A DNA stretch of 64,000 bases, taken from Bacteroides sp. GTDB lineage: Bacteria; Bacteroidota; Bacteroidia; Bacteroidales; Bacteroidaceae. The notes under the pieces were generated by a model. The model did no database searches and was not told where the DNA came from. It was given only the letters and a program-made list of their open reading frames with translations. The stretch covers positions 1-64,000 of the forward strand of contig JAFUNS010000008.1 of assembly GCA_017472925.1 (NCBI GenBank), read 5' to 3'. A program made the position numbers and the translations under genes. Shown in pieces: positions 1 to 64,000 of the stretch. Positions within the stretch are counted from its first letter, which is position 1; each line of letters starts with the position of its first letter.

Positions 1-7
1 CCTGATA

Positions 8-29
8 GCAGGTCGGTATGACCGACTGC
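8..29 (+). terminator. Stem-loop at left edge, possible terminator
   Basis: GCAGGTCGGT and ACCGACTGC pair around a three-base loop with one bulged G, followed by a weak T-rich tail. It may end a gene lying left of the window; the gene itself is not visible. Confidence 0.3.
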
Positions 30-66
30 TTGACTGTTGTTTAATACTGCTTGTGACATAACATTA

Positions 67-74
67 TATATTTC
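67..74 (+). promoter_or_regulatory. Possible -7 box for the 82-280 hairpin transcript
   Basis: TATATTTC departs from the Bacteroidetes -7 consensus TAnnTTTG at the last base only. It would place the transcript start near base 80, where the long hairpin begins. No good -33 TTTG is seen at the usual spacing, so the call is weak. Confidence 0.3.
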
Positions 75-81
75 TTGTTAG

Positions 82-280
82 TCCGGCTATTCGGGGCCGG
101 AGTTCCCAAACTACAGGCTCTAAAAGGTCGTGTTCTCGTCAGGCAAGGTTGTGTGGAAAAATACAGAAAGCCCCACGGGGCGAGGATGATTTTTCCACGA
201 CACCCGCAGGGCTTGACCTTGCTTGGACGAACAGAACACGAGTTACCTTTGCCTGTGGTTTGGTGAACTCTGGTTACGGA
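82..280 (+). ncRNA. Long imperfect hairpin, candidate structured RNA (6S-like?)
   Basis: The two halves of this 199-base stretch pair almost end to end: TCCG (82-85) with CGGA (277-280), CCGGAGTTC (97-105) with GAACTCTGG (265-273), the CAAACTACAGGC arm with GCCTGTGGTTTG, TCGTGTTCT (128-136) with AGAACACGA (233-241), CGTC with GACG, GCAAGG with CCTTGC, and GTGGAAAAAT (153-162) with ATTTTTCCAC (189-198). Unpaired bulges interrupt the rod. A 180-200 nt rod with internal bulges is the general shape of 6S RNA, which motivates the guess, but I recognise no conserved 6S sequence. Strand cannot be fixed by symmetry; plus is chosen because of the upstream -7-like box. A short inverted repeat from a mobile element is an alternative. 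Open frames crossing it show no protein signal. Confidence 0.4.
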
Positions 281-357
281 ATAATGATATATTTTTTCTT
301 AATAATCTTTACTTTTTGAATTATCGTGATATTTATTTAATAAATAACTTGTTGATT

Positions 358-480
358 ATGGCTAGATGTAAGTGTAAATCACGATTAAAACCTGTGAGTG
401 TACGAGATTATACTCGTTTCCGAAGAGGCATATGGGAATATGTCAGGACACATTGCAGGAAACTTCCTAGGAGAAGTTGA
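358..480 (+). CDS. Small basic hypothetical protein (40 aa)
   Basis: The frame from ATG 358 encodes a 40-residue, strongly basic peptide rich in Arg, Lys and Cys (three Cys: two in the CKC near the N-terminus, one near the C-terminus). An in-frame ORF extends further upstream into the hairpin region, but the composition changes sharply at this methionine, so the inner start is preferred. It is followed after 39 bases by a perfect palindromic terminator, which supports transcription on this strand. I do not recognise the family; no Shine-Dalgarno-like sequence is clear. Coding status is uncertain. Confidence 0.4.
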   Translation: MARCKCKSRLKPVSVRDYTRFRRGIWEYVRTHCRKLPRRS

Positions 481-519
481 TTGTGGCATTTGTCAACGAG
501 GTGCTATAAATCGTTGAGT

Positions 520-549
520 AGAAAAGGCGGTCAATTGACCGCCTTTTCT
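520..549. terminator. Palindromic bidirectional terminator
   Basis: A 30-bp perfect palindrome: AGAAAAGGCGGTCAA followed by its exact complement, with A and T runs on the two outer sides so that it can work from both strands. It closes the small ORF ending at 480. Confidence 0.75.
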
Positions 550-604
550 ATATTAGATATGATAAGATTATCTCAGTATTTACTAATAATTGGAGAAAAA
601 ATCG

Positions 605-612
605 TATCTTTG
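605..612 (+). promoter_or_regulatory. Orphan Bacteroidetes -7 box
   Basis: TATCTTTG followed by CA is a full match to the TAnnTTTG -7 element. The -33 element is not clear. No gene on the plus strand follows before the terminator at 760-797; the only ORFs are tiny. The stretch 550-760 holds nothing else I can support. A short untranslated RNA of about 180 nt starting near 619 would fit. Confidence 0.4.
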
Positions 613-759
613 CACTTAGAAAAGAGTTATTTGAAAAGCATGAGGAATATAGTGTAATAAAACAAGTTAGCAATTTCTTATTCATTGCCCATTCTCATGC
701 AAGTTCTTCTTAATGGTTTGATACTCAAAGAATCTTAATCAAACTTCATCAAATATAAC

Positions 760-797
760 AAAAAAGAGCGCATCTTGTTGGAATGCGCTCTCTTTTT
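760..797. terminator. Terminator of the M16 protease gene, bidirectional
   Basis: AGAGCGCAT (765-773) pairs with ATGCGCTCT (783-791); both sides carry T-runs when read outward. It lies just after the stop codon of the minus-strand protease gene. Confidence 0.8.
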
Positions 798-802
798 ATA
801 GT

Positions 803-3715
803 TTAAAACAATACATTTGTTTCATTGAACAATTTCTTTTCGCTCAGTTTAACCACCTTACCAAACTGTTCCAATTGCTTGGTATCAATATCCTTAGGAT
901 TACCTACGATACCGATAACAACCGGTTTACCTTTTAACTGAGTATGATAGAAATCCATCAAATCCTGGAAGGTCAATTGGTCAATCTTTGGAAGATTTTC
1001 TTTTGCCGGGTCATCTGTATATCCGCGACGTTTCCATGAAGCTATCTGTTCACTCAGAGAACGTGCATCCGGTTGGTTGGTCAATACAGATTGACGTAAA
1101 TAGCTCTTGATATTATCAATTCTATCGGCATGCTCAGGCATATTGGTCAACAAATTCATATAAAGTTTCACTGCATCTACCGCCTTATCGTTTTGTGTAC
1201 CTACATAACCTGTAAAATAGCTCTTTGAGCCTGGCAATTCCTGAGAGACCACATATCCGTATGCTGTATATGCCATTGAATTCTTTTCACGGATTTCATT
1301 CATAATCAATCCGCTAAATCCTCCACTCATATATTGGTTGAATGCATCACGTTTTACATTCAGTTCTTTCTGATAATCGCCCATCGGTATATAGAAATAT
1401 ATCTGGCTCTGTTGGGCATCATTACTTGGGATGAAAAAGACCGTATTTTCCTTATATTCTTTCATTTCACGCACAACCGGCGATTTGGTTGGTTTTTCAC
1501 CTGCTACCAACGGAAGCGAATTATTCAGAATCTGGTAAACGGTTTCAAAAGGCAATGTACCCGAGTAATGTATTTCAGCCGCATACTTAATGGCTTCATT
1601 AATATTACCGGTCAGTTCCGAAATGTTCATATATACCAATTCTTTATCTGTCAATTCTTTTCGATAAGAAGAATTGTCACCATACAATATGTATTGATTC
1701 AACGCATTGGCCAATTGATTCACATTTTCCTTGCGCACCAATCGTGTACCTGCCGCACTACCAATCAAGCTGTTCATCTGCTTTTCATCCAATCCCGGCA
1801 TCAGCAACTGACGGGTCAGCAACAAACAAGCATCTTGCAAGGTGTTTTCATACCCACGCAAAGTCACATACAAATAGTTTTCGTCAGCCTGTACATTACA
1901 AGTGGCATGCAATTTACTCAATTCTTCCTTCAATTGTTGCGGTGTTTGGTTACCCAAGATACCTGCATTCCCCATCAGATTGGCCGCATATCCCAATTTA
2001 GGGAATACATCTGTTCCAGCGCCATACTTCAATATCAATGTAAAGACATCATTTTCTACATTCTGTGTATAATATACTCGGGAATAATCGTTCAATTGAC
2101 GTTCCTGAACCTTGCTCCAATCCGCAAATTTTTCCTCCACCTTACTTGTAGCCATATTCTTGAATTGCTGTGCATAAAGCGAAGATTGTCCTACCGGAGG
2201 TTCAATGGGTTTATAACCCGGTTTCTTCATCTTTGGTAATTTATCAGGCTTACCCTGTTCATTAAATAGAATAATGTAATCGTCGGTCAAATATTGCTTG
2301 GCCACCCGTTTGATATCATCTACAGAAACATTCATTACCACATTCTTATAATCGAGCACTTTCGACAAATCTTCTTCATTAATGAATGCATTCATCAAAA
2401 GCTGGGCCTTGAAATCGTTCGACTCCATTTGCAGGTCGAAGTCACGACATAAGTTTATCTTGATTGCATCAACCACCCAAGGTTCAAACTCGCCTGCTGC
2501 TACTTGTTGAATAGCCTTCAACATTTTTTTCTCCACGCTTTTATTTGATTCAAAACGACGTTGCGCTTCATCATAATAAGGTATAGCCTGTATCAAGCAA
2601 CGACCTTGTTCACGAAGTGAAAGCATTTCTGCTACACCTCCTTGCAAATCTCCATCCACCACTAATTTATCAATTGTTCCCGTAGAACTGGAATTGCTTA
2701 TCAAGCGCATACAAATATCGAGCGCCGTTTCATCCGGATGGCCTACCTTCACACCGTTATAAAGCATGACCACAGAAGGATATTGTGAGAATTTGGTTGT
2801 ATACTGATTTCTTCCATCAATAACCACATCCTGATATACTTTTCGTTCAGGAGTTGCTTTAGGTTGCAACTTACCGAATGCCGCAGCAATACGTCCCATG
2901 ATTTTCCGTGTTTCCACCTTGCCAACTAAAATAAGTGCCATGTTTTCCGGAGTATACCAGTCTTCATAATACTTAATCAGCTGACTGAGTCGAGGATTCT
3001 TCAAATGTTCTCCCAACCCTATAATGGAACGTGAATACGGATGACCCGGGAATGCTTTTTCAAATAAGAAATTGTTCAATCGGGTGCCTGGATTATCGTT
3101 TCCTCGATTATACTCTTCATATACGGTTTCCAGTTCACTTTGGAAAGCACGGAATACAGGTTTGACAAATCGCTCGGAAGATATTTCCAACCATTTGTTA
3201 ATTTGATAAGGAGGGAATGTATTATAATAAACGGTATAATCCCATGATGTTCCGGCATTAAGTCCTGTCCCCCCCATTCCCTCTATCAGTTCTGAGAATT
3301 CATTGGAGAGGCTCACTTTTCCGGCTTCAACCGTCAAATCATTTATTTCTTTACCAATGGCTTCCTTTTTGATAGGATCTGTTTCTTCGGCCATTGCATC
3401 ATATTTGGCAATGATTTGTTCGTAAAGTGGTTTTTCTTTCTCCCAATTGAGCGCACCTATTTTCTGTGTACCTTTAAAAAGTACATGTTCCAAATAGTGT
3501 GCAAGCCCCGTATATTGTTCAGGGTCATTCACCGAACCAGTTCTTACAACCACTTGCCCCAACACATCTGTCTTGGTAGAATCTTCCCACACAAAGACCG
3601 ACATACCATTCTTCAGTTTAAAGGCTTTCAAACCTTGTGCATTCATTTGTGAAACACAAATGAATGAAAGCAAAATGCTAATAAATAGTTGTTTCTGCAG
3701 TTTCATAAATCCCAT
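803..3715 (-). CDS. M16 family zinc metallopeptidase, exported (970 aa)
   Basis: Two-unit M16 (pitrilysin/insulinase-like) protease. The N-terminus has a cleavable-looking signal peptide ending near NAQ (residues 25-27), so the protein is periplasmic or outer-membrane facing. The inverted zinc motif HxxEH is HYLEH at residues 73-77, with the downstream acidic helix ELETVYEEYNRG supplying the third ligand as in the family. The second half (about 520-940) is the inactive M16 unit that usually completes the clam-shell. Length is typical of Bacteroidales members. A purine-rich RBS (AAGAGGTG) sits five bases before the chosen ATG; an internal ATG at codon 4 is also possible. It is transcribed alone, with its own terminator. 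Natural substrates are unknown; such enzymes digest short peptides. Confidence 0.9.
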   Translation of the reverse strand: MGFMKLQKQLFISILLSFICVSQMNAQGLKAFKLKNGMSVFVWEDSTKTDVLGQVVVRTGSVNDPEQYTGLAHYLEHVLFKGTQKIGALNWEKEKPLYEQIIAKYDAMAEETDPIKKEAIGKEINDLTVEAGKVSLSNEFSELIEGMGGTGLNAGTSWDYTVYYNTFPPYQINKWLEISSERFVKPVFRAFQSELETVYEEYNRGNDNPGTRLNNFLFEKAFPGHPYSRSIIGLGEHLKNPRLSQLIKYYEDWYTPENMALILVGKVETRKIMGRIAAAFGKLQPKATPERKVYQDVVIDGRNQYTTKFSQYPSVVMLYNGVKVGHPDETALDICMRLISNSSSTGTIDKLVVDGDLQGGVAEMLSLREQGRCLIQAIPYYDEAQRRFESNKSVEKKMLKAIQQVAAGEFEPWVVDAIKINLCRDFDLQMESNDFKAQLLMNAFINEEDLSKVLDYKNVVMNVSVDDIKRVAKQYLTDDYIILFNEQGKPDKLPKMKKPGYKPIEPPVGQSSLYAQQFKNMATSKVEEKFADWSKVQERQLNDYSRVYYTQNVENDVFTLILKYGAGTDVFPKLGYAANLMGNAGILGNQTPQQLKEELSKLHATCNVQADENYLYVTLRGYENTLQDACLLLTRQLLMPGLDEKQMNSLIGSAAGTRLVRKENVNQLANALNQYILYGDNSSYRKELTDKELVYMNISELTGNINEAIKYAAEIHYSGTLPFETVYQILNNSLPLVAGEKPTKSPVVREMKEYKENTVFFIPSNDAQQSQIYFYIPMGDYQKELNVKRDAFNQYMSGGFSGLIMNEIREKNSMAYTAYGYVVSQELPGSKSYFTGYVGTQNDKAVDAVKLYMNLLTNMPEHADRIDNIKSYLRQSVLTNQPDARSLSEQIASWKRRGYTDDPAKENLPKIDQLTFQDLMDFYHTQLKGKPVVIGIVGNPKDIDTKQLEQFGKVVKLSEKKLFNETNVLF

Positions 3716-3753
3716 TTTTCACCTCTTAATTACATATCGTTATTATTATAGCG

Positions 3754-3761
3754 CAAAGGTA
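3754..3761 (-). promoter_or_regulatory. Promoter -7 box of the M16 protease gene
   Basis: On the minus strand TACCTTTG followed by CGC matches the -7 consensus and lies 38 bases before the start codon. The -33 element is not obvious. Confidence 0.55.
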
Positions 3762-3837
3762 AACAAATTATCATATATAACACTACATATACTTACTTTT
3801 TTAAAATGAAAGCTTTTATGTAATCCAATATACAAGC

Positions 3838-3872
3838 AAAAAAAGAGCGTATCCTAAGGATACGCTCTTTCT
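3838..3872. terminator. Strong terminator downstream of the STAS/ATPase cassette
   Basis: A 13-bp perfect stem, AAAGAGCGTATCC with GGATACGCTCTTT, around a three-base loop with A/T runs on both sides. The stretch 3716-4105 has no gene: it holds the protease promoter, this terminator and the hairpin at 3952-3988. Confidence 0.75.
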
Positions 3873-3951
3873 CTAAACTTATTAATTCAATTATTCTGCA
3901 ATTGTCATTGTAGAGAAATAACGGTTATAATGAGCTATGACTATATATAGT

Positions 3952-3988
3952 AATGGCAACATCTCCAATGATAGGAAATGTTGCCATT
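3952..3988. terminator. Hairpin after the STAS-like gene
   Basis: AATGGCAACAT (3952-3962) pairs perfectly with ATGTTGCCATT (3978-3988) across a 15-base loop. It is about 120 bases after the stop of the STAS-like gene and before the stronger terminator at 3838-3872, so it could be a first terminator or a protective mRNA 3' structure. Confidence 0.45.
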
Positions 3989-4105
3989 GATTTTATATTA
4001 CTTTATCGGATTGCTCCCATTGATTTAGAGTGTATTAATACCATTCTATGGAATATCATAAAGAACGGACAATATGCCATATTTTTATTTTCGTCGTTGG
4101 AAATC

Positions 4106-4474
4106 TTACATCATCAAAGATGAAAGGAAACCATTTAATTCTTTAACGGTGGAAAAAGAAGCAACAGTACCTTTAGGAGTCATTTCTTTTTTTTCTCCTT
4201 TTTGTGTCTGACTTACGGCATGGATTATTGATTGAATGTCATCGGGCACATGAATGGTTTCAATATGTTTTTGAGGAATATTACCCCCATCCTTTATAAA
4301 CTGGTTATAATATTCATCAATAAAGCTACGGGTGGCAAAGAGTACTTTAGAAAAATCAATCATTACGTTTTCAGCCTGCTGATGTTCTATGAATACTCTC
4401 AAATCGGTTACTGTTGACCTCGATTTTAAATCTTGGCTTAATATGTCTGTTATGTCAAGAGTTATACTATTCAT
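4106..4474 (-). CDS. STAS-like domain protein (DUF4325 type)
   Basis: A 122-residue soluble protein without signal peptide or membrane segment. The segment around residues 36-62 (VMIDFS, then F.T..F, then F.KD) fits the STAS-like DUF4325 pattern, a relative of anti-sigma-factor antagonists. It starts eight bases after the stop of the ATPase gene, so the two are almost surely one transcript. STAS proteins of this sort are usually controlled by GHKL kinases that phosphorylate them, and the neighbour is exactly such an ATPase. No sigma factor or other output gene is next door, so the downstream target is unknown. The family assignment is from pattern only. Confidence 0.7.
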   Translation of the reverse strand: MNSITLDITDILSQDLKSRSTVTDLRVFIEHQQAENVMIDFSKVLFATRSFIDEYYNQFIKDGGNIPQKHIETIHVPDDIQSIIHAVSQTQKGEKKEMTPKGTVASFSTVKELNGFLSSLMM

Positions 4475-4482
4475 AATTCACG

Positions 4483-5373
4483 TTATTCTACATAATTAAT
4501 ATAATTGAAATTCTCGTTTTGATAAGGTATTCGCATAGCAACTATCGTGCCTGGACATTTTAATCCATTAGGTAAATCTATAAATTTATTAATGTCTTTA
4601 TTATATAAAAACATGGATTTACCAGAAATCATGACAAATGAACCGTTCAGGCCATTGACAAGCATCCTTTTGGAAGTGATAATGCCGTACCCTCGATTCT
4701 CTGCATTTGGTAGATTTTTTGTTGAAATACCTCTATTGGCCGCTTGGATAGCCTCTAAATCAGTTTCAATATCAAAATCGTTATTTTCATGGTAACTTCC
4801 CAATAAAGTTATCCCATTGTCTGCAACACAAATATCTAAATATTGCTTATGGGGATATGCCTGTGCAAATATATATCCCCGCTCCGACTTAGAATGTTGG
4901 GTTATATTGTCTACACACTCTTCAATCATATATTTAATACCCGTTGCAACGTTTGTCTCTATTTTTGCTTGTCTGATCAATAGATTTTCGACAGCTGTAA
5001 GTATGTGATTCTTTATATCTTCTGAATCATTGGTCGCAGGGAAATTAATTATTGGTATATAAGTTTTTGAAGAAAACCCTTCAATGAGAGCCTTGAAAGT
5101 CGATAATCTCATTTCATCCGCTATCAATCCTTTCTCCCATCTTATAACCGAAAGATATTCCGTAGTATTACTTGTTGTCACTTTATGTTTCTCATCTTTA
5201 AGAAAAATCATTAGTGGAAGTACAAAGATAGGAGTAACAAAAGAAGCGTGTGTAAAATCAATCATTATTTCTTCTGTGGTATTGGCACTATTTACTTGTT
5301 CCATGATGTTGAAAACAGGAACTAAACCACTAAGAAACTGGTCGCTTATTTTAATATATTCTGCGATAACCAT
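4483..5373 (-). CDS. STAS-like plus GHKL ATPase fusion, anti-sigma-kinase-like
   Basis: A 296-residue cytoplasmic protein with two parts. Residues about 1-75 repeat the STAS-like pattern of its neighbour (IMIDFTHASF, then TPIF, then FLKD). Residues about 140-260 are a histidine-kinase-like ATPase: N-box EECVDNITQHS, G1 box with DNG, and a G2-like NRGYGI. There is no phospho-accepting His domain and no receiver, so it resembles the serine-kinase branch (RsbW/SpoIIAB-like) rather than a histidine kinase. A consensus promoter lies 25 bases upstream, and the STAS-like gene follows after eight bases. Function is inferred: an ATP-dependent switch acting on the partner protein. Confidence 0.7.
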   Translation of the reverse strand: MVIAEYIKISDQFLSGLVPVFNIMEQVNSANTTEEIMIDFTHASFVTPIFVLPLMIFLKDEKHKVTTSNTTEYLSVIRWEKGLIADEMRLSTFKALIEGFSSKTYIPIINFPATNDSEDIKNHILTAVENLLIRQAKIETNVATGIKYMIEECVDNITQHSKSERGYIFAQAYPHKQYLDICVADNGITLLGSYHENNDFDIETDLEAIQAANRGISTKNLPNAENRGYGIITSKRMLVNGLNGSFVMISGKSMFLYNKDINKFIDLPNGLKCPGTIVAMRIPYQNENFNYINYVE

Positions 5374-5397
5374 ATTATTAAGCCTCTAATTCATCCG

Positions 5398-5428
5398 CAA
5401 AAATATGAATTAATATAATAAAGTACAA
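5398..5428 (-). promoter_or_regulatory. Promoter of the STAS/ATPase cassette
   Basis: On the minus strand TTG (5426-5428) is followed after 20 bases by TATTTTTG (complement of 5398-5405), a good Bacteroidetes promoter. The leader is short, about 20 bases. Confidence 0.65.
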
Positions 5429-5505
5429 GCAATAGTAAATGAAATACTTAAAAAAGAGGAAGTAAGTATTCGGTAAAATGAAATAATATTATCAGCCTAT
5501 TATAC

Positions 5506-5540
5506 AAAAAGAGCGCACCATTTAATGATGCGCTCTTTTA
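5506..5540. terminator. Terminator of the left susC-susD operon
   Basis: AAAAGAGCGCA pairs with TGCGCTCTTTT around a short loop; the run of T on the minus strand follows the lipoprotein gene that ends at 5557. It can also work from the other strand. Confidence 0.75.
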
Positions 5541-5556
5541 TTAAAATATCCTATTA

Positions 5557-6411
5557 TTACGGTAAAGTAATAATAATTACTCCATCAGCTGTTGTATAGT
5601 TCCAACCACCAACGCCGTCAATATAATAATAAGGTGCAAGGAAAGCTGTTTTTTCATTATACCATCTACTCTTGCTTGGATCCAAGCCCTTAAATGCTGT
5701 TGCAGGATAAGCAATAATATCTTGTCCGGCAACTGCTTCATAATTAACACCAACGGCTATTGGATTAAAGCCGATAGTGTTATCGCTGTTAGTCCAGAAT
5801 TCTACATATTCACATTGCTTACCATTTCTCCAATCACCCCATTCACCATCATCATTCTTCATCGTTGCTGTATATGGATCCATGGCACGATATACTTCAA
5901 ATCCTTCTGCTTGCATAATTTCAACAGGATATGCAACACCTGAAATGAAATTATCCACATAAGAACCTGTACCTAAAGAAATCCAGTTATAATTCTTAAC
6001 CATGGTGATAGTAGAAGTAGCATTACCTGAAACAGAAACATTTTCTTCCGCAATAGAAAGCACTGCTTTATATTGGAAACCAATTTCCATGTTTCCTACA
6101 CTAAATGTATATACTGCCTTATTACTTCCTTCTTCAAAAGTTACAGATTCTGCACCACTTAAGATCTCAGAATTAAACTTGGCTGTAATCGGTAATGTGA
6201 CAGTACCGTTAGTATTGCTTCTAAGAATTTCGACTTTTACTTCTGTCAATGTTTCAGACGCTTCAATACTGTATTTAGAAGCAGCTTGAACAAAAGAATA
6301 CTTTTCGGCTTCTTCTATATACTCATCCCAATATTCGCCTTCGCTACAGCTTGCAAACATTGATGTGATGGCAAGCAAAGCCATGAATATAATTGAATGT
6401 TTTAATTTCAT
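5557..6411 (-). CDS. Surface lipoprotein of the left Sus-like operon
   Basis: A 284-residue lipoprotein: hydrophobic N-terminus followed by the lipobox FASC (Cys 22). The body looks all-beta, with a Calx-beta/Ig-like stretch at about 45-140 and a C-terminal half rich in Trp and Tyr (WGDWRNG, WYNEKTAFLAPYYYIDGVGGW), as often seen in surface glycan-binding lipoproteins. It is third in the operon, 27 bases after susD, the place where SusE/SusF-like binding proteins normally sit. No enzymatic motif is seen. It corresponds in position to the lipoprotein at 17798 in the mirror operon, although the two are not close in sequence. Expression should depend on the state of the inversion switch. Confidence 0.7.
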   Translation of the reverse strand: MKLKHSIIFMALLAITSMFASCSEGEYWDEYIEEAEKYSFVQAASKYSIEASETLTEVKVEILRSNTNGTVTLPITAKFNSEILSGAESVTFEEGSNKAVYTFSVGNMEIGFQYKAVLSIAEENVSVSGNATSTITMVKNYNWISLGTGSYVDNFISGVAYPVEIMQAEGFEVYRAMDPYTATMKNDDGEWGDWRNGKQCEYVEFWTNSDNTIGFNPIAVGVNYEAVAGQDIIAYPATAFKGLDPSKSRWYNEKTAFLAPYYYIDGVGGWNYTTADGVIIITLP

Positions 6412-6438
6412 AAATAAATGTTTTTAAAGGTTACTAAA

Positions 6439-8046
6439 TTAATTGTCTGCAACCGGAGATGGAGCAGTCAATGTAGGATTAGTATCGTGACTCAACATCG
6501 GATTAGCTTCGATTTCAGAGTTAGGTATCGGGTACACCAATACAGGATCACCAGCTGGAATGTTGTAAACGAATGCAGCTTCGAAACCTGCGCCACGACG
6601 ATCGATAGGTTTCTTCAAACGCATAATATCTGCATATGAGAATCCTTCACCCCAGAGCTCAATACGACGTTGTTGCCAAACTGCTTCCTGTACGCCTTCC
6701 GGAGAAGATGCCAAACAAACATAAGCCGGGTCACGATAAGTAGAAACGAAATTCTGCAAAGTTGCAGCTCCTGCAGAAGCATTGCCAGACATAGCTTGCG
6801 CTTCAGCAAGAATCAAATACATTTCTTCTACACGCATCAAAGGAATGTCGTTAGCATTTACAGATGTATATGTTTCATTGTTATAGCAACCATATTTTAC
6901 TTGTATATATGGAAGCGGATTCTTGTTATCATCCAAAGCTGCGCTTGAAATGTAAGCTTGTTGTTCTGCATTCAAATTGGCCGACAAACCTTTTTCATTT
7001 AACCACCAACCTTTACGAACATCAGTTTCAGGAATAGAATTATACAATGATTTGCTGATTGTACGCCATGCGCCTACTGAAGCATAACCATAGTTCAACG
7101 AACCCATGTGAGAAGGGAAATTACAGATACCGGTCTCAACAACGTCATCTGTTTCGGCTATCAATACACCCCACATCCAAGAAGGCGCTTCAATGTCACC
7201 GAAAGTAGGTACACTTACTTCTGCAATGCTATATGGTTGTCCATCATGCAATGATATTGCCTTCTGTGCATCCGAAGCTGCATCAGCCCAATTGTTCATC
7301 ACCAAATTTACACGAGCACGCAAACCATAAGCAACAGCTGCATTGATATAACGTTTGTCATCTCTTTCCTTTGTAGAAGATTCAAGCAAAGTAATTGCTG
7401 TGTTCAAGTCGGTCATAATCTGAGCATATACTTCTTCTACTGTTGCACGTGGACAACCATTAGAAGCCACTTCATCTGCATTCAAGTCTGTAATCAATGG
7501 AACACAAGGCTTACTCTCATTGCCTACATATGTATGCTGGTACAATTGTGCCAATGTAAAATAGTCAAATGCACGAGTAGCCAAAGCCTGTGCCAAATAG
7601 AATTTCAAAGAATTATCTTCAGTTGCCGGGTCTACAATCTTGGCCAATGAGTTAGCTGCATAAAGTTGCTTGTAAATGGTACGCCAAAACAAATTGGTAC
7701 CAACTCCGGTTGGAGAAATGTCTGAATATGTAACAGCTGAAGCAAACCAGTTGTAACCAATTGAAGTCGAAACAAAATCCATACCTCTGGTATCGGTCCA
7801 CAACATGATAGCTGCATAACCAAAATCATTATGATAACCAGTACCAATAGCGTTACCAAACTGGTTGGCCATAGCAGGAACTGCTGATACAGTTGCTTCA
7901 ATACGTTCTGGATTCGAAGCGACTGTTTCAGATTTTTGCTCACTCGTAATGGTAGAGCCCATCGGTTCTGTATCCATATCGTTACATCCAACAAGCAGAA
8001 CGCTTGCCAATGCCGATGCGATAAATTTGAATTTTATATTTTTCAT
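6439..8046 (-). CDS. SusD/RagB-like nutrient-binding lipoprotein (left)
   Basis: A 535-residue SusD-family lipoprotein with lipobox LVGC (Cys 21). The N-terminal half carries the TPR-like helical repeats of the family (ATRAFDYFTLAQLYQHTYVG, followed by AAVAYGLRARVNLVMNNWADA), and the C-terminal part has the usual conserved ending (QQRRIELWGEGFSYADIMRLKKP, then YPIPNSEIEANP). It caps the SusC channel at the cell surface and binds a glycan or peptide ligand; the ligand cannot be read from sequence. It begins 19 bases after susC. Because the susC upstream has lost its 5' end and promoter, this gene is probably not expressed in the orientation shown. Confidence 0.92.
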   Translation of the reverse strand: MKNIKFKFIASALASVLLVGCNDMDTEPMGSTITSEQKSETVASNPERIEATVSAVPAMANQFGNAIGTGYHNDFGYAAIMLWTDTRGMDFVSTSIGYNWFASAVTYSDISPTGVGTNLFWRTIYKQLYAANSLAKIVDPATEDNSLKFYLAQALATRAFDYFTLAQLYQHTYVGNESKPCVPLITDLNADEVASNGCPRATVEEVYAQIMTDLNTAITLLESSTKERDDKRYINAAVAYGLRARVNLVMNNWADAASDAQKAISLHDGQPYSIAEVSVPTFGDIEAPSWMWGVLIAETDDVVETGICNFPSHMGSLNYGYASVGAWRTISKSLYNSIPETDVRKGWWLNEKGLSANLNAEQQAYISSAALDDNKNPLPYIQVKYGCYNNETYTSVNANDIPLMRVEEMYLILAEAQAMSGNASAGAATLQNFVSTYRDPAYVCLASSPEGVQEAVWQQRRIELWGEGFSYADIMRLKKPIDRRGAGFEAAFVYNIPAGDPVLVYPIPNSEIEANPMLSHDTNPTLTAPSPVADN

Positions 8047-8065
8047 TGTTTTCAGCTTTAATAAA

Positions 8066-11000
8066 TTAGAATGTTAATTTGATACCACCTGAAATTGTAC
8101 GCATTGCCGAATATGTATCACCACTGGTACCTCTAAAGCCTTGACGTGGATCCATACCCTTACGAGTAGAGAATAAAGCTACATTATCAGCTGCCGCATA
8201 AAGACGGAGAGACTGAATATGCAAACCGCGTGTCCAGTTCTTCGGTAATGTATATCCCAAAGTAATATTATTAATTGACAGGAAGTTGGAAGATGTCAAC
8301 CAACGATCTGAAAATTCGTATGTATACTTATCGCTACGGTTGATGCGAGGAACATCAGTATTCGGATTTTCCGGTGTCCATGCCTTGGCAATATCTGTAT
8401 GCCAGTTTTGACCGGCATAATAGCTGTCACCATTATGCATCAATGCTTGATAAGAGTAGTCAAAAATCTTACCGCCCAATTGATAAGCCATTTGGATAGA
8501 GAAATCGAATCCATAGAAATCAAGGCTGGTACCGAAACCACCATATACGGTTGGAAGCAAGTCTTCTGTAGCTTCACGGCCGTTAGCATAAGCTAAATCA
8601 TAATTGGAGGTAGTGTACCATTCCGATTTGAAAGCAGCTTTTTCTTCATCAGTTGCATCTGCTGCAGGAACAGTCTTGGTCCAATATAATGCATTACCAG
8701 TAGCAGCATCTACACCGGCATACTTCACAATATAGCTACGGTACATACTTTCACCTTCTGTATAGATGGTAGAGCCTGAAATCCATTCGCCTTCCAATGC
8801 CGGATCCAATTCATTAATCTTATTCTTAGAGAATGTAGCATTACCAAACAATGTCCACTTCAAATTCTTAGTTTCAATTGGAGTATAGCTCAATTCAATT
8901 TCCACACCGCTATTAGTCATACTGCCGATATTGACAGGGATGGAGCTATAACCGTTTGAGTTAGCAACAGGTTTTGAATACAACATATCAGAAGTCTTAC
9001 GACTGAAGTATTCGATAGTACCACTCAACTTGCTGTTGAACAATGTAAAGTCAACACCAGCATTGAAAGCATTACTCTTTTCCCATGTCAAATCCTTATT
9101 ACCTTTGTAAACTAAAGTACCATCTGAGAACACACCATTAGCACCAGTAACAGAATATTGATCAAGATATGCATAATTGTTACCAATACGGTCGTTTCCT
9201 TGCTGACCATAAGAAGCCTTCAACTTCAAAATATCAATCCACGCTACATCTTCCAAGAATTGTTCTTTATTGATAACCCATGCAGCAGAAGCCGACCAGA
9301 AGTTACCCCAACGATTGTCCGGATGGAAACGAGAAGAAGCATCACGACGATATGAGAAGCTACCATAATACTTTTCTGCATAATCATAGTTAATACGGCC
9401 AATAATACCGCGAGTTGAATATTCTGTACGAGAACCGCTACCACGTTTCTGGTCGATAGTATTATTTACTGTAAAGTCACCTTCCTTATATAAATTCTGT
9501 CCGGAAGCACCACTGGTCTCGTAGCGATAGTCATAGCTTTCATAACCAGCCAATACGTCAAAGTTATGGTTACCGAAGCTCTTGCGGTAAGTTGCCAAAT
9601 ATTGTTGGTTAAATCCTGTTGTATGATAATGATACTGATAAGCATAACCACCATAGCTTGCAGACTGACCATACTTAGAGTTACCAATAGCATGATAACG
9701 AGTATTATCAACAGTAAAGCCGTATGATGCGGTTAACTTCAAGCCTTCCAACGGAGAAAGTTCTGCATACCATTTACCATTGAATATATCCATTAAGTAC
9801 TCTTCTGTATTGTAAAGTAAGTCACCCATAGGGTTTGACATTGACATCCAGTTACGTGTTCTACCAGTTTGACCATTACCATAATCGTAAATAGGAAGGC
9901 CGCTTGCTGAATCATAAGCCATAGAACCGTCTGCATTACGTTGATACATCGGATAAACCGGTGCAATCATGTGAGCCAAATTAAAGGCATTTCCAGAAGA
10001 ACTACCGTTAGTTTGTTCATCCGGATAACGACTCTTTGAGTTGATATAACTCATGTTGGCACCAAACTTCAACCACTTCTTTGCTTGATAGTCTACATTC
10101 AAACGAGTAGTAATACGGTCAAATCCTGAATTTTCAATGATACCACCATCTTGCAAATAACCTGCAGAGAAGTAATAATTAATACGGTCAGAACCACCTG
10201 ATACACTCATGTTGTATTCTTGACGCATTTCGCTACCAATCATTTCTTTGTCCCAATTATCCGGAGTATAGTAATATTGGCCATCGTTGTAACCCAATAC
10301 GGCATTTGGATTCACCTTACCATCCATACCAATCAATCCTTCACCTTGAGGCAATGTATAGATAGGATAACCAATAGCACCAAACAAATTACTATTTGCA
10401 TATGCGTGAGCTGCATCAGCAGTATAGCCCAATGTTTGCAAACCTTCATTTTTAATGGCTTGATACAATGTTTCCATATAAGTATCGGTATCCTTGATTA
10501 CATCATACTTGCCAACCATACGTGAATTCACACCCCAACGAGCATCAAGCGTAACGCGAGCATCACCGTTTTGTCCTTTTTTAGTGGTCACCAAGATTAC
10601 ACCATTAGCACCACGAGCACCATACAAAGCAGCTGCAGCAGCATCCTTCAATACAGTCATGGTTTCAATATCCTGAGTATTGATAGAAGAAATATCACCT
10701 TCAAAAGGAATGCCATCTACTACATAAAGAGGGTCGGTATCCACACTACTATTCATAGAACCGATACCACGGATGTAAACTTTAGCTGATTCCCCAGGTT
10801 GACCATTATAACTAACAGTCTGCACACCGGCAACTGAACCAGACAAAGCATTTGTCAAGTTAGACACCTGACGCTTTTCCAACTTATCTGCCTTTACCAC
10901 TGAAGCCGAACCTGTAAATGCAGACTTCTTAGCAGTACCATAAGCCACCACCATCACTTCATCAAGAACCTCTGTATCAGCACTTAATACAATAGAAAGT

Positions 11001-11077
11001 GTTGGTTGAATCTTCACTTCCTGAGTATGCATACCAATGAAGGAAACCATCAAAGTTTCCGCCGAACTATGCAGCAT
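8066..11077 (-). CDS. SusC-like TonB-dependent transporter, 5'-truncated silent copy
   Basis: The frame encodes 1003 residues from the first available ATG, but lacks the signal peptide and most of the CarboxypepD_reg-like domain that begin every SusC. It opens directly inside the conserved SSAETLMVSFIGMHT stretch, then continues normally: DEVMVVAYGTAKK, plug domain (VYIRGIGSM, VVDGIPF, AAAALYGARGANGVILVTTKKG) and a full beta-barrel to the terminal Phe. The 44-bp repeat at 11025-11068 covers codons 4-18. Upstream DNA in the same frame is unrelated and soon hits a stop, and no promoter is visible. As it stands the product could not be exported. Inversion with the copy at 13301-13344 would give an intact in-frame receptor of about 1067 residues. 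It is therefore a silent partner and not a dead gene (inference). Confidence 0.85.
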   Translation of the reverse strand: MLHSSAETLMVSFIGMHTQEVKIQPTLSIVLSADTEVLDEVMVVAYGTAKKSAFTGSASVVKADKLEKRQVSNLTNALSGSVAGVQTVSYNGQPGESAKVYIRGIGSMNSSVDTDPLYVVDGIPFEGDISSINTQDIETMTVLKDAAAAALYGARGANGVILVTTKKGQNGDARVTLDARWGVNSRMVGKYDVIKDTDTYMETLYQAIKNEGLQTLGYTADAAHAYANSNLFGAIGYPIYTLPQGEGLIGMDGKVNPNAVLGYNDGQYYYTPDNWDKEMIGSEMRQEYNMSVSGGSDRINYYFSAGYLQDGGIIENSGFDRITTRLNVDYQAKKWLKFGANMSYINSKSRYPDEQTNGSSSGNAFNLAHMIAPVYPMYQRNADGSMAYDSASGLPIYDYGNGQTGRTRNWMSMSNPMGDLLYNTEEYLMDIFNGKWYAELSPLEGLKLTASYGFTVDNTRYHAIGNSKYGQSASYGGYAYQYHYHTTGFNQQYLATYRKSFGNHNFDVLAGYESYDYRYETSGASGQNLYKEGDFTVNNTIDQKRGSGSRTEYSTRGIIGRINYDYAEKYYGSFSYRRDASSRFHPDNRWGNFWSASAAWVINKEQFLEDVAWIDILKLKASYGQQGNDRIGNNYAYLDQYSVTGANGVFSDGTLVYKGNKDLTWEKSNAFNAGVDFTLFNSKLSGTIEYFSRKTSDMLYSKPVANSNGYSSIPVNIGSMTNSGVEIELSYTPIETKNLKWTLFGNATFSKNKINELDPALEGEWISGSTIYTEGESMYRSYIVKYAGVDAATGNALYWTKTVPAADATDEEKAAFKSEWYTTSNYDLAYANGREATEDLLPTVYGGFGTSLDFYGFDFSIQMAYQLGGKIFDYSYQALMHNGDSYYAGQNWHTDIAKAWTPENPNTDVPRINRSDKYTYEFSDRWLTSSNFLSINNITLGYTLPKNWTRGLHIQSLRLYAAADNVALFSTRKGMDPRQGFRGTSGDTYSAMRTISGGIKLTF
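11025..11068 (-). repeat. Inverted repeat, left recombination site in silent susC
   Basis: 44 bp, identical to 13301-13344 in opposite orientation except for one base (G here, A there, at repeat position 22). Conservation includes wobble bases and stops abruptly on the upstream side, where the two genes become unrelated. The repeat starts at the same codon boundary (AGT, Ser) in both genes, so exchange keeps the frame. Confidence 0.85.
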
Positions 11078-11334
11078 CGCAAGCTGTTGATTCTCAAGCC
11101 TTGTAATCTTTGGCGTGAAAAATAAAACACACTTTACTTGATGCAGAGATGTCTTTAGATAGGAAAGGTTCTACTCCTGTTCTACCGGAATTTTGCTTAT
11201 TTATTAAGATTTATATATCATCTCTCTCGCGCGCACGAATGAAAAAATCGTATATTCATCATACACTCTTGCACTTTTCTTTGTAAGTGATTAGTAAAGA
11301 GTTGGTTAATTTGTGTAAGATGATGTGTAAGATA

Positions 11335-11362
11335 GTGTGCAAGATGAATTCATCTTGCACAC
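11335..11362. repeat. 28-bp perfect palindrome inside the invertible segment
   Basis: GTGTGCAAGATGAA followed by its exact reverse complement. The bases just left of it repeat degenerate copies of GTGTAAGAT. It has no T-run, so a protein-binding site or cruciform is more likely than a terminator. The gene-free stretch 11078-11636 contains this, the 21-bp repeats and a run of alternating GC (CGCGCGC). Confidence 0.7.
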
Positions 11363-11465
11363 TGTTTCGTCTGTCTTCGGACGCTCCTCAAAACACTCTG
11401 CATAAAGAACAAGGCAATTAACGGTAAATCTTTCATATGTAAAGGCTTGGAATACGATTCATTTT

Positions 11466-11549
11466 ACGTTCTACATTGTAGTTTGTATGTTCTACATTGT
11501 AGTTTGTATGTTTCACGTTGTAGTCTGTACGTTTTACGTTGTAGAACGT
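11466..11549 (+). repeat. Four tandem 21-bp repeats near the recombinase gene
   Basis: Four units of exactly 21 bp (11466, 11487, 11508, 11529) on the pattern ACGTTCTACATTGTAGTTTGT. The first two differ at one base; the last two are diverged but keep the spacing. Each unit contains a short dyad (CTAC and GTAG). Two helical turns per unit puts all copies on one DNA face, which suits cooperative protein binding. The array ends 87 bases after the stop codon side of the recombinase gene. Confidence 0.8.
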
Positions 11550-11636
11550 AATGTGCATGGTGTCTTATACCCTTAGTTATTTGCTTAGGTCGCTTTATGA
11601 ATGTTCAGTTCTACCTTTGTTCTCCCTCGTTCCTGT

Positions 11637-12800
11637 TTATTTGCTCTTGGCGCATTTTTTCAAGTCTTTCACAATGGTACTTTCCATTACATCACTATAG
11701 AGTTGAGTAGTGGACAAATCACGATGACCAAGGAGCTTTTGTACCGTCGTGATATTCGCCCCTTTATATATTAATAAGGTAGCATTGGTGTGCCGGGCCG
11801 AATGAAACGAAAAATGTTTGTCAAGTCCGGCTAACTTACCAATACGAATCAAACGCTTGTTTAATGTAGAATTAGATTCTACGGTGAAAAAGAATGAAAG
11901 CCGGTTGCGGTATTTCTGTACCATCTTCCACGCTTTTCCTTCGAAGAGCAGGGTGATGGGCAGCTTTACTTCGGTATCGGTCTTTTGTGTACGGAATACC
12001 AACCAAGGAATACCTTCTATCCTCTGGATATTGTTTTCATTCAAATGGCAGAAATCAGAGTATCTTATACCTGTATAACAGCAAAACAAGAAAGCATCCA
12101 ACGTGTGAGACAAAATCGGTTTCAGGTATGTTTGGGATAGTTCTTCCAATTTCTCCATTTCATCGGGTAGGAGAAACGTATGTTTGCTATCTTTGGTTTT
12201 GATGTGGTATCTGCGGAAAGGATACTCTTCTGCTTTAACATATCCCTTGTCTATGGCGGCATTGACAAAGGATTTTAGATGTCTCATGTGCTTGGCTACC
12301 GTATTGGTCTGATTGCCGTTACAATACAGAAAGTCTTCAAACTCATAGATGAATTTGGGAGTAAGATCTCTGAATGTAATGCCTGAGCTATAGCGCATAA
12401 GCAAGTCGTAGGTGGTTAACCGGTTCTTTTGAGTACTTTCCTTTAAGGAAGAATGAACTATTTCTTTTTTCACAAATTCCAGAAATGAAGGGCTTGATTG
12501 TGTCCTAAATGCATCTCTCAATCGGTTTAATGTTACTTCATGCCCGTTTTTCCATAACTCCAATTCTTTTCTTTCTAGTTCGATGATAAAACTTTGGAGC
12601 ATTCTGTTCAGTGTGTCAGCATGAGGGTGCTTCACGATTTCATGTCTTTGTTCACACCATTGGTTGGGTGTAAGATAAATGTGCGTAGAAAAGTAGATTT
12701 TCCTTCTTTCCAAATAGGCCTCAACTTGTATAAGGGCGGTTCCTTGTGCGTTTAGCTGTTTCTTTCTGTTGTATACAGAACGATAACTGATTTTTCTCAT
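11637..12800 (-). CDS. Tyrosine recombinase, likely invertase of the susC switch
   Basis: A 387-residue integrase-family protein of the Bacteroidetes type. Residues about 1-95 are the arm-binding domain, about 105-200 the SAM-like core-binding domain, and 210-387 the catalytic domain. Visible catalytic residues are Arg246 (TGIRYSD), Lys273, His333 and Arg336 (HSARH), His359 (LGHRD) and nucleophile Tyr368. The set is complete and the length is normal, so it should be active. It lies inside the DNA flanked by the inverted 44-bp repeats and points away from the intact susC, with 299 bases between the two starts. That position, like the local recombinases beside other Bacteroides invertible regions, makes it the obvious invertase. 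Direct evidence for its target is lacking. Confidence 0.88.
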   Translation of the reverse strand: MRKISYRSVYNRKKQLNAQGTALIQVEAYLERRKIYFSTHIYLTPNQWCEQRHEIVKHPHADTLNRMLQSFIIELERKELELWKNGHEVTLNRLRDAFRTQSSPSFLEFVKKEIVHSSLKESTQKNRLTTYDLLMRYSSGITFRDLTPKFIYEFEDFLYCNGNQTNTVAKHMRHLKSFVNAAIDKGYVKAEEYPFRRYHIKTKDSKHTFLLPDEMEKLEELSQTYLKPILSHTLDAFLFCCYTGIRYSDFCHLNENNIQRIEGIPWLVFRTQKTDTEVKLPITLLFEGKAWKMVQKYRNRLSFFFTVESNSTLNKRLIRIGKLAGLDKHFSFHSARHTNATLLIYKGANITTVQKLLGHRDLSTTQLYSDVMESTIVKDLKKCAKSK

Positions 12801-13029
12801 GATGTTTGGGTTTACAAGATTTATAAAATGGTTGTTAACACTTATATGTTAAATAGTATTTCATACAAGAAACAATATTTGACAAACCTTTCAATGCTAA
12901 AGTATAAAAACGGAATATTTATAAGGGAATTGCGTGGTTTTTGTTATAAATAGACGTTGTAAAGCATAAAAATCATTCGTTTTCATGCTTTTTTTAAAGA
13001 TTCGTATTATAAGTTTAAAAAAATATTAA

Positions 13030-13037
13030 TACCTTTG
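13030..13037 (+). promoter_or_regulatory. Promoter -7 box of the intact susC operon
   Basis: TACCTTTG, a full -7 match, 62 bases before the ATG. The -33 element is not clear in the AT-rich DNA before it. It lies inside the invertible segment, so it would be redirected to the left operon after inversion. The ATG is preceded by a purine-rich stretch (AAGAGAGAGAA). Confidence 0.6.
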
Positions 13038-13099
13038 CCGTTTGTTAGAGTGAATGAATTTATATTAAATGTAAAGTTAAACTTTAAGAGAGAGAATTT

Positions 13100-16000
13100 A
13101 TGAAAAGAAAATTAATGCTGTTGATGACCTGCCTATTTATAGGTATAGGTCTGGTAAACGCGCAGATTTCGAAGGTGACAGGTACTGTTATCTCGGAAGA
13201 AGACGGTTTGCCTGTAGTTGGCGCCTCTATCGTCGTAAAGGGTACTACTTTAGGTACTGTTACTGACATGGATGGTAAGTTTACATTAACGAATCTTCCA
13301 AGTTCGGCGGAAACTTTGATGATTTCCTTCATTGGTATGCATACCATGGAAGTAAAAATTGAGCCTACACTTACCATTGTATTGAAGGCCGACACTGAAA
13401 TGCTTGATGAAGTGATGGTGGTTGCTTATGGTACTGCCAAGAAATCATCTTTTACTGGTTCAGCCTCAGTAGTAAGAGGTGAAAAGATTGCCAAGATGCA
13501 AACATCCAATGTATCAAAATCATTGGAAGGAGCAATGGCCGGTGTACAAATTTCACAAAGTTCTGGCCAGCCGGGCTCTTCAGGTACAATTTACGTACGT
13601 GGTATCGGTTCAATCTCTGCAACAAAATCAGCTTTGATTGTTGTTGACGGTGTACCTTATGAAGGAAATTTGAACCAGATTGCTCCAAGTGATATCGAAT
13701 CAATGACTGTATTGAAAGATGCTGCCGCCAACTCCCTATATGGTGCACGTGGTTCGAATGGTGTTGTCTTGATTACCACCAAGAAGGGACAAAGCGGTAA
13801 AGTAAAGGTCACTTTCGAAAACCGTACCGGTGTCAATATGCGTGGTGTACCCGAATACGATTTCTTGACCGATCCTCAAGAATATTATGAATTATACTGG
13901 GAATCAATGCGTAACCAAGCTGTATTCAGCGGTAAATCATATTTGGAAGCTGGTAAATATGCTTCTGATAACTTAATCAAGAACTTAGGTGGTTATAACA
14001 ACTATAATGTAGCCGACAATCAGTTGGTTGACCCTATTACAGGGCGTTTGAATCCAAACGCAAAATTGTTGTATCACGATGATTGGTTGGACGAAGCATT
14101 CCGTCCGGGTATGCGCCAGGAAAATGTCATTTCTTTGAGCGGTGGTACAGAAAAGACACAATACTATGCTTCTCTTGGCTATTTGTATGACAACTCATAC
14201 ACTGTAAATTCAGACATGAGCCGTATCAATGCTCGCGTTAAAGTTGACCAAGAAGTTAACAAATGGTTCAAGGCTGGATTTAACTTGGCTTACAGCAACG
14301 TAAAGACCAATTCTCCGAATGTAGGTGGTACCAATTATTCTTCTATCTTCTACTTTGGACAAACCATTGCTCCTATCTATCCAGTATATATGTACGATGC
14401 AAATGGTAATAGAATGTTTAATGATCAAGGAGAACCTCTTTACGATTATGGGGTAGACATGGGTAAACGTCCGGTTGGTGCAAATGCTCATCCTATTGCT
14501 CAACAATTATACGACATTTACGAAGGAAATGCTGACGTAATCAACGCTAAAGCTTACGCAGAATTCTCTTTCTTGAAAGACTTTAAATTTACTGTCAATG
14601 CAAGTATAGATAACTTCAACAGCCGCACCGTTGACTTCCAGACACCTATAGGTGGGGATGCTGCCAATGTAAAGGGTCGTAGCACTGTAGAAATGAGCCG
14701 TTACTATGTACTGAATGCCAACCAAATCTTGAATTGGTCGCATACTTATGCTGATTTACACAATGTAGAAGTGATGTTGGCACATGAAACAAAGAACGAC
14801 AAAAGCCAAAATGTATGGGCTCGTAAAGAAAACTTCCTGGTTCCTGATAATCCGGAATTGGGTAATGCCGCCAAGTTAGGAGATGCAAGTTCTGCTTCAG
14901 TAGAATATGCATTGGAAGGATACTTCGGACAGGTTAAATATGACTTTGACGAAAAGTATTATTTCTCTGCAAGTTATCGTCGTGATGCCTCTTCACGTTT
15001 CCATCCGGACAATCGCTGGGGTTCTTTCTGGTCTGTAGGTGCATCTTGGAGAATCAACAAGGAAAAATTCATGAAAGACATTGCCTGGATTAACGACTTG
15101 AAGTTTAAAGCCAGCTACGGTACTCAAGGTAATGACGGTTTGACTAATAACCAGCCTTACTTGGATCAATACCAAGTAGTTCCAAACGGTGGTGAAATTG
15201 GTATCAACTACATATTCCGTGGTAACAAGGACATTACTTGGGAAAAGAGTAAGAGTTTCAACACAGGTTTTGAATTCCGTTTCTGGGATCGTTTCAGCGG
15301 TATTGTAGAATACTTCCGCAAAGACACACGCGACTTGCTTTACGCCAAGCCTTTGCCACCGTCACAAGGTGTACCTTCAAGCATTTACGAAAATACCATG
15401 TCAATGCGTAACGAAGGTTTCGAATTAGAATTGTCTTATGACATTTTCAAGCAAAACAGCTTCAAGTGGAGCGTTGCTTTGAATGCTACTCACTATAAGA
15501 ATGAATTGCTCGAATTGCCAGCTGACCGTCCACAAGACGGATGGGCTACAGGTAGCTATTTCCGCAAGATAGGCAAACCGCTCTATAATTACTATGATTA
15601 TAAATTTGCCGGTGTAGATCCAGAAAATGGTGACGCATTGTATTGGGCCGACGACAAAGACGAGAACGGTAATATTATCGGTCAGAAGAAAGTGGTAGGA
15701 ACTACATCTGCCACTCGTTATGAATTGGACAAGTCTCCAATCCCTGACTTGTACGGTGGTTTCTCTACCAACCTTGAAATTCACGGATTTGATTTTGCTG
15801 CTAACTTCGCATACCAATTGGGTGGCTATGTATACGACAGCCAATATAGTTCATTAATGAATTCAGGTGACGCTGGAAATAACTGGCATAAGGACATTTT
15901 CAATCGTTGGACTCCAGAAAACCGCTACACCGATGTTCCACGTTTGCAAGAAGGTTCTTTGGACCAAAGTGTAAGCGGTGACTATAGCTTAACTTCAGCA

Positions 16001-16222
16001 TCTTATTTAAGCCTCCGCAATATCACTTTAGGATACACTCTTCCTAAGTCATGGTTAAGCAAGGCTAAGATTGAAAAATTACGTCTGTATGTAGTGGGCG
16101 ACAACATGTTCCTTGTTTCTGCACGTAAAGGTTTTGACCCTCGCCAATCCTTCACAGGCTCTACCGGTTACAATTACTCTGCATTGCGCACAATTTCATT
16201 CGGTATAAACATGGAATTTTAA
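13100..16222 (+). CDS. SusC-like TonB-dependent transporter, intact (right)
   Basis: A complete 1040-residue SusC-family outer-membrane transporter. Signal peptide 1-22 (ending VNAQ), CarboxypepD_reg-like domain about 26-95 (VTGTVISEEDGLPVVGASIVVKGT), then DEVMVVAYGTAKK and the plug (IYVRGIGSI, VVDGVPY, AAANSLYGARGSNGVVLITTKKG) before the large barrel ending in Phe. It forms the active pore, with SusD as its lid, and takes up a ligand using TonB energy. Codons 68-82 lie in the 44-bp repeat shared with the silent copy. Residues after the repeat are related to, but clearly different from, the left gene, so the two receptors probably prefer different ligands. SusD follows after 20 bases. Confidence 0.95.
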   Translation: MKRKLMLLMTCLFIGIGLVNAQISKVTGTVISEEDGLPVVGASIVVKGTTLGTVTDMDGKFTLTNLPSSAETLMISFIGMHTMEVKIEPTLTIVLKADTEMLDEVMVVAYGTAKKSSFTGSASVVRGEKIAKMQTSNVSKSLEGAMAGVQISQSSGQPGSSGTIYVRGIGSISATKSALIVVDGVPYEGNLNQIAPSDIESMTVLKDAAANSLYGARGSNGVVLITTKKGQSGKVKVTFENRTGVNMRGVPEYDFLTDPQEYYELYWESMRNQAVFSGKSYLEAGKYASDNLIKNLGGYNNYNVADNQLVDPITGRLNPNAKLLYHDDWLDEAFRPGMRQENVISLSGGTEKTQYYASLGYLYDNSYTVNSDMSRINARVKVDQEVNKWFKAGFNLAYSNVKTNSPNVGGTNYSSIFYFGQTIAPIYPVYMYDANGNRMFNDQGEPLYDYGVDMGKRPVGANAHPIAQQLYDIYEGNADVINAKAYAEFSFLKDFKFTVNASIDNFNSRTVDFQTPIGGDAANVKGRSTVEMSRYYVLNANQILNWSHTYADLHNVEVMLAHETKNDKSQNVWARKENFLVPDNPELGNAAKLGDASSASVEYALEGYFGQVKYDFDEKYYFSASYRRDASSRFHPDNRWGSFWSVGASWRINKEKFMKDIAWINDLKFKASYGTQGNDGLTNNQPYLDQYQVVPNGGEIGINYIFRGNKDITWEKSKSFNTGFEFRFWDRFSGIVEYFRKDTRDLLYAKPLPPSQGVPSSIYENTMSMRNEGFELELSYDIFKQNSFKWSVALNATHYKNELLELPADRPQDGWATGSYFRKIGKPLYNYYDYKFAGVDPENGDALYWADDKDENGNIIGQKKVVGTTSATRYELDKSPIPDLYGGFSTNLEIHGFDFAANFAYQLGGYVYDSQYSSLMNSGDAGNNWHKDIFNRWTPENRYTDVPRLQEGSLDQSVSGDYSLTSASYLSLRNITLGYTLPKSWLSKAKIEKLRLYVVGDNMFLVSARKGFDPRQSFTGSTGYNYSALRTISFGINMEF
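13301..13344 (+). repeat. Inverted repeat, right recombination site in intact susC
   Basis: Partner of 11025-11068. It encodes residues 68-82 (SSAETLMISFIGMHT). Within the repeat only one base of 44 differs between the two genes, although flanking codons of the same conserved domain differ at many third positions, which points to conservation of the DNA itself. Confidence 0.85.
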
Positions 16223-16242
16223 TTAATTAAAAAGAGAACAAT

Positions 16243-17772
16243 ATGAAAATCAATAAGATATTATTACTTTCGGCCATTGCTTGCAGCTCTTTGGCAAGTT
16301 GTGGCGACGAGTTCTTTGATGTAGAAAACTCTGATGTTGCCAGCAAAGACCAGATTGACGCAATTGGCAATTCAAGCCCCGATGCCCTCATCAAAATTGT
16401 AGAACCGTTGATGTTAGGTTTGAATAACTACACCTATCAATACAATACCCAAAGCAGTTCAAATACTGTACATGAAGACTTCGGTTTGATGGGTATTTAC
16501 CACTTGGGAGATGTTATGAATGACGACTTGGCTTTTTACACACGTGGCAGCGGTTGGTTTACCTACGATTACGAATTGGACTATTGGGCAGAACAATACA
16601 AGCGTCCATTCTTCTATTGGAACTTCTTTTATTCTATCATAGCCAAATCAAACGATATCATAGCTATGATTTCTGCCGAAGTTACTGACCCTGATTTGAA
16701 AGCCTATCGTGGTGCAGCTTTAACCTATCGTGGTTTTGCACATGCATATTTGGCGCAGATGTTCCAACAAACATACATTGGCAATGAAGATGCGCCAGGT
16801 GTACCCATCGTTTTGACTCCAGCCGAAGCTGAAAATGCAGTTGCAGGCCGTGCTCCTTTACGTCAAGTATATGCACAAGTTGAAAAAGACTTTAAGGAAG
16901 GTATAGAATTCTTGGCTGGTTGGGAACGCCCTAACAAGACTATGATTGACGAACAAGTAGCCGCCGGTCTATACTCACGTATTTGTTTGGTAACAAACAA
17001 TTGGGATGATGCCATCACTTATGCACGCAAAGCACGTACCGGTTACCCAGTATACACTCCTGAAGAACTTTTGGATAATAGTGCATTTAATAATATAGCA
17101 GCAAAAGAATGGATGTGGGGTATGGACATTACAGCAGAAACCACATCAATGTTTGCTTCTTTCTTCTCATTCATGTGTTCGTATGACGCTGGTTACGGTG
17201 GTGATGTAGGTCAATACCGTATGATTGACGCACGTTTGTACAGCCAAATGTCGCCAACAGATGTCAGAAGAGGTCTTTTCAAGCACAGCGAAAGCGGATA
17301 TAGCTATACTGCACAAGAAAGTGCATTCCCTGATTACACAAACATCAAGTTCAAGAAAGTAGCAAACTGGGAAGCTGACTATGTATATATGCGTGTTTCT
17401 GAAATGATTTTGAACGAAGCCGAAGCTTTGGCACACAAGGGAGACCAAGCAGGAGCAGCTACCGTATTGAAAGAATTGATGAGCCAAAGAGACCCATCAT
17501 GGAACAAGGCATCTGTAACAGCCGATGAAGTATACCAACAACGCCGTTTGGAATTGTGGGGTGAAGGTTTCTCTTTGTTTGACCACTTACGCCTGAAGAA
17601 AGGTGTAGAGCGTAATTATGAAGGTACAAACCATTTATCAAGCGCACGCTATACCATTGCTGCAGATAGCTGGTACCTGCACTTCCAAATTCCATTGCGT
17701 GAATTGGACAATAGTGCAGACATCAGCGCAGAAGACCAAAATCCGGCACCAAGTGAAAATAAGTTTCAATAA
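16243..17772 (+). CDS. SusD/RagB-like nutrient-binding lipoprotein (right)
   Basis: A 509-residue SusD-family lipoprotein with lipobox LASC (Cys 20). Family signs are the early helical repeats (YRGAALTYRGFAHAYLAQMF and AAGLYSRICLVTNNWDDA) and the conserved C-terminal part (QQRRLELWGEGFSLFDHLRLKKG, then FQIPLREL). It lies 20 bases after the intact susC and 25 bases before a lipoprotein gene, giving the same gene order and nearly the same spacing as the mirror operon on the left. It should be expressed in the present orientation. Confidence 0.93.
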   Translation: MKINKILLLSAIACSSLASCGDEFFDVENSDVASKDQIDAIGNSSPDALIKIVEPLMLGLNNYTYQYNTQSSSNTVHEDFGLMGIYHLGDVMNDDLAFYTRGSGWFTYDYELDYWAEQYKRPFFYWNFFYSIIAKSNDIIAMISAEVTDPDLKAYRGAALTYRGFAHAYLAQMFQQTYIGNEDAPGVPIVLTPAEAENAVAGRAPLRQVYAQVEKDFKEGIEFLAGWERPNKTMIDEQVAAGLYSRICLVTNNWDDAITYARKARTGYPVYTPEELLDNSAFNNIAAKEWMWGMDITAETTSMFASFFSFMCSYDAGYGGDVGQYRMIDARLYSQMSPTDVRRGLFKHSESGYSYTAQESAFPDYTNIKFKKVANWEADYVYMRVSEMILNEAEALAHKGDQAGAATVLKELMSQRDPSWNKASVTADEVYQQRRLELWGEGFSLFDHLRLKKGVERNYEGTNHLSSARYTIAADSWYLHFQIPLRELDNSADISAEDQNPAPSENKFQ

Positions 17773-17797
17773 TCACACTTATTAAATAGAATATACA

Positions 17798-18625
17798 ATG
17801 AAAAAGATAAGTATAATTGCTTTAATGTTAAGTGCATTCTTTACCACTTCGTGTGAGAATGACGCTACACTTGAAGAAACAAGAGTGGCAGACATTTCGG
17901 CTCCTTCGGTGACAATGAATGTATCCGTAAATCAATATGATGCCACATTTGATATAACATTGAGTTCTCTTGGCGAACCTGCCACAAGAGAATATGGTGT
18001 AATGTATAGTACCGAATCACAACCTACAGTGGACAATTCTGTCTTTCTTGCAGCAGAGGATGTATCAACTAACAATACAAGTATAACCGTTAGTCTAATG
18101 CCGGGTACTACATACTATGCTTGTGCATATGCACTTACAGCTAATCAGATAGCTACCTCAGAAGTTAAGACGTTTACTACAGAAAAAGCTCCCGAATTCA
18201 GCGCTGAAATGTTGAATAACAGAGTATATACTGGTACAGTCACCAGTTATTTTGGAGATACATACAACTTCGAAGTAACAACTGTTGTAGACGCAGAAGA
18301 CAGCAACAAGATATGGTTCCAAAACCTTGACCCGTATTTTGCAGCCAATGGCTTCACTGCAGATAAGGGAGTTAACAGCTTCTATGGTATATTGGATGTT
18401 GAAAACAAAATGATTACATTGCCTATCGGTCAAGAAATTGGCTATAATGATGTAGCATTATATGCATTCAACACAGAAGACCCAGATACAGCGACTGGTT
18501 ACACTGACTTACAGATACAGACTGATGAATTAGGTAATATACTCATATTCAAACAAGCATGGGGTATGAACTCTTCTGGCGGATGGTATAATTTATTCTA
18601 TGGCATGACATTGAAAGCTAAATAA
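17798..18625 (+). CDS. Surface lipoprotein of the right Sus-like operon
   Basis: A 275-residue lipoprotein with lipobox TTSC (Cys 19). Residues about 35-130 read as a fibronectin type III-like fold (YGVMYSTESQPTVDN, then TYYACAYALTANQIATSEVKTF), and the C-terminal part (about 135-275) is another beta-rich domain with many aromatic residues. It closes the operon, directly before a strong terminator, in the SusE/SusF position. A glycan- or ligand-binding role at the surface is inferred from place and fold. No catalytic motif is visible. Confidence 0.7.
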   Translation: MKKISIIALMLSAFFTTSCENDATLEETRVADISAPSVTMNVSVNQYDATFDITLSSLGEPATREYGVMYSTESQPTVDNSVFLAAEDVSTNNTSITVSLMPGTTYYACAYALTANQIATSEVKTFTTEKAPEFSAEMLNNRVYTGTVTSYFGDTYNFEVTTVVDAEDSNKIWFQNLDPYFAANGFTADKGVNSFYGILDVENKMITLPIGQEIGYNDVALYAFNTEDPDTATGYTDLQIQTDELGNILIFKQAWGMNSSGGWYNLFYGMTLKAK

Positions 18626-18631
18626 GTGTAT

Positions 18632-18658
18632 AAAAGAGGATGTATACATCCTCTTTTA
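18632..18658. terminator. Terminator of the right susC operon
   Basis: AAAAGAGGATGTA is followed by its exact complement (18632-18657), with T-run. It starts seven bases after the stop codon. Confidence 0.85.
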
Positions 18659-18683
18659 TTGTTTGCTTTATCACTATAAAAAT

Positions 18684-18726
18684 TAATCGGTCGGTTAGAA
18701 ATGTTTTAACCGACCGATTATTTTTT
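18684..18726. terminator. Terminator of the coiled-coil lipoprotein gene
   Basis: TAATCGGTCGGTTA pairs with TAACCGACCGATTA across nine bases, and T-rich DNA follows on both outer sides. It serves the minus-strand gene that ends at 18744 and backs up the terminator at 18632. Confidence 0.8.
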
Positions 18727-18743
18727 ATATTATTATTGGCTTA

Positions 18744-19607
18744 TTACTTCACTTGAATCACTAAATAACGAGAAACACTCCAGAACTCGTTAGGGTTAGT
18801 TATTTTCAAAGTCAATTGTTCTTTGGCGTCCTTAACCAACTCATAAGAGCCTGCCGGGTGAGTAGTAAGCAGTTCCGCATCTTTTGAATATAACTTGATT
18901 TCCTTATCGGTACGAATATCAATCTGAGTAAAATAATCCTTATTGAAATCACCATCCTTCAACACTTGTTTCTTCTGAAGAAATTTTTGTGTAAGAATTT
19001 TCTGATCTTTCAATTCCGATTTAGTTCCAAATACAAACCAAGCTGTATTCAAAGCCTTATCCTGACTGGCCACTGTAGCAGCTTTAGCCTCGTTTTCGGC
19101 AACAAGGTCCTTCACATTTTGGCTTAATCCGGCTACCGCATCATCCAATTCGGCTATACGAATATTCTTAGCAGCCAACTCACTTTGTAAAGTAGCAATC
19201 TGTTGTTCACGTGATTCCAATTCAGCTTTCAAACCTGCCAATGTCTTTTTCATTTGAGCAGAAGCATAGCGGCTATTCTTCAATTGGTCTTCCAATTTCT
19301 TAATCTGTTCGCGATTGGCTTGCAACTTTTCACTAATAAAGCGAATATCTTCCTTTATTTTTTGAGCATCCGATGCACCTTCCACATTATCGCGTTGCAA
19401 ATCCACACGATTCTCGGCTTCATTAATTAGACGGAACCCTTCTTGCACTTCATTCAAAGCTCCTAAAATACCCTCCATCTCTGCATCCTTTTCAGCAAGT
19501 GCCACCGACAAGGAATCATTTTGCGCCTTCAAGGCTTCATTCTGCGCTCTGTTACCACAAGAAGCCAACAGAACTACACATCCTACTGCTAATAATAGTT
19601 TTTTCAT
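18744..19607 (-). CDS. Coiled-coil lipoprotein of unknown function
   Basis: A 287-residue lipoprotein (lipobox LASC, Cys 17). Residues about 20-190 are one long predicted coiled coil, full of heptads of Leu/Ala with Glu, Lys and Gln (NEALKAQNDSLSVALAEKDAEME and so on). The remaining C-terminal 90 residues look like a small beta domain. It starts 21 bases after rsmI and is probably co-transcribed with it. A periplasmic or envelope structural role is plausible; I do not know the function. Confidence 0.75.
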   Translation of the reverse strand: MKKLLLAVGCVVLLASCGNRAQNEALKAQNDSLSVALAEKDAEMEGILGALNEVQEGFRLINEAENRVDLQRDNVEGASDAQKIKEDIRFISEKLQANREQIKKLEDQLKNSRYASAQMKKTLAGLKAELESREQQIATLQSELAAKNIRIAELDDAVAGLSQNVKDLVAENEAKAATVASQDKALNTAWFVFGTKSELKDQKILTQKFLQKKQVLKDGDFNKDYFTQIDIRTDKEIKLYSKDAELLTTHPAGSYELVKDAKEQLTLKITNPNEFWSVSRYLVIQVK

Positions 19608-19628
19608 CTGTTTTAATATTAAGTTTAT

Positions 19629-20303
19629 TTAGCTTTCTTTTCCTCCCAAAATAACAACTATTTCACCTTTAGGTTCAGTAGTTGTAAAATGTTGAATAAC
19701 CTCGGCCAATGTACCACGTACACATTCTTCATGAATTTTGGAGATTTCACGGCATACAGCAACGGAACGCTCCGCACCAAAATATTCGGCAAATTGGGTT
19801 AAGGTTTTCACCAACCGATAAGGTGATTCATAGAAAATCATTGTACGCTTTTCTTCCTGCAAAGAGGTTAGACGAGTCATCCGGCCTTTCTTCTGAGGCA
19901 AAAAACCTTCAAAACAAAAGCGATCATTAGGAAGTCCCGAAGAAACTAAGGCAGGAACAAAAGCCGTTGCCCCTGGTAAACATTGTACCTCTATCTCATT
20001 ACGAACACATTCACGCACCACCAAAAAACCCGGATCGGAAATAGCTGGGGTACCCGCATCGGATATCAACGCAATAGTTTCACCTGCTTTAATACGATTA
20101 ACTATTCCTTCCACCGTTTGATGTTCATTAAACTTATGGTGGGATATCATGGGCTTTTTGATTTCAAAGTGTTTCAAGAGGATGCCCGATGTACGAGTAT
20201 CTTCAGCAAGAATCAAATCGGCTTCCTTCAAGACACGGATAGCTCGAAAAGTCATATCCTCCAAATTACCTACAGGAGTAGGCACAACATATAGTCTTCC
20301 CAT
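19629..20303 (-). CDS. rsmI: 16S rRNA (cytidine-1402-2'-O)-methyltransferase
   Basis: RsmI methylates the ribose of C1402 in the 16S rRNA P-site using SAM. The 224-residue protein begins with the signature GRLYVVPTPVGNLEDMTFRA and continues with the family motifs AEDTRTSG, ALISDAGTPAISDPG and LPGATAFVPALVSSGLP; PYRL follows at about 160. Length is slightly short of the common 270-290 because the C-terminal helical extension of other bacteria is missing, as is normal in Bacteroidetes. Its promoter overlaps that of the divergent membrane protein gene. The lipoprotein gene follows after 21 bases. Confidence 0.95.
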   Translation of the reverse strand: MGRLYVVPTPVGNLEDMTFRAIRVLKEADLILAEDTRTSGILLKHFEIKKPMISHHKFNEHQTVEGIVNRIKAGETIALISDAGTPAISDPGFLVVRECVRNEIEVQCLPGATAFVPALVSSGLPNDRFCFEGFLPQKKGRMTRLTSLQEEKRTMIFYESPYRLVKTLTQFAEYFGAERSVAVCREISKIHEECVRGTLAEVIQHFTTTEPKGEIVVILGGKES

Positions 20304-20330
20304 CTTACGGTTTTCTTCTATTTATGGCAG

Positions 20331-20361
20331 CAAAAGTAAAAAGAAAACCGTATATTTGCAA
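20331..20361 (-). promoter_or_regulatory. Promoter of rsmI
   Basis: On the minus strand TTGC (20358-20361), 19 bases, then TACTTTTG (20331-20338). Spacing and -7 box fit the Bacteroidetes consensus. Confidence 0.6.
20351..20358 (+). promoter_or_regulatory. -7 box for the AI-2E/PerM-family gene
   Basis: TATATTTG followed by CA, 55 bases before the start codon, overlapping the rsmI promoter region on the other strand. No clear -33 box. Confidence 0.5.
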
Positions 20362-20412
20362 CAATTGAACTTGGCAAAGCGTTTTTAATAAACATTTTTT
20401 CAGAATAGTATT

Positions 20413-21525
20413 ATGTTGGAGAAGAAAATTACTTTTGATAGTTTTATCCGAGGAATTATCAGCGGAGCTATTATAATAGGTATATTATATATGGTAAACC
20501 TACTCAGTGGAGTTTTACTTCCTTTCCTTATAGCTTGGCTTATCGCATATTTGATATACCCATTTGTTACCTTCTTCCAATATAAGCTTAAATTCAGAAA
20601 CAGATCTTTATCCATATTTACCGTATTAATTCTCTTGTTTATCATCATAACATTAGCGGGACTTTTATTGGTTCCGCCTATTGTTGAAGAATTTGCCAAA
20701 CTTAAAGATTTGCTTACGGCCTATTTTATAGAAGGGAGCAAACAAGCGGCTATACCGGGAACCGTAGCCAATTTTATCAAAGAGCACATCGACATGATGG
20801 AAATTCAACGTTCTCTGAATCAAGAGCATTTAGCTAATACCATTAGAAGCATATTACCACAAGCTTGGAATATATTATCACAATCAGTCAATGTTATCGT
20901 TGGGTTATTTGCTTCATTCATCATACTACTTTATACCTTTTTTATTCTATTAGATTACGAGTCTATCGCATCGGGGTGGATAGGGCTTATTCCCATCAAG
21001 CATCGCGAAAAAGTGACACGCGTTGTCAATGATGTAAAAGAAGGTATGAATCGTTATTTCCGAGGACAAGCGTTGGTAGCCTTTTGTGTAGGCATTTTAT
21101 TTAGCATTGGTTTTGTGATAATAGACTTCCCATTAGCCATAGGTTTCGGACTATTTATTGGGGTATTAAACTTAGTACCTTATTTACAATTGATAGCTTT
21201 TATACCAACTATTCTATTGGCTTTATTGAAAGCAGCTGATACTGGGGAAAACTTTTGGTGGATTCTTATCAGTGCATTAATAGTTTTTACTGTTGTTCAA
21301 ATCATACAAGATGGTTTTATTGTCCCCAAAGTTATGGGAAAAATCACAGGGCTTAACCCTGCCATCATTCTCCTATCACTATCTGTATGGGGTGCATTAA
21401 TGGGAATAGTGGGAATGATCATCGCATTACCATGCACTACACTGATGCTTGCTTATTATAAAAGGTATATAAAGAAACAAGAAACCAGCGAACAAGCGTT
21501 ACAAAAAGAAAAAACAAGCGAATAA
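20413..21525 (+). CDS. AI-2E family transporter (PerM/TqsA-like membrane protein)
   Basis: A 370-residue polytopic inner-membrane protein of the AI-2E transporter (UPF0118/PerM) family. Hydrophobic segments cluster near residues 10-75 and 150-350, with the family's large hydrophilic loop between about 85 and 150 and the conserved C-terminal region (IQDGFIVPKVMGKITGLNPAIILLSLSVWGALMGIVGMIIALP). Family members export the AI-2 signal in E. coli or act as ion antiporters elsewhere, so the substrate should not be assumed. It has its own promoter and ends 64 bases before tRNA-Lys. Confidence 0.9.
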   Translation: MLEKKITFDSFIRGIISGAIIIGILYMVNLLSGVLLPFLIAWLIAYLIYPFVTFFQYKLKFRNRSLSIFTVLILLFIIITLAGLLLVPPIVEEFAKLKDLLTAYFIEGSKQAAIPGTVANFIKEHIDMMEIQRSLNQEHLANTIRSILPQAWNILSQSVNVIVGLFASFIILLYTFFILLDYESIASGWIGLIPIKHREKVTRVVNDVKEGMNRYFRGQALVAFCVGILFSIGFVIIDFPLAIGFGLFIGVLNLVPYLQLIAFIPTILLALLKAADTGENFWWILISALIVFTVVQIIQDGFIVPKVMGKITGLNPAIILLSLSVWGALMGIVGMIIALPCTTLMLAYYKRYIKKQETSEQALQKEKTSE

Positions 21526-21526
21526 G

Positions 21527-21557
21527 TTTGCCTATTCAAAAAAAAGCACTACCTTTG
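21527..21557 (+). promoter_or_regulatory. Promoter of tRNA-Lys
   Basis: TTTG (21527-21530), exactly 19 bases, then TACCTTTG (21550-21557): a textbook Bacteroidetes promoter. It overlaps the stop codon region of the gene before and lies 32 bases upstream of the tRNA. Confidence 0.8.
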
Positions 21558-21589
21558 CACCCGCAATTCGAAAGAATAGACAAAGGTTT

Positions 21590-21662
21590 GATTCGCTAGC
21601 TCAGCAGGTAGAGCACAACACTTTTAATGTTGGGGTCTTGGGTTCGAGCCCCAAGCGAATCA
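21590..21662 (+). tRNA. tRNA-Lys (UUU)
   Basis: 73 bases fold as a full cloverleaf: acceptor GATTCGC/GCGAATC, D arm GCTC/GAGC, anticodon stem CAACA/TGTTG with loop CTTTTAA (anticodon TTT, Lys) and T arm with TTCGAGC loop. CCA is not encoded. The 3' part from 21617 is the integration target of the element to the right, which leaves the tRNA intact. Confidence 0.95.
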
Positions 21663-21663
21663 C
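21617..21663 (+). repeat. attL, tRNA-Lys side attachment repeat
   Basis: 47 bp covering anticodon loop to 3' end of tRNA-Lys, repeated at 28873-28919 with a single difference (A here, G there) in the acceptor stem. Direct repeats of a tRNA 3' end are the hallmark of tyrosine-integrase insertion. Confidence 0.9.
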
Positions 21664-21668
21664 GAAGA

Positions 21669-21710
21669 CGCTGTTAATCAATAGGTTAGCAGCTTTTCTT
21701 TTTGTGTATA
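21669..21710 (+). terminator. Possible tRNA terminator at the left end of the element
   Basis: GCTGTTAA pairs imperfectly with TTAGCAGC and is followed by TTTTCTTTTTG. It would end tRNA-Lys transcription in place of the displaced native terminator. Confidence 0.5.
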
Positions 21711-21839
21711 GTTGAGAAAAGTGTTCCCAACACTATAAAATTGGACAGTTTTCTACGTTTTATATCAACATTTTGGGTCAATAAAATTTATCTACGATAA
21801 TTCATAAGCTGCTGATTATCAAGGAAAGTACCAACACTA

Positions 21840-23517
21840 ATGGAAAGGCAGTTTTTTATCGGCAAAATCTTGGTGAACTTTTACCTGAGAAATCCCAAAT
21901 CTTCGAAGCCTACGATGATATATATGGTGGTAAGATTTGACAAGAAGAATTATGCATTCAGCACAAGAGCAAAGGTATATCCATATCAATGGGATAGGAA
22001 TACCCAAGAAGCAATATGTGATATTGGTTTGTGTAAGTTGGATAACCTTAATAATATGAAAGCCAATAATACAATAGCTGCATTCAAAGAAAGAATCTAT
22101 CATTTGAAGACCTTCCTTTGTAATAATCCGCAAGAAATAGTATCTTTACCACGATTATTAACTGAGATGTTTGCAATTAAAATGGACCGCAAAAAGAAAG
22201 TAGATGAAACAAAGACTATAGATGTTGTTAAATTGATTGAAGAAGAAGTTTCAAAAGACGCTTCAAGGGAAGAGAGTACAAATAATAACTACTTGAAGGT
22301 AATGCCTGATTTGAGAGAGTTCATCAACCAAAGAGGTATATCCATTACGGAATATCGTCAAATGGATAATGACTTTTTTTATGAGTTTACCATTTGGTTT
22401 GCCAAAAAAATACAAAGGAAAATTGCAAGTTAGTACAGTTAATTCAAACCTGAATTATGCAAGAAGTGCCATTGTTGAAGTTGGAACCTCTTTGAACTTG
22501 CTTACGAAAACTGAAGTTAAGAATATAGTATTTGAAAGGTTTCCTGACAAGACTCCTGATAATCATATATTCCTTCGCAATCACGAAATTGTAGAGATAT
22601 ATAATTATAAACCCGAAAGTGAATTGGAAGACCAAGTGAAAGACATATTTTTAGTAGAATGTCTACTCGGTTTACGTTTTCAAGACATCGTACAAATAAC
22701 CTCGGATGCAACAAAGCAAGTACAAGGTGTAAACACCATATCCGTAAAAATCGAGAAAGTTCAAGACCCTGTAATGTTTGATTTTGTCTTTGAAATCGCA
22801 AAAGACATTATATTAAAGAAGTATGATTGCCAATTACCAAGACTTACAAACAAGAAGGTTAACAAGATAATTAAAATTATCTGCAAGAAGATTGGTGGTT
22901 CATTCAATGACAACATCACTCAATACCATCATTATATTGGAGAAGCTGAAGTTAGAAGTTCTGTTAAAAAAAAATACGACCTTGTGTCAACTCATACAGG
23001 AAGACGCACCTTTGTAACCTTGCTTGCTTTGAGAGGTTGGAATTATAATGAGATTGCACGCTACACAAGGCAGTCATTGCTAATGGTTCAACATTACGAC
23101 AAAAGCAAAGCATTACCCGCAGAAAAGAAGATTTTCGAGAACACTTATAAGAATAACCCTGAACAGATTGTTTGGCTATGCGGTGAACGGAATGACAAAC
23201 TGCCTCAACAACCACAAGTCAGAAAAACAAAAGTCAACTTTATGACAGAACAAGCCAATGGTGTAATGACAACAATTGTCAACGATGTCGATGAGGCCAA
23301 AAATGTTCTAAATTTTTTGGGTGCAGATGTTGACGAGTATCTACATATCCAAAATGTTGATTTGCTGATTCGGATGATATGCCAATATGAAAGCGAAATT
23401 ATCAAACGGTTCGGTACAAATATTGACGAGATTAAATCTATATTCAACGAATACGAGAACAGCAAACAAAGGAAACAAGCTTTACGTGCATTGGTTGAAA
23501 AAATTAAAGAGGTTTAA
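21840..23517 (+). pseudogene. Tyrosine integrase, interrupted by frameshift at an A7 run
   Basis: Two frames together make one integrase. The first (21840-22433) has the arm-binding and core-binding domains; the second (open from about 22369 to 23517) has the catalytic domain, with Arg in LLGLRFQD, HTGRRTF (His-x-x-Arg) and a terminal QHYDK tyrosine. The frame changes by +1 at AAAAAAA (22404-22410): six A instead of seven would join ...WFAK to YKGKLQVSTVNSNLNYAR. It lies next to attL, as expected for the integrase of this element. It could be a dead gene, a slipped-strand on/off switch, a programmed frameshift or a sequencing error. The LGHR-type second His box is degenerate (YTRQS), and this adds doubt about activity. 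Confidence 0.8.
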
Positions 23518-23527
23518 TTAAATAGGA

Positions 23528-23563
23528 AAGAGGTGGAATTGATATAGTTCCACCTCTTTTTAT
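23528..23563. terminator. Bidirectional terminator between integrase and lipoprotein
   Basis: AAAGAGGTGGAA pairs with TTCCACCTCTTT around eight bases with A and T runs outside. It separates two convergent genes. Confidence 0.8.
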
Positions 23564-23571
23564 ATGGGGGG

Positions 23572-24069
23572 TTAATCAAACCTTTCGTATTCAATAGTAC
23601 CATTTACCGTATATGAAGTATCATTGTTTCTTCTATTGAATTTAAAGTTGTTAAATTCCAAACAAATGGTGTTGTTGTTGACAGATTTTACTACAATTTT
23701 TCCACCATTATCTTCAAATCTGGAAGCGTCGGCAGAAGTCAGATAACAAAATGTGCTAACAGTAACGATGTCTGTAATATCATCCCCACTATGGAGCTTG
23801 TCCAAATCGTATATATCGTACAATTTGATTGAAAACCGATATGAATCTTCGTTTCCGTATAGGAGTGTTCCAAAATAGCATCCTACGTCTGCATATTCTT
23901 CTAATACACCATCTTTACATTCGCTGTTTTCTGCTCTATAACTATTACTATTGATAGTTACAGAACCTTTTAGGCTATTATCTCCATCCTCATCGTTGGA
24001 GCATGAGGACAAACTTATAAGACATAGTATAACATACACTATGGTTGTGTAAAATTTTCTTGTCTTCAT
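23572..24069 (-). CDS. Lipoprotein of unknown function, element cargo
   Basis: 165 residues from the ATG at 24069 (MKTRKFYTT); a longer reading would need a TTG inside the previous gene's end. Hydrophobic segment and lipobox LSSC (Cys 23), followed by an acidic linker (SNDEDGDN) typical of surface-exported Bacteroidetes lipoproteins. The rest looks like a small beta-rich domain with no recognised motif. It starts 13 bases after the lipocalin-like gene, in a three-gene cargo operon. It may be a surface trait carried by the mobile element. Confidence 0.65.
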   Translation of the reverse strand: MKTRKFYTTIVYVILCLISLSSCSNDEDGDNSLKGSVTINSNSYRAENSECKDGVLEEYADVGCYFGTLLYGNEDSYRFSIKLYDIYDLDKLHSGDDITDIVTVSTFCYLTSADASRFEDNGGKIVVKSVNNNTICLEFNNFKFNRRNNDTSYTVNGTIEYERFD

Positions 24070-24082
24070 AATGAAAATGCTA

Positions 24083-24484
24083 TTAGCGTTCAAGTTCTAT
24101 TATACCCTGCAAGAAATCACCAAGGTCTATTTTTAGCACTAATTTATCGGCTGTTAGTTTTTCGATTCTATAGTCGAATGGCATATAATCATCAACATCT
24201 ATGTCAAAGATACTGAGGATTTTGTTGTCAACAGAATATTTAGCATTGATAATTTCACCATATTCAACCCATTTACATGTCATATCTTCATTAAAAATAA
24301 TCCAATCTCCAATTGTCATATCCTCTTCAACTTCACCCCATTCACTTGATGATTCAACATTGACCACATACCATTTCCCTATAAGATTGCTTGAATTGGC
24401 CTCATCGTCAGAATTAGAACATGACGAAAAAATTAAAATGCCAAATAGAATAAATATTAAATAGATATATTTTTTCAGATTCAT
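24083..24484 (-). CDS. Lipocalin-like lipoprotein, element cargo
   Basis: 133 residues from ATG 24484 (MNLKKYIYLIF). Lipobox FSSC (Cys 22) is followed by SNSDDEANSS, an acidic export-type linker. The body opens with LIGKWYVVNVESS, the start pattern of the lipocalin-like families common in Bacteroides, and continues as alternating beta strands ending IELER. The ligand is unknown. It lies between the beta-barrel gene (47 bases upstream) and the other lipoprotein gene (13 bases downstream). Confidence 0.65.
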   Translation of the reverse strand: MNLKKYIYLIFILFGILIFSSCSNSDDEANSSNLIGKWYVVNVESSSEWGEVEEDMTIGDWIIFNEDMTCKWVEYGEIINAKYSVDNKILSIFDIDVDDYMPFDYRIEKLTADKLVLKIDLGDFLQGIIELER

Positions 24485-24531
24485 AGTTACAAAATTAAAA
24501 GTGAGAGGCGTTATGCCTCTCACATCGTTTA

Positions 24532-25041
24532 TTAAAACTTATAAGTTAAGCCTAATGTGGGTACAAGTTGATTGAAATTGTTTATAATTTGATACTTACA
24601 TTCAAGCCCCAAAGACAAATTATTCGTTAAAGGATATTCAGCACCAGCACCTAGGTTAACCATTATTTCGCCGCTGCTAACAGAACCACTTTCAATATCT
24701 TCATCTTCATAGTCATAACCTATACTCCAATCTGCCTTACAATTTGCATACCCCAAACCAACCAATGGATACACTTTAAATTTATCACCAAGGTCGAATA
24801 AATAATGTACATTTACCGAAGCGTCCCATAGGCCAAGACCGTCTTTTTCCAAATAATAATTAAAAGCAACTTCGCTTCGAATGGCATCAGTAAGGCCATA
24901 CTGTAATTTCCCACCAAAACCTACATTTTTAATCTCTGTTCCGTAATTAACATTAACACCTACAGCTATAACATTTTTCTGTGCCATAGCACTGCTTACA
25001 CCTACCATAAGGATGATAGCGACCATCAATAACTTCTTCAT
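24532..25041 (-). CDS. Small outer-membrane beta-barrel protein, element cargo
   Basis: 169 residues from ATG 25041 (MKKLLMVAI), with a signal peptide ending at about residue 21 (AMAQ). The body has the amphipathic strand pattern of an eight-stranded OmpA/OmpX-type barrel (VGVNVNYG, KVYPLVGLGYANCKADW, GAGAEYPLTNNLSLGLECKYQ) and ends with Phe, as outer-membrane proteins do. No catalytic or periplasmic domain is present. It heads the three-gene cargo operon, behind a structured leader. Confidence 0.75.
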   Translation of the reverse strand: MKKLLMVAIILMVGVSSAMAQKNVIAVGVNVNYGTEIKNVGFGGKLQYGLTDAIRSEVAFNYYLEKDGLGLWDASVNVHYLFDLGDKFKVYPLVGLGYANCKADWSIGYDYEDEDIESGSVSSGEIMVNLGAGAEYPLTNNLSLGLECKYQIINNFNQLVPTLGLTYKF

Positions 25042-25096
25042 ATTAGTTTGAATTTTTGTACAGCAGACCCAACTGTACATTAAAAAATGAAAGAAA

Positions 25097-25172
25097 GTGT
25101 GAGCCTATATTAGTTCAATCCTACTGATAGGCCTTCGACTGCCCTGAAATGGATATGAAAAACGGCTCACAC
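25097..25172 (-). other. Structured leader upstream of the beta-barrel gene
   Basis: GTGTGAGCC (25097-25105) pairs perfectly with GGCTCACAC (25164-25172) and encloses 58 bases, in which CCTAT/ATAGG can also pair. It lies in a leader of about 260 bases between the -7 box at 25308 and the cargo genes. It could be a cis-regulatory RNA or a protein site; no known riboswitch is recognised. The stretch 25042-25383 holds nothing else. Confidence 0.45.
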
Positions 25173-25307
25173 CTTTGGCGTATATGTTGAGAACCATATA
25201 TAACAACCAAAGGGAAGAACGTCCTTTGCAATTCCAATTTCAAGAGATGAGGTGTCGAAGTTCATCAGTATGGAATAAACTAAAACGCTTCCTTATAATA
25301 CTAAACG

Positions 25308-25315
25308 CAAATATA
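25308..25315 (-). promoter_or_regulatory. -7 box of the cargo operon
   Basis: TATATTTG on the minus strand followed by CG. The -33 region is not convincing. Confidence 0.5.
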
Positions 25316-25383
25316 AGAAGATTTTAGTAAAAGGCCGTCTTTTGAGCCGCTATTTTTGTACAAATGTAGTTGTTTTTTGCGTT

Positions 25384-26022
25384 TTAGGTGCAAAATTCCG
25401 TCTTTATTCTCTGTACTGTACTAATTCCACGTTGGGAAATCTTTGCCACATTACGGACTGAATACCCCTTTTTGAGCAATTGAATAATATCTTTGTATTC
25501 CTCTTTCTTCTGTTCGGTGGTCTTAATGCTGCCTTTCTTTCTACCCACCTTACCGCCATTTGCCTTGTAATTCTTGTAACCACTTGACAAGCGGAACTGA
25601 ATGTTATCCCTTTCAATTTGGGCACAAGTAGCAAGTGTAGCCAACATTATCGGAGCAAACATTGATGGTTTACCATTATCATCCAAAAGGGTGAATTGTT
25701 CCTTTTGCATATACAAGTTAATCTTATGGTCAATGAGTGTCTTTACCGTCTCCAATACTTCAAATGAACTTCTGCCAATTCTTGAAAGTTCACTTGTAAG
25801 CAAAATATCTACCTCATTGGTGATGCAATAATCAACGGCATCTTGTAGTACGGCTCTTTCATCATTCCGCTTTCCACCACTTATGTACTCTTCGAACACT
25901 TCAACTACTTCCAACTTTGTAAACTCTGCATAAGCTTTCAAATCTGACACTTGACGTTCCGTATTCTGTCTGTTCCGTTCAATGGTGCTACTTACACGTG
26001 CGTATATAACTGCCTTTTTCAT
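25384..26022 (-). CDS. Serine recombinase (resolvase/invertase family)
   Basis: 212 residues. The resolvase catalytic domain (1-140) has YARVSS with the nucleophilic serine at 11, the ELSRIGRSS motif at about 79-87 and the closing helix (ATLATCAQIERDNIQFRLSSG). The C-terminal part carries GRKKGSIKTTEQ and a helix-turn-helix (KKGYSVRNVAKISQRGISTVQRIK). It is the small resolvase/invertase type without the large zinc domain. It may resolve multimers of the circular element or invert DNA; no target site is recognised. It is transcribed from a promoter facing that of the HTH gene, with a 350-base regulatory region between them. Confidence 0.9.
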   Translation of the reverse strand: MKKAVIYARVSSTIERNRQNTERQVSDLKAYAEFTKLEVVEVFEEYISGGKRNDERAVLQDAVDYCITNEVDILLTSELSRIGRSSFEVLETVKTLIDHKINLYMQKEQFTLLDDNGKPSMFAPIMLATLATCAQIERDNIQFRLSSGYKNYKANGGKVGRKKGSIKTTEQKKEEYKDIIQLLKKGYSVRNVAKISQRGISTVQRIKTEFCT

Positions 26023-26086
26023 ATCTTCACATTTATGTTCATTAAATCCTTTGGATTGGGTGGTTACACTATATCGGGGCTATTCG

Positions 26087-26112
26087 TGTTCAAACAATCA
26101 TTTTTTGAACAC
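26087..26112. repeat. Inverted repeat in the recombinase leader
   Basis: GTGTTCAAA and TTTGAACAC, nine-base perfect arms eight bases apart. It lies between the promoter and the start of the serine recombinase gene and could be a regulator or crossover site. Confidence 0.45.
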
Positions 26113-26234
26113 ATCTATTTTTTGAATACAATAAAATTTTATCCAAGCACTTGGATAACCAAATTCCCCAACAGCTTCTTCCTATGTGATACTTTCTTCT
26201 TTCCATATTTATTATTTGTTCTTTTTTGATATGA

Positions 26235-26266
26235 CAAAGGTAATACAATTATATTACCTTTGCAAA
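26235..26266. promoter_or_regulatory. Palindromic divergent promoter of the element
   Basis: Two TACCTTTG boxes lie back to back: on the minus strand at 26235-26242 and on the plus strand at 26255-26262. Together they form a perfect 11-base inverted repeat (CAAAGGTAATA and TATTACCTTTG) six bases apart. The leftward promoter has a -33 TTTG at 26263-26266 with 20-base spacing; the rightward one lacks a good -33. A regulator bound to the palindrome would cover both, and the HTH protein encoded just downstream is the natural candidate. Confidence 0.65.
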
Positions 26267-26316
26267 TATTTATCATATTATTTTATTATAAAATGAATAT
26301 TATTTATTACTAATAG

Positions 26317-26346
26317 TTGGATTATAACTAAAAAGTAATAACTTTG
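26317..26346 (+). promoter_or_regulatory. Promoter of the HTH regulator gene
   Basis: TTGG (26317-26320), 18 bases, TAACTTTG (26339-26346), 25 bases before the start codon. The stretch 26023-26371 has no gene and contains this promoter, the palindrome and the inverted repeat at 26087. Confidence 0.65.
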
Positions 26347-26371
26347 TAGCACAAACAATAAATCAGGTAAT

Positions 26372-26662
26372 ATGATTGAATTACGAATAGCGGAAATCCT
26401 TCAAGAAAAGGGCATTAGTAAGACAGAATTTGCAGACATGATGGGGATAAAGAAGCAAAATGTAAATGTTCTGTTGGAAACTAATAACATTAAGAAGTTG
26501 GATGAAATCGCCAATGTATTGAGGGTTGAACTTACTGACTTATGGAAGGACAAAAATGTTTTAGAACCTTCTGTAAATGGCTTCGTGGAAATAAATGGCG
26601 AAGTGTTTACCATTAAATCTATTGAAGACTACAACAGACTATATTCAACGTTGAATAATTAA
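26372..26662 (+). CDS. XRE/Cro-type helix-turn-helix regulator
   Basis: 96 residues. The N-terminal 60 form an HTH of the Cro/C1 type (IAEILQEKGISKTEFADMMGIKKQNVNVLLE, then IANVLRVELTDLW). The C-terminal tail (VNGFVEINGEVFTIKSIEDYNRLYSTL) is a pattern shared by many small Bacteroides element regulators. It likely controls the divergent promoter and the recombinase genes. It is convergent with the NUMOD3-motif gene. Confidence 0.85.
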   Translation: MIELRIAEILQEKGISKTEFADMMGIKKQNVNVLLETNNIKKLDEIANVLRVELTDLWKDKNVLEPSVNGFVEINGEVFTIKSIEDYNRLYSTLNN

Positions 26663-26738
26663 ATTTTATTCGTCATTTAATACAGTAAACGGTTTATTTC
26701 GTCCTACAAGGGCGTATAAAGTAATATTTCGTTATTTA

Positions 26739-27068
26739 CTATAAACCTCCCTTGTTAGATTCATTCAACAATTTATTGATTTCCACTCTTACTATCTTCT
26801 TAATTTGGCTTTCTTTAAGCATTAAGGCGAGGTTGGTAAAGCTCAATTGGTTTTGGCCTAAAAGATGACTTAAAGCACTTTTATGAGCCTCACCATCCGT
26901 TTGTTTCACATTTTGTACATCTTCTTCTTCTTTTATGGCTTTCCTGATTGCCGCATACCTCGCTTTTTGCGTTGCACTAATCTTGTTTTTTGTTTCAGAT
27001 GAATGTTTCTTTCCCCACATTGGATTGAGATTTCCCGATTTCATCACACTTTGTTTTGTATTTTGCAT
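26739..27068 (-). CDS. NUMOD3-motif protein of unknown function
   Basis: 109 residues, basic, no signal peptide. Residues about 12-35 (GNLNPMWGKKHSSETKNKIS) match the NUMOD3 motif, a small DNA-binding module best known from homing endonucleases. No nuclease domain (GIY-YIG or HNH) is attached. A second helical part follows (LSFTNLALMLKESQIKKIVRVEINKLL). It stands between the regulator and the polymerase gene and may bind element DNA, for example at an origin. The role is inference. Confidence 0.6.
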   Translation of the reverse strand: MQNTKQSVMKSGNLNPMWGKKHSSETKNKISATQKARYAAIRKAIKEEEDVQNVKQTDGEAHKSALSHLLGQNQLSFTNLALMLKESQIKKIVRVEINKLLNESNKGGL

Positions 27069-27118
27069 AGCTTTTCTTATTATTCAAGCATTATTATCAA
27101 TATTATACATTAAAATGT

Positions 27119-27137
27119 TATCTTTGAATTAACTTTG
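27119..27137 (+). promoter_or_regulatory. Tandem -7 boxes before the polymerase gene
   Basis: TATCTTTG (27119-27126) and TAACTTTG (27130-27137) follow each other on the plus strand 66-84 bases before the start codon. -33 boxes are not clear. Confidence 0.45.
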
Positions 27138-27202
27138 AAGTTACTCCATATATTTATAAATATCACTAATATATAAAAATTGAAGACTAAATTGTTTTAA
27201 GA

Positions 27203-28597
27203 ATGAAAAATAAGATGAAAATTGCAGCTATCAACTGTTTAAACATAAATAGTATTATCGACAAACATATAGAATTGGTTACAAATCCTGTGACCAAAGG
27301 AGAAATTATTGAAAAGGATAATAAATTGGTGTGTGTTGAAGAAGTGATTAGAGAAGCTAAAGCGGCTCCAAGAAGAAGCGTTCTATTCCATAAATATGTA
27401 TATCTATTACATTTGATTATCATTCGTTGCATAACCAACAAATCATATTCAACGCACTTGTCTTATCAAGTACTAACTGAAGTTCTTGGTAAGCATTACA
27501 CTGACATGTTACAGACATTGCACAAGATGAGAATTATAGATGTAGACACAACTTATTCTATTGGTAATCATAGCAGAAGAATTGTGTTAATTAACAAAGA
27601 TGTCAGCTTTGTTATTACAAAAAATTTAAAAGTAATAGAATATGCCAACAAAGTAGATAAATTCTTTTCGAAAAATCAAAAAAATGAATTATCAAAGTTT
27701 GATAATAATAATTTTATCAAAAATTATAATAAATCTCTTTTTTTACTTGAATTAAAAGATAAAGATGAAGCTATCAAATTCATATCAGAACTTAATTTAA
27801 AAGAAGAACAATTTAAATATTATTATTTTAAAATAGAGAGTTTTTCTTTTGATAAAAAGGAAATATATACAATAGATAAGAATAAACGTATATATCATTA
27901 TTTAACTAATTTACCAAGGCCTTTAAAATCTTTCTTTAATATTAAATTTCAATTAGATATTTCAAATTCACATCCTTTGCTTTTTTCTAAATTTATTATA
28001 GATAAATATAATATAAATCATAATATAATAAATATATTATTGTCTATATCAGTACCAACATACAAGGCCCATTATGCAGGTAAACAACTCTATAATATAC
28101 TGAATAACAATAATATACAATTCAATAAAAAAGAACTACCATTCGATTTGTTACATTTTTTGTATTCAACCTCCAAGGGTATATTCTGGGATAACTTTGT
28201 TGAATTATTCGACAACAGATTAGACAGAAGCATCATCAAACAAAGATTATTCCAAGAAGTATTCTATTCAAGGAAAAAGAAGGTTACTCGGTATAGGCCC
28301 TTTGCCAAATTATTCAGATATTATTATCCTAACGTTTGGAAACTTATCAAAGAGATTAAAAAAGATAATCCGAACGACTTACCTAACATGATGATGCAAC
28401 AAGAAAGTGGGTTGTTTTATTCTATTTTGCAAAAATGTTATGAAAAGAAATGGAAAGTAGTAAACATACATGATGCAATAATTATATTGGATGCCAAAGA
28501 GAATGATAACATTGATGTTAATGAAGTACGTAATATAATGGAAGAAGTATATACCATTAACAACCTTCATGCGACTATAGCTATTGATGAATATTAA
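27203..28597 (+). CDS. Divergent family A-type polymerase, TV-Pol-like
   Basis: 464 residues, very AT-rich and rich in Lys, Asn and Ile. Three motifs in the right order match the superfamily A palm and fingers: motif A with Asp252 (QLDISNSHPLLFS), motif B with Arg342, Lys346, Phe350, Phe354 (RSIIKQRLFQEVFY, compare R-x3-K-x3-F-x3-Y of Pol I) and motif C with His423-Asp424 (NIHDAIIIL). The preceding RIYHYLTNLPRPLK segment is also like the TV-Pol group described from transposons and phages of Bacteroidetes. There is no exonuclease domain. It probably replicates the element, perhaps by priming as well. Assignment is from motifs alone; an alternative is an inactive relative. It is the last large gene before attR. 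Confidence 0.65.
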   Translation: MKNKMKIAAINCLNINSIIDKHIELVTNPVTKGEIIEKDNKLVCVEEVIREAKAAPRRSVLFHKYVYLLHLIIIRCITNKSYSTHLSYQVLTEVLGKHYTDMLQTLHKMRIIDVDTTYSIGNHSRRIVLINKDVSFVITKNLKVIEYANKVDKFFSKNQKNELSKFDNNNFIKNYNKSLFLLELKDKDEAIKFISELNLKEEQFKYYYFKIESFSFDKKEIYTIDKNKRIYHYLTNLPRPLKSFFNIKFQLDISNSHPLLFSKFIIDKYNINHNIINILLSISVPTYKAHYAGKQLYNILNNNNIQFNKKELPFDLLHFLYSTSKGIFWDNFVELFDNRLDRSIIKQRLFQEVFYSRKKKVTRYRPFAKLFRYYYPNVWKLIKEIKKDNPNDLPNMMMQQESGLFYSILQKCYEKKWKVVNIHDAIIILDAKENDNIDVNEVRNIMEEVYTINNLHATIAIDEY

Positions 28598-28636
28598 TAT
28601 TATAAATCTATTCCTGATTTTTTTCAAAACCGATTC

Positions 28637-28714
28637 ATGAAGTTGGATGAAGTAAATTCATCGGAATACGACACGGGATACCAAGACGGTAAAAAACATT
28701 CGCCTTTAAATTAA
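28637..28714 (+). CDS. Possible 25-residue peptide after the polymerase gene
   Basis: ATG at 28637 opens a frame with acidic start and a YDTGYQDGKKHS segment, ending at 28714. It begins 39 bases after the polymerase stop, with no clear ribosome site. It may be real or chance; listed because it is the only frame in 28598-28785. Confidence 0.25.
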   Translation: MKLDEVNSSEYDTGYQDGKKHSPLN

Positions 28715-28785
28715 TAACCAGATAAACAGGAAGTTACAAAGGTTTTTCATTTTCTTAATCATGAATAAATTTTAGAGGCTCTTTA

Positions 28786-28816
28786 TTGTTAATACAGAAT
28801 TATTTTTATACTTTTG
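28786..28816 (+). promoter_or_regulatory. Outward promoter at the right end of the element
   Basis: TTG (28786-28788), 20 bases, TACTTTTG (28809-28816) followed by CA. It points across attR. In the integrated state it meets the tRNA remnant and a terminator; in a circle it would read through attP towards the integrase gene. CTGATTATCA at 28852 is also found at 21812 near the other end, in the same orientation. Confidence 0.55.
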
Positions 28817-28872
28817 CATCATTAAATTCTATCTGCAAACAGAATAAACTACTGATTATCAGATATTATCCT

Positions 28873-28919
28873 AACACTTTTAATGTTGGGGTCTTGGGTT
28901 CGAGCCCCAAGCGGATCAC
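28873..28919 (+). repeat. attR, partial tRNA-Lys copy
   Basis: 47 bp repeat of 21617-21663 with one change (G at 28914). It contains the anticodon stem-loop to 3' end only, with no 5' half, so it is not a tRNA gene. Confidence 0.9.
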
Positions 28920-28955
28920 AGAAAGAAGGGACTTAAAAGAGTCCCTTTCTTTTTA
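28920..28955 (+). terminator. Displaced native terminator of tRNA-Lys
   Basis: AAGGGACT pairs with AGTCCCTT (extended with one bulge by AAAG/CTTT), followed by TTTTT. It directly abuts attR, where it would have ended tRNA-Lys before the element inserted. The stretch 28956-29090 holds nothing I can name. Confidence 0.75.
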
Positions 28956-29092
28956 GCCTATGATATTAACTATCATTAAAGCTAAAAACGAATTTCGAAA
29001 TTTCAATTGGTATATCTAACCTACATTCACAACAAACCATCTCGCCCAAAGGCATCTTTTTTATTTACCATTTACATTTTTCTCTAAAAAAG

Positions 29093-29123
29093 TTTGCTGT
29101 TTCAAAAAAGAGATTTAATTTTG
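29093..29123 (+). promoter_or_regulatory. Promoter of the YjbH-like/DUF3869/OmpA operon
   Basis: TTTG (29093-29096), 19 bases, TAATTTTG (29116-29123) followed by CA. Leader of about 55 bases. Confidence 0.8.
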
Positions 29124-29186
29124 CACCGAAAATGTATACTATCGTTAGACGCTAACGGTATGATAAAACGAACAATTTAAAATTGG

Positions 29187-30428
29187 ATGAAAAGGACATT
29201 CTTCAGTAGTGTTTGGAATAAGAAGTTTTGGTTGATATTTGTCATATTGATAAATGGTTTGCCAATAATTTCTTGGGGGCAAGTAGAAGGAGAAGCAATA
29301 GCTGAAGAATTAGCCAAAGAAGGGTTTGAGAATATCAGATGGACCGAAACAGAAACTGAGAAAATTTATACAATAGAAAATTCAGCTTATAAAATTCAAT
29401 CAGTGGGGGTTTCAAGAGCCATTGATATTATTCAAAAATATGGATTACCAAATAACAAACAATGTAAAGTAATCATCACCCGGTTAGACGTACCTGAGTT
29501 ATCGCTCACTTATAATCCTTCGACCGGAAGTGATAGTTTATTTAAAAAGCATTGGAACGCTAGTTATGAGTTAGGCGACAGTTGGAAGGAGGTAAAAAAA
29601 GAGAAGAAAAAAAACAGTTCACAATATAAAGTAGACATTTTGATATATCCGCAGTTATCTTTCCAGAATATGGATATAACGAAGATATATCAAGTAATGT
29701 TCACTTTAAACCCGGCTGTAGAAGTATCATTGTGGCAAGGAATGAAACTCACGGGACAAGTAATTTTACCATTATTTGTTGACACCAAAGGTTATGCAGC
29801 ATATAGTCCACTTAACAAGAAGGTGCGTCCTGGTTTCATTACATTAGCGCAAAGATTTAGATTACCGTACAATATAAAAGGTAAAGCAGCTATTGGCTTT
29901 TTCAACCAAAGTCAGCACGGAATAGACTTACAATTATTCCGACCTTTTAAAGATGAGCGGTTTTCACTTGAAGGTAAATTAGGGTATACAGGTTGGGGAT
30001 ATTGGAACGGTTTCTCATATAAGTACAATGAGCAATATCAATGGACATGGAGCGTTGGTGGAAACTTTTATTGGCCACAATACGATGTTCAGTTCAGTTT
30101 GAAGGCCGAAAAGTACCTAATGGGAGAAAAGGGTGTAAGATTTGATATGATACGTCATTTCAAATATGCTTCGGTAGGATTTTATGCTATGAAAGCAAAA
30201 GAGGCCAAATCCAATGGTGGTTTTCTTTTCCAAGTGGCACTTCCTCCATACAAGCAAAAGCGACATAAATATATACCTCGGGTTAGTAGTTCCATGAATA
30301 TGGGTATTATTTATAATGCAGGAAATGAACGAGTATATTACAAAAAATATCGCTCGGAAACGAGCGACAAATTGATGGAAGAAAACGGATTTAATCCACT
30401 ATATATAGAAAATAAATTGTTAAATTAA
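29187..30428 (+). CDS. YjbH-like exported beta-barrel protein
   Basis: 413 residues with a signal peptide ending near residue 31 (ISWGQ). After an N-terminal mixed domain with ENIRWTETETEKIYTIENSAYK, the C-terminal two thirds alternate like an outer-membrane barrel (GFFNQSQHGIDLQLFRPF, LEGKLGYTGWGYWNG, GGNFYWPQYDVQFSLKAEKYL) and resemble the YjbH domain of exopolysaccharide-export proteins. It heads an operon with a DUF3869 lipoprotein and an OmpA-family protein (15 and 41 base gaps). An envelope or capsule-related role is inferred; function is untested here. Confidence 0.65.
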   Translation: MKRTFFSSVWNKKFWLIFVILINGLPIISWGQVEGEAIAEELAKEGFENIRWTETETEKIYTIENSAYKIQSVGVSRAIDIIQKYGLPNNKQCKVIITRLDVPELSLTYNPSTGSDSLFKKHWNASYELGDSWKEVKKEKKKNSSQYKVDILIYPQLSFQNMDITKIYQVMFTLNPAVEVSLWQGMKLTGQVILPLFVDTKGYAAYSPLNKKVRPGFITLAQRFRLPYNIKGKAAIGFFNQSQHGIDLQLFRPFKDERFSLEGKLGYTGWGYWNGFSYKYNEQYQWTWSVGGNFYWPQYDVQFSLKAEKYLMGEKGVRFDMIRHFKYASVGFYAMKAKEAKSNGGFLFQVALPPYKQKRHKYIPRVSSSMNMGIIYNAGNERVYYKKYRSETSDKLMEENGFNPLYIENKLLN

Positions 30429-30443
30429 TTAATTATACCAAAA

Positions 30444-31427
30444 ATGAAGAAAATTAAGTTTTTGAGTTGCGCCGCTTTGGCTGCATTCATGGCATTTGGC
30501 TTGGCCTCTTGCGAAAAGGAGAACTTTAGTACTGACACCAATGTTACAGTAACACCTCCAACAATCAATATCCCCGGCATTGAAATACCTGACGGTTATC
30601 AACCGGGAGATGCTGTAGTATCTATTCAACCTACAGTTAATGCATTAATCAATGGTACAATAAACAACGTTACAGAAAAAGCTACCATAAAATTCAATGG
30701 AGTTGAAAAGAAGTACGAAGTGTTAACTGGTAAAACTATTGCAGCCCAAGAAATCATAATATCTGTTAGCTATATAGCAAAAGTTGATGGATTTGAAAAG
30801 GAATTGACAGCATCCGAAATCATCAGCATTCCCGCATTGCAAGCTGGTATGGTAGCTATTATCACTCCAACTATTTGGTTGTCTGCCACAACAGAAGGTT
30901 ATAATCTTGAAACAGGAATATCAGCAGTTACAGATGAAATAAAGAAAGAAAATATTATTGAAAATAAGACCGATTATTGGTATTCTGATTATGACGCGAC
31001 CCTTAAATATGTTAAAGAAGGTTCTTATTTGATTAGCAAGGAAATTATGCCAGGCTACGAAAATGATAAAGCTGTAGTTGACGCCCTTGATACATATGCA
31101 AAAGGACTATCTACAGAACTTGAATACGCTGAATTTACTCTTGAAAACATTAATGTATATGCTCAATCATTAACTATTATACCGTTTTCACAAACTAAAG
31201 TTTCAACTGAATACGAAATCAAGAAAGGAATAACTTGGAGTCGGTCATCTGATATTAAGACTGTAGCAAAGTTTACAATTGAAGAATATGGTACACTTAT
31301 TGTGGGCATAATTAAGGAAAATATCAACTTAGAAGGAGAAGGTCATGGTCATGGTAATGGTCATGGTCACGGTCATGGCCACGGAGGTAACGACAATGCA
31401 GGTGGCAGCATCGTTGATGCCCTCTAA
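30444..31427 (+). CDS. DUF3869-type lipoprotein with His-Gly tail
   Basis: 327 residues, lipobox LASC (Cys 23). The body carries a repeated beta module (PTVNALINGTINNVTEKATIKFNG and following) typical of Bacteroides DUF3869 proteins. Near the C-terminus eight or so His alternate with Gly (GHGHGNGHGHGHGHGG, about residues 300-316), a run that could bind Ni, Zn or Cu. The tail is encoded by a GGTCATGGTCATGG-type DNA repeat, so copy number may vary between strains. It lies between YjbH-like and OmpA genes, one operon. Confidence 0.65.
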   Translation: MKKIKFLSCAALAAFMAFGLASCEKENFSTDTNVTVTPPTINIPGIEIPDGYQPGDAVVSIQPTVNALINGTINNVTEKATIKFNGVEKKYEVLTGKTIAAQEIIISVSYIAKVDGFEKELTASEIISIPALQAGMVAIITPTIWLSATTEGYNLETGISAVTDEIKKENIIENKTDYWYSDYDATLKYVKEGSYLISKEIMPGYENDKAVVDALDTYAKGLSTELEYAEFTLENINVYAQSLTIIPFSQTKVSTEYEIKKGITWSRSSDIKTVAKFTIEEYGTLIVGIIKENINLEGEGHGHGNGHGHGHGHGGNDNAGGSIVDAL

Positions 31428-31468
31428 TCTTATAGAACCGTTTTTTTAATTTAAAAAGCAATTAAACA

Positions 31469-32620
31469 ATGAATTACAAATATTTAGCTCTATCTTTGAT
31501 TCTTGCTTCATCTTTTGCTACTGCGAATGCTCAAGAAAAAACTGAATGCAAGAAGCCGAGCAACATCTATATGGGTGTTGGTGTAGGTGCTATGTCTGTT
31601 CTTAACGACGGATTAAACTCACCAACATTCAACCTTAATGTAAAAGTAGGTAAGTATATTACTCCTGTATGGGGTATACGTACCGAAATAGGAGCCATGT
31701 GGCAAAGTTTGGAGACTCAAGAAGGTACTGGATACAACGATTACTGCAAGAAGTTTGTTGAAATAAACCTAGATGGTACTTTGAGTTTGACTAATTTGTT
31801 CTTGAAGTATAACCCTGAACGCAAGTTAAACTTCTACGTTTTCGCTGGACCTACTATGAATATAGCATCAGCTGTAAATGGTAGCGAAACAAAGAACATC
31901 AACATCGGCATTACTTATCCAGATATAACAATTGGAGAATCTAATCAGACTATCACTGGCACAAAGACTGAGACAGAGATTGTTGATAAAGATTACAATA
32001 CAGAAAGCGCAAAAGCACGTTTTGGAGCTACTGCTGGATGGGGGCTTGACTACAACTTGAGCAACAAATGGGCTTTAAATATCGAGAATCGTTACGGCGT
32101 TACTCCTTCTATCTTCGGATGGGGCAGTGATTGTCGTACAGCAGAAGCTACAACCCGCTTAACAATAGGTTTCAAATACACCTTTGGAGGAAGAAACTTT
32201 TGCTGCGGTAAAAAAACTATCGTAGAAAAAGAAATTATCAAAGAAGTTGTTAAAGAAGTACCAGTAGAAGTCGTTAAAGAAATCATTAAAGAGACTCCAT
32301 CAGCAGCAACTGCAGCTATATTCTTCAAGATTGGCAAATCTGTTATCAGCGAAGAAGGTATGGTTAACGTTAAATTGATGGCTAAAGCCATGAAGAAGAC
32401 CCCGAATACCAAATATAAAGTTGCTGGTTTTGCAGACAAAGGCACTGGTACTGTTGAAATCAACCAAAAATTGTCTGAGGCTCGTGCACAAGCTGTTTAC
32501 GATGCTTTGATTGCTGAAGGTATCAGCGCCGACAGATTGGAAAAAGTTGCTATGGGTGGTACAGATCCAATGTTTGAAAAAGCATATTTGAACCGTGTGG
32601 TAATTATGGAAACTAAATAA
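31469..32620 (+). CDS. OmpA-family protein, barrel plus peptidoglycan-binding domain
   Basis: 383 residues. Signal peptide to about residue 22 (ANAQ); beta-barrel about 30-250 (IYMGVGVGAMSVL, WGLDYNLSNKWALNIENRYG, RLTIGFKYTFGG); a charged linker of KEI/VKEVPVEVVKEI repeats; and a C-terminal OmpA-like domain (about 285-383: IFFKIGKSVISEEGM, then KYKVAGFADKGTG, then LSEARAQAVYDALIAEGISADRLEKVAMGGTDP). The C-terminal domain normally binds meso-diaminopimelate and anchors the outer membrane to peptidoglycan. Last gene of its operon, followed at once by a terminator. Confidence 0.9.
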   Translation: MNYKYLALSLILASSFATANAQEKTECKKPSNIYMGVGVGAMSVLNDGLNSPTFNLNVKVGKYITPVWGIRTEIGAMWQSLETQEGTGYNDYCKKFVEINLDGTLSLTNLFLKYNPERKLNFYVFAGPTMNIASAVNGSETKNINIGITYPDITIGESNQTITGTKTETEIVDKDYNTESAKARFGATAGWGLDYNLSNKWALNIENRYGVTPSIFGWGSDCRTAEATTRLTIGFKYTFGGRNFCCGKKTIVEKEIIKEVVKEVPVEVVKEIIKETPSAATAAIFFKIGKSVISEEGMVNVKLMAKAMKKTPNTKYKVAGFADKGTGTVEINQKLSEARAQAVYDALIAEGISADRLEKVAMGGTDPMFEKAYLNRVVIMETK

Positions 32621-32642
32621 TCTATTTTACCGATAAAATGAT

Positions 32643-32675
32643 AAAAAGGATTGTCTTTACGGACAATCCTTTTTT
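32643..32675 (+). terminator. Terminator of the OmpA operon
   Basis: AAAAAGGATTGTC pairs with GACAATCCTTTTT, loop of six bases, T-run at the end. Confidence 0.85.
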
Positions 32676-32692
32676 ATTTACCCTAAATTGAC

Positions 32693-32700
32693 TATTTTTG
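32693..32700 (+). promoter_or_regulatory. -7 box of the phospholipase D-type gene
   Basis: TATTTTTG followed by CA, just after the previous terminator. A start near 32706 would make the mRNA almost leaderless for the ATG at 32713, and rules out a TTG start at 32698. Confidence 0.5.
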
Positions 32701-32712
32701 CAGCCTTATTTA

Positions 32713-33960
32713 ATGAAAATGGCATATTTAAATCATAAACATCAATACATCTTCATTTTATATATATTCGCCACATTATCCATGATGGCGCAAAGTGATA
32801 GTGCCTTTATCAATTATTTAAATAGGGAATACAACATAAAAACAACAAAGCACAATAATATCAAACTTCTTAAAAGTGGCCATGATAAATTTGAAGATTT
32901 ATTCAATGAAATTAGAAAAGCTAAGCACCATATACATTTGGAATATTTCAATTTCAGGAATGATTCTATAGCAAATCTTACATTTGATTTATTGGCACAA
33001 AAAGCTAAAGAAGGCGTTGAAGTACGCGCAATATTTGATGCTTTTGGTAATTCGTCCAATAACCAACCATTAAAGAAAAGACATCTCAAGGAGATTCGTA
33101 AAAATGGCATTGAAATAGAAAAGTTCGACCCAATACGTTTTCCTTACATCAATCATGTATTCCATCGCGACCATCGAAAAATAGCAGTAATAGACGGTAA
33201 AGTTGGTTATACAGGTGGAATGAATATTGCCGACTACTACATAGAAGGGCTTCCAGAAATAGGTGAATGGAGAGATATGCACGTCCGTTTAGAAGGAGAA
33301 GGGGTTGGACATTTGCAAGATATCTTTCTAGATATGTGGAACAAGACAACCAAACAGAATGTAAGTGGTGCGGATTATTATCCATTTCAAAAAGACTCGT
33401 GCAATTGGGGTGAAAAAGAAGTGGCCATCGTAGACCGTTATCCACGCAAAACTAACAAGATTATGCGACGCGCATATGCCAAGGCCATAGAATCTGCTAA
33501 TAATAAAGTACAGATTATCAACCCATATTTCACCCCTACACGCATTATTAAAAGAGCCATAAAAAATGCGCTCAAAAAAGGTGTTAAGGTTGAAATTATG
33601 ATTCCTGGCAAATCAGATATTCCATTTACTCCCGACGCAGCTTTTTACATTGCGAACAATCTTAGAAAGAAAGGCGCTGATATTTACGTATATAACGGTG
33701 GGTTTCATCATTCTAAAATCATGATGATAGATAGTTTGTATTGCACTGTAGGGAGCACCAATCTAAACAGCAGAAGCCTTAGATATGACTATGAGGTTAA
33801 TGCATTCATATTCGACAAAGAAACAACTCACGAATTAATAGACATGTTCGAAGAGGACCAGGTCAATAGCACACTACTCACAAAAGAAGAATACAAGAAG
33901 CGATCCGCATGGAAACGTTTCGTAGGATGGTTTGCTCATTTATTTACCCCTTTCCTCTAA
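32713..33960 (+). CDS. Cardiolipin synthase-like phospholipase D family protein
   Basis: 415 residues from ATG 32713. A hydrophobic N-terminal segment (about 10-28) is followed by two PLD domains, each with an HKD motif: HRDHRKIAVIDGKVGYTGGMN in the first half and HHSKIMMIDSLYCTVGSTNLNSRS in the second. This is the plan of bacterial cardiolipin synthases, which join two phosphatidylglycerols at the membrane. The N-terminus is shorter than in ClsA (one hydrophobic segment instead of two), so ClsB/C-like or another phosphatidyl transfer is possible. It stands alone between a terminator and holB. Confidence 0.85.
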   Translation: MKMAYLNHKHQYIFILYIFATLSMMAQSDSAFINYLNREYNIKTTKHNNIKLLKSGHDKFEDLFNEIRKAKHHIHLEYFNFRNDSIANLTFDLLAQKAKEGVEVRAIFDAFGNSSNNQPLKKRHLKEIRKNGIEIEKFDPIRFPYINHVFHRDHRKIAVIDGKVGYTGGMNIADYYIEGLPEIGEWRDMHVRLEGEGVGHLQDIFLDMWNKTTKQNVSGADYYPFQKDSCNWGEKEVAIVDRYPRKTNKIMRRAYAKAIESANNKVQIINPYFTPTRIIKRAIKNALKKGVKVEIMIPGKSDIPFTPDAAFYIANNLRKKGADIYVYNGGFHHSKIMMIDSLYCTVGSTNLNSRSLRYDYEVNAFIFDKETTHELIDMFEEDQVNSTLLTKEEYKKRSAWKRFVGWFAHLFTPFL

Positions 33961-34023
33961 CTCCCCTTGTTGATCATAAAACGACGCTTTACACCAAGGA
34001 AAACATCGTTTTACAAAGAAGAA

Positions 34024-34047
34024 AACGACGTTCTATAAAACGTCGTT
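34024..34047. repeat. Hairpin and degenerate repeats before holB
   Basis: AACGACGTT pairs with AACGTCGTT around six bases. Two related segments (AAACGACGCTTTACA, AAACATCGTTTTACA) precede it at about 24-base spacing from 33979. It may end the PLD gene transcript, but lacks a strong T-run. Confidence 0.45.
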
Positions 34048-34091
34048 AGAATAAATATACACTTACACTCTTCGAATTCAAAGTTTTTTAT

Positions 34092-34099
34092 TACTTTTG
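34092..34099 (+). promoter_or_regulatory. -7 box of the holB-ricT-gldH operon
   Basis: TACTTTTG followed by CT. It overlaps a possible TTG/ATG-less extension of holB, so the start is taken at the downstream ATG 34121. Confidence 0.5.
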
Positions 34100-34120
34100 C
34101 TCTTTGTAAATTGGCTTGAA

Positions 34121-35248
34121 ATGTTTTTTAAAGACGTAATCGGACAAGAAGAAGCAAAACAACGCCTCATCAACGAGGTAAAAGAAGGCAGGATAGCCCA
34201 TGCCAAATTGCTTTGCGGTAAAGAGGGAATAGGAAAGCTCCCCCTTGCCATTGCTTATGCCCGATATTTGTCATGCGAACATCCCAACGAGCACGATGCT
34301 TGCGGAGTATGCCCTAATTGTATAAAATACAACAAACTTGCACATCCTGATTTGCACTTTGTATTCCCCGTTATCAAGAAAAAGAGTGGAAAAGATACCA
34401 TCAGTGATGATTTCTTACCAGAATGGAGAGAGCTATTAAACAACACTCCTTACTTCAACCTTGCCATGTGGCTAAGAGAAATGGGTGCCGAAAACCAACA
34501 AGCCCAAATATATGTAAAGGAAAGCGATGAAATATTCCGTAAACTGAGTTTGAAATCCAGTCAGGGTGGATACAAAGTAATGATTATTTGGTTACCCGAA
34601 AAGATGAATGTAGAATGTAGCAACAAGTTGCTCAAACTATTAGAAGAGCCTCCTGCTCAAACTGTTTTCCTCTTGGTATCCGAAGAACCTGATGCATTAC
34701 TAGCCACCATTCAAAGCCGAACACAACGTTTTCAGCTTCACGGCATCGACGAAAAGGATATGGTTAATGCTTTAATTGACAAATTCGGCTTACAAGCATC
34801 TGATGCAAAAAGTATAGCACATCGTTCTGAGGGAAGTTACCTAAAAGCATTAGAAACCCTCCATCTAAGTGAAGATAGTAAAGTTTTCTTTGAATTATTT
34901 GTCAGTTTAATGCGCTTGTCTTACCAACGTAAAATACGGGAAATGAGACAATGGAGTGAAACAGTAGGTTCCATGGGACGCGAACGACAAAAGAATTTCC
35001 TGACTTATTGCCAACGAATGATACGCGAGAACTTTATCAACAACTTCCGCAATCCTTCATTGGTATATTTAAATACAGAAGAACAGAATTTTTCAAGCCG
35101 ATTTTCCCCATTCGTCAACGAAAAGAATGTAATGGGAATTATGGATGAACTTAGTGAAGCCCAACGACACATTGAACAGAACGTAAACGCCCGCATGGTG
35201 TTTTTCGACTTCTCTCTAAAAATGATTGTCTTGTTGGTGCAGAAATAA
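34121..35248 (+). CDS. holB: DNA polymerase III delta-prime subunit
   Basis: 375 residues from ATG 34121 (MFFKDVIGQ). Clamp-loader subunit of the replisome. Visible are the opening VIGQEEAKQRL, a degenerate P-loop (GKEGIGK), the four-cysteine zinc module (C..........CGVCPNC), the DEAD-box replacement region, LLKLLEEPP and the sensor motif with SRTQRF (SRC-like). Delta-prime does not need ATP hydrolysis, so the altered P-loop is normal. It is the first gene of a holB-ricT-gldH set that recurs in Bacteroidetes, with 12 bases to ricT. Confidence 0.92.
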   Translation: MFFKDVIGQEEAKQRLINEVKEGRIAHAKLLCGKEGIGKLPLAIAYARYLSCEHPNEHDACGVCPNCIKYNKLAHPDLHFVFPVIKKKSGKDTISDDFLPEWRELLNNTPYFNLAMWLREMGAENQQAQIYVKESDEIFRKLSLKSSQGGYKVMIIWLPEKMNVECSNKLLKLLEEPPAQTVFLLVSEEPDALLATIQSRTQRFQLHGIDEKDMVNALIDKFGLQASDAKSIAHRSEGSYLKALETLHLSEDSKVFFELFVSLMRLSYQRKIREMRQWSETVGSMGRERQKNFLTYCQRMIRENFINNFRNPSLVYLNTEEQNFSSRFSPFVNEKNVMGIMDELSEAQRHIEQNVNARMVFFDFSLKMIVLLVQK

Positions 35249-35260
35249 TATATAAACAGT

Positions 35261-36553
35261 ATGGATAATAATTTCAAATTGAAAAACGGAAGCGGCTACT
35301 TATGTTGTAAGGGCTGTGGACGACAAGATAAGCAACTGAACACCTATGATTGGTTAGCCGATATCCCCGGCAATGCAGAAGAACAAGAATTGGTGGAAGT
35401 TCAGTTCAAGAATACCCGCAAAGGATATTACAAGAACAGCAATAAACTAAAGTTGGAAAAAGGTGATATCGTTGCCGTAGAAGCCAGTCCTGGCCATGAC
35501 ATTGGCGTGGTTACACTTACCGGTCGATTGGTTCCTTTACAAATCAAGAAAGCCAATCTGAAATCGGAAGCCGACATCAAGCGTATCTACCGAAAAGTAA
35601 AACCGGTAGATATGGAAAAATATGAAGAAGCAAAAGCCAAGGAACATGATACGATGATACGTTCTCGTCAGATAGCCTTGAGCCTGAATCTGAATATGAA
35701 GATAGGCGATGTTGAGTATCAAGGAGATGGAAACAAAGCAATATTTTATTATATAGCAGATGAACGAGTAGACTTTCGTCAACTCATCAAGGTATTGGCT
35801 GAAGTATTCCGTGTACGTATTGAAATGAAACAGATTGGTGCCCGCCAAGAAGCAGGACGTATCGGTGGCATCGGCCCTTGTGGGCGTGAACTTTGTTGTG
35901 CTACATGGATGACAAGTTTTAATTCGGTATCGACCAGTGCCGCACGTTTTCAAGACATATCTCTGAACCCTCAGAAATTGGCCGGGCAATGTGCCAAATT
36001 GAAATGCTGTCTCAACTATGAGGTTGATGTATATGTAGAATCCCAAAAAAGATTACCCAGCAAAGAAATTACTCTCGAAACTGCTGATGGTACTTTCTAT
36101 TTCTTCAAGGCTGATATACTAAAAGGACTTATCACCTACTCTACCGACAAAAGTTTCTTAGCCAATGGTGTTACAATCAGTGCGCGTCGAGCATTTGAAG
36201 TTATCAACATGAATAAACATGGTGAAAAGCCTGAGAAACTTGACGATAGTGGACATTCCAATGGTCCGGAAAGACCTATCGACTTGGTAGAACAAGAAAG
36301 CTTAACTCGTTTTGACAAGCGCAAAGGAAATTCAAATACACGGAAAAAGAAAAAGAAGCCAAACGGCAATAACCAAGGAAACATTGCAAATAACAACAAT
36401 AATAATGAGAGTGGGAACAATCCTAACAATCCTCCTCATGAAGAAGTTAACAAACAATCACCCAAGGAAGGCAACCGCAACAATAAAAAACGCCACAAGC
36501 GTTCAAACAATGGGCATAAAGACCAGCATTCTCAAGCGCCGAGTAATGAATAA
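35261..36553 (+). CDS. ricT: PSP1 domain protein, RicT (YaaT) homologue
   Basis: 430 residues. The PSP1 domain spans about 40-250, with the cysteine signature GPCGRELCCATW and, further on, GQCAKLKCCLNYE; in Bacillus such cysteines bind FeS clusters in the RicAFT complex that affects RNase Y and mRNA processing. An N-terminal CCKGCGR adds more cysteines. The last 110 residues are low complexity, rich in Asn, Lys and Gly (KKKKKPNGNNQGN...), a disordered basic tail usual in Bacteroidetes members. Its stop codon overlaps the start of gldH. Confidence 0.88.
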   Translation: MDNNFKLKNGSGYLCCKGCGRQDKQLNTYDWLADIPGNAEEQELVEVQFKNTRKGYYKNSNKLKLEKGDIVAVEASPGHDIGVVTLTGRLVPLQIKKANLKSEADIKRIYRKVKPVDMEKYEEAKAKEHDTMIRSRQIALSLNLNMKIGDVEYQGDGNKAIFYYIADERVDFRQLIKVLAEVFRVRIEMKQIGARQEAGRIGGIGPCGRELCCATWMTSFNSVSTSAARFQDISLNPQKLAGQCAKLKCCLNYEVDVYVESQKRLPSKEITLETADGTFYFFKADILKGLITYSTDKSFLANGVTISARRAFEVINMNKHGEKPEKLDDSGHSNGPERPIDLVEQESLTRFDKRKGNSNTRKKKKKPNGNNQGNIANNNNNNESGNNPNNPPHEEVNKQSPKEGNRNNKKRHKRSNNGHKDQHSQAPSNE

Positions 36554-37004
36554 AGGATTAATACTCCTATTAATTCTATTCATTGCTTGTCAAGGAAACA
36601 CATACTATCATTCCTACCAGCCTGTATCAAATGCAGGTTGGAAAAGGAATGATACACTTTTTTACCACCTACCATCTATAACTAAAGGAGAGTATAACTT
36701 ACAGATAGGCATCCGCCACTTGGAAGCATATCCTTATAAAGACATATGGTTAGAGGTGTGCCATAATCTACAAGACAGTGCTATTTTTCAAAAAGACACT
36801 CTTCATCTATATTTAGCTGATTCTTTAGGAGATTGGCAAGGTAAAGGCATTGGAGGTTTGTTACAATACACCGAAGATGCTCCTCTAAAAGTGAAAATAA
36901 AAGAAGGACATAGCAACGCTTCCATTCATATTACCCACTTAATGAGCGATTCTTTGCTTAGAAGCATTTACGATGTAGGCATTCAAGTTAACCACATCCG
37001 CTAA
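36546..37004 (+). CDS. gldH: Gliding motility lipoprotein GldH homologue
   Basis: 152 residues from ATG 36546, which overlaps the ricT stop by eight bases (translational coupling). Lipobox IAC (Cys 14). The body (YYHSYQPVSNAGWKRNDTLFYHLP, then ADSLGDWQGKGIGG) follows the GldH family. In gliding flavobacteria GldH is needed for motility; non-motile gut Bacteroidales keep it next to holB and ricT, and its role there is unknown. It is convergent with rodA and overlaps its end by four bases. Confidence 0.85.
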   Translation: MNKGLILLLILFIACQGNTYYHSYQPVSNAGWKRNDTLFYHLPSITKGEYNLQIGIRHLEAYPYKDIWLEVCHNLQDSAIFQKDTLHLYLADSLGDWQGKGIGGLLQYTEDAPLKVKIKEGHSNASIHITHLMSDSLLRSIYDVGIQVNHIR

Positions 37005-38452
37005 CGCTTACTCCTCGAAGCATCTATACGAAGAAAAATAAAAAGCAATATGGTAAATCCCCACAATGATGAACCACCATAGCTAAAGAATGGCAAAGGA
37101 ATACCAATAACAGGCGTCAATCCCAAAACCATACCAATATTAATAAATAGGTGAAAGAAGAATATACTCAAAACACAATACCCATATACTCTACCGAAAC
37201 GAGTATGTTGACGTTCAGATAAAAAGATAAGACGAAGAATCAAGAACATATAAAGTAAAAGCACAGCTGCAGAACCTACAAAGCCCTGCTCCTCACCCAC
37301 CGTACAAAAAATAAAGTCAGTATCTTGCTCCGGAACATATTTTAATTTCGTTTGAGTTCCATTTAAAAAGCCTTTACCCGTCAGTCCACCAGAACCTATG
37401 GCTATTTTACTTTGGTTTACATTATAACCTGCTCCAGCCAAATCTTTCTTCATACCTAATACCACTTCAATACGAACTCGCTGATGATCATCCAGTTTTT
37501 CAAACATATAATCTACCGAGTAAAGAAATGAAACAGAGCCAACAGCAAACAAAGCTATATAGAGATACCGTATCACTCTTTCCCGATAAGAGAGATAAAG
37601 CAAATACATAATTAATGCTCCACACTCCACATATAGAAAGATCACAACGTTAAAAGGTATAACATAAACCGAAAACAATTCCACTAATAAAATACTCCCT
37701 GCACCATATAAAAGAATCGTTTGAACAACCTTACGATTTTGTCCATATACATAAACAAGCAAAGTAGACAATAAGGTTATCAATGTAAAAACAGCAAATT
37801 CCCCGATAGGAGTACACTCATCAGGCATCAGTTCTTGACTAAAGCGAATACCAACAACGAAATAAATTACAGCAGAAATACCTGTAAATAAAATGGCCCC
37901 TGGCATTCCCTCTCTATACAGCATCAAAAAGAAAGCTAAATAAACCAAAGCAGAGCCCGTTTCACGTTGAAGAACAATCAGTAACATAGGCAACAGAATC
38001 ATTCCAATTACTGGCATAGAATACTTCAACTGGTTCATTGTAAATCCATACGTATTCATAAATTTAGCTAAAGCCAAAGCGGTTATAAATTTAGCGAACT
38101 CAGCCGGTTGTAAACTGACAGGTCCAAATTTAAGCCACGAATAAGAGCCTTTAGTATTATCGGCCAAAAAGGGAGTTACAAATAAAAGGGCCATCATCAA
38201 TATATAGAAAATGTAAGCAAACCAATCGTATAGCTTATCTTCCAACATCAATAAAACAAAGCCAAGAACAACAGAGCAGCCCATCCATACCATCTGCTTT
38301 CCTGCTCTACTTTCAAAACTAAAGAAGTCCATATCCGCATAATCATAACTGGCTCCGCAAATACTGAACCATCCCATGATTACCAATACCAAATAAATAG
38401 CTATGGTTATCCAATCAACCGATTTCATTAAATTACCGTTCGTGTATGCCAT
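37001..38452 (-). CDS. rodA: Rod shape-determining glycosyltransferase RodA
   Basis: 483 residues, SEDS family peptidoglycan polymerase, about ten membrane segments. Signature regions: GSYSWLKFGPVSLQPAEFAK, the periplasmic loop and GLTGKGFLNGTQTKLKYVPEQDTDFIF, ending with the family's PLPFFSYGGSS. It carries a longer middle insertion (about 195-330, several extra hydrophobic segments) than the roughly 370-residue E. coli protein, as is common in Bacteroidetes. The start overlaps the mrdA stop by 20 bases; a later Met (codon 9) would remove the overlap. It works with PBP2 (mrdA), encoded just upstream, and is the last gene of the mre cluster. Confidence 0.93.
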   Translation of the reverse strand: MAYTNGNLMKSVDWITIAIYLVLVIMGWFSICGASYDYADMDFFSFESRAGKQMVWMGCSVVLGFVLLMLEDKLYDWFAYIFYILMMALLFVTPFLADNTKGSYSWLKFGPVSLQPAEFAKFITALALAKFMNTYGFTMNQLKYSMPVIGMILLPMLLIVLQRETGSALVYLAFFLMLYREGMPGAILFTGISAVIYFVVGIRFSQELMPDECTPIGEFAVFTLITLLSTLLVYVYGQNRKVVQTILLYGAGSILLVELFSVYVIPFNVVIFLYVECGALIMYLLYLSYRERVIRYLYIALFAVGSVSFLYSVDYMFEKLDDHQRVRIEVVLGMKKDLAGAGYNVNQSKIAIGSGGLTGKGFLNGTQTKLKYVPEQDTDFIFCTVGEEQGFVGSAAVLLLYMFLILRLIFLSERQHTRFGRVYGYCVLSIFFFHLFINIGMVLGLTPVIGIPLPFFSYGGSSLWGFTILLFIFLRIDASRSKR

Positions 38453-40283
38453 AATCTATTCTTCTCTTTTGTATATCCGATGCTTTCAACTCACTTTCAG
38501 GCGACAATTCACCTTTAAGATATTTCTCAATGATCAATGCTCCGATAGGTACACCATAAGTAGCACCCCATCCACCGTTTTCTACGTAAACCGAAACAGC
38601 AATTTGTGGATTATTCATTGGAGCAAAACCCATAAAGGCGGAATGGTCCTTACCTCTATTTTGAGCTGTACCTGTTTTTCCACAAACATCCAATCCTGGT
38701 ATATTTGCTGCTCTACAAGTACCACCTGTTACAGCCGCACGCATACCTTCTACAACAGTTTCATAATGTTCTTTGCGTACCATCGTATATCGTTTAGCCG
38801 TATACAAGGAATCCAATGGTTCGTCTTCTACTTCTTTCACCACATGTGGAGTAATAAAATATCCTCTATTTGCTATTGTTGCTCCTAAATTAGCTATTTG
38901 TAGAGGAGTGGCTGTTACTTCACCTTGACCAATAGCTATGGAAATAATGGTCAATCCATTCCAATAGCCTCTATAATTCTTGTCATAATAACGGTCGTTA
39001 GGTATCATGCCTCGCTTTTCCCCAGGCAAATCCACCCCTAATGCATATCCAAAACCCATAGATACCATATAGTCACGCCACGTAGCCATTGCATTTTGTA
39101 CATTTCCATACTTCTTTCGGGAACCTATCATATAATATAGCCCCCAACAGAAATATCCATTACAAGAAGTCGCAATAGCTGGTACCAAATTCAATGGTGA
39201 TGGATGACCGTGGCATCCTACCCGTAATCCTGAATGTACAAATCCACCATAGCATGGGTAAGTAGTCTGGGGAGTAATGATTCCTTCTTCCAGGAATGTC
39301 AATCCTTGTGTAGTCTTGAACGTTGATCCTGGAGGGAATTGTCCCATAATCGAACGGTTCAACAATGGTTTCCACGAATCGCGTGCCAACTCCAGATGAT
39401 TCTTTCCGCGTTGACGCCCAACCATCATACGTGGATCAAAAGTAGGTGCCGAAGCCATACAAAGCACCTCGCCTGTGCTAGGTTCTATAGCGACCACACT
39501 CCCTATCTTTCCTTCAAGCAAACGTTCTGCCAACTGTTGCAATTCGATATCAATACCTAATGTCAGATTTTTCCCAGGAACAGGCGTGCGGTCCATTTCT
39601 CCGTTCATATAACGCCCTTGAATTCTTCCTCGTGCATCACGAAGCAGCACCTCTACTCCTTTTTCTCCACGCAATTGTTTTTCGTATGAACGTTCTATAC
39701 CTTGCTTTCCAATAAAGTCACCACGTACATAATAATCATCTTCCTCTATGTCTTTTTTGGAAACTTCAGCTATATCTCCCAACACATGAGCTGCAGCGTT
39801 ATAATTATATTGTCGGATAGTTCTACGCTGAATATAAAATCCTGGGAACTTAAATAGTTTCTCTTGAAAAACGCCACACTCCTCTGCCGACAATTGGGTC
39901 ATGAATACTTGATGTGTATAGGGAGAATAACCAGGATTTGAGCGACGGTCTTTTATTTCCTTTATTCGTCGACCAAAATATTCAGGTGTAATATTTAACG
40001 TACGGCATAAATCAAGAGTGTCCAAGTCTTTAATTTCTTTCATGACCATTGTCACATCGTATGCCGGCTGATTATAGACCAATAATTTGCCGTTTCTATC
40101 ATACATTACGCCACGACTGGGATATTGCGTTTTATTTAGAAAAGCATTACTGTCAGCGTTCTTTTTGTAGTCTTCACTCATAATCTGCAAAGAAAACAGC
40201 CGAATCAGGTAAATCAGTACCACCACAACAACCGATCCACCCAACACATACTTTCGTTTTTCCAGATTATAATCTCTCTTCAC
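38433..40283 (-). CDS. mrdA: Penicillin-binding protein 2 (transpeptidase)
   Basis: 616 residues. One N-terminal membrane helix (about 12-32), a dimerisation domain (RGVMYDRNGKLLVYNQPAYDV) and a transpeptidase domain with all three active-site motifs: STFK with nucleophile Ser320, SCN at 373-375 and KTGT at 536-539. It cross-links the glycan strands made by RodA during rod elongation. Start overlaps the mreD stop by four bases (ATGA type), fitting a coupled mreB-mreC-mreD-mrdA-rodA operon. Confidence 0.95.
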   Translation of the reverse strand: MKRDYNLEKRKYVLGGSVVVVVLIYLIRLFSLQIMSEDYKKNADSNAFLNKTQYPSRGVMYDRNGKLLVYNQPAYDVTMVMKEIKDLDTLDLCRTLNITPEYFGRRIKEIKDRRSNPGYSPYTHQVFMTQLSAEECGVFQEKLFKFPGFYIQRRTIRQYNYNAAAHVLGDIAEVSKKDIEEDDYYVRGDFIGKQGIERSYEKQLRGEKGVEVLLRDARGRIQGRYMNGEMDRTPVPGKNLTLGIDIELQQLAERLLEGKIGSVVAIEPSTGEVLCMASAPTFDPRMMVGRQRGKNHLELARDSWKPLLNRSIMGQFPPGSTFKTTQGLTFLEEGIITPQTTYPCYGGFVHSGLRVGCHGHPSPLNLVPAIATSCNGYFCWGLYYMIGSRKKYGNVQNAMATWRDYMVSMGFGYALGVDLPGEKRGMIPNDRYYDKNYRGYWNGLTIISIAIGQGEVTATPLQIANLGATIANRGYFITPHVVKEVEDEPLDSLYTAKRYTMVRKEHYETVVEGMRAAVTGGTCRAANIPGLDVCGKTGTAQNRGKDHSAFMGFAPMNNPQIAVSVYVENGGWGATYGVPIGALIIEKYLKGELSPESELKASDIQKRRIDYGIHER

Positions 40284-40783
40284 GATTTCTTCCTCCCCAT
40301 AGCATCAGCACACATCACACATAGCATAGTAGTCGCCAAACTAGATACAATTTTAAGCACCAATACCGGTAAATTAAAGAAAGAGAACGTATCTACCATT
40401 AAAAACAACGTACAAAACAGACTACAAGCCAACAAAGAATAACGGAAAAAGGCCGAAAAGCCCAATGTTTTCACACTGGGTTCAAAACCTTCATCCATAT
40501 CTCGCAAGGTTACCATGCGAAGCAAAGTATTACGAAAGAACGCCAAACAAGTAGCCGAAGCTGCATTCATTCCAGGGGTATTACTAAACATATCGACAAT
40601 CAATCCTAAAGCAAACGCCCAAAGCATCAATTCATTACGACTGACTCTTGAATGAAACTTCAATATAAAAAAGATATACAAAAAAGGAGTTGCATATCCG
40701 TTAACATGCATCTGATTAAGAATAAGGACTTGCATCAAGACCAATCCTATAAACCATTTCAATTGGCTAAACAACTGAATCAT
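40280..40783 (-). CDS. mreD: Rod shape-determining protein MreD
   Basis: 167 residues, five to six hydrophobic segments and little loop sequence, typical of MreD. Sequence conservation in this family is low; assignment rests on topology, length and place between mreC and mrdA, overlapping both by four bases. It stabilises the elongasome in the inner membrane. Confidence 0.88.
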   Translation of the reverse strand: MIQLFSQLKWFIGLVLMQVLILNQMHVNGYATPFLYIFFILKFHSRVSRNELMLWAFALGLIVDMFSNTPGMNAASATCLAFFRNTLLRMVTLRDMDEGFEPSVKTLGFSAFFRYSLLACSLFCTLFLMVDTFSFFNLPVLVLKIVSSLATTMLCVMCADAMGRKKS

Positions 40784-41628
40784 TTCTTCTCCTTAACTTC
40801 TATTTCTAACGTTTTTTGTTCTTCCATTCCTTTCCGGCTAATGACACGAACATCATTCAGACGACCAAAATCCGTAAACAATTTGACTTTAAGCAAATAA
40901 GACAAGCCGTCATGACTATCCGTCATGTCTTCTACCGTTCCAATGGGTATACCTGGAGGAAAAACTGCACTATGCCCACTTGTTACAATGGTGTCTCCCA
41001 GCGAAAACATGGAATGGCGAGGCATATCCTTCACAGTAGCATAACGTGAAGAGCCACCATCCCATTTCAAGAAACCAAAATAGTCACTACTCTTCACTTT
41101 ACAGCTGATACTACTTTTCGAGTTAAGGACCGGTATCACCACCGAAAAATGATTGGATGTTTGATATACAATACCTACCACCCCATTTCCATCAATCACT
41201 CCCATTTCACTCTGGACACCATCCTTTTCACCCTTGTCGAGGGTTATATAATTGTCTGCATGTGTCAGACTATTGTTTATGACCTTAGCCTTAACAATAT
41301 CATAATCACCTAACGCATCCCGTTTGATGCGTTCAATACCACTGCTATCTGCCGTCAAAGTCATCAAAGTTTGGTTCATCCTTTCCAATTGTAGTTTCAA
41401 TTCTACATTTTCCTGTACCAATTCATCATTGATACCTTTCAGATGGAAATAACCTGTAACCTGGTTGGTTAGTTTATAGACAGAACCAATCACAGCATTG
41501 GAAGATGTAAAAAATACACTCCCTTGATAATTATTAAAACGGAACAATAAAGCAAAACTGATTACCTCCAATAAAATAAAGAGGAACCAGTAATTATACT
41601 TCAAAAAGAAATCAATTAAATTTCTCAT
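40780..41628 (-). CDS. mreC: Rod shape-determining protein MreC
   Basis: 282 residues: one N-terminal membrane helix (about 8-28), a coiled coil (about 65-95, NDELVQENVELKLQLERMNQ) and the beta-rich periplasmic MreC domain with ITLDKGEKDGVQSEMGVIDGNGVVGIV and SKSSISCKVK. It links MreB filaments to PBP2. The ORF overlaps mreD by four bases. A 150-base spacer containing a long hairpin repeat lies between it and mreB. Confidence 0.93.
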   Translation of the reverse strand: MRNLIDFFLKYNYWFLFILLEVISFALLFRFNNYQGSVFFTSSNAVIGSVYKLTNQVTGYFHLKGINDELVQENVELKLQLERMNQTLMTLTADSSGIERIKRDALGDYDIVKAKVINNSLTHADNYITLDKGEKDGVQSEMGVIDGNGVVGIVYQTSNHFSVVIPVLNSKSSISCKVKSSDYFGFLKWDGGSSRYATVKDMPRHSMFSLGDTIVTSGHSAVFPPGIPIGTVEDMTDSHDGLSYLLKVKLFTDFGRLNDVRVISRKGMEEQKTLEIEVKEKK

Positions 41629-41665
41629 ATTCCGTTTATATTATGCTTATATCATCTCTTTAATA

Positions 41666-41754
41666 TTTGTCATTCTGAGTATAACGAAGAATCTGTAAAC
41701 ACAAAGGATGTATACAGATTCTTCACTCCACTTCGTTTCGTTCTGAATGACAAA
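41666..41754. repeat. Intergenic hairpin repeat between mreB and mreC
   Basis: TTTGTCATTC at 41666 pairs with GAATGACAAA at 41745; further in, CGAAGAATCTGTA pairs with the TACAGATTCTTC arm. Sequences of the GTCATTCTGA...CGAAGAATCT kind are familiar dispersed intergenic repeats of Bacteroidetes (REP-like). It splits the mre operon and could stabilise or weaken the downstream mRNA. Confidence 0.7.
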
Positions 41755-41778
41755 CAAAAAGAAGAATATTACTTTTAT

Positions 41779-42801
41779 TTATCGCATCAAGAACGAGAAA
41801 CGATTAACATTCTTCAATGCGATACCAGTACCCTTAGCCACACTCAACAACGGATCTTCCGCAATGTGGAAAGGTATATTGATCTTATCAGTCAAGCGCT
41901 TGTCCAATCCACGGAGCAAAGCACCGCCACCCGCCAAATAGATACCGTTTACAACAATATCGGCATACAATTCAGGAGGCGTATTTTCCAATGCACTCAA
42001 AATAGCTGTTTCAATCTTGGCAATACTCTTTTCCAAGCAATGAGCAATTTCCTGATAATTCACCGGCACTTCCATCGGAAGGGCTGTAATACGGTTAGGA
42101 CCACGCACAATGTAATCTTCAGGAGCATCATCGCCCAAATCAGTCAACGCAGCACCCACGTGAATTTTAATACGTTCGGCCATACGTTCACTGACTCTAA
42201 CGTTATGCTGACGGCTCATATATTCTTGAATATCGGCAGTCAAATCATCTCCCGCTATACGGATAGAGTTATTGGAAACAATACCACCTAATGAAATAAC
42301 GGCGATTTCTGTAGATCCTCCACCTATATCAACAATCATATTACCTTCAGGAGCCTCCACGTCAATACCAATACCTATAGCAGCAGCCATAGGCTCGAAT
42401 ATCAAGTACACATCGCGTCCACCTGCATGTTCAGCGCTATCGCGAACCGCACGAAGTTCCACTTCGGTACTTCCCGATGGTACCCCAATAACCATACGCA
42501 AAGACGGTGAGAAAAAACGGCTACCCATATTCACCTTCTTTATCAAGCCACGCATCATTTGTTCACAAGCGTTAAAGTCGGCAATCACTCCGTCTCGCAA
42601 CGGACGTACGGTACGAATATTGGGGTTTTCCTTCTCATACATCATCTTGGCACGTTCGCCCACCGCAATCATTTTATCGGTACGACGATCGAGTGCAACG
42701 ACCGATGGTTCATCCACCACAATGTTTCCATTGTTCAGAATGATGGTATTGGCAGTGCCAAGGTCCATCGCAATTTCTTTTGTAAACGAGAATAATCCCA
42801 T
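41779..42801 (-). CDS. mreB: Rod shape-determining actin homologue MreB
   Basis: 340 residues, standard length. Actin-fold ATP-binding motifs: phosphate 1 MDLGTANTIIL near the start, phosphate 2 IVDIGGGSTEIAVISLGG, and the adenosine region YLAGGGALLRGLDKRL. It polymerises under the inner membrane and guides the RodA/PBP2 machine. It follows purH after 80 bases, which contain another hairpin repeat. Confidence 0.97.
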   Translation of the reverse strand: MGLFSFTKEIAMDLGTANTIILNNGNIVVDEPSVVALDRRTDKMIAVGERAKMMYEKENPNIRTVRPLRDGVIADFNACEQMMRGLIKKVNMGSRFFSPSLRMVIGVPSGSTEVELRAVRDSAEHAGGRDVYLIFEPMAAAIGIGIDVEAPEGNMIVDIGGGSTEIAVISLGGIVSNNSIRIAGDDLTADIQEYMSRQHNVRVSERMAERIKIHVGAALTDLGDDAPEDYIVRGPNRITALPMEVPVNYQEIAHCLEKSIAKIETAILSALENTPPELYADIVVNGIYLAGGGALLRGLDKRLTDKINIPFHIAEDPLLSVAKGTGIALKNVNRFSFLMR

Positions 42802-42820
42802 ATTAGTTAATTAAGGAATG

Positions 42821-42878
42821 AAAATGAAGAATGAATTTCCAGAGGTATCTTCATTCATCATTATTCATTCTTCATTTT
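42821..42878. repeat. Hairpin repeat between purH and mreB
   Basis: AAAATGAAGAATGAAT and ATTCATTCTTCATTTT, 16-base perfect arms 26 bases apart; the loop contains TCATTCATCATT, more of the same motif. No T-run beyond what the arm provides. It may be a transcript-processing or REP-like element; nearly all of the purH-mreB gap is taken by it. Confidence 0.65.
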
Positions 42879-42881
42879 ATA

Positions 42882-44405
42882 TTAATGTTTAAAGTGACGA
42901 ATACCAGTAGTAACCATGGCCACACCATGTTCGTTACAATATTGGAATGTCAAATCATCTCTAACTGAACCACCCGGTTGGATAACAGCCTTGATACCTT
43001 CCTTATCAGCAATTTCCACACAATCTGGGAATGGGAAGAATGCATCACTGGCCATTACTGCACCATTTAAATCAAAGCCGAACGACTTAGCCTTTTCGAT
43101 AGCTTGCTTCAAAGCATCTACACGTGAAGTCTGACCTACACCGCTGGCCAACAATTGTTTGCCACGAGCCAATACAATAGCATTACTCTTGCTATTCTTC
43201 ACAATCTTGTTGGCAAACAACATATCTTCCACTTCTTGAGCGGTAGGAGCTTTTTCTGTAACAGTCTTCAAATCGGCTGCTGTTTCTGTATTAAGGTCCT
43301 TATCTTGTACCAATACACCATTCAAAGCCGAACGATATTGTACCTTAGGCAACTTCACATCCTTACGAACAAGGATAATGCGGTTCTTCTTCAAGCCCAA
43401 AATCTGAAGAGCATCTACATCATAATCAGGAGCGATAATCACTTCGAAGAACAAGTTGTTGATTTCTTCAGCTGTAGCCTTGTCTATAACTGCATTAGTG
43501 ATAAGCACACCACCGAAAGCTGAGACTGGGTCGCCTGCCAATGCATCTTTCCAAGCTTCTAGCAAAGTAGGACGAGAGGCCAAACCACAAGCATTGTTAT
43601 GCTTCAAGATAGCAAAGGTTATTTCATCAAACTCATCAATCAAATCAACGGCAGCATTAATATCAAGCAAGTTATTATAAGAGATTTCCTTACCATGGAT
43701 TTGGTCAAACATAGCATCCAAATCGCCATAGAAGAAACCTTTTTGATGTGGGTTTTCGCCATAACGAAGTTGCTTGCCACCTTCTACAGCCTGACGGAAT
43801 GCCGAGCCTTCACCACCATCAAAGTAGTTGAAGATAGCCGAATCGTAATGAGAAGAAACAGCAAATGCTTCCTTAGCGAACCAACGACGTTCTTCGCGAG
43901 ATGTTACCGCACCATGTTCCATCAACATGTCATAGAAGGGCTTGTATTGGGCCTGACTGGCAATGATAACTACATCATTGAAGTTCTTGGCAGCTGCACG
44001 GATAAGTGAAATACCACCTATATCAATCTTTTCGATAATGGCTTGTTCTTCTGCGCCACTAGCTACAGTAGCCTCGAATGGATACAAATCTACAATTACC
44101 AAATCAATTTCCGGTATTTCATATTTCTCAATTTGTTGGATATCTTGTTCAAGTTCTCTGCGGCAAAGGATACCACCGAAAACTTTTGGATGCAAAGTTT
44201 TTACACGACCTCCTAAAATGGAAGGATAAGAAGTAAGGTCTTCCACTGCCTGACAGGGATAACCCAATGATTCAATGAACTGTCTTGTTCCTCCGGTTGA
44301 CAAGAACTGTACTCCTTCTTCATGTAGTTTGGTAATAATTTCGTCCAAACCTTCCTTGTGATAAACCGATACTAACGCGGTTTTGATTCTTTTAGCCTCT
44401 GACAT
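42882..44405 (-). CDS. purH: Bifunctional AICAR transformylase/IMP cyclohydrolase
   Basis: 507 residues. Last two steps of purine synthesis, from AICAR to IMP. The N-terminal cyclohydrolase part (1-190) has the MGS-like fold (ALVSVYHKEGLDEI, STGGTRQFI, HPKVFGGIL); the C-terminal transformylase part includes LRYGENPHQ and KHNNACGLA with the catalytic Lys-His pair. Slightly shorter than the E. coli enzyme. It is upstream of mreB on the same strand; a shared transcript is possible. Confidence 0.96.
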   Translation of the reverse strand: MSEAKRIKTALVSVYHKEGLDEIITKLHEEGVQFLSTGGTRQFIESLGYPCQAVEDLTSYPSILGGRVKTLHPKVFGGILCRRELEQDIQQIEKYEIPEIDLVIVDLYPFEATVASGAEEQAIIEKIDIGGISLIRAAAKNFNDVVIIASQAQYKPFYDMLMEHGAVTSREERRWFAKEAFAVSSHYDSAIFNYFDGGEGSAFRQAVEGGKQLRYGENPHQKGFFYGDLDAMFDQIHGKEISYNNLLDINAAVDLIDEFDEITFAILKHNNACGLASRPTLLEAWKDALAGDPVSAFGGVLITNAVIDKATAEEINNLFFEVIIAPDYDVDALQILGLKKNRIILVRKDVKLPKVQYRSALNGVLVQDKDLNTETAADLKTVTEKAPTAQEVEDMLFANKIVKNSKSNAIVLARGKQLLASGVGQTSRVDALKQAIEKAKSFGFDLNGAVMASDAFFPFPDCVEIADKEGIKAVIQPGGSVRDDLTFQYCNEHGVAMVTTGIRHFKH

Positions 44406-44431
44406 TTTCTATAAATTAAGTATTTGGGGTA

Positions 44432-44439
44432 CAAAGGTA
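44432..44439 (-). promoter_or_regulatory. -7 box of purH
   Basis: On the minus strand TACCTTTG followed by TA, 27 bases before the start codon. -33 not clear. Confidence 0.55.
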
Positions 44440-44517
44440 TGAATTTTCCTTCATCTATCTTTCATATTAAATGCTAAAATATCATTCAAAAAAGAACTTT
44501 TGCCCGAAAATATATTT

Positions 44518-44545
44518 TGTAACACAAATGTAACATGTATGACAT
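44518..44545 (+). promoter_or_regulatory. Candidate Pho box (three 11-bp-spaced repeats)
   Basis: TGTAAC (44518), TGTAAC (44529) and TGACAT (44540) recur every 11 bp upstream of the phosphate transporter promoter, and a TGACAT/ATGTCA dyad overlaps the last. Tandem six-to-seven-base sites at 11-bp steps are how PhoB/PhoP-type response regulators bind. The promoter lacks a good -33 box, which suits activation. Confidence 0.5.
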
Positions 44546-44566
44546 GCTTTCATAATATGTCAGCCC

Positions 44567-44574
44567 TAACTTTG
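44567..44574 (+). promoter_or_regulatory. -7 box of the phosphate transporter gene
   Basis: TAACTTTG followed by CG, 35 bases before the start codon. Confidence 0.6.
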
Positions 44575-44608
44575 CGGACAAGAAATAGCAAAACAAGATT
44601 TATACATT

Positions 44609-46852
44609 ATGGAAACAATGTTTTTGGGAATAATCGTATTCCTTTTCCTTCTTGCCATTTTCGATTTGGTAGTGGGAGTCAGCAATGATGCTGTAAACTT
44701 TCTCAATTCGGCCGTAGGTTCTAAAGCGGCTTCTTTCAAAATGATTATGATCGTAGCAGCCGTAGGTATCTTCTTCGGTGCCACACTCAGCAACGGTATG
44801 ATGGAAATAGCCCGCCACGGCATTTTCCGTCCTGAACAATTCTATTTTCAGGAATTGATGTGCATCTTCCTGGCCGTTATGGTGACCGATGTGGTATTAC
44901 TTGACATTTTCAACACATTGGGTATGCCTACTTCTACTACCGTATCTATGGTATTCGAACTTTTAGGAGGTACATTTGTATTGGCTTTGATTAAAATTGC
45001 TGCCGACGAAACAGGCTTGCTGGGATTCGACGATTTATTGAATACAGAAAAGGCTTTGTCGGTCATCCTGGGTATCTTCCTTTCTGTAGCCATCGCCTTC
45101 TTCTTTGGGACTTTAGTGCAATACATATCACGTCTTATTTTTACCTTTAATTATACCGGTCGTCTGAAATATACTATTGGTCTATTTGGAGGTGTTGCTG
45201 CTACAGCTATCATTTACTTTATGCTCATCAAAGGCTTGAAGGATTCTTCGTTTATGACTTCCGAAAACAAGGCATGGGTACAAGAAAACACGATGATGCT
45301 CATTAGTACATGTTTTGTGTTCTTTACCATCTTGATGCAGATTCTGCACTGGTGCAAAGTAAATGTATTCAAAGTTGTTGTACTGATGGGTACATTTGCA
45401 TTGGCTACCGCCTTTGCCGGCAACGACTTGGTCAACTTTATCGGTGTACCTTTGGCCAGCCTTTCGGCTTTTCAAGATTATGCAGCCAATGGCGCAGGAG
45501 ATCCTATGGGCTTATTGATGACTTCATTGAATGGACCTGCCAAGACACCATTCATCTACCTGCTCATTGCCGGTATCATTATGGTTGTTGCTTTGTTTAC
45601 TTCAAAGAAAGCACACAATGTCATCAAGACATCAGTCGACTTGTCTCGTCAAGATGAGGGGGAAGAAATGTTCGGTTCATCGGCCGTAGCACGTAGCATT
45701 GTACGTTCTACCATGACCGCCTCACAAAACATTGCAAAGGTTATCCCTAATAGTGTAAAAGTATGGGCCGACAAGCGCTTCTGTAAGGATGTGATGGTAA
45801 TGGAAAATGGTGCGGCATTCGACTTGGTACGTGCTTCAGTGAACTTGGTATTGGCCGGTTTGCTCATTGCTCTCGGAACATCGTTGAAGTTGCCTTTGTC
45901 AACCACCTACGTAACCTTTATGGTGGCTATGGGTACTTCACTAGCCGACCGCGCATGGGGACGTGAGACTGCTGTTTATCGTATAACCGGTGTACTTTCG
46001 GTTATTGGTGGTTGGTTTATCACTGCAGGTGCAGCCTTTACTATCTGTTTCATTGTTACATTAATCATGTATTACGGTGGCTTCATCGCCATGTTTGCCA
46101 TGATTGGTTTGGCCGTATTCCTGCTCATCCGCAGCGACCGCATGTACAGCAAGAAGAAGAATGCCGAAAAGGCTGCCGATGAATTGTTCAAGCGACTCAT
46201 GGCCAGCCGCGACATGAATGAACGCTGGACTTTGCTCCGCCAGCATGTGACCAACAGTTCTGCCGACATGATGCAGTTTGTCATGGATGCTTATAACGAT
46301 ATCATCGATGGATTTATTCACGAAGATTTGAAGAAGCTTCGCAAAGTCATGAACAAGACCAATCAGGAAAAACAAGATTTGAAGAAGACCCGTCGCAAAC
46401 AAATCTTAGGACTCCGTCGCATAGACAAGTTCCTGGCTATTGAAAAGAATACATGGTACCATTTGGGAAGCAACAGTTGTGAACAGATGCTCTACTGTTT
46501 GAAGCGTATCAGTGAGCCTTGTAAAGAACACGTAGACAACAACTTCAAGCCATTGTCCGAACGTGCTCGTAAGGAAATCGCCCCAATTTGCGAGGAAATG
46601 GTATCGCTCATGACGCAAGCCCGCGAAGAAATGATTAACGGAAACTACGATAAGACTGACACTATTCTTAAGGAAGGCGATGCTTTGAAGAACAAGATTT
46701 CGGCACTCCGCAAACAACAGATGAACCGTATCCACGACGAGAATGTAAACGTAAAGACCGCAATGGTTTACCTCAACGTATTACAAGAGTCACAGGAATT
46801 GGTCAGCGTATGGAGACACTTGCTCCGTGCCAGCCGAATGTTTCAGGCATAA
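44609..46852 (+). CDS. PiT-family inorganic phosphate transporter with PhoU-like tail
   Basis: 747 residues. The membrane part (about 1-500) has the duplicated PiT signature: VGVSNDAVNFLNSAVGS near the start and FAGNDLVNFIGVPLAS around residue 275, plus GTSLKLPLSTTYVTFMVAMGTSLADRAWGRE. It is a low-affinity phosphate:cation symporter of the inner membrane. Residues about 510-747 form a long helical cytoplasmic region like PhoU (LFKRLMASRDMNERWTLLRQHV...), a fusion common in Bacteroidetes in place of a separate PhoU/Pit regulator. The promoter carries a possible Pho box. A terminator follows. Confidence 0.9.
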   Translation: METMFLGIIVFLFLLAIFDLVVGVSNDAVNFLNSAVGSKAASFKMIMIVAAVGIFFGATLSNGMMEIARHGIFRPEQFYFQELMCIFLAVMVTDVVLLDIFNTLGMPTSTTVSMVFELLGGTFVLALIKIAADETGLLGFDDLLNTEKALSVILGIFLSVAIAFFFGTLVQYISRLIFTFNYTGRLKYTIGLFGGVAATAIIYFMLIKGLKDSSFMTSENKAWVQENTMMLISTCFVFFTILMQILHWCKVNVFKVVVLMGTFALATAFAGNDLVNFIGVPLASLSAFQDYAANGAGDPMGLLMTSLNGPAKTPFIYLLIAGIIMVVALFTSKKAHNVIKTSVDLSRQDEGEEMFGSSAVARSIVRSTMTASQNIAKVIPNSVKVWADKRFCKDVMVMENGAAFDLVRASVNLVLAGLLIALGTSLKLPLSTTYVTFMVAMGTSLADRAWGRETAVYRITGVLSVIGGWFITAGAAFTICFIVTLIMYYGGFIAMFAMIGLAVFLLIRSDRMYSKKKNAEKAADELFKRLMASRDMNERWTLLRQHVTNSSADMMQFVMDAYNDIIDGFIHEDLKKLRKVMNKTNQEKQDLKKTRRKQILGLRRIDKFLAIEKNTWYHLGSNSCEQMLYCLKRISEPCKEHVDNNFKPLSERARKEIAPICEEMVSLMTQAREEMINGNYDKTDTILKEGDALKNKISALRKQQMNRIHDENVNVKTAMVYLNVLQESQELVSVWRHLLRASRMFQA

Positions 46853-46878
46853 TTTCTAAATAAAAGAGGAATTACACA

Positions 46879-46918
46879 ACGAGAGTAGTCTCATCCAACG
46901 GTGAGACTACTCTCGTCT
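46879..46918 (+). terminator. Hairpin after the phosphate transporter, with further copies
   Basis: ACGAGAGTAGTCTCA pairs perfectly with TGAGACTACTCTCGT. A third copy of the motif, TGAGAGTAGTCTCA (46946-46959), lies just after. The T-run is poor, so the stem may be a repeat element rather than a terminator alone. The 200 bases 46853-47052 contain nothing else. Confidence 0.55.
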
Positions 46919-46966
46919 ATTTACGCACCTTCTCACGTTACCTCATGAGAGTAGTCTCACCCATTC

Positions 46967-46982
46967 ATGAGAGTACAAGCAT
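46967..46982 (+). repeat. 16-bp direct repeat flanking the propeller gene (left)
   Basis: ATGAGAGTACAAGCAT, found again at 48258-48273 on the other side of the beta-propeller lipoprotein gene in the same orientation. It also shares its first half with the GAGAGTAGTCTCA repeats beside it. Confidence 0.6.
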
Positions 46983-47052
46983 ACCCAACGTTTCGCTTTC
47001 AATCACGTCATTTTGTATCGTCAGCATAAAAACGAGGTATACAAGATTTACA

Positions 47053-48090
47053 TTACAACTCAAATATAGAGATAGAAGGTTCTCCTTTTATATTTATACC
47101 ATACAAAAGTTTTCTTTCTTCATCAACAGCTATAGACCCTATATGCTCTTTAATCTGGTAGCCTTTTATGAATTCCCCTTTAAGATTAAATGCCTGTACG
47201 TAGCTTAATGCTACACGATTCCGCTCGTTACTTCCCCAATATAAAGCATAAAAGCCCGATTCCGTTGAACAAATATCTATGTATGTATCAAGTGTATTCC
47301 CATTTCTCCGCATACTGACACCATGGTTCCCCTCCTTTAGGTCTACTTGAGGATTAAACGTAAAGTATTCTTTAATCAATGAAACATTTCCATCATCAAT
47401 TTTATAAAAAGAAAGCATATCCGACATATAGCCGGCAGCAGCCATCACTTGTCCTGATTCATTATAGGCCATAGAACACTGGGTAATCAAAGTCATACTC
47501 ATAGGGTTATCTTTTGAAGCCACCGGTAATTCTCCCGGATATTTTCCGAACCTTGTCAAGACATTACCATCTACCGACAACAAAGAAAACATATTATAGT
47601 CTTGCTTCATATCATTAGCTACATAATATGCACCACATGGGATAACTTGTCCTGCATATATCGGTAACTTGTCTACTTGAACAGGTTCATTGAATTTTTC
47701 GGCAGACACATCTTTCCAATCATACTTAAAAACCTCACCGGTTTGAACTTCTACAATTTTGACTATGCTTCCTCCATCTTCAGAATAGAAACGAATAGGC
47801 GGCAGAAACTCAAAAGGTCCATCACCTTGATTAACATTATGTTTGCTCGTTCTCCAATCAGGTGAAACCCACGATAAAAGTTTCTTGTCATAACGGTCTG
47901 AAAGAACCAGCCAATTATTCATTACTCGGATGGTACTTGGCCGCCCAAGGAATATAGTATCGCCAATAACATCACTTTTTTCCAAGACTTGATAGTTTTC
48001 AAAGTCTGATATATCAGCAGGCATTAACTGCTTCTTGCATGACGACAAGACAGGAAGTAATAAAAATAAAAATTGCAGTACTTTCTTCAT
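47053..48090 (-). CDS. Six-bladed beta-propeller lipoprotein (BF3164/TolB-like)
   Basis: 345 residues, lipobox LSSC (Cys 18). The body is built of repeated four-strand units with the pattern of the TolB-like 6-bladed propeller families widespread in Bacteroides (WLVLSDRYDKKLLSWVS, GDGPFEFLPP, VLTRFGKYPGELP, MAAAGYMSD, IDICSTESGFYALYWGSNE). Ligand or partner unknown. It follows the TPR regulator gene on the same strand, 190 bases away, and has its own -7 box. Confidence 0.75.
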   Translation of the reverse strand: MKKVLQFLFLLLPVLSSCKKQLMPADISDFENYQVLEKSDVIGDTIFLGRPSTIRVMNNWLVLSDRYDKKLLSWVSPDWRTSKHNVNQGDGPFEFLPPIRFYSEDGGSIVKIVEVQTGEVFKYDWKDVSAEKFNEPVQVDKLPIYAGQVIPCGAYYVANDMKQDYNMFSLLSVDGNVLTRFGKYPGELPVASKDNPMSMTLITQCSMAYNESGQVMAAAGYMSDMLSFYKIDDGNVSLIKEYFTFNPQVDLKEGNHGVSMRRNGNTLDTYIDICSTESGFYALYWGSNERNRVALSYVQAFNLKGEFIKGYQIKEHIGSIAVDEERKLLYGINIKGEPSISIFEL

Positions 48091-48111
48091 AACTTTAACG
48101 TTTTAAGTAAA

Positions 48112-48119
48112 CAAAAGTA
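48112..48119 (-). promoter_or_regulatory. -7 box of the propeller gene
   Basis: TACTTTTG on the minus strand followed by TT, 22 bases before the start codon. Confidence 0.5.
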
Positions 48120-48257
48120 TATTAATCTTCATGCATTTTCCAGATTTTCAGTAAAAATACAACATTATTTCACAATCAGCCAACTTATATCGGGTTATCA
48201 TTTAGGAATATCCACCTATTTTTCATTAATGGTATCGCACCAAACAAGCGTAAACAA

Positions 48258-48273
48258 ATGAGAGTACAAGCAT
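48258..48273 (+). repeat. 16-bp direct repeat flanking the propeller gene (right)
   Basis: Second copy of ATGAGAGTACAAGCAT (first at 46967). It lies eight bases past the end of the TPR regulator gene. Confidence 0.6.
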
Positions 48274-48280
48274 TTCTTCC

Positions 48281-49924
48281 TCAAGATAGGAACTCAACGA
48301 TATCTCCTTTTTCTTCCAATTGGAGTTTTTGGCGGACTACCGTCTTCCGTTGGTAAACGGTACGTACACTCTGTTGGGTTACAATACTAATCTCTTTGGT
48401 AGAGAAGTTGGCTCGGAGCAAACAACAGAGTTGGATTTCCTTTTCGTTCAGACATTCTCCATAATGATTTCGAACGTGAGTATAAAATCCGTCATATATG
48501 TAATCAATGGTTTGATACAAATCACCCCAATTCAGTAAAGCATCTACTTCCACTTCTTTATTAGCAATCTCGGACATGCGCTTGATAAGTTCCTGATTGG
48601 CGGTAGTGGGATTGGAAGCCGCCATACGGATAACGCCCAACTGTTGCAACATCACTTTTTTAAAGAAACGATCATCCCTCCGCTCTGTTTCTTGTTGAGA
48701 TTCGGACACAAGTTTTCGTAGGGCTTCTAACTCTTCTTCTTTTTCCTCCACCAAACGTTTCTTTCTTCTATTATATAAGAATAAGATTACAACAACAGCT
48801 ACCAATGCAAATATGACATACATAGTTGTAATCTGAGTACGCTGTCGCTCGATGGTCAAGTTCATATTATATTCTTTCAACAAACGGTTAGCTTCTTCTT
48901 TGGCTTGTGTTGTTAAATGAGCAAATTCTTCATTCCATTGTAAATTATTGAATAATTCTGCACATTCCAACATATTGAAATTCCGATTACAAGCATAATC
49001 AAGTACACTACGGACCAGTTGCACAATACTAACAAATGCAATACTATTCTTCATTTCATTGGTTGCCGAGCTATTGTAAAGAGCCATATACCGTTTTGCC
49101 TTATCAAGTTCTCCCTGAAGCAAGTAACATCTTGAAAGATTTAGATAGGCCCACGCTACTTTCATTTCATTCTTTCCCTTAAAATAGGCAACGATTTGAT
49201 TCAACAAGTCAATAGCCTTCTCATGATTTCCATAAGCGCTCAATATATTCGCATAATTGTTCAATGTCTGGCTATGATATATCAATGTATCGTTGGCAGT
49301 TTTCATATAACGCGGGATAGCCTCTTCAAAAGCAAGCCGAACACTTGCCGTATCATTTCTAAAATAAGATGTCGCTGCATAATTGTTCCAATATTCAAAC
49401 AATTTTGAAGGTCTGTTCTCATACGTAATCAATTGTTTCAGATTATGATGCATAGATTCATAATCCTTGTCATAACCATCCAAGACAAACTTCAAATTCA
49501 AAATTTCGATTACAGACATCGTATCCTTTTCGCTTTCAAACCTCTTCTGCGCATCTTTCAATATGCTTCTTGCTTTTTCTTTCTTGTCAGTCCACCAATG
49601 ATATTGCGCCACCAAAAGTGCAGCTTGTTTATAACGGTTACTCTCTCTTGTTTCCAACAACCGATAATAATCATAAGCATCAACCAGCAAACTATCTTCA
49701 GTCAGCGCTTGATTCTTGTTGGCATGAGCCTGACCAATAACCAATGCATACCTTGCCTTCCACGGATTCTCCAATTCTTCGGGTTGCCAGATGCCACGGA
49801 CTACCGTCAATGCACTATCGCTTTTCCCCTCGTGAAGCAGATGTTCAGCATCCATTATCATGGAGTGATAAGAAGGTGTACATCCTATCAACAACAAAGC
49901 CAATATCCCTAATATATTCTTCAT
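48281..49924 (-). CDS. Membrane-anchored TPR regulator with LuxR-like HTH
   Basis: 547 residues. Lipobox-like IGC at residues 13-15, then TPR repeats over about 20-340 (NNYANILSAYGNHEKAIDLLNQ, AWAYLNLSRCYLLQGELDKAKRYM), one membrane helix at about 369-387 (YVIFALVAVVVILFLYN), a coiled coil (about 388-420) and a C-terminal part ending in a LuxR-like HTH (LNEKEIQLCCLLRANFSTKEISIVTQQSVRTVYQRKTVVRQKL). The TPR part would lie outside and the DNA-binding part inside, the plan of many Bacteroides membrane-bound regulators. It is divergent from a TonB-dependent receptor gene and upstream of the propeller gene, its likely targets (inference). Confidence 0.78.
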   Translation of the reverse strand: MKNILGILALLLIGCTPSYHSMIMDAEHLLHEGKSDSALTVVRGIWQPEELENPWKARYALVIGQAHANKNQALTEDSLLVDAYDYYRLLETRESNRYKQAALLVAQYHWWTDKKEKARSILKDAQKRFESEKDTMSVIEILNLKFVLDGYDKDYESMHHNLKQLITYENRPSKLFEYWNNYAATSYFRNDTASVRLAFEEAIPRYMKTANDTLIYHSQTLNNYANILSAYGNHEKAIDLLNQIVAYFKGKNEMKVAWAYLNLSRCYLLQGELDKAKRYMALYNSSATNEMKNSIAFVSIVQLVRSVLDYACNRNFNMLECAELFNNLQWNEEFAHLTTQAKEEANRLLKEYNMNLTIERQRTQITTMYVIFALVAVVVILFLYNRRKKRLVEEKEEELEALRKLVSESQQETERRDDRFFKKVMLQQLGVIRMAASNPTTANQELIKRMSEIANKEVEVDALLNWGDLYQTIDYIYDGFYTHVRNHYGECLNEKEIQLCCLLRANFSTKEISIVTQQSVRTVYQRKTVVRQKLQLEEKGDIVEFLS

Positions 49925-49943
49925 GTATCAATCAATTTTCACA

Positions 49944-49951
49944 CAAAAATA
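49944..49951 (-). promoter_or_regulatory. -7 box of the TPR regulator gene
   Basis: TATTTTTG on the minus strand, followed by TG, 20 bases before the start codon. -33 not clear. Confidence 0.45.
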
Positions 49952-50113
49952 ATCGTTTTTTATCTTCATTGAGTATAATATAAAGAGAAAAAAGGAATAT
50001 ATAAACTTTTTCAATTTTAGAACAATATAACAAGTTACAAACCAACCACTTACAAACGCCCATTGCAGTTTAAATAGTCATATATATAAATCCCTTTTTC
50101 AAAGGATTCAACC

Positions 50114-50121
50114 TACCTTTG
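50114..50121 (+). promoter_or_regulatory. -7 box of the TonB-dependent receptor gene
   Basis: TACCTTTG followed by CA, 46 bases before the start codon. The 242 bases between the divergent genes hold both promoters and nothing else seen. Confidence 0.6.
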
Positions 50122-50166
50122 CAACCATAAGAAAGCAAAATCACGTCTAAAAAAGAAAATAATTTT

Positions 50167-52473
50167 ATGAAAAAGTTCATTTATTTATTCTACTTATTGG
50201 TCATGCAAGCAATGACCATAGCAGCTAACAGCATCACCGGCCGTATAGTTGACAATAACGACCATTCAGTCCTAATCGGTGCAAACATATCATTGAGAAA
50301 CCTAACCGGGGCTTTAATTATGGGAGTCACTACCGATGAAAAGGGTTATTTTGAGCTATCCAACGTGAGAGATGGCGACTACACACTGACAATTTCATTC
50401 ATAGGATACGAAAGCCAGACATTGTCGCTTGTCAATTTAAACAAGAATCTTCCCTTGGGAGAAATAAGTATGAAAACGACCTCTACCACTTTGGAAGAAG
50501 TAAAAGTTACCGGACAAGCCATTGTTCATAAAATCGACCGGAAGATGATTATGCCAACCGAGTCTCAAAAGAAATATGCCAACAACGGAATAGACCTCCT
50601 ACAACGGATGCAGATAACCGGACTTACCGTTCATCCGCTCAACAAAACCGTTTCTAACACCTTAGGCGAAAACGTACAACTTAGAATCAATGGTGTAGAA
50701 GTAAGCAAGGAAGAAATACAATCCATCCGTCCAGCAGATATTATTCGTATTGAATACCATGACCATCCAAGTTTGCGCTACGCAGGAGCAGCCGGTGTTT
50801 TGGATTACATCATCAAACGCAGGGAGCATGGTGGATATGTATCAATCAATATCGAACAAGGAGTAAACCGAGTGGGCTACGGTAACTATAACTTATCCGG
50901 TAAATACTATTACAATCGTTCTTCTTTCAGTATCGCAGCATCGATGGAAAGGCGAGATTTGGAATGGAATCGTGAAAATACGGAGACATTCATTTATCCC
51001 AACCATACACTTATAAACAAAGAGATAGGCTCTCCTACTCCCATCGAATATTCCCGACTGAACTTGTCGGCCACCTATAATTATACCAACGACAAGAAAA
51101 GCCTACTGAACATCACCTTCCACAACAAGCGAAATGATACTCCACACGGTTTCGGGGATAGAAACAGCAAACTATACCAGGAAGACAAAGAATATCACAT
51201 CGTAGACCGTTCTGACGAAACATCCAACATACCTTCCATTGATATTTATTACCAACTGAACCTGAAGAATGACCAACACCTTTATTTGGATTTGGTAGGT
51301 ACTTATCTGAATAGTGATTATAGCCGTATCTATTCCATGACCGAAACGGGTAATACTCCAATAGAAATCTTCTCGAAGACGGAAGGGAAGAAATATTCTC
51401 TTATCGGAGAAGCCATCTATGAACGCCCTTTGGGAAAAGGTAAATTCAGTAGCGGATTGAAACATACTCAATCATACATGAATAACCAATACGATGGTAA
51501 TATAAACGATCAAGTAACGATGAATACGGCCGAAACTTATTTCTTTACCGAATATCAAAGAAACTTTGGGAAATGGGGATACACCTTGGGAATTGGTGGT
51601 ACACGTACTTATTACAAGCAAAAGGATGCTTCACAAGAAAAGTACATTTTCCGTCCTACACTGAACCTTTCTTATAAGCCTTCGGACCGAATATTCTTGA
51701 AATACAATGCCTATTTAAGCGGTTATGCTCCTTCGCTCTCCGATTTGAGTGATGTAGAACAAGGCATGGACACCTATCAGGTAAGACGAGGAAATCCACA
51801 CTTGAAGAATGTAACCTATTTCAGTAATCACCTTACCGCCGGTTGGAACACCCGACTGGTCAGCATGGAACTGTCTGCCCGATACAGTTACGACCACAAG
51901 CCCATTATGGAAGAAACACTTTACGAAAACGGGAAATTCATCCGTACAACCAACAACCAAAAAGGTTTGCACCGACTGAACATACAGACAAATATCAAGC
52001 TACAGCCTTGGAAAGAATATCTTTCCATCAGTTTACAGCCCTTCTTCAACCGTTACATCAGCCAAGGCAACACCTATACGCACACTCATTCCAATTGGGG
52101 ATTCCAAGGTAATGCCTTTGCCATGTATAAAAGTTGGATGTTGATATTCCAAATGAACACCAGTTATCACTATCTACAAGGAGAAACCATTCAGAAAGGA
52201 GAATCCATTCACATGCTCGGTGCTGGATATAACAAAGGCCGTTGGAGTATACAAGCTTTTGTCATTAACCCATTCACTAATGATTACCATCAAGAAGTGG
52301 TGAATCTATCCCAATTGGCCTCCAATCGCCAATATGCCTATACCGATGTACTGAACCGAATGTTTATGGTAAACTTATCCTTTAACCTTGGTTTCGGCAA
52401 ACAACAAAAAGACAGTAAGAAACGCATCAATAATTCGGATAACGATACGGGAATCCTTTCGGGAACTAAGTAA
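50167..52473 (+). CDS. TonB-dependent receptor-like outer-membrane barrel protein
   Basis: 768 residues. Signal peptide 1-20, CarboxypepD_reg-like domain about 22-105 (SITGRIVDNNDHSVLIGANISLRN), a plug-like part (VQLRINGVEVSKEEIQSIRPADIIRIEYHDHPSLRYAGAAGVLDYIIKR) and a barrel of the outer-membrane beta-barrel type without the SusC-specific C-terminus. No SusD partner follows. Such proteins import or export unknown ligands, and some work with membrane sensors; the divergent TPR regulator is the obvious controller. The final 25 residues are polar and lack the usual terminal Phe. Confidence 0.82.
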   Translation: MKKFIYLFYLLVMQAMTIAANSITGRIVDNNDHSVLIGANISLRNLTGALIMGVTTDEKGYFELSNVRDGDYTLTISFIGYESQTLSLVNLNKNLPLGEISMKTTSTTLEEVKVTGQAIVHKIDRKMIMPTESQKKYANNGIDLLQRMQITGLTVHPLNKTVSNTLGENVQLRINGVEVSKEEIQSIRPADIIRIEYHDHPSLRYAGAAGVLDYIIKRREHGGYVSINIEQGVNRVGYGNYNLSGKYYYNRSSFSIAASMERRDLEWNRENTETFIYPNHTLINKEIGSPTPIEYSRLNLSATYNYTNDKKSLLNITFHNKRNDTPHGFGDRNSKLYQEDKEYHIVDRSDETSNIPSIDIYYQLNLKNDQHLYLDLVGTYLNSDYSRIYSMTETGNTPIEIFSKTEGKKYSLIGEAIYERPLGKGKFSSGLKHTQSYMNNQYDGNINDQVTMNTAETYFFTEYQRNFGKWGYTLGIGGTRTYYKQKDASQEKYIFRPTLNLSYKPSDRIFLKYNAYLSGYAPSLSDLSDVEQGMDTYQVRRGNPHLKNVTYFSNHLTAGWNTRLVSMELSARYSYDHKPIMEETLYENGKFIRTTNNQKGLHRLNIQTNIKLQPWKEYLSISLQPFFNRYISQGNTYTHTHSNWGFQGNAFAMYKSWMLIFQMNTSYHYLQGETIQKGESIHMLGAGYNKGRWSIQAFVINPFTNDYHQEVVNLSQLASNRQYAYTDVLNRMFMVNLSFNLGFGKQQKDSKKRINNSDNDTGILSGTK

Positions 52474-52634
52474 AGGAGCAGAATCAACAAACTTCATAAA
52501 AGTGGTTTCAGTGTTTTCACCGCATTGTAAAAGCTTGATTATCTGTTTATATGGCTGAACTCACCACACAAATTTCTCGTTTCACTGATTTCATCCATAA
52601 AGCTTCATTTAGCATTCATCGTTTTCTTATACGT

Positions 52635-52673
52635 AAACCGCCGTTTTCCAATGAAGAAAACGGCGGTTTGTAT
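52635..52673. terminator. Strong terminator between receptor and S9 peptidase genes
   Basis: AAACCGCCGTTTTC pairs perfectly with GAAAACGGCGGTTT across seven bases. It separates convergent genes and has A/T on both sides. Confidence 0.8.
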
Positions 52674-52702
52674 TTGAGAACTCAGCTATATCTCCTCAGG
52701 AA

Positions 52703-55135
52703 TTATCGTTTCGGAATATCGACCGACTTTTCACTCTTGCCTTTCAAATGTTCAGAGAAATAATCCACCATACGCCAGTAGAAGTATTCGTCCATATCGC
52801 CGAATGAATGGCGTTGTTGTGGAAGCATCAACATATCGAAGCGCTTACCGGCACGAATAAGGGCATCGACTACACGCATGGTATTACCCGGATGCACATT
52901 ATTGTCAATATCACCATGTACCAACATCAAATGACCTTTTAGTTGTCGGGCAATCTGCGGATTGGTAGCAATCTTGTATACAAAAGTAGTATCTCCCTTT
53001 TCGCTGACTTGTTCCTTCACACCATGGTGAGTTTCGCTCCACCAACGGTTATAGATATTGTTATCATGATTACCCGCACATGATACGGCTACCTTGAAGA
53101 AATCAGGATATTGGCAAATGGCTGCAGTACTCATGAAACCACCTCCCGAATGTCCGTGGATACCTACCTTATTGATATCAATATAAGAGTGGCGTTGAGC
53201 CAATTGTTCGATGGCATACTTATGGTCGGCCAACGGATAATCGCGCATATTGCCATAACCATAATTATGATACCACTTGGAACGGCTGGGGTGGCCACCA
53301 CGCTGGCCAACAGAGATAACAATAAAACCAGCTTGTGCCAAACGGTCGGTACGTACACTCATACGAGTGAACGGATAGTAAACCGCTTCAACTTGTGGAC
53401 CTGGATATACATAATCAATGATAGGATATACTTTGGTAGAATCGAAATTAAACGGTTTGTACATCACACCATAAAGGTCGGTCACGCCATCGGCAGCCTT
53501 CACCTTGAAAGGTTCAGGGAACTGATAACCTGCTGCAAGCAATTGTGAGAAGTCACTTTCTTGAATAGTCATCAGTTTGTTTCCATTGTTGTCAAGCAAT
53601 ACAGCGCATGGAATTGAATTGACTTTGGAATAGTTGTCTACAATGAAACGGGCATCATCGTCCACTTCCGATTGATGGAAATAATCTCCCTTCGTGATTT
53701 GCTTCAAGCCAGTTCCGTCTACATTTACTCGATAAAGATGTTCGTAATACGGATTTTCATCAGCATTCATTCCATTAGCGGTAAAGTAAATCACACGTGC
53801 CTTTTCATCCACTTTCAAGACATCTTCCACATGCCATGGGCCTTTGGTAATGCGGTTCTTCAAATTACCCTTATCGTCGTACAGATACAGATGCGCCCAT
53901 CCGTCGCGTTCACTCCATTGGATAATTTCCTTACCACCACCCAGCACTTTCAAGCCGCGGGTTTCTTGATACGTATTCATGCGTTCTTCAATAACAGGTA
54001 CGATGGAATCCTGTCCAACGGTATATGAGCAGACATCAATACGGTAAAGGTCACGACTACTACGAGTCAGAAAGAAACGGTTATTATCTCCTTGCCAAAC
54101 AACATGACGATATTCCGCATCACGTTGCTTCTGCATCATAGGCTTGTATTCCAATCCGATGGTTTGATCCTTATAAGCCGAAGTCTTGATTTCCTTCCGG
54201 GTATTGTTTTCCATATCAAAGATATAGAGATGTTCAACGGGTGCTTCCTTTTCGCCGGGCATCTGATACTTATAGGTTTCAAGGGTTGGACGAGGTTGAG
54301 CCATCACATTGATTACCCACAAATCCTTCACAGCACGGTCATCGGAAACAACAGTTACAAAGTGACGGGAGTCAGGCGACCAAACACCTCTTACAGCACG
54401 ACGCTTACCGTTACACAACGTATCGGTATTCAACATGCTATACGGAATACCATAACCAAAATCTGCCATACCATCAGTAGTCAACTGAATTTCGACAATG
54501 GTACTATCCTTTTCGTCCTTACGAGCCTTGAGGTAATCTTCAAAGCTCATGCGGTACAAATTCAAGTCCTTGGCGTACACCACTGTTTTCTTGTCGGGTG
54601 AAATGGTTCCCCATGCCAATCGCTTCGGATCCTCTTCCTTATCAGTCAGATGAGTAAGTTTGCGGGTAGGATAATCGTATGAGAAATAAAAGACTTCTTT
54701 CTTGCCTTTTTTATCCTTCTTCTTATCATCTTTCTTGGGCTTGGCATCCTTGGTAGATGTCACTTCGAAAGTAAAGGTACGACCATCTTCCCCTGCCTTC
54801 AAGTTTTTGATTGGCAATTGACGTGCTTCAAACGGATCTTTTACTATTTCCGTCAATTGTGCCGCCATTTCTTCACGGTCAAACAACAAGCTTTTGCTTC
54901 GGGTATTGGGATTTACTACATACCAGAAAGTTCCCTCACTGGTCTTGTATGTATACCAAAAACTATTTCCTTGCTGAAACCAATGTGGGTCTACAGTCGT
55001 GGTAAACAACATGGTACGCAATTTATCCCCAGTAAATTTCTCTGCCTGCAAATATTCAGGCAAGCGTTCTTGTGCCTGCACACTACCCATAAACAAGCCG
55101 GCAGACATCATTAACAAACTAATTAACTTTTTCAT
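52703..55135 (-). CDS. S9 family prolyl oligopeptidase/DPP IV-like peptidase
   Basis: 810 residues. Signal peptide to about residue 21 (SVQAQ), an N-terminal beta-propeller (about 60-540; with a Lys-rich insert KPKKDDKKKDKKGKK near 135-150) and a C-terminal alpha/beta-hydrolase. The catalytic triad is visible: Ser663 in GHSGGG, Asp744 in HGDIDNNV and His776 in QRHSF. It should cleave dipeptides from peptides in the periplasm. It begins two bases after the hybrid regulator gene, so it belongs to the pectin operon on transcription grounds, although a peptidase is not an obvious partner for pectin breakdown. Confidence 0.9.
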   Translation of the reverse strand: MKKLISLLMMSAGLFMGSVQAQERLPEYLQAEKFTGDKLRTMLFTTTVDPHWFQQGNSFWYTYKTSEGTFWYVVNPNTRSKSLLFDREEMAAQLTEIVKDPFEARQLPIKNLKAGEDGRTFTFEVTSTKDAKPKKDDKKKDKKGKKEVFYFSYDYPTRKLTHLTDKEEDPKRLAWGTISPDKKTVVYAKDLNLYRMSFEDYLKARKDEKDSTIVEIQLTTDGMADFGYGIPYSMLNTDTLCNGKRRAVRGVWSPDSRHFVTVVSDDRAVKDLWVINVMAQPRPTLETYKYQMPGEKEAPVEHLYIFDMENNTRKEIKTSAYKDQTIGLEYKPMMQKQRDAEYRHVVWQGDNNRFFLTRSSRDLYRIDVCSYTVGQDSIVPVIEERMNTYQETRGLKVLGGGKEIIQWSERDGWAHLYLYDDKGNLKNRITKGPWHVEDVLKVDEKARVIYFTANGMNADENPYYEHLYRVNVDGTGLKQITKGDYFHQSEVDDDARFIVDNYSKVNSIPCAVLLDNNGNKLMTIQESDFSQLLAAGYQFPEPFKVKAADGVTDLYGVMYKPFNFDSTKVYPIIDYVYPGPQVEAVYYPFTRMSVRTDRLAQAGFIVISVGQRGGHPSRSKWYHNYGYGNMRDYPLADHKYAIEQLAQRHSYIDINKVGIHGHSGGGFMSTAAICQYPDFFKVAVSCAGNHDNNIYNRWWSETHHGVKEQVSEKGDTTFVYKIATNPQIARQLKGHLMLVHGDIDNNVHPGNTMRVVDALIRAGKRFDMLMLPQQRHSFGDMDEYFYWRMVDYFSEHLKGKSEKSVDIPKR

Positions 55136-55137
55136 TC

Positions 55138-58100
55138 TTATTTATTTTTGGTTTCACTCTTTGTTTCTTTATACTCTGTTGGTGTCATACCATAGTATTG
55201 CTTAAAGCATTTACTAAAATATCGAGGGTCGTTGATACCTACCATATAAGCAATTTGCGTCATGCTGTAATTACCCGTCTCAATCAATTGGGCTGCACGC
55301 TTTACACGCATTTCCCTGATAAATTCAATGGGCGCCATACCGGTAAGAGTTTTCAGCTTCTTGAAAAACACCGAACGGCTCACGGCTGCTTCTCTTACCA
55401 AATCGTCTACAACCAAATCACCGTTATCCATATTCTTCTCCATCATTTCTAACAGATTGTCCATGAACTTACGGTCTTGTAAGGACATTTCGGGTGAAGA
55501 ATCCTTCTTTTCTTCCTCATCCAGCGTTACTTCCTCGTTCATCAAGTTTGCACGATACAGATGTTGCAACCTACTTCGTCTTGCCATCAAATTTTCTACC
55601 TTAGCTTTCAGATAGGTAGCACTGAACGGTTTGGTAATATAGTCATCGGCTCCTTCTTCCATGCCTTGCAACTTACTCTCCAAATCTGTTTTAGCAGTGA
55701 GCAATATAATAGGGATGTGACTGGTAGACAGATTCACTCGAAGTTCCTTTGTCATGGCTATACCATCTTTTTCGGGCATCATAATGTCGCTGATAATGAC
55801 ATCAGGTATGAACTTCTTTGCTTTTTCCAAACCTACGACCCCATTGGTAGCTTCCATAACATCGTATTGTGAAGCAAAAATACTACGCAAGAAAAACCGT
55901 AGTTCAAGGTTGTCTTCTACCAACAACAAAACTTTCCGTTCATGTTCACCAGTTATGGTGCCTTTCTCATTCAATTCCAATTCCGACCAATTAGTCGCAT
56001 CTTTAACTTCGACATCATCAGAAACAATCCATTCCACTTCTGTGCCATAATGTTCGTTCCCTTTTAGGAATTCTACTGTAAAGCAACTACCTTCGCCCAC
56101 CTTACTGTCTACCTTAATAGCTGCCTTATGAAGTTCCACCAGTTCTTTCACCAACGAAAGGCCAATACCGGTACTCTGTTGGTTGAACAAGTTCTTGTCT
56201 ATCAAATTTTCGAAGCGTACAAAAATGGATGCTTTTTTATTTTCAGGGATACCGATACCTTGGTCTTGTACACCAATGGCCACCGTATTCTCATCTTCAT
56301 GTACAAACAAAGTAATCATCTTTCCCTGAGGCGTATATTTGAACGCATTCGAGAGTAGATTGAATACAATCTTCTCCAACTTATCGGCATCCACCCACAA
56401 AGGCAATGAAGGAGTTTCACTTTCAAATACAAAATCAATATGATGATCCTCTGCCAGTCCTTCGAAATTATCCATAATACGACGTACGAAAGGAACCACA
56501 TCAATCTTTTCTATCCGGAGCTTCATCTTGTTCTTCTGAATCTTTCGGAAATCAAGGATTTGGTTCACCAGCCTCAACATACGGTCCGTATTACGTTCCA
56601 CCACTTGCAATTGTGGACGTAACTCTTCGGACAGCTTGTCGCTCTTCATAATATATTCTATCGGACCAGCTATCAAAGTAAGTGGGGTACGCAGTTCATG
56701 AGAGATATCGGTAAAGAATCTTAATTTAATGTCAGAAACTTGTTGCTCAATCGACACTTCATTCTTCAATCTATAAATAGTGAACAAGATATAGACAGCT
56801 ATCAGAAACACCAAAGTAGCTACCACAACATAACCTATTATAGCCAAAGGAGTTTCCCAGAATGAAGGACGAATGGTAACTTTCAGCATCCGTTCATTGT
56901 CCACCCATACGCCATCACTGTTAGTGGACCTCACACGGAAAGTATAGGTTCCCTTTTGCAAGTTGGTATAGGTAGCACTTCGTTGCCTATCTACATAAAT
57001 CCACTCTTCATCAAATCCATCCAGAAAGAATGCATAACGAATATTCTCCGGATATACAAAGTCAAGTGCCGCATACGAAATGGTTATGAAATTCTGTTCG
57101 TGCGACAACACCAAATGTTCCGTGTCATTCAATGACTGACTTAACACGCTGCCTTCTTTTCCCGGTATCACTTCCTTATTGGCTATCTTCAGGTCAAAGA
57201 AATTTACCGGAGGAACATAGTGGCTCTTTTCAATGATTAAAGGAGAGAAATAAATGACTCCTTTTGCTGTACCGAAAGCAACCGCATTATTACATAAACA
57301 AAGTGAAGTACTTTCTTCAAATCGTACTTTCTTTCCAAAATCCCGTTCATTATAGTTCTCGAAGCGTTGTTGTTCCACAACAAATTTGCTTAAACCATTT
57401 TCGGTACTCATCCACAGATTTCCTTCAACATCTTCTTCAAGCGACATCAGAATATCCGAATGCAAACCGTCTTCCTTGGAATAGACTTTAAAGGAAGCAT
57501 TCCCTTCCGCATCCAATTGTTCCAACTTATTCAGCCCTCCACCAAAAGTGGCCATATACACCTCACCTTTTTGGGTACAAAGAATATGATATACATTATT
57601 ACTACTCAAACTTTTAGTCTCAGTAGGATCCATTACATAATGATAGAATTTAATGGATTCAGGACTCTTGAAGTTTTCTTTGAAACAAAGTACACCGTCA
57701 CTGGTTCCTACCCAAATATTACCATCTGAATCAGAAGTGACATGACGTACTCTATAGCATTGGTCTATCGGAAAACCCTTCAAATTGTTCCTTGAATTAA
57801 TGAATACGTATTCGCCATTATCGGTTTTCTCCATGTAATTCAATCCACCACCAAAAGTAGCCACCCATATACGATGATTCTTATCTTCGTGCAACCAATA
57901 GACACTATTATGACTCAAACTATAGATATCATCTTCATCATGTTCATACGAGGTAACTTCAAACCTCTCGCCTTGAGGATGCAAGCGAATAATACCACGT
58001 CCTTTGGTCGCCACCCAAATATCACCTTGCGAATCTTCCATAATGTGATAAGCTACTCCATCCAATGGCTTACCCGACTTAGCAATAGTTCCTGATGCCG

Positions 58101-59553
58101 TCAAATATCCCAGATAATTGAACATGCCATCATAAATTTCTATCTTACCATTACGTTTCCCCATCCATATACGATGATTTTTGTCTTCGAATAAAGCACG
58201 TACTGTATTCTCGTTCAAATCAAACGCTTCATCCGTTTGGGGGAACATCTTAAATTGCCGTCCGTAGAAAGTAGCCTTTTCCAAACCTTTGGAATGAGTA
58301 CAAAACCATAGATTCCCTTGTTGATCCACCAACATGGAATGTAGTTTGTTAGAGAATTTCCACGATGCGGACAAAGGATCATTATAAAAAGGAAGAAGTT
58401 CATCCTTATCACGGTCATACCAAGACAATCCGCCTCCTTGTGGATGTACCCAAAGAAATCCATTAATGCCATCTTCACAAATATGGAAAGCCGGATAAGA
58501 GCGATCGGCCCCTTGTGGCTCTACGGGCATCTGGAAGGTTTTGAAATCATTGGTTGCCAGATTATATCTCATCACCTTCCCCCAATCGGTCATTTCGAAC
58601 CATGCGGTTTGTCGACTATCCACAAACACAGAATGAATGGCATCTATTGGGAAATGCGGCATATTTTTACGACTGAACGTACGAGACTTCCCGGTATAAG
58701 GTTCATAGAAAAGAATTCCTTGAGTTTCTGTAGCTATCAGCAATTCGTTATTCAATTGTTTGATTGACACAATTTTATCTTCCAACGGAATTTCCCACAA
58801 TTTAAATATATCATCGCGTAAGGAATAACACCAGACTCTTCCCTTATCCGATGCAAAATAAACAGTATCATTCATGCAACAAGCCGAATAAAAGGCTTGT
58901 GAAGAACTTCCCTTGCGTTTCTCTGATTGAACAAAATAAGAGGTACTTTGCCCTTCCTCCACTTTCACCAATCCGTTTTTAGTCAACAACCATTCTTGTC
59001 CTTTAGGATCCAAAAAGACATCCATCACCCTTGTTCTATCGCCTCCATTCTCATTCCCAACGGCATAAGTAGTGGTCGTAAGAGTCAAATCGTCGGGATT
59101 GGTTCTCACCCTAATCGCTCCATCACCTTTCAACAAGAGCCAATAGTTTCCGTTGGACAAAGTTCGTAAGTATTCACAACGCTCATTGCCCAATGGGACT
59201 TGTTCAAATTTCTCCGTCGTTTGATCCAACCGAAAAATCTGTCCATCGTAAGTTTGCAACCATACTTTGTTATAATCGTCCACCCGAATAACATCTACAC
59301 GATTATTCGCCAAAGCCAATTGATTTTCCATACTGGCCTTGTATACCTTGAAATCATATCCATTGAAACGATTGATGCCATCCCAAGTAGCGAACCACAA
59401 ATTGCCGTTCTTATCTTGCGCCATACTCATAATGGAGTTTTGCGACAATCCTTGTTCAGACGAATAATGGGTAAGGACACAATTGGGTTGTGCCATCAGC
59501 ATTCCAATAACTAACAGCCCCCCCCCAATTGTCAATAACATTCGTTTTATCAT
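55138..59553 (-). CDS. Hybrid two-component system regulator (HTCS)
   Basis: 1471 residues, one-protein signalling system. Signal peptide; periplasmic sensor of repeated reg_prop beta-propeller blades (about 25-780, NLWFATWDGINRF, HRIWVATFGGGLNYM) and a Y_Y_Y domain; one membrane helix (about 905-928); HisKA with His952 (FTDISHELRTPLT); HATPase around 1060-1180; receiver with Asp1256 (VIISDIMMPEKDG); AraC-type HTH (about 1365-1465). It would sense pectin-derived oligosaccharides and switch on the surrounding locus. Its ATG overlaps the stop of the CE12-CE8 gene by four bases. A G9 run interrupts codons 10-12. Confidence 0.95.
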   Translation of the reverse strand: MIKRMLLTIGGGLLVIGMLMAQPNCVLTHYSSEQGLSQNSIMSMAQDKNGNLWFATWDGINRFNGYDFKVYKASMENQLALANNRVDVIRVDDYNKVWLQTYDGQIFRLDQTTEKFEQVPLGNERCEYLRTLSNGNYWLLLKGDGAIRVRTNPDDLTLTTTTYAVGNENGGDRTRVMDVFLDPKGQEWLLTKNGLVKVEEGQSTSYFVQSEKRKGSSSQAFYSACCMNDTVYFASDKGRVWCYSLRDDIFKLWEIPLEDKIVSIKQLNNELLIATETQGILFYEPYTGKSRTFSRKNMPHFPIDAIHSVFVDSRQTAWFEMTDWGKVMRYNLATNDFKTFQMPVEPQGADRSYPAFHICEDGINGFLWVHPQGGGLSWYDRDKDELLPFYNDPLSASWKFSNKLHSMLVDQQGNLWFCTHSKGLEKATFYGRQFKMFPQTDEAFDLNENTVRALFEDKNHRIWMGKRNGKIEIYDGMFNYLGYLTASGTIAKSGKPLDGVAYHIMEDSQGDIWVATKGRGIIRLHPQGERFEVTSYEHDEDDIYSLSHNSVYWLHEDKNHRIWVATFGGGLNYMEKTDNGEYVFINSRNNLKGFPIDQCYRVRHVTSDSDGNIWVGTSDGVLCFKENFKSPESIKFYHYVMDPTETKSLSSNNVYHILCTQKGEVYMATFGGGLNKLEQLDAEGNASFKVYSKEDGLHSDILMSLEEDVEGNLWMSTENGLSKFVVEQQRFENYNERDFGKKVRFEESTSLCLCNNAVAFGTAKGVIYFSPLIIEKSHYVPPVNFFDLKIANKEVIPGKEGSVLSQSLNDTEHLVLSHEQNFITISYAALDFVYPENIRYAFFLDGFDEEWIYVDRQRSATYTNLQKGTYTFRVRSTNSDGVWVDNERMLKVTIRPSFWETPLAIIGYVVVATLVFLIAVYILFTIYRLKNEVSIEQQVSDIKLRFFTDISHELRTPLTLIAGPIEYIMKSDKLSEELRPQLQVVERNTDRMLRLVNQILDFRKIQKNKMKLRIEKIDVVPFVRRIMDNFEGLAEDHHIDFVFESETPSLPLWVDADKLEKIVFNLLSNAFKYTPQGKMITLFVHEDENTVAIGVQDQGIGIPENKKASIFVRFENLIDKNLFNQQSTGIGLSLVKELVELHKAAIKVDSKVGEGSCFTVEFLKGNEHYGTEVEWIVSDDVEVKDATNWSELELNEKGTITGEHERKVLLLVEDNLELRFFLRSIFASQYDVMEATNGVVGLEKAKKFIPDVIISDIMMPEKDGIAMTKELRVNLSTSHIPIILLTAKTDLESKLQGMEEGADDYITKPFSATYLKAKVENLMARRSRLQHLYRANLMNEEVTLDEEEKKDSSPEMSLQDRKFMDNLLEMMEKNMDNGDLVVDDLVREAAVSRSVFFKKLKTLTGMAPIEFIREMRVKRAAQLIETGNYSMTQIAYMVGINDPRYFSKCFKQYYGMTPTEYKETKSETKNK
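59518..59526 (-). other. Homopolymer G9 tract in the start of the HTCS gene
   Basis: Nine C on the plus strand, GGG GGG GGG on the coding strand, encoding three Gly in the signal peptide (MLLTIGGGLLV). Gain or loss of one G would shift the frame after ten codons and abolish the regulator. Long poly-G runs are a classical slipped-strand site. Confidence 0.8.
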
Positions 59554-61277
59554 CGTTTGATATTCTTCAACAATTCATTTCCATTCTTTACAGGATTCCA
59601 TCCATCTTCACCCTGCAATATTTTTTCTATATTATATCCTTCCAAATTCTTCAATTGATGTCCGAAAGATGCTCTTTCTTTAACCGAAGCACCTTCGCCT
59701 ATATTTTGATACTCGGCATAGAAAGCTGTCTTTTCATTTTCTTTCTTACCCCAATTATTCCATCCTTCGGGAACAATGTGCTTACCCAATTCACATTGGA
59801 TATATACCGTTTGACCATAGGGACGCCATGGACGTGATAAATAAACTTTTTTAGCTTCATCAGCTCCCGTCAACTTACAATTCACAAATACGTAACCATA
59901 TTTCTTTCCTTTATCAGTAGCCGGTGCGGTAACATAACCATCGCCCATACTATGAATGGTGCAATCCTTAAACAAAACAGTAGACCATCCAAAAATAAAA
60001 TCAACGGTTCCTTCTACATAACAGTCCTCAAAATATTGACGGCTTTCCTTACCATAATTATATAAGGTATCCTGATTACCCAAGAAACGGCACTTCTTAA
60101 AATAAGCCCGGTCTCCTTCAATAAAGCAAGCTACTGCCTGTCCTACTCTACCTGCTGTATTTTCAAATGTGATATTCTCTGCATAAAAGTCCGGTGCATA
60201 AATATAGCAAGTAGAAGAGCCTGAAGTGGACATGTTTTCTCCAAAGTAGTTTTTCTTCTGAGCATAATCGTCATTGGTCAACACGGCTCCGTTCTCACCA
60301 ATCATAGATATATTCAATTTACTTGCCGGTACAATCAACTTTTCTTTATATACACCTTTACGAACCAAAATAGTTGTACGTTTGTCCTTTCGGAAATCCG
60401 GAACTGCATTGATAGCTTCCTGAATAGTAAAGAAATCGCCGCTACCATCCTTAGCCACTACAAAATCATAATAACGCACATAAGGAGCTAAAGCAGGCAC
60501 TTCCTTAGCTATAGCTTCAACCGTAATCTTAGCTATGGTACGAGCACCATACACATTCAAATGCGTATTGTCTTGACGACCCTTTGGACAAGCGGCATAC
60601 ACGCCTTCCGGCATCCACATAAAAAGTTTCTTAGAAGCTTCAGCTCCCAGACCTTGCACCAAATCATGAGTCAACTTGTTCATATCCACAAAAGGAACAT
60701 TCAATTCCTTGGCAACATTACGTGGAGAATTCAAATATTCTCCATGAGTGTCAATCAGCACTTCTCCTTCCTTCGCTTCTTCAAGTTTGTCCTTTCTGAA
60801 ATCATCGTCAGTTACTGCATTCTCATTCACACGAAAATTACGACGAACAATAGAATTAAACAACACAGGAATACCTCCCTTAGCTCTAGCTTCTTCTACA
60901 AAACGCTTCAGGTTGGCATCAAAAGTTGTACCCGGATCAGTATGACGGTCGGGCTTTGGTTTTTCATCATTATGCCCAAATTGAATAAAGACATAATCTC
61001 CCGGTTTCATTTTATTCAGAACTACCTCCCAACGCCCTTCGTCTATAAAACTTTTAGAACTACGACCATTCACTGCATGATTGTCCACCACAATGTCTTC
61101 GGAAAAGAAACCGCCCAATACATGTCCCCATCCACGCTCTTGGTTATTACCTTCCAAAGATTTGTTGGCCATAGTAGAATCGCCAATCATAAAGATAGTT
61201 ATAGTTTTCTCTGTAGTAAAGGCGGGAAAAAACAACATTACCATGAATGCCGCCAGTAAGTTCATTCGTCTTTTCAT
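59550..61277 (-). CDS. Rhamnogalacturonan acetylesterase (CE12)/pectin methylesterase (CE8) fusion
   Basis: 575 residues. Signal peptide to about 21. Residues 25-245 are an SGNH hydrolase of the CE12 type: GDSTMANKS with Ser34, VNGRSS, GHNDEKP and the C-terminal DNTHLNVYGA with catalytic Asp/His. Residues about 255-560 are a CE8 pectin methylesterase with right-handed beta-helix: GNQDTLYNYG (catalytic Asp near 403) and VDFIFGWS (catalytic Asp near 427), then RPWRPYGQTVY. One protein thus removes acetyl and methyl groups so that lyases can act. It is five bases after the PL10 gene and coupled by overlap to the HTCS. Confidence 0.92.
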   Translation of the reverse strand: MKRRMNLLAAFMVMLFFPAFTTEKTITIFMIGDSTMANKSLEGNNQERGWGHVLGGFFSEDIVVDNHAVNGRSSKSFIDEGRWEVVLNKMKPGDYVFIQFGHNDEKPKPDRHTDPGTTFDANLKRFVEEARAKGGIPVLFNSIVRRNFRVNENAVTDDDFRKDKLEEAKEGEVLIDTHGEYLNSPRNVAKELNVPFVDMNKLTHDLVQGLGAEASKKLFMWMPEGVYAACPKGRQDNTHLNVYGARTIAKITVEAIAKEVPALAPYVRYYDFVVAKDGSGDFFTIQEAINAVPDFRKDKRTTILVRKGVYKEKLIVPASKLNISMIGENGAVLTNDDYAQKKNYFGENMSTSGSSTCYIYAPDFYAENITFENTAGRVGQAVACFIEGDRAYFKKCRFLGNQDTLYNYGKESRQYFEDCYVEGTVDFIFGWSTVLFKDCTIHSMGDGYVTAPATDKGKKYGYVFVNCKLTGADEAKKVYLSRPWRPYGQTVYIQCELGKHIVPEGWNNWGKKENEKTAFYAEYQNIGEGASVKERASFGHQLKNLEGYNIEKILQGEDGWNPVKNGNELLKNIKR

Positions 61278-61282
61278 ATAGC

Positions 61283-63463
61283 TTATTTTAAATGTTCATT
61301 CATAAAGTTCAATACATCCTGCTGGATTTCTTTGTTACAGAAATGATGCAGTTCATAAATCTTTGTAACCAATTTATCTTCTACCATTTGATCTTTCCAT
61401 ACCTCTTTCATGATGGTATATGCATCTTTCACGCCCTCTATAGGAAAAAGTTTGTCCTTTGTACCGTTAACAAACAACATTGGTTTAGGACATGCAATAG
61501 AAGCCACATGCGGATAATCCAATTGATTACGTATACCCGGAATAATCATAGAAAAAGCCGATCCGCCTTTATTCTGATTATTGGTCAACGTCATTAAGTA
61601 CTCGGTTGTATTCATCCAACAAACAGCAGCACCAGCCTTAACCACATCTGTTGCCGCACTAAGCATCCACGCCCGATGGGCGCCCATCGAGAAACCCATC
61701 GCTCCTACCTTATCTTTATTCACTTCGGGTAAACTTGCCAAGAATTCGGCACTACGGATATCGTCCCAAGTAATCAAAGCTCCCCACGACATACCCATTT
61801 GTTGCAAGTTGGAAGCCAACGCTTGTTGTGCATCATAGCTAACCCCTTCCTTACGTCCACGTTCTCCCCAAAAGAGGGCATCTACCGCCAATACCACATA
61901 TCCATTAGCAGCTAAATAATCTCCTACATATTGCTTCTCATAACAACCTTCTGCCCAGCGTTCGGCATCTTCCATAATCATTTCATCTACACCAAACGGA
62001 CGAACCATTTTTTCTTTACCTATCGTAAAGTGTGCACCATGATCATGCAACAATAAAACAGCCGGGAATGGTCCTTTTCCTTCAGGTACCAATAAATAAG
62101 CAGGGACACGTGAATACCCTGATACATTAAACAGAATTTTCTTTGCCTGATAACCTTCTCGTTGTTCAGAAGCCAATAATTCCATTTCAAAATCTACTTT
62201 CGGAGGGGCTGGCTGTATGCAATCAAGCAATACCTGACGGGCGGTTTTTCTCCATTCACCATAATCCTGAATAGGAGCCTTTCCCCAAGCCAATGGATAA
62301 GTAAGGCTGGCTCTTAATTGTTCATAGAAAGAAGGCATGGTATTCAGTATTTCATGACCTTGATAACGAGAGGTAGCCTTTACCTTTTCCAACCACTCAT
62401 CATATCTTTCAAAAATTTTCTCCGGCCAATAGCCATACCAATCATAACCGGTACGACGTTCGGCATTGACATCCGACAACTTCCAGACTTTCTCCCCGGC
62501 ACGAGTACACATAAAAGGTGTATTATCCGCCAATTCATAGAATCGTGCCCATATTGATTTGGCCTTTTTGTCTTTTACCACTACCTTATCATAAGGATAT
62601 TCATGATTGATAATCTTATCCTCTGGCAAAGGAATCTTTTCAACACGTATCCCTTTTATCTGAACTTTCTGTAACCAGGCAACAGCTGATTTTACCGCTT
62701 CAACAATTTCATTGGATGGATGAGGAATACTCATCAGCAATTCAATCACGCTACAACTTTCATTAGCCGTTAAAGAAGGCAGTTCATAACTGCGAGCCTT
62801 GGTAGGTAAGAACGTTTCGTTGTCGTGCTGTTGCCCCCAAGCTGTTTTCACTCCATCTTGAATCACTTGACATTTCAATATCACTTCAACACCTCGATTA
62901 AAAGCATCAAAAATTCTCCTTTTCATCGAATCATCCAACCACTTGAAGCTATTATTTCCCCGATTGATTTTCAAGAACAATTCCAAAGCACCGGTAGTCA
63001 CTTCGTCATTAAAAGTAATGGCATCTACATCCCAACCACGCCAACCGCCATTTTTCTTTTGCATTTTCAACAAATAATTCAAGCCTTTCAAAGCAGCCTG
63101 TTTATATTTGTCTTGACGAGTTAATCCATAAACATCACTCAAATACTCTATTTGCGGAAAAGTATTCCGATTATCCATCGTACTTCTACGGTAACTTTCC
63201 TTCAAAGCAGCCTTAACCGAATCGGTGGGTAAAATAGCCAACCAGTCTATATTCTTCGGCCAACCACCATCTTCGTTCTGATAAGCCACAAAGTTATCGG
63301 CTATCTCCTTATATTGTTCAGGAGTATATCGTTTATAGTTCCGTTCCTTATGTTCCAGATTCCAGTGATGAATACCATCCATGAAACCCTCCAATGAAGG
63401 ATAGGACGTTTGCGCAATAGCATATTGCGCTACAAAGCATAACAATAATGCTCTTATTTTCAT
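61283..63463 (-). CDS. Pectate lyase (PL10) fused to an alpha/beta-hydrolase esterase
   Basis: 726 residues. Signal peptide to about 17. Residues about 22-330 are a PL10 pectate lyase (alpha/alpha toroid): NEDGGWPKNIDW, RSTMDNRNTFPQIEYL, KKNGGWRGWD, TAWGQQHD and RTGYDWYGYWPE. Residues about 420-726 are a dienelactone-hydrolase/acetylesterase-like alpha/beta-hydrolase, with nucleophile Ser in GFSMGAHRAW (near 591), HDHGAH and a terminal ELHHFC His; the acid is likely in GTKDKLFP. The fusion would cut homogalacturonan and remove an ester from the same chain; which ester is unknown. Confidence 0.88.
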   Translation of the reverse strand: MKIRALLLCFVAQYAIAQTSYPSLEGFMDGIHHWNLEHKERNYKRYTPEQYKEIADNFVAYQNEDGGWPKNIDWLAILPTDSVKAALKESYRRSTMDNRNTFPQIEYLSDVYGLTRQDKYKQAALKGLNYLLKMQKKNGGWRGWDVDAITFNDEVTTGALELFLKINRGNNSFKWLDDSMKRRIFDAFNRGVEVILKCQVIQDGVKTAWGQQHDNETFLPTKARSYELPSLTANESCSVIELLMSIPHPSNEIVEAVKSAVAWLQKVQIKGIRVEKIPLPEDKIINHEYPYDKVVVKDKKAKSIWARFYELADNTPFMCTRAGEKVWKLSDVNAERRTGYDWYGYWPEKIFERYDEWLEKVKATSRYQGHEILNTMPSFYEQLRASLTYPLAWGKAPIQDYGEWRKTARQVLLDCIQPAPPKVDFEMELLASEQREGYQAKKILFNVSGYSRVPAYLLVPEGKGPFPAVLLLHDHGAHFTIGKEKMVRPFGVDEMIMEDAERWAEGCYEKQYVGDYLAANGYVVLAVDALFWGERGRKEGVSYDAQQALASNLQQMGMSWGALITWDDIRSAEFLASLPEVNKDKVGAMGFSMGAHRAWMLSAATDVVKAGAAVCWMNTTEYLMTLTNNQNKGGSAFSMIIPGIRNQLDYPHVASIACPKPMLFVNGTKDKLFPIEGVKDAYTIMKEVWKDQMVEDKLVTKIYELHHFCNKEIQQDVLNFMNEHLK

Positions 63464-63470
63464 ACCTTTA

Positions 63471-64000
63471 TTATTTATTGTTTTCCAAATACATGGCCAA
63501 ACGAATCATATTCTGAATGTATACACTTACTGAGATACAAGGAATCTCTTCAGTGGCATAATAGCAAGAAGTATCAAATTCGTCTCCCACCATGGTTTCA
63601 GCAAAATCTTTCGATTCACTTACCGGTTGTTCGGGACAAGGTTTATATACATTGGACACACTTCTCAATAAAGAAGGCCAATAGCCATCCTTATTCAAAG
63701 ACTTGATGGTTTGTTTGATCGTTGCATCATCTACCTTACCCCTTACTCCAGTGTAATACTTATCCAGAGGCACCAACTTATTCTGTGTAAATGGAGAATT
63801 GGAAGTCAGCTCTTCCAGTGGAATTTTCTTCACTTCTTCTAAGTTTCTACGTAAAGCAGAAGGATTAACTGTATACACCGAACTATAGTGAACTATCGTT
63901 TTTTCAATGTTCTGGTCAATGTAATAAGTTCCATTCGTCACATTACTACCTTTGCGATGTACATATTGTGGTTGTCCTGTTTCGGGATGTACAAATCGGG
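63471..64000 (-). CDS. C-terminal part of a pectin-locus protein, cut by window edge
   Basis: The frame is open to the right edge, so the N-terminus is missing; 176 residues are visible, starting RFVHPETGQPQYVHRKGSNV. The GTG at 63941 is not a real start. The visible part has YYIDQNIEKTIVHYSSVYTVN and further on helical sequence with two Cys, ending MIRLAMYLENNK. I do not recognise the family. It stands seven bases before the PL10 gene, so it is cotranscribed with the pectin enzymes. A secreted enzyme or binding protein is possible. Confidence 0.6.
   Translation of the reverse strand, partial: RFVHPETGQPQYVHRKGSNVTNGTYYIDQNIEKTIVHYSSVYTVNPSALRRNLEEVKKIPLEELTSNSPFTQNKLVPLDKYYTGVRGKVDDATIKQTIKSLNKDGYWPSLLRSVSNVYKPCPEQPVSESKDFAETMVGDEFDTSCYYATEEIPCISVSVYIQNMIRLAMYLENNK

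Follow-up and report, generated by a model that had tools for sequence, protein, structure and literature searches.

A putative two-receptor inversion switch inside susC genes of a Bacteroides genome

SusC/SusD systems import nutrients. Established switches acting on them are the SusC/SusD shufflons of Bacteroides fragilis, in which a tyrosine recombinase inverts DNA at repeats so that different susC/susD pairs come under one promoter (PMC5729914, PMC4747536, PMC11852207); in its region EE the repeats extend over the start codon of susC and lie downstream of an invertible promoter (PMC5729914). Phase-variable shufflons of Bacteroides thetaiotaomicron alter which nutrient receptor is expressed, and such receptor shufflons have been discussed with regard to phage sensitivity, one direct test of receptor function being negative (PMC12548429). 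For B. xylanisolvens, a recombination hotspot is described that overlaps a TonB-dependent receptor neighbouring a SusD gene and an integrase (PMC8042965), and metagenome analysis with PhaseFinder found orientation differences in or near SusC/SusD systems among 39 human gut reference genomes, with intragenic shufflons mentioned (PMC10939037).

We analysed a window of 64,000 nucleotides, that is, the whole stretch of DNA at positions 1-64000 of contig C13, taken from a 79.7% complete draft assembly of 2.8 Mb in 79 contigs. A literature search gave no description of this locus among the matches listed, and a search on intragenic inversion in Bacteroides SusC gave no match.

Layout of the locus and the 44-bp inverted repeat

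Two susC-susD operons were found in divergent orientation with a tyrosine recombinase gene between them, and the contig continues with other genes beyond both operons. The features of the locus are the following.

5557-6411, minus strand: left operon, third gene, resembling a lipoprotein by eye
6439-8046, minus strand: susD of the left operon (SusD-like_3 and SusD_RagB)
8066-11068, minus strand: susC-L, headless, with plug and barrel and without signal peptide (the listed open reading frame extends to an ATG at 11077)
11025-11068, minus strand: left copy of the candidate recombination site, an inverted repeat within susC-L
11330-11367, no strand assigned: hairpin, possible terminator, between the 3' end of the recombinase gene and the left site
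11637-12800, minus strand: tyrosine recombinase, the proposed invertase, of 387 aa with Arm-DNA-bind_5, SAM-like and Phage_integrase domains
13030-13037, plus strand: TAnnTTTG, promoter-like box of the head (motif)
13100-13300, plus strand: putatively mobile head, made of the signal peptide and the first 67 codons (same length in 21/21 headed genes)
13100-16222, plus strand: susC-R, complete, with its receptor body (13301-16222) joined to the head in this assembly
13301-13344, plus strand: right copy of the candidate site, an inverted repeat within susC-R
16243-17772, plus strand: susD of the right operon, after susC-R
17798-18625, plus strand: right operon, third gene, resembling a lipoprotein by eye

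A preliminary description made from the sequence alone had claimed two susC-susD-lipoprotein operons pointing apart, one susC that is complete and another that begins abruptly without a signal peptide, a complete tyrosine recombinase that lies between them and rides on the flipped segment, and a 44-bp inverted segment with one mismatch that starts at the same codon boundary in both genes. The gene coordinates and domain matches confirmed the two operons, the lipoprotein label being given by eye: the left third gene (5557-6411) had no Pfam or NCBIfam match, and the right one (17798-18625) had no Pfam match and a weak NCBIfam match far under the cut-off. The description of susC-R as complete and of susC-L as abrupt was borne out, the TIGR04056 match of susC-L beginning at model position 43, which falls on base 11068 at the repeat's outer edge. 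The recombinase proved to be full length with three domains and sits, at 11637-12800, between both sites, while the repeat was upheld by its coordinates, its frame and its sharp 5' edge.

The repeat cores are 44 bp long and identical at 43 of 44 bases, the single mismatch being located at 13322 (site column 22). The right core begins 201 nt past the ATG at 13100 and the left core 9 nt past the ATG at 11077; since both begin on a codon boundary, an inversion would preserve the reading frame. Similarity between susC-R and susC-L stops abruptly at the 5' side of the core, where they share none, and on its 3' side their homology continues as that of ordinary paralogues, with 44% protein identity. 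When up to 3 mismatches were allowed, the site was found at only two places in the 2.8-Mb assembly. Comparison of the equivalent stretch in 190 pairs from 20 SusC genes of this assembly (those above the family cut-off, including L072, which is N-terminally truncated and whose aligned stretch is meaningless) showed an identity of 97.7% for this pair, 84.1% for the next and 47.7% for the median. Together with the occurrence at two places only, this puts the identity of the sites beyond chance and rules out ordinary SusC conservation as its cause.

The recombinase carries catalytic-type motifs at residues 241, 333, 357 and 365, which we take to have catalytic roles, and a contig scan showed that the recombinases of Bacteroides sp. 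SIG135 and Bacteroidaceae RGIG1990 are 65% identical to it, which points to a host of Bacteroides type. The TAnnTTTG box upstream of the head is presumably the Bacteroides -7 box. A sigma-70 promoter scan of 11060-13310 found 2 promoters versus 6.8 expected from shuffles. A terminator scan of the same interval found 1 terminator-like site versus 1.5 expected, so the hairpin at 11330-11367 is not significant. An Rfam search of 10500-13700 gave no match. Two repeated stretches were also seen in the intervening segment. The one at 11243-11363 spans about 107-120 bp and includes a palindromic hairpin. It has copies that are 80-85% identical on contigs C15, C17, C73 and C21 of the same genome and is a dispersed intergenic repeat; the other, at 11462-11545, consists of a 21-bp unit in four tandem copies and resembles (80%) a stretch on contig C10.

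Other recombination genes, or possible pieces of them, are present elsewhere in the window. Two overlapping open frames at 21840-23517 look by eye like integrase pieces and had no Pfam match at E <= 0.001. A resolvase-family serine recombinase gene is located at 25384-26022 and, near it, a 464-aa open frame without Pfam match at 27203-28597; together they are perhaps a mobile element.

Headed and headless receptors in related genomes

The segment from the recombinase to the head was matched in 35 of 60 genomes, the window's own included, and 33 of these 35 belong to the same genus (36 genomes there), some of them being matched via short SusC stretches only. The comparison set consisted of 20 stretches from 19 genomes and the two named loci. 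Two of the stretches (L033 and L034) come from one genome and were counted as one locus, and L032, which fails the site pattern, was kept outside the counts; on separate inspection its layout proved to be the same, again with a head of 67 codons. This gave 21 loci (the window and 20 others) with 49 site copies, 21 of them headed and 28 headless.

In each of the 21 loci just one susC was headed, that is, equipped with a promoter-like box, a signal peptide and a head, and the recombinase gene was divergent from the headed gene in all 21. Every head ran for 67 codons before the site (21/21 headed genes), and the heads of the 20 relatives showed 79-96% amino acid identity to that of the window. 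All 21 headed genes had the TAnnTTTG box 266-272 bp upstream of the site, and 5 of the 28 headless copies had it anywhere in the 400 bp upstream. More than one site was present within the stretch in 17 of the 21 loci; a second site was not found in the fetched stretch of the other four.

Comparison of the receptor bodies showed that 24 of the 55 pairs with at least 50% identity were in opposite states, one member being headed and the other headless; these 24 discordant pairs overlap and are not independent, and one of them lies within a single locus. Receptors similar to susC-R, which is headed here, are headless in L035 (58%) and L009 (52%), and receptors similar to susC-L, which is headless here, are headed in L038 (59%), L049 (58%) and L041 (53%). 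The preliminary description had suggested looking for the opposite state in related genomes, and homologues of both window receptors were indeed found in it elsewhere.

The synonymous-codon agreement of the site copies was 0.90 within loci (43 pairs) versus 0.565 between loci (1133 pairs), and none of 2000 label shuffles gave a within-locus agreement as high. The 90 bp located 3' of the site were also more alike within loci than between them (0.731 versus 0.614), so homogenisation extends beyond the site. The 60 bp located 5' of headed and of headless copies were unrelated to each other (0.28). Between loci, the head DNA was 74-99% alike and the receptor bodies 21-97% alike. Head similarity tracked recombinase similarity (rho 0.43, equalled or exceeded in 1 of 2000 permutations) and did not track that of the receptor body (rho 0.12, equalled or exceeded in 227 of 2000); these correlations cover 19 of the 21 loci, two receptor bodies being cut at a contig end.

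Site columns 9-11 and 19 were variable between loci and invariant within all 17 multi-site loci, while columns 21, 22, 27 and 33 varied within 4, 4, 4 and 5 of these 17 loci, respectively, and columns 12, 16 and 18 within 4, 2 and 1. It is a fair guess from these columns that the exchange point would lie somewhere in columns 9-20, with the mismatch of the window (column 22) located 3' of it.

Proposed inversion and competing explanations

We consider it very probable (about 0.86) that the locus is a reversible site-specific inversion switch acting inside the genes of two receptors. Because the relatives support switching, we read it as an intragenic SusC/SusD inversion switch with two receptors. 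The invertible switch put forward in the preliminary description is supported by the single headed susC per locus, the box at a near-fixed distance and the divergent recombinase, each in 21 of 21 loci, and by the opposite states across species. The sharp 5' boundary with its common frame, the restriction of the site to two places in the assembly, the tracking of the recombinase by the head, the within-locus agreement at synonymous codons and the nearness of sites to recombinase homologues in the genus also speak for it. The single assembled orientation, the four loci with no second site in the fetched stretch, the genomes of the genus that have only one of the two elements, the raised likeness 3' of the site and the overlap among the discordant pairs speak against it.

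In the proposed mechanism, the recombinase encoded at 11637-12800 would recognise both inverted 44-bp sites and flip the 2232 bp between them, a segment that holds the recombinase gene and, facing away from it, one putative promoter, one signal peptide and 67 codons. The head, which is in frame with susC-R in the assembled orientation, would be in frame with susC-L after inversion, and susC-R would then be left headless. The layout, the frame, the uniqueness of the sites and the comparative pattern are directly shown. Each head fusion would express the susC-susD operon to which it belongs, and the headless operon would be silent. With one fusion driving one operon, the cell would therefore export mainly one of the two uptake systems. 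That the two receptors are never made together is likely for one chromosome; for the whole cell we only infer it.

The window was seen in a single orientation in a single assembly, as it would be if the locus were a switch by descent that is now locked in this strain, with a nonfunctional recombinase or nonfunctional sites and a silent susC-L that is kept or decaying. All reading frames are open, however, the recombinase gene encodes a full-length protein with all three domains, and the two sites still differ at a single base, so that a locked switch appears very unlikely. It is also conceivable that the two receptors belong to a larger shufflon of several receptors whose remaining members are missing from the draft. 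The completeness of the assembly (79.7%) and the presence of up to six sites per locus in relatives (G010) leave room for such members, but the contig carries other genes on both sides of the operons and no third site at up to 3 mismatches occurs in the assembly, and we regard this explanation as decidedly improbable.

The identity of the two 44-bp segments could instead be due to gene conversion between paralogous susC genes, in which case the recombinase would be unrelated to it and the 5' end of susC-L would have been deleted. The identity 3' of the site, somewhat raised within loci (0.731 versus 0.614), is in line with such conversion, whereas the total lack of similarity 5' of the site, the recurrence of the same boundary, the 67-codon head and the adjacent recombinase in 21 loci, and the finding that similar receptors carry a head in one species and lack it in another argue against it. 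We judge this account highly improbable, and we reject gene conversion as the sole cause on account of the sharp common boundary and of heads that change partners.

Spread in the genus and relation to known switches

Of the 61 genomes in the genus, 45 had a recombinase homologue (E <= 1e-60) and 39 had the strict site pattern, for which the reversed control gave no match; the pattern was absent from all 16 genomes of other genera examined. Recombinase and site occurred together in 34 genomes of the genus, the recombinase only in 11 and the site only in 5, and the draft state of the genomes and the strictness of the pattern may be behind these 11 and 5. A list of 98 sites and 55 recombinase places, transcribed by hand, showed that 79 of the 98 sites in the genus are on the same contig as a recombinase homologue, at distances of up to 3 kb for 58, up to 10 kb for 72 and up to 25 kb for all 79. 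The remaining 19 sit on separate contigs, eight of them at most 150 bases from the contig start.

Some contigs start within a few bases of a site (G002:C1:1, G003:C6:1, G027:C146:2, G065:C52:2 and G084:C152:4), and contig breaks at the site could be compatible with mixed orientations or with plain repeats alike. Arrays were also seen, with six sites near one recombinase at G010:C1:2388957-2413766 and four near one recombinase at G016:C1:3351849-3370152; in both, several sites are mutually in direct orientation, which could in principle permit deletion.

It is possible, though doubtful, that these loci make up a genus-wide family of intragenic SusC switches, apart from the intergenic shufflon of B. 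fragilis. A self-carrying head cassette, with its recombinase, divergent promoter, signal peptide and exactly 67 codons, would move among receptor bodies, and the site within the coding sequence would stay alike within a genome and drift between species.

The proposed switch would be a minimal, two-receptor form of the surface-receptor switches of Bacteroides in which the flipped segment bears its own recombinase, and a locus with two states is simpler to measure than a shufflon of many genes. With the constant head length of 67 codons and the site pattern, similar switches can be searched for by a simple rule, and the receptor that is "on" can be read from assemblies. The BT1040-BT1046 locus of B. 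thetaiotaomicron may share the same intragenic layout, and for this reason the window locus is counted with a known kind of switch.

The window locus resembles region EE of B. fragilis (invertase Tsr0667), as described in the source cited above, by its tyrosine recombinase and its alternative susC/susD pairs at repeats. Unlike region EE, it has the site within the gene, at codon 68, and the promoter, the head and the recombinase would all be on the inverting segment. Because its site is at codon 68 and its repeats are not over the susC start codon, the locus is not placed in the region EE subtype. The proposed switching of the choice of nutrient receptor is what it would have in common with the B. 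thetaiotaomicron shufflons, as set out in PMC12548429, and a proposed orientation change within or near a SusC/SusD system is its likeness to the invertible regions of PhaseFinder, as set out in PMC10939037. The window holds two susC/susD operons with one 5' end, predicted to be expressed, in common, near-identical inverted repeats at the putative exchange point and a tyrosine recombinase gene in the locus, which is also found in relatives; it is best read as related to the known Bacteroides shufflons and as a kind of surface-protein switch that is already known.
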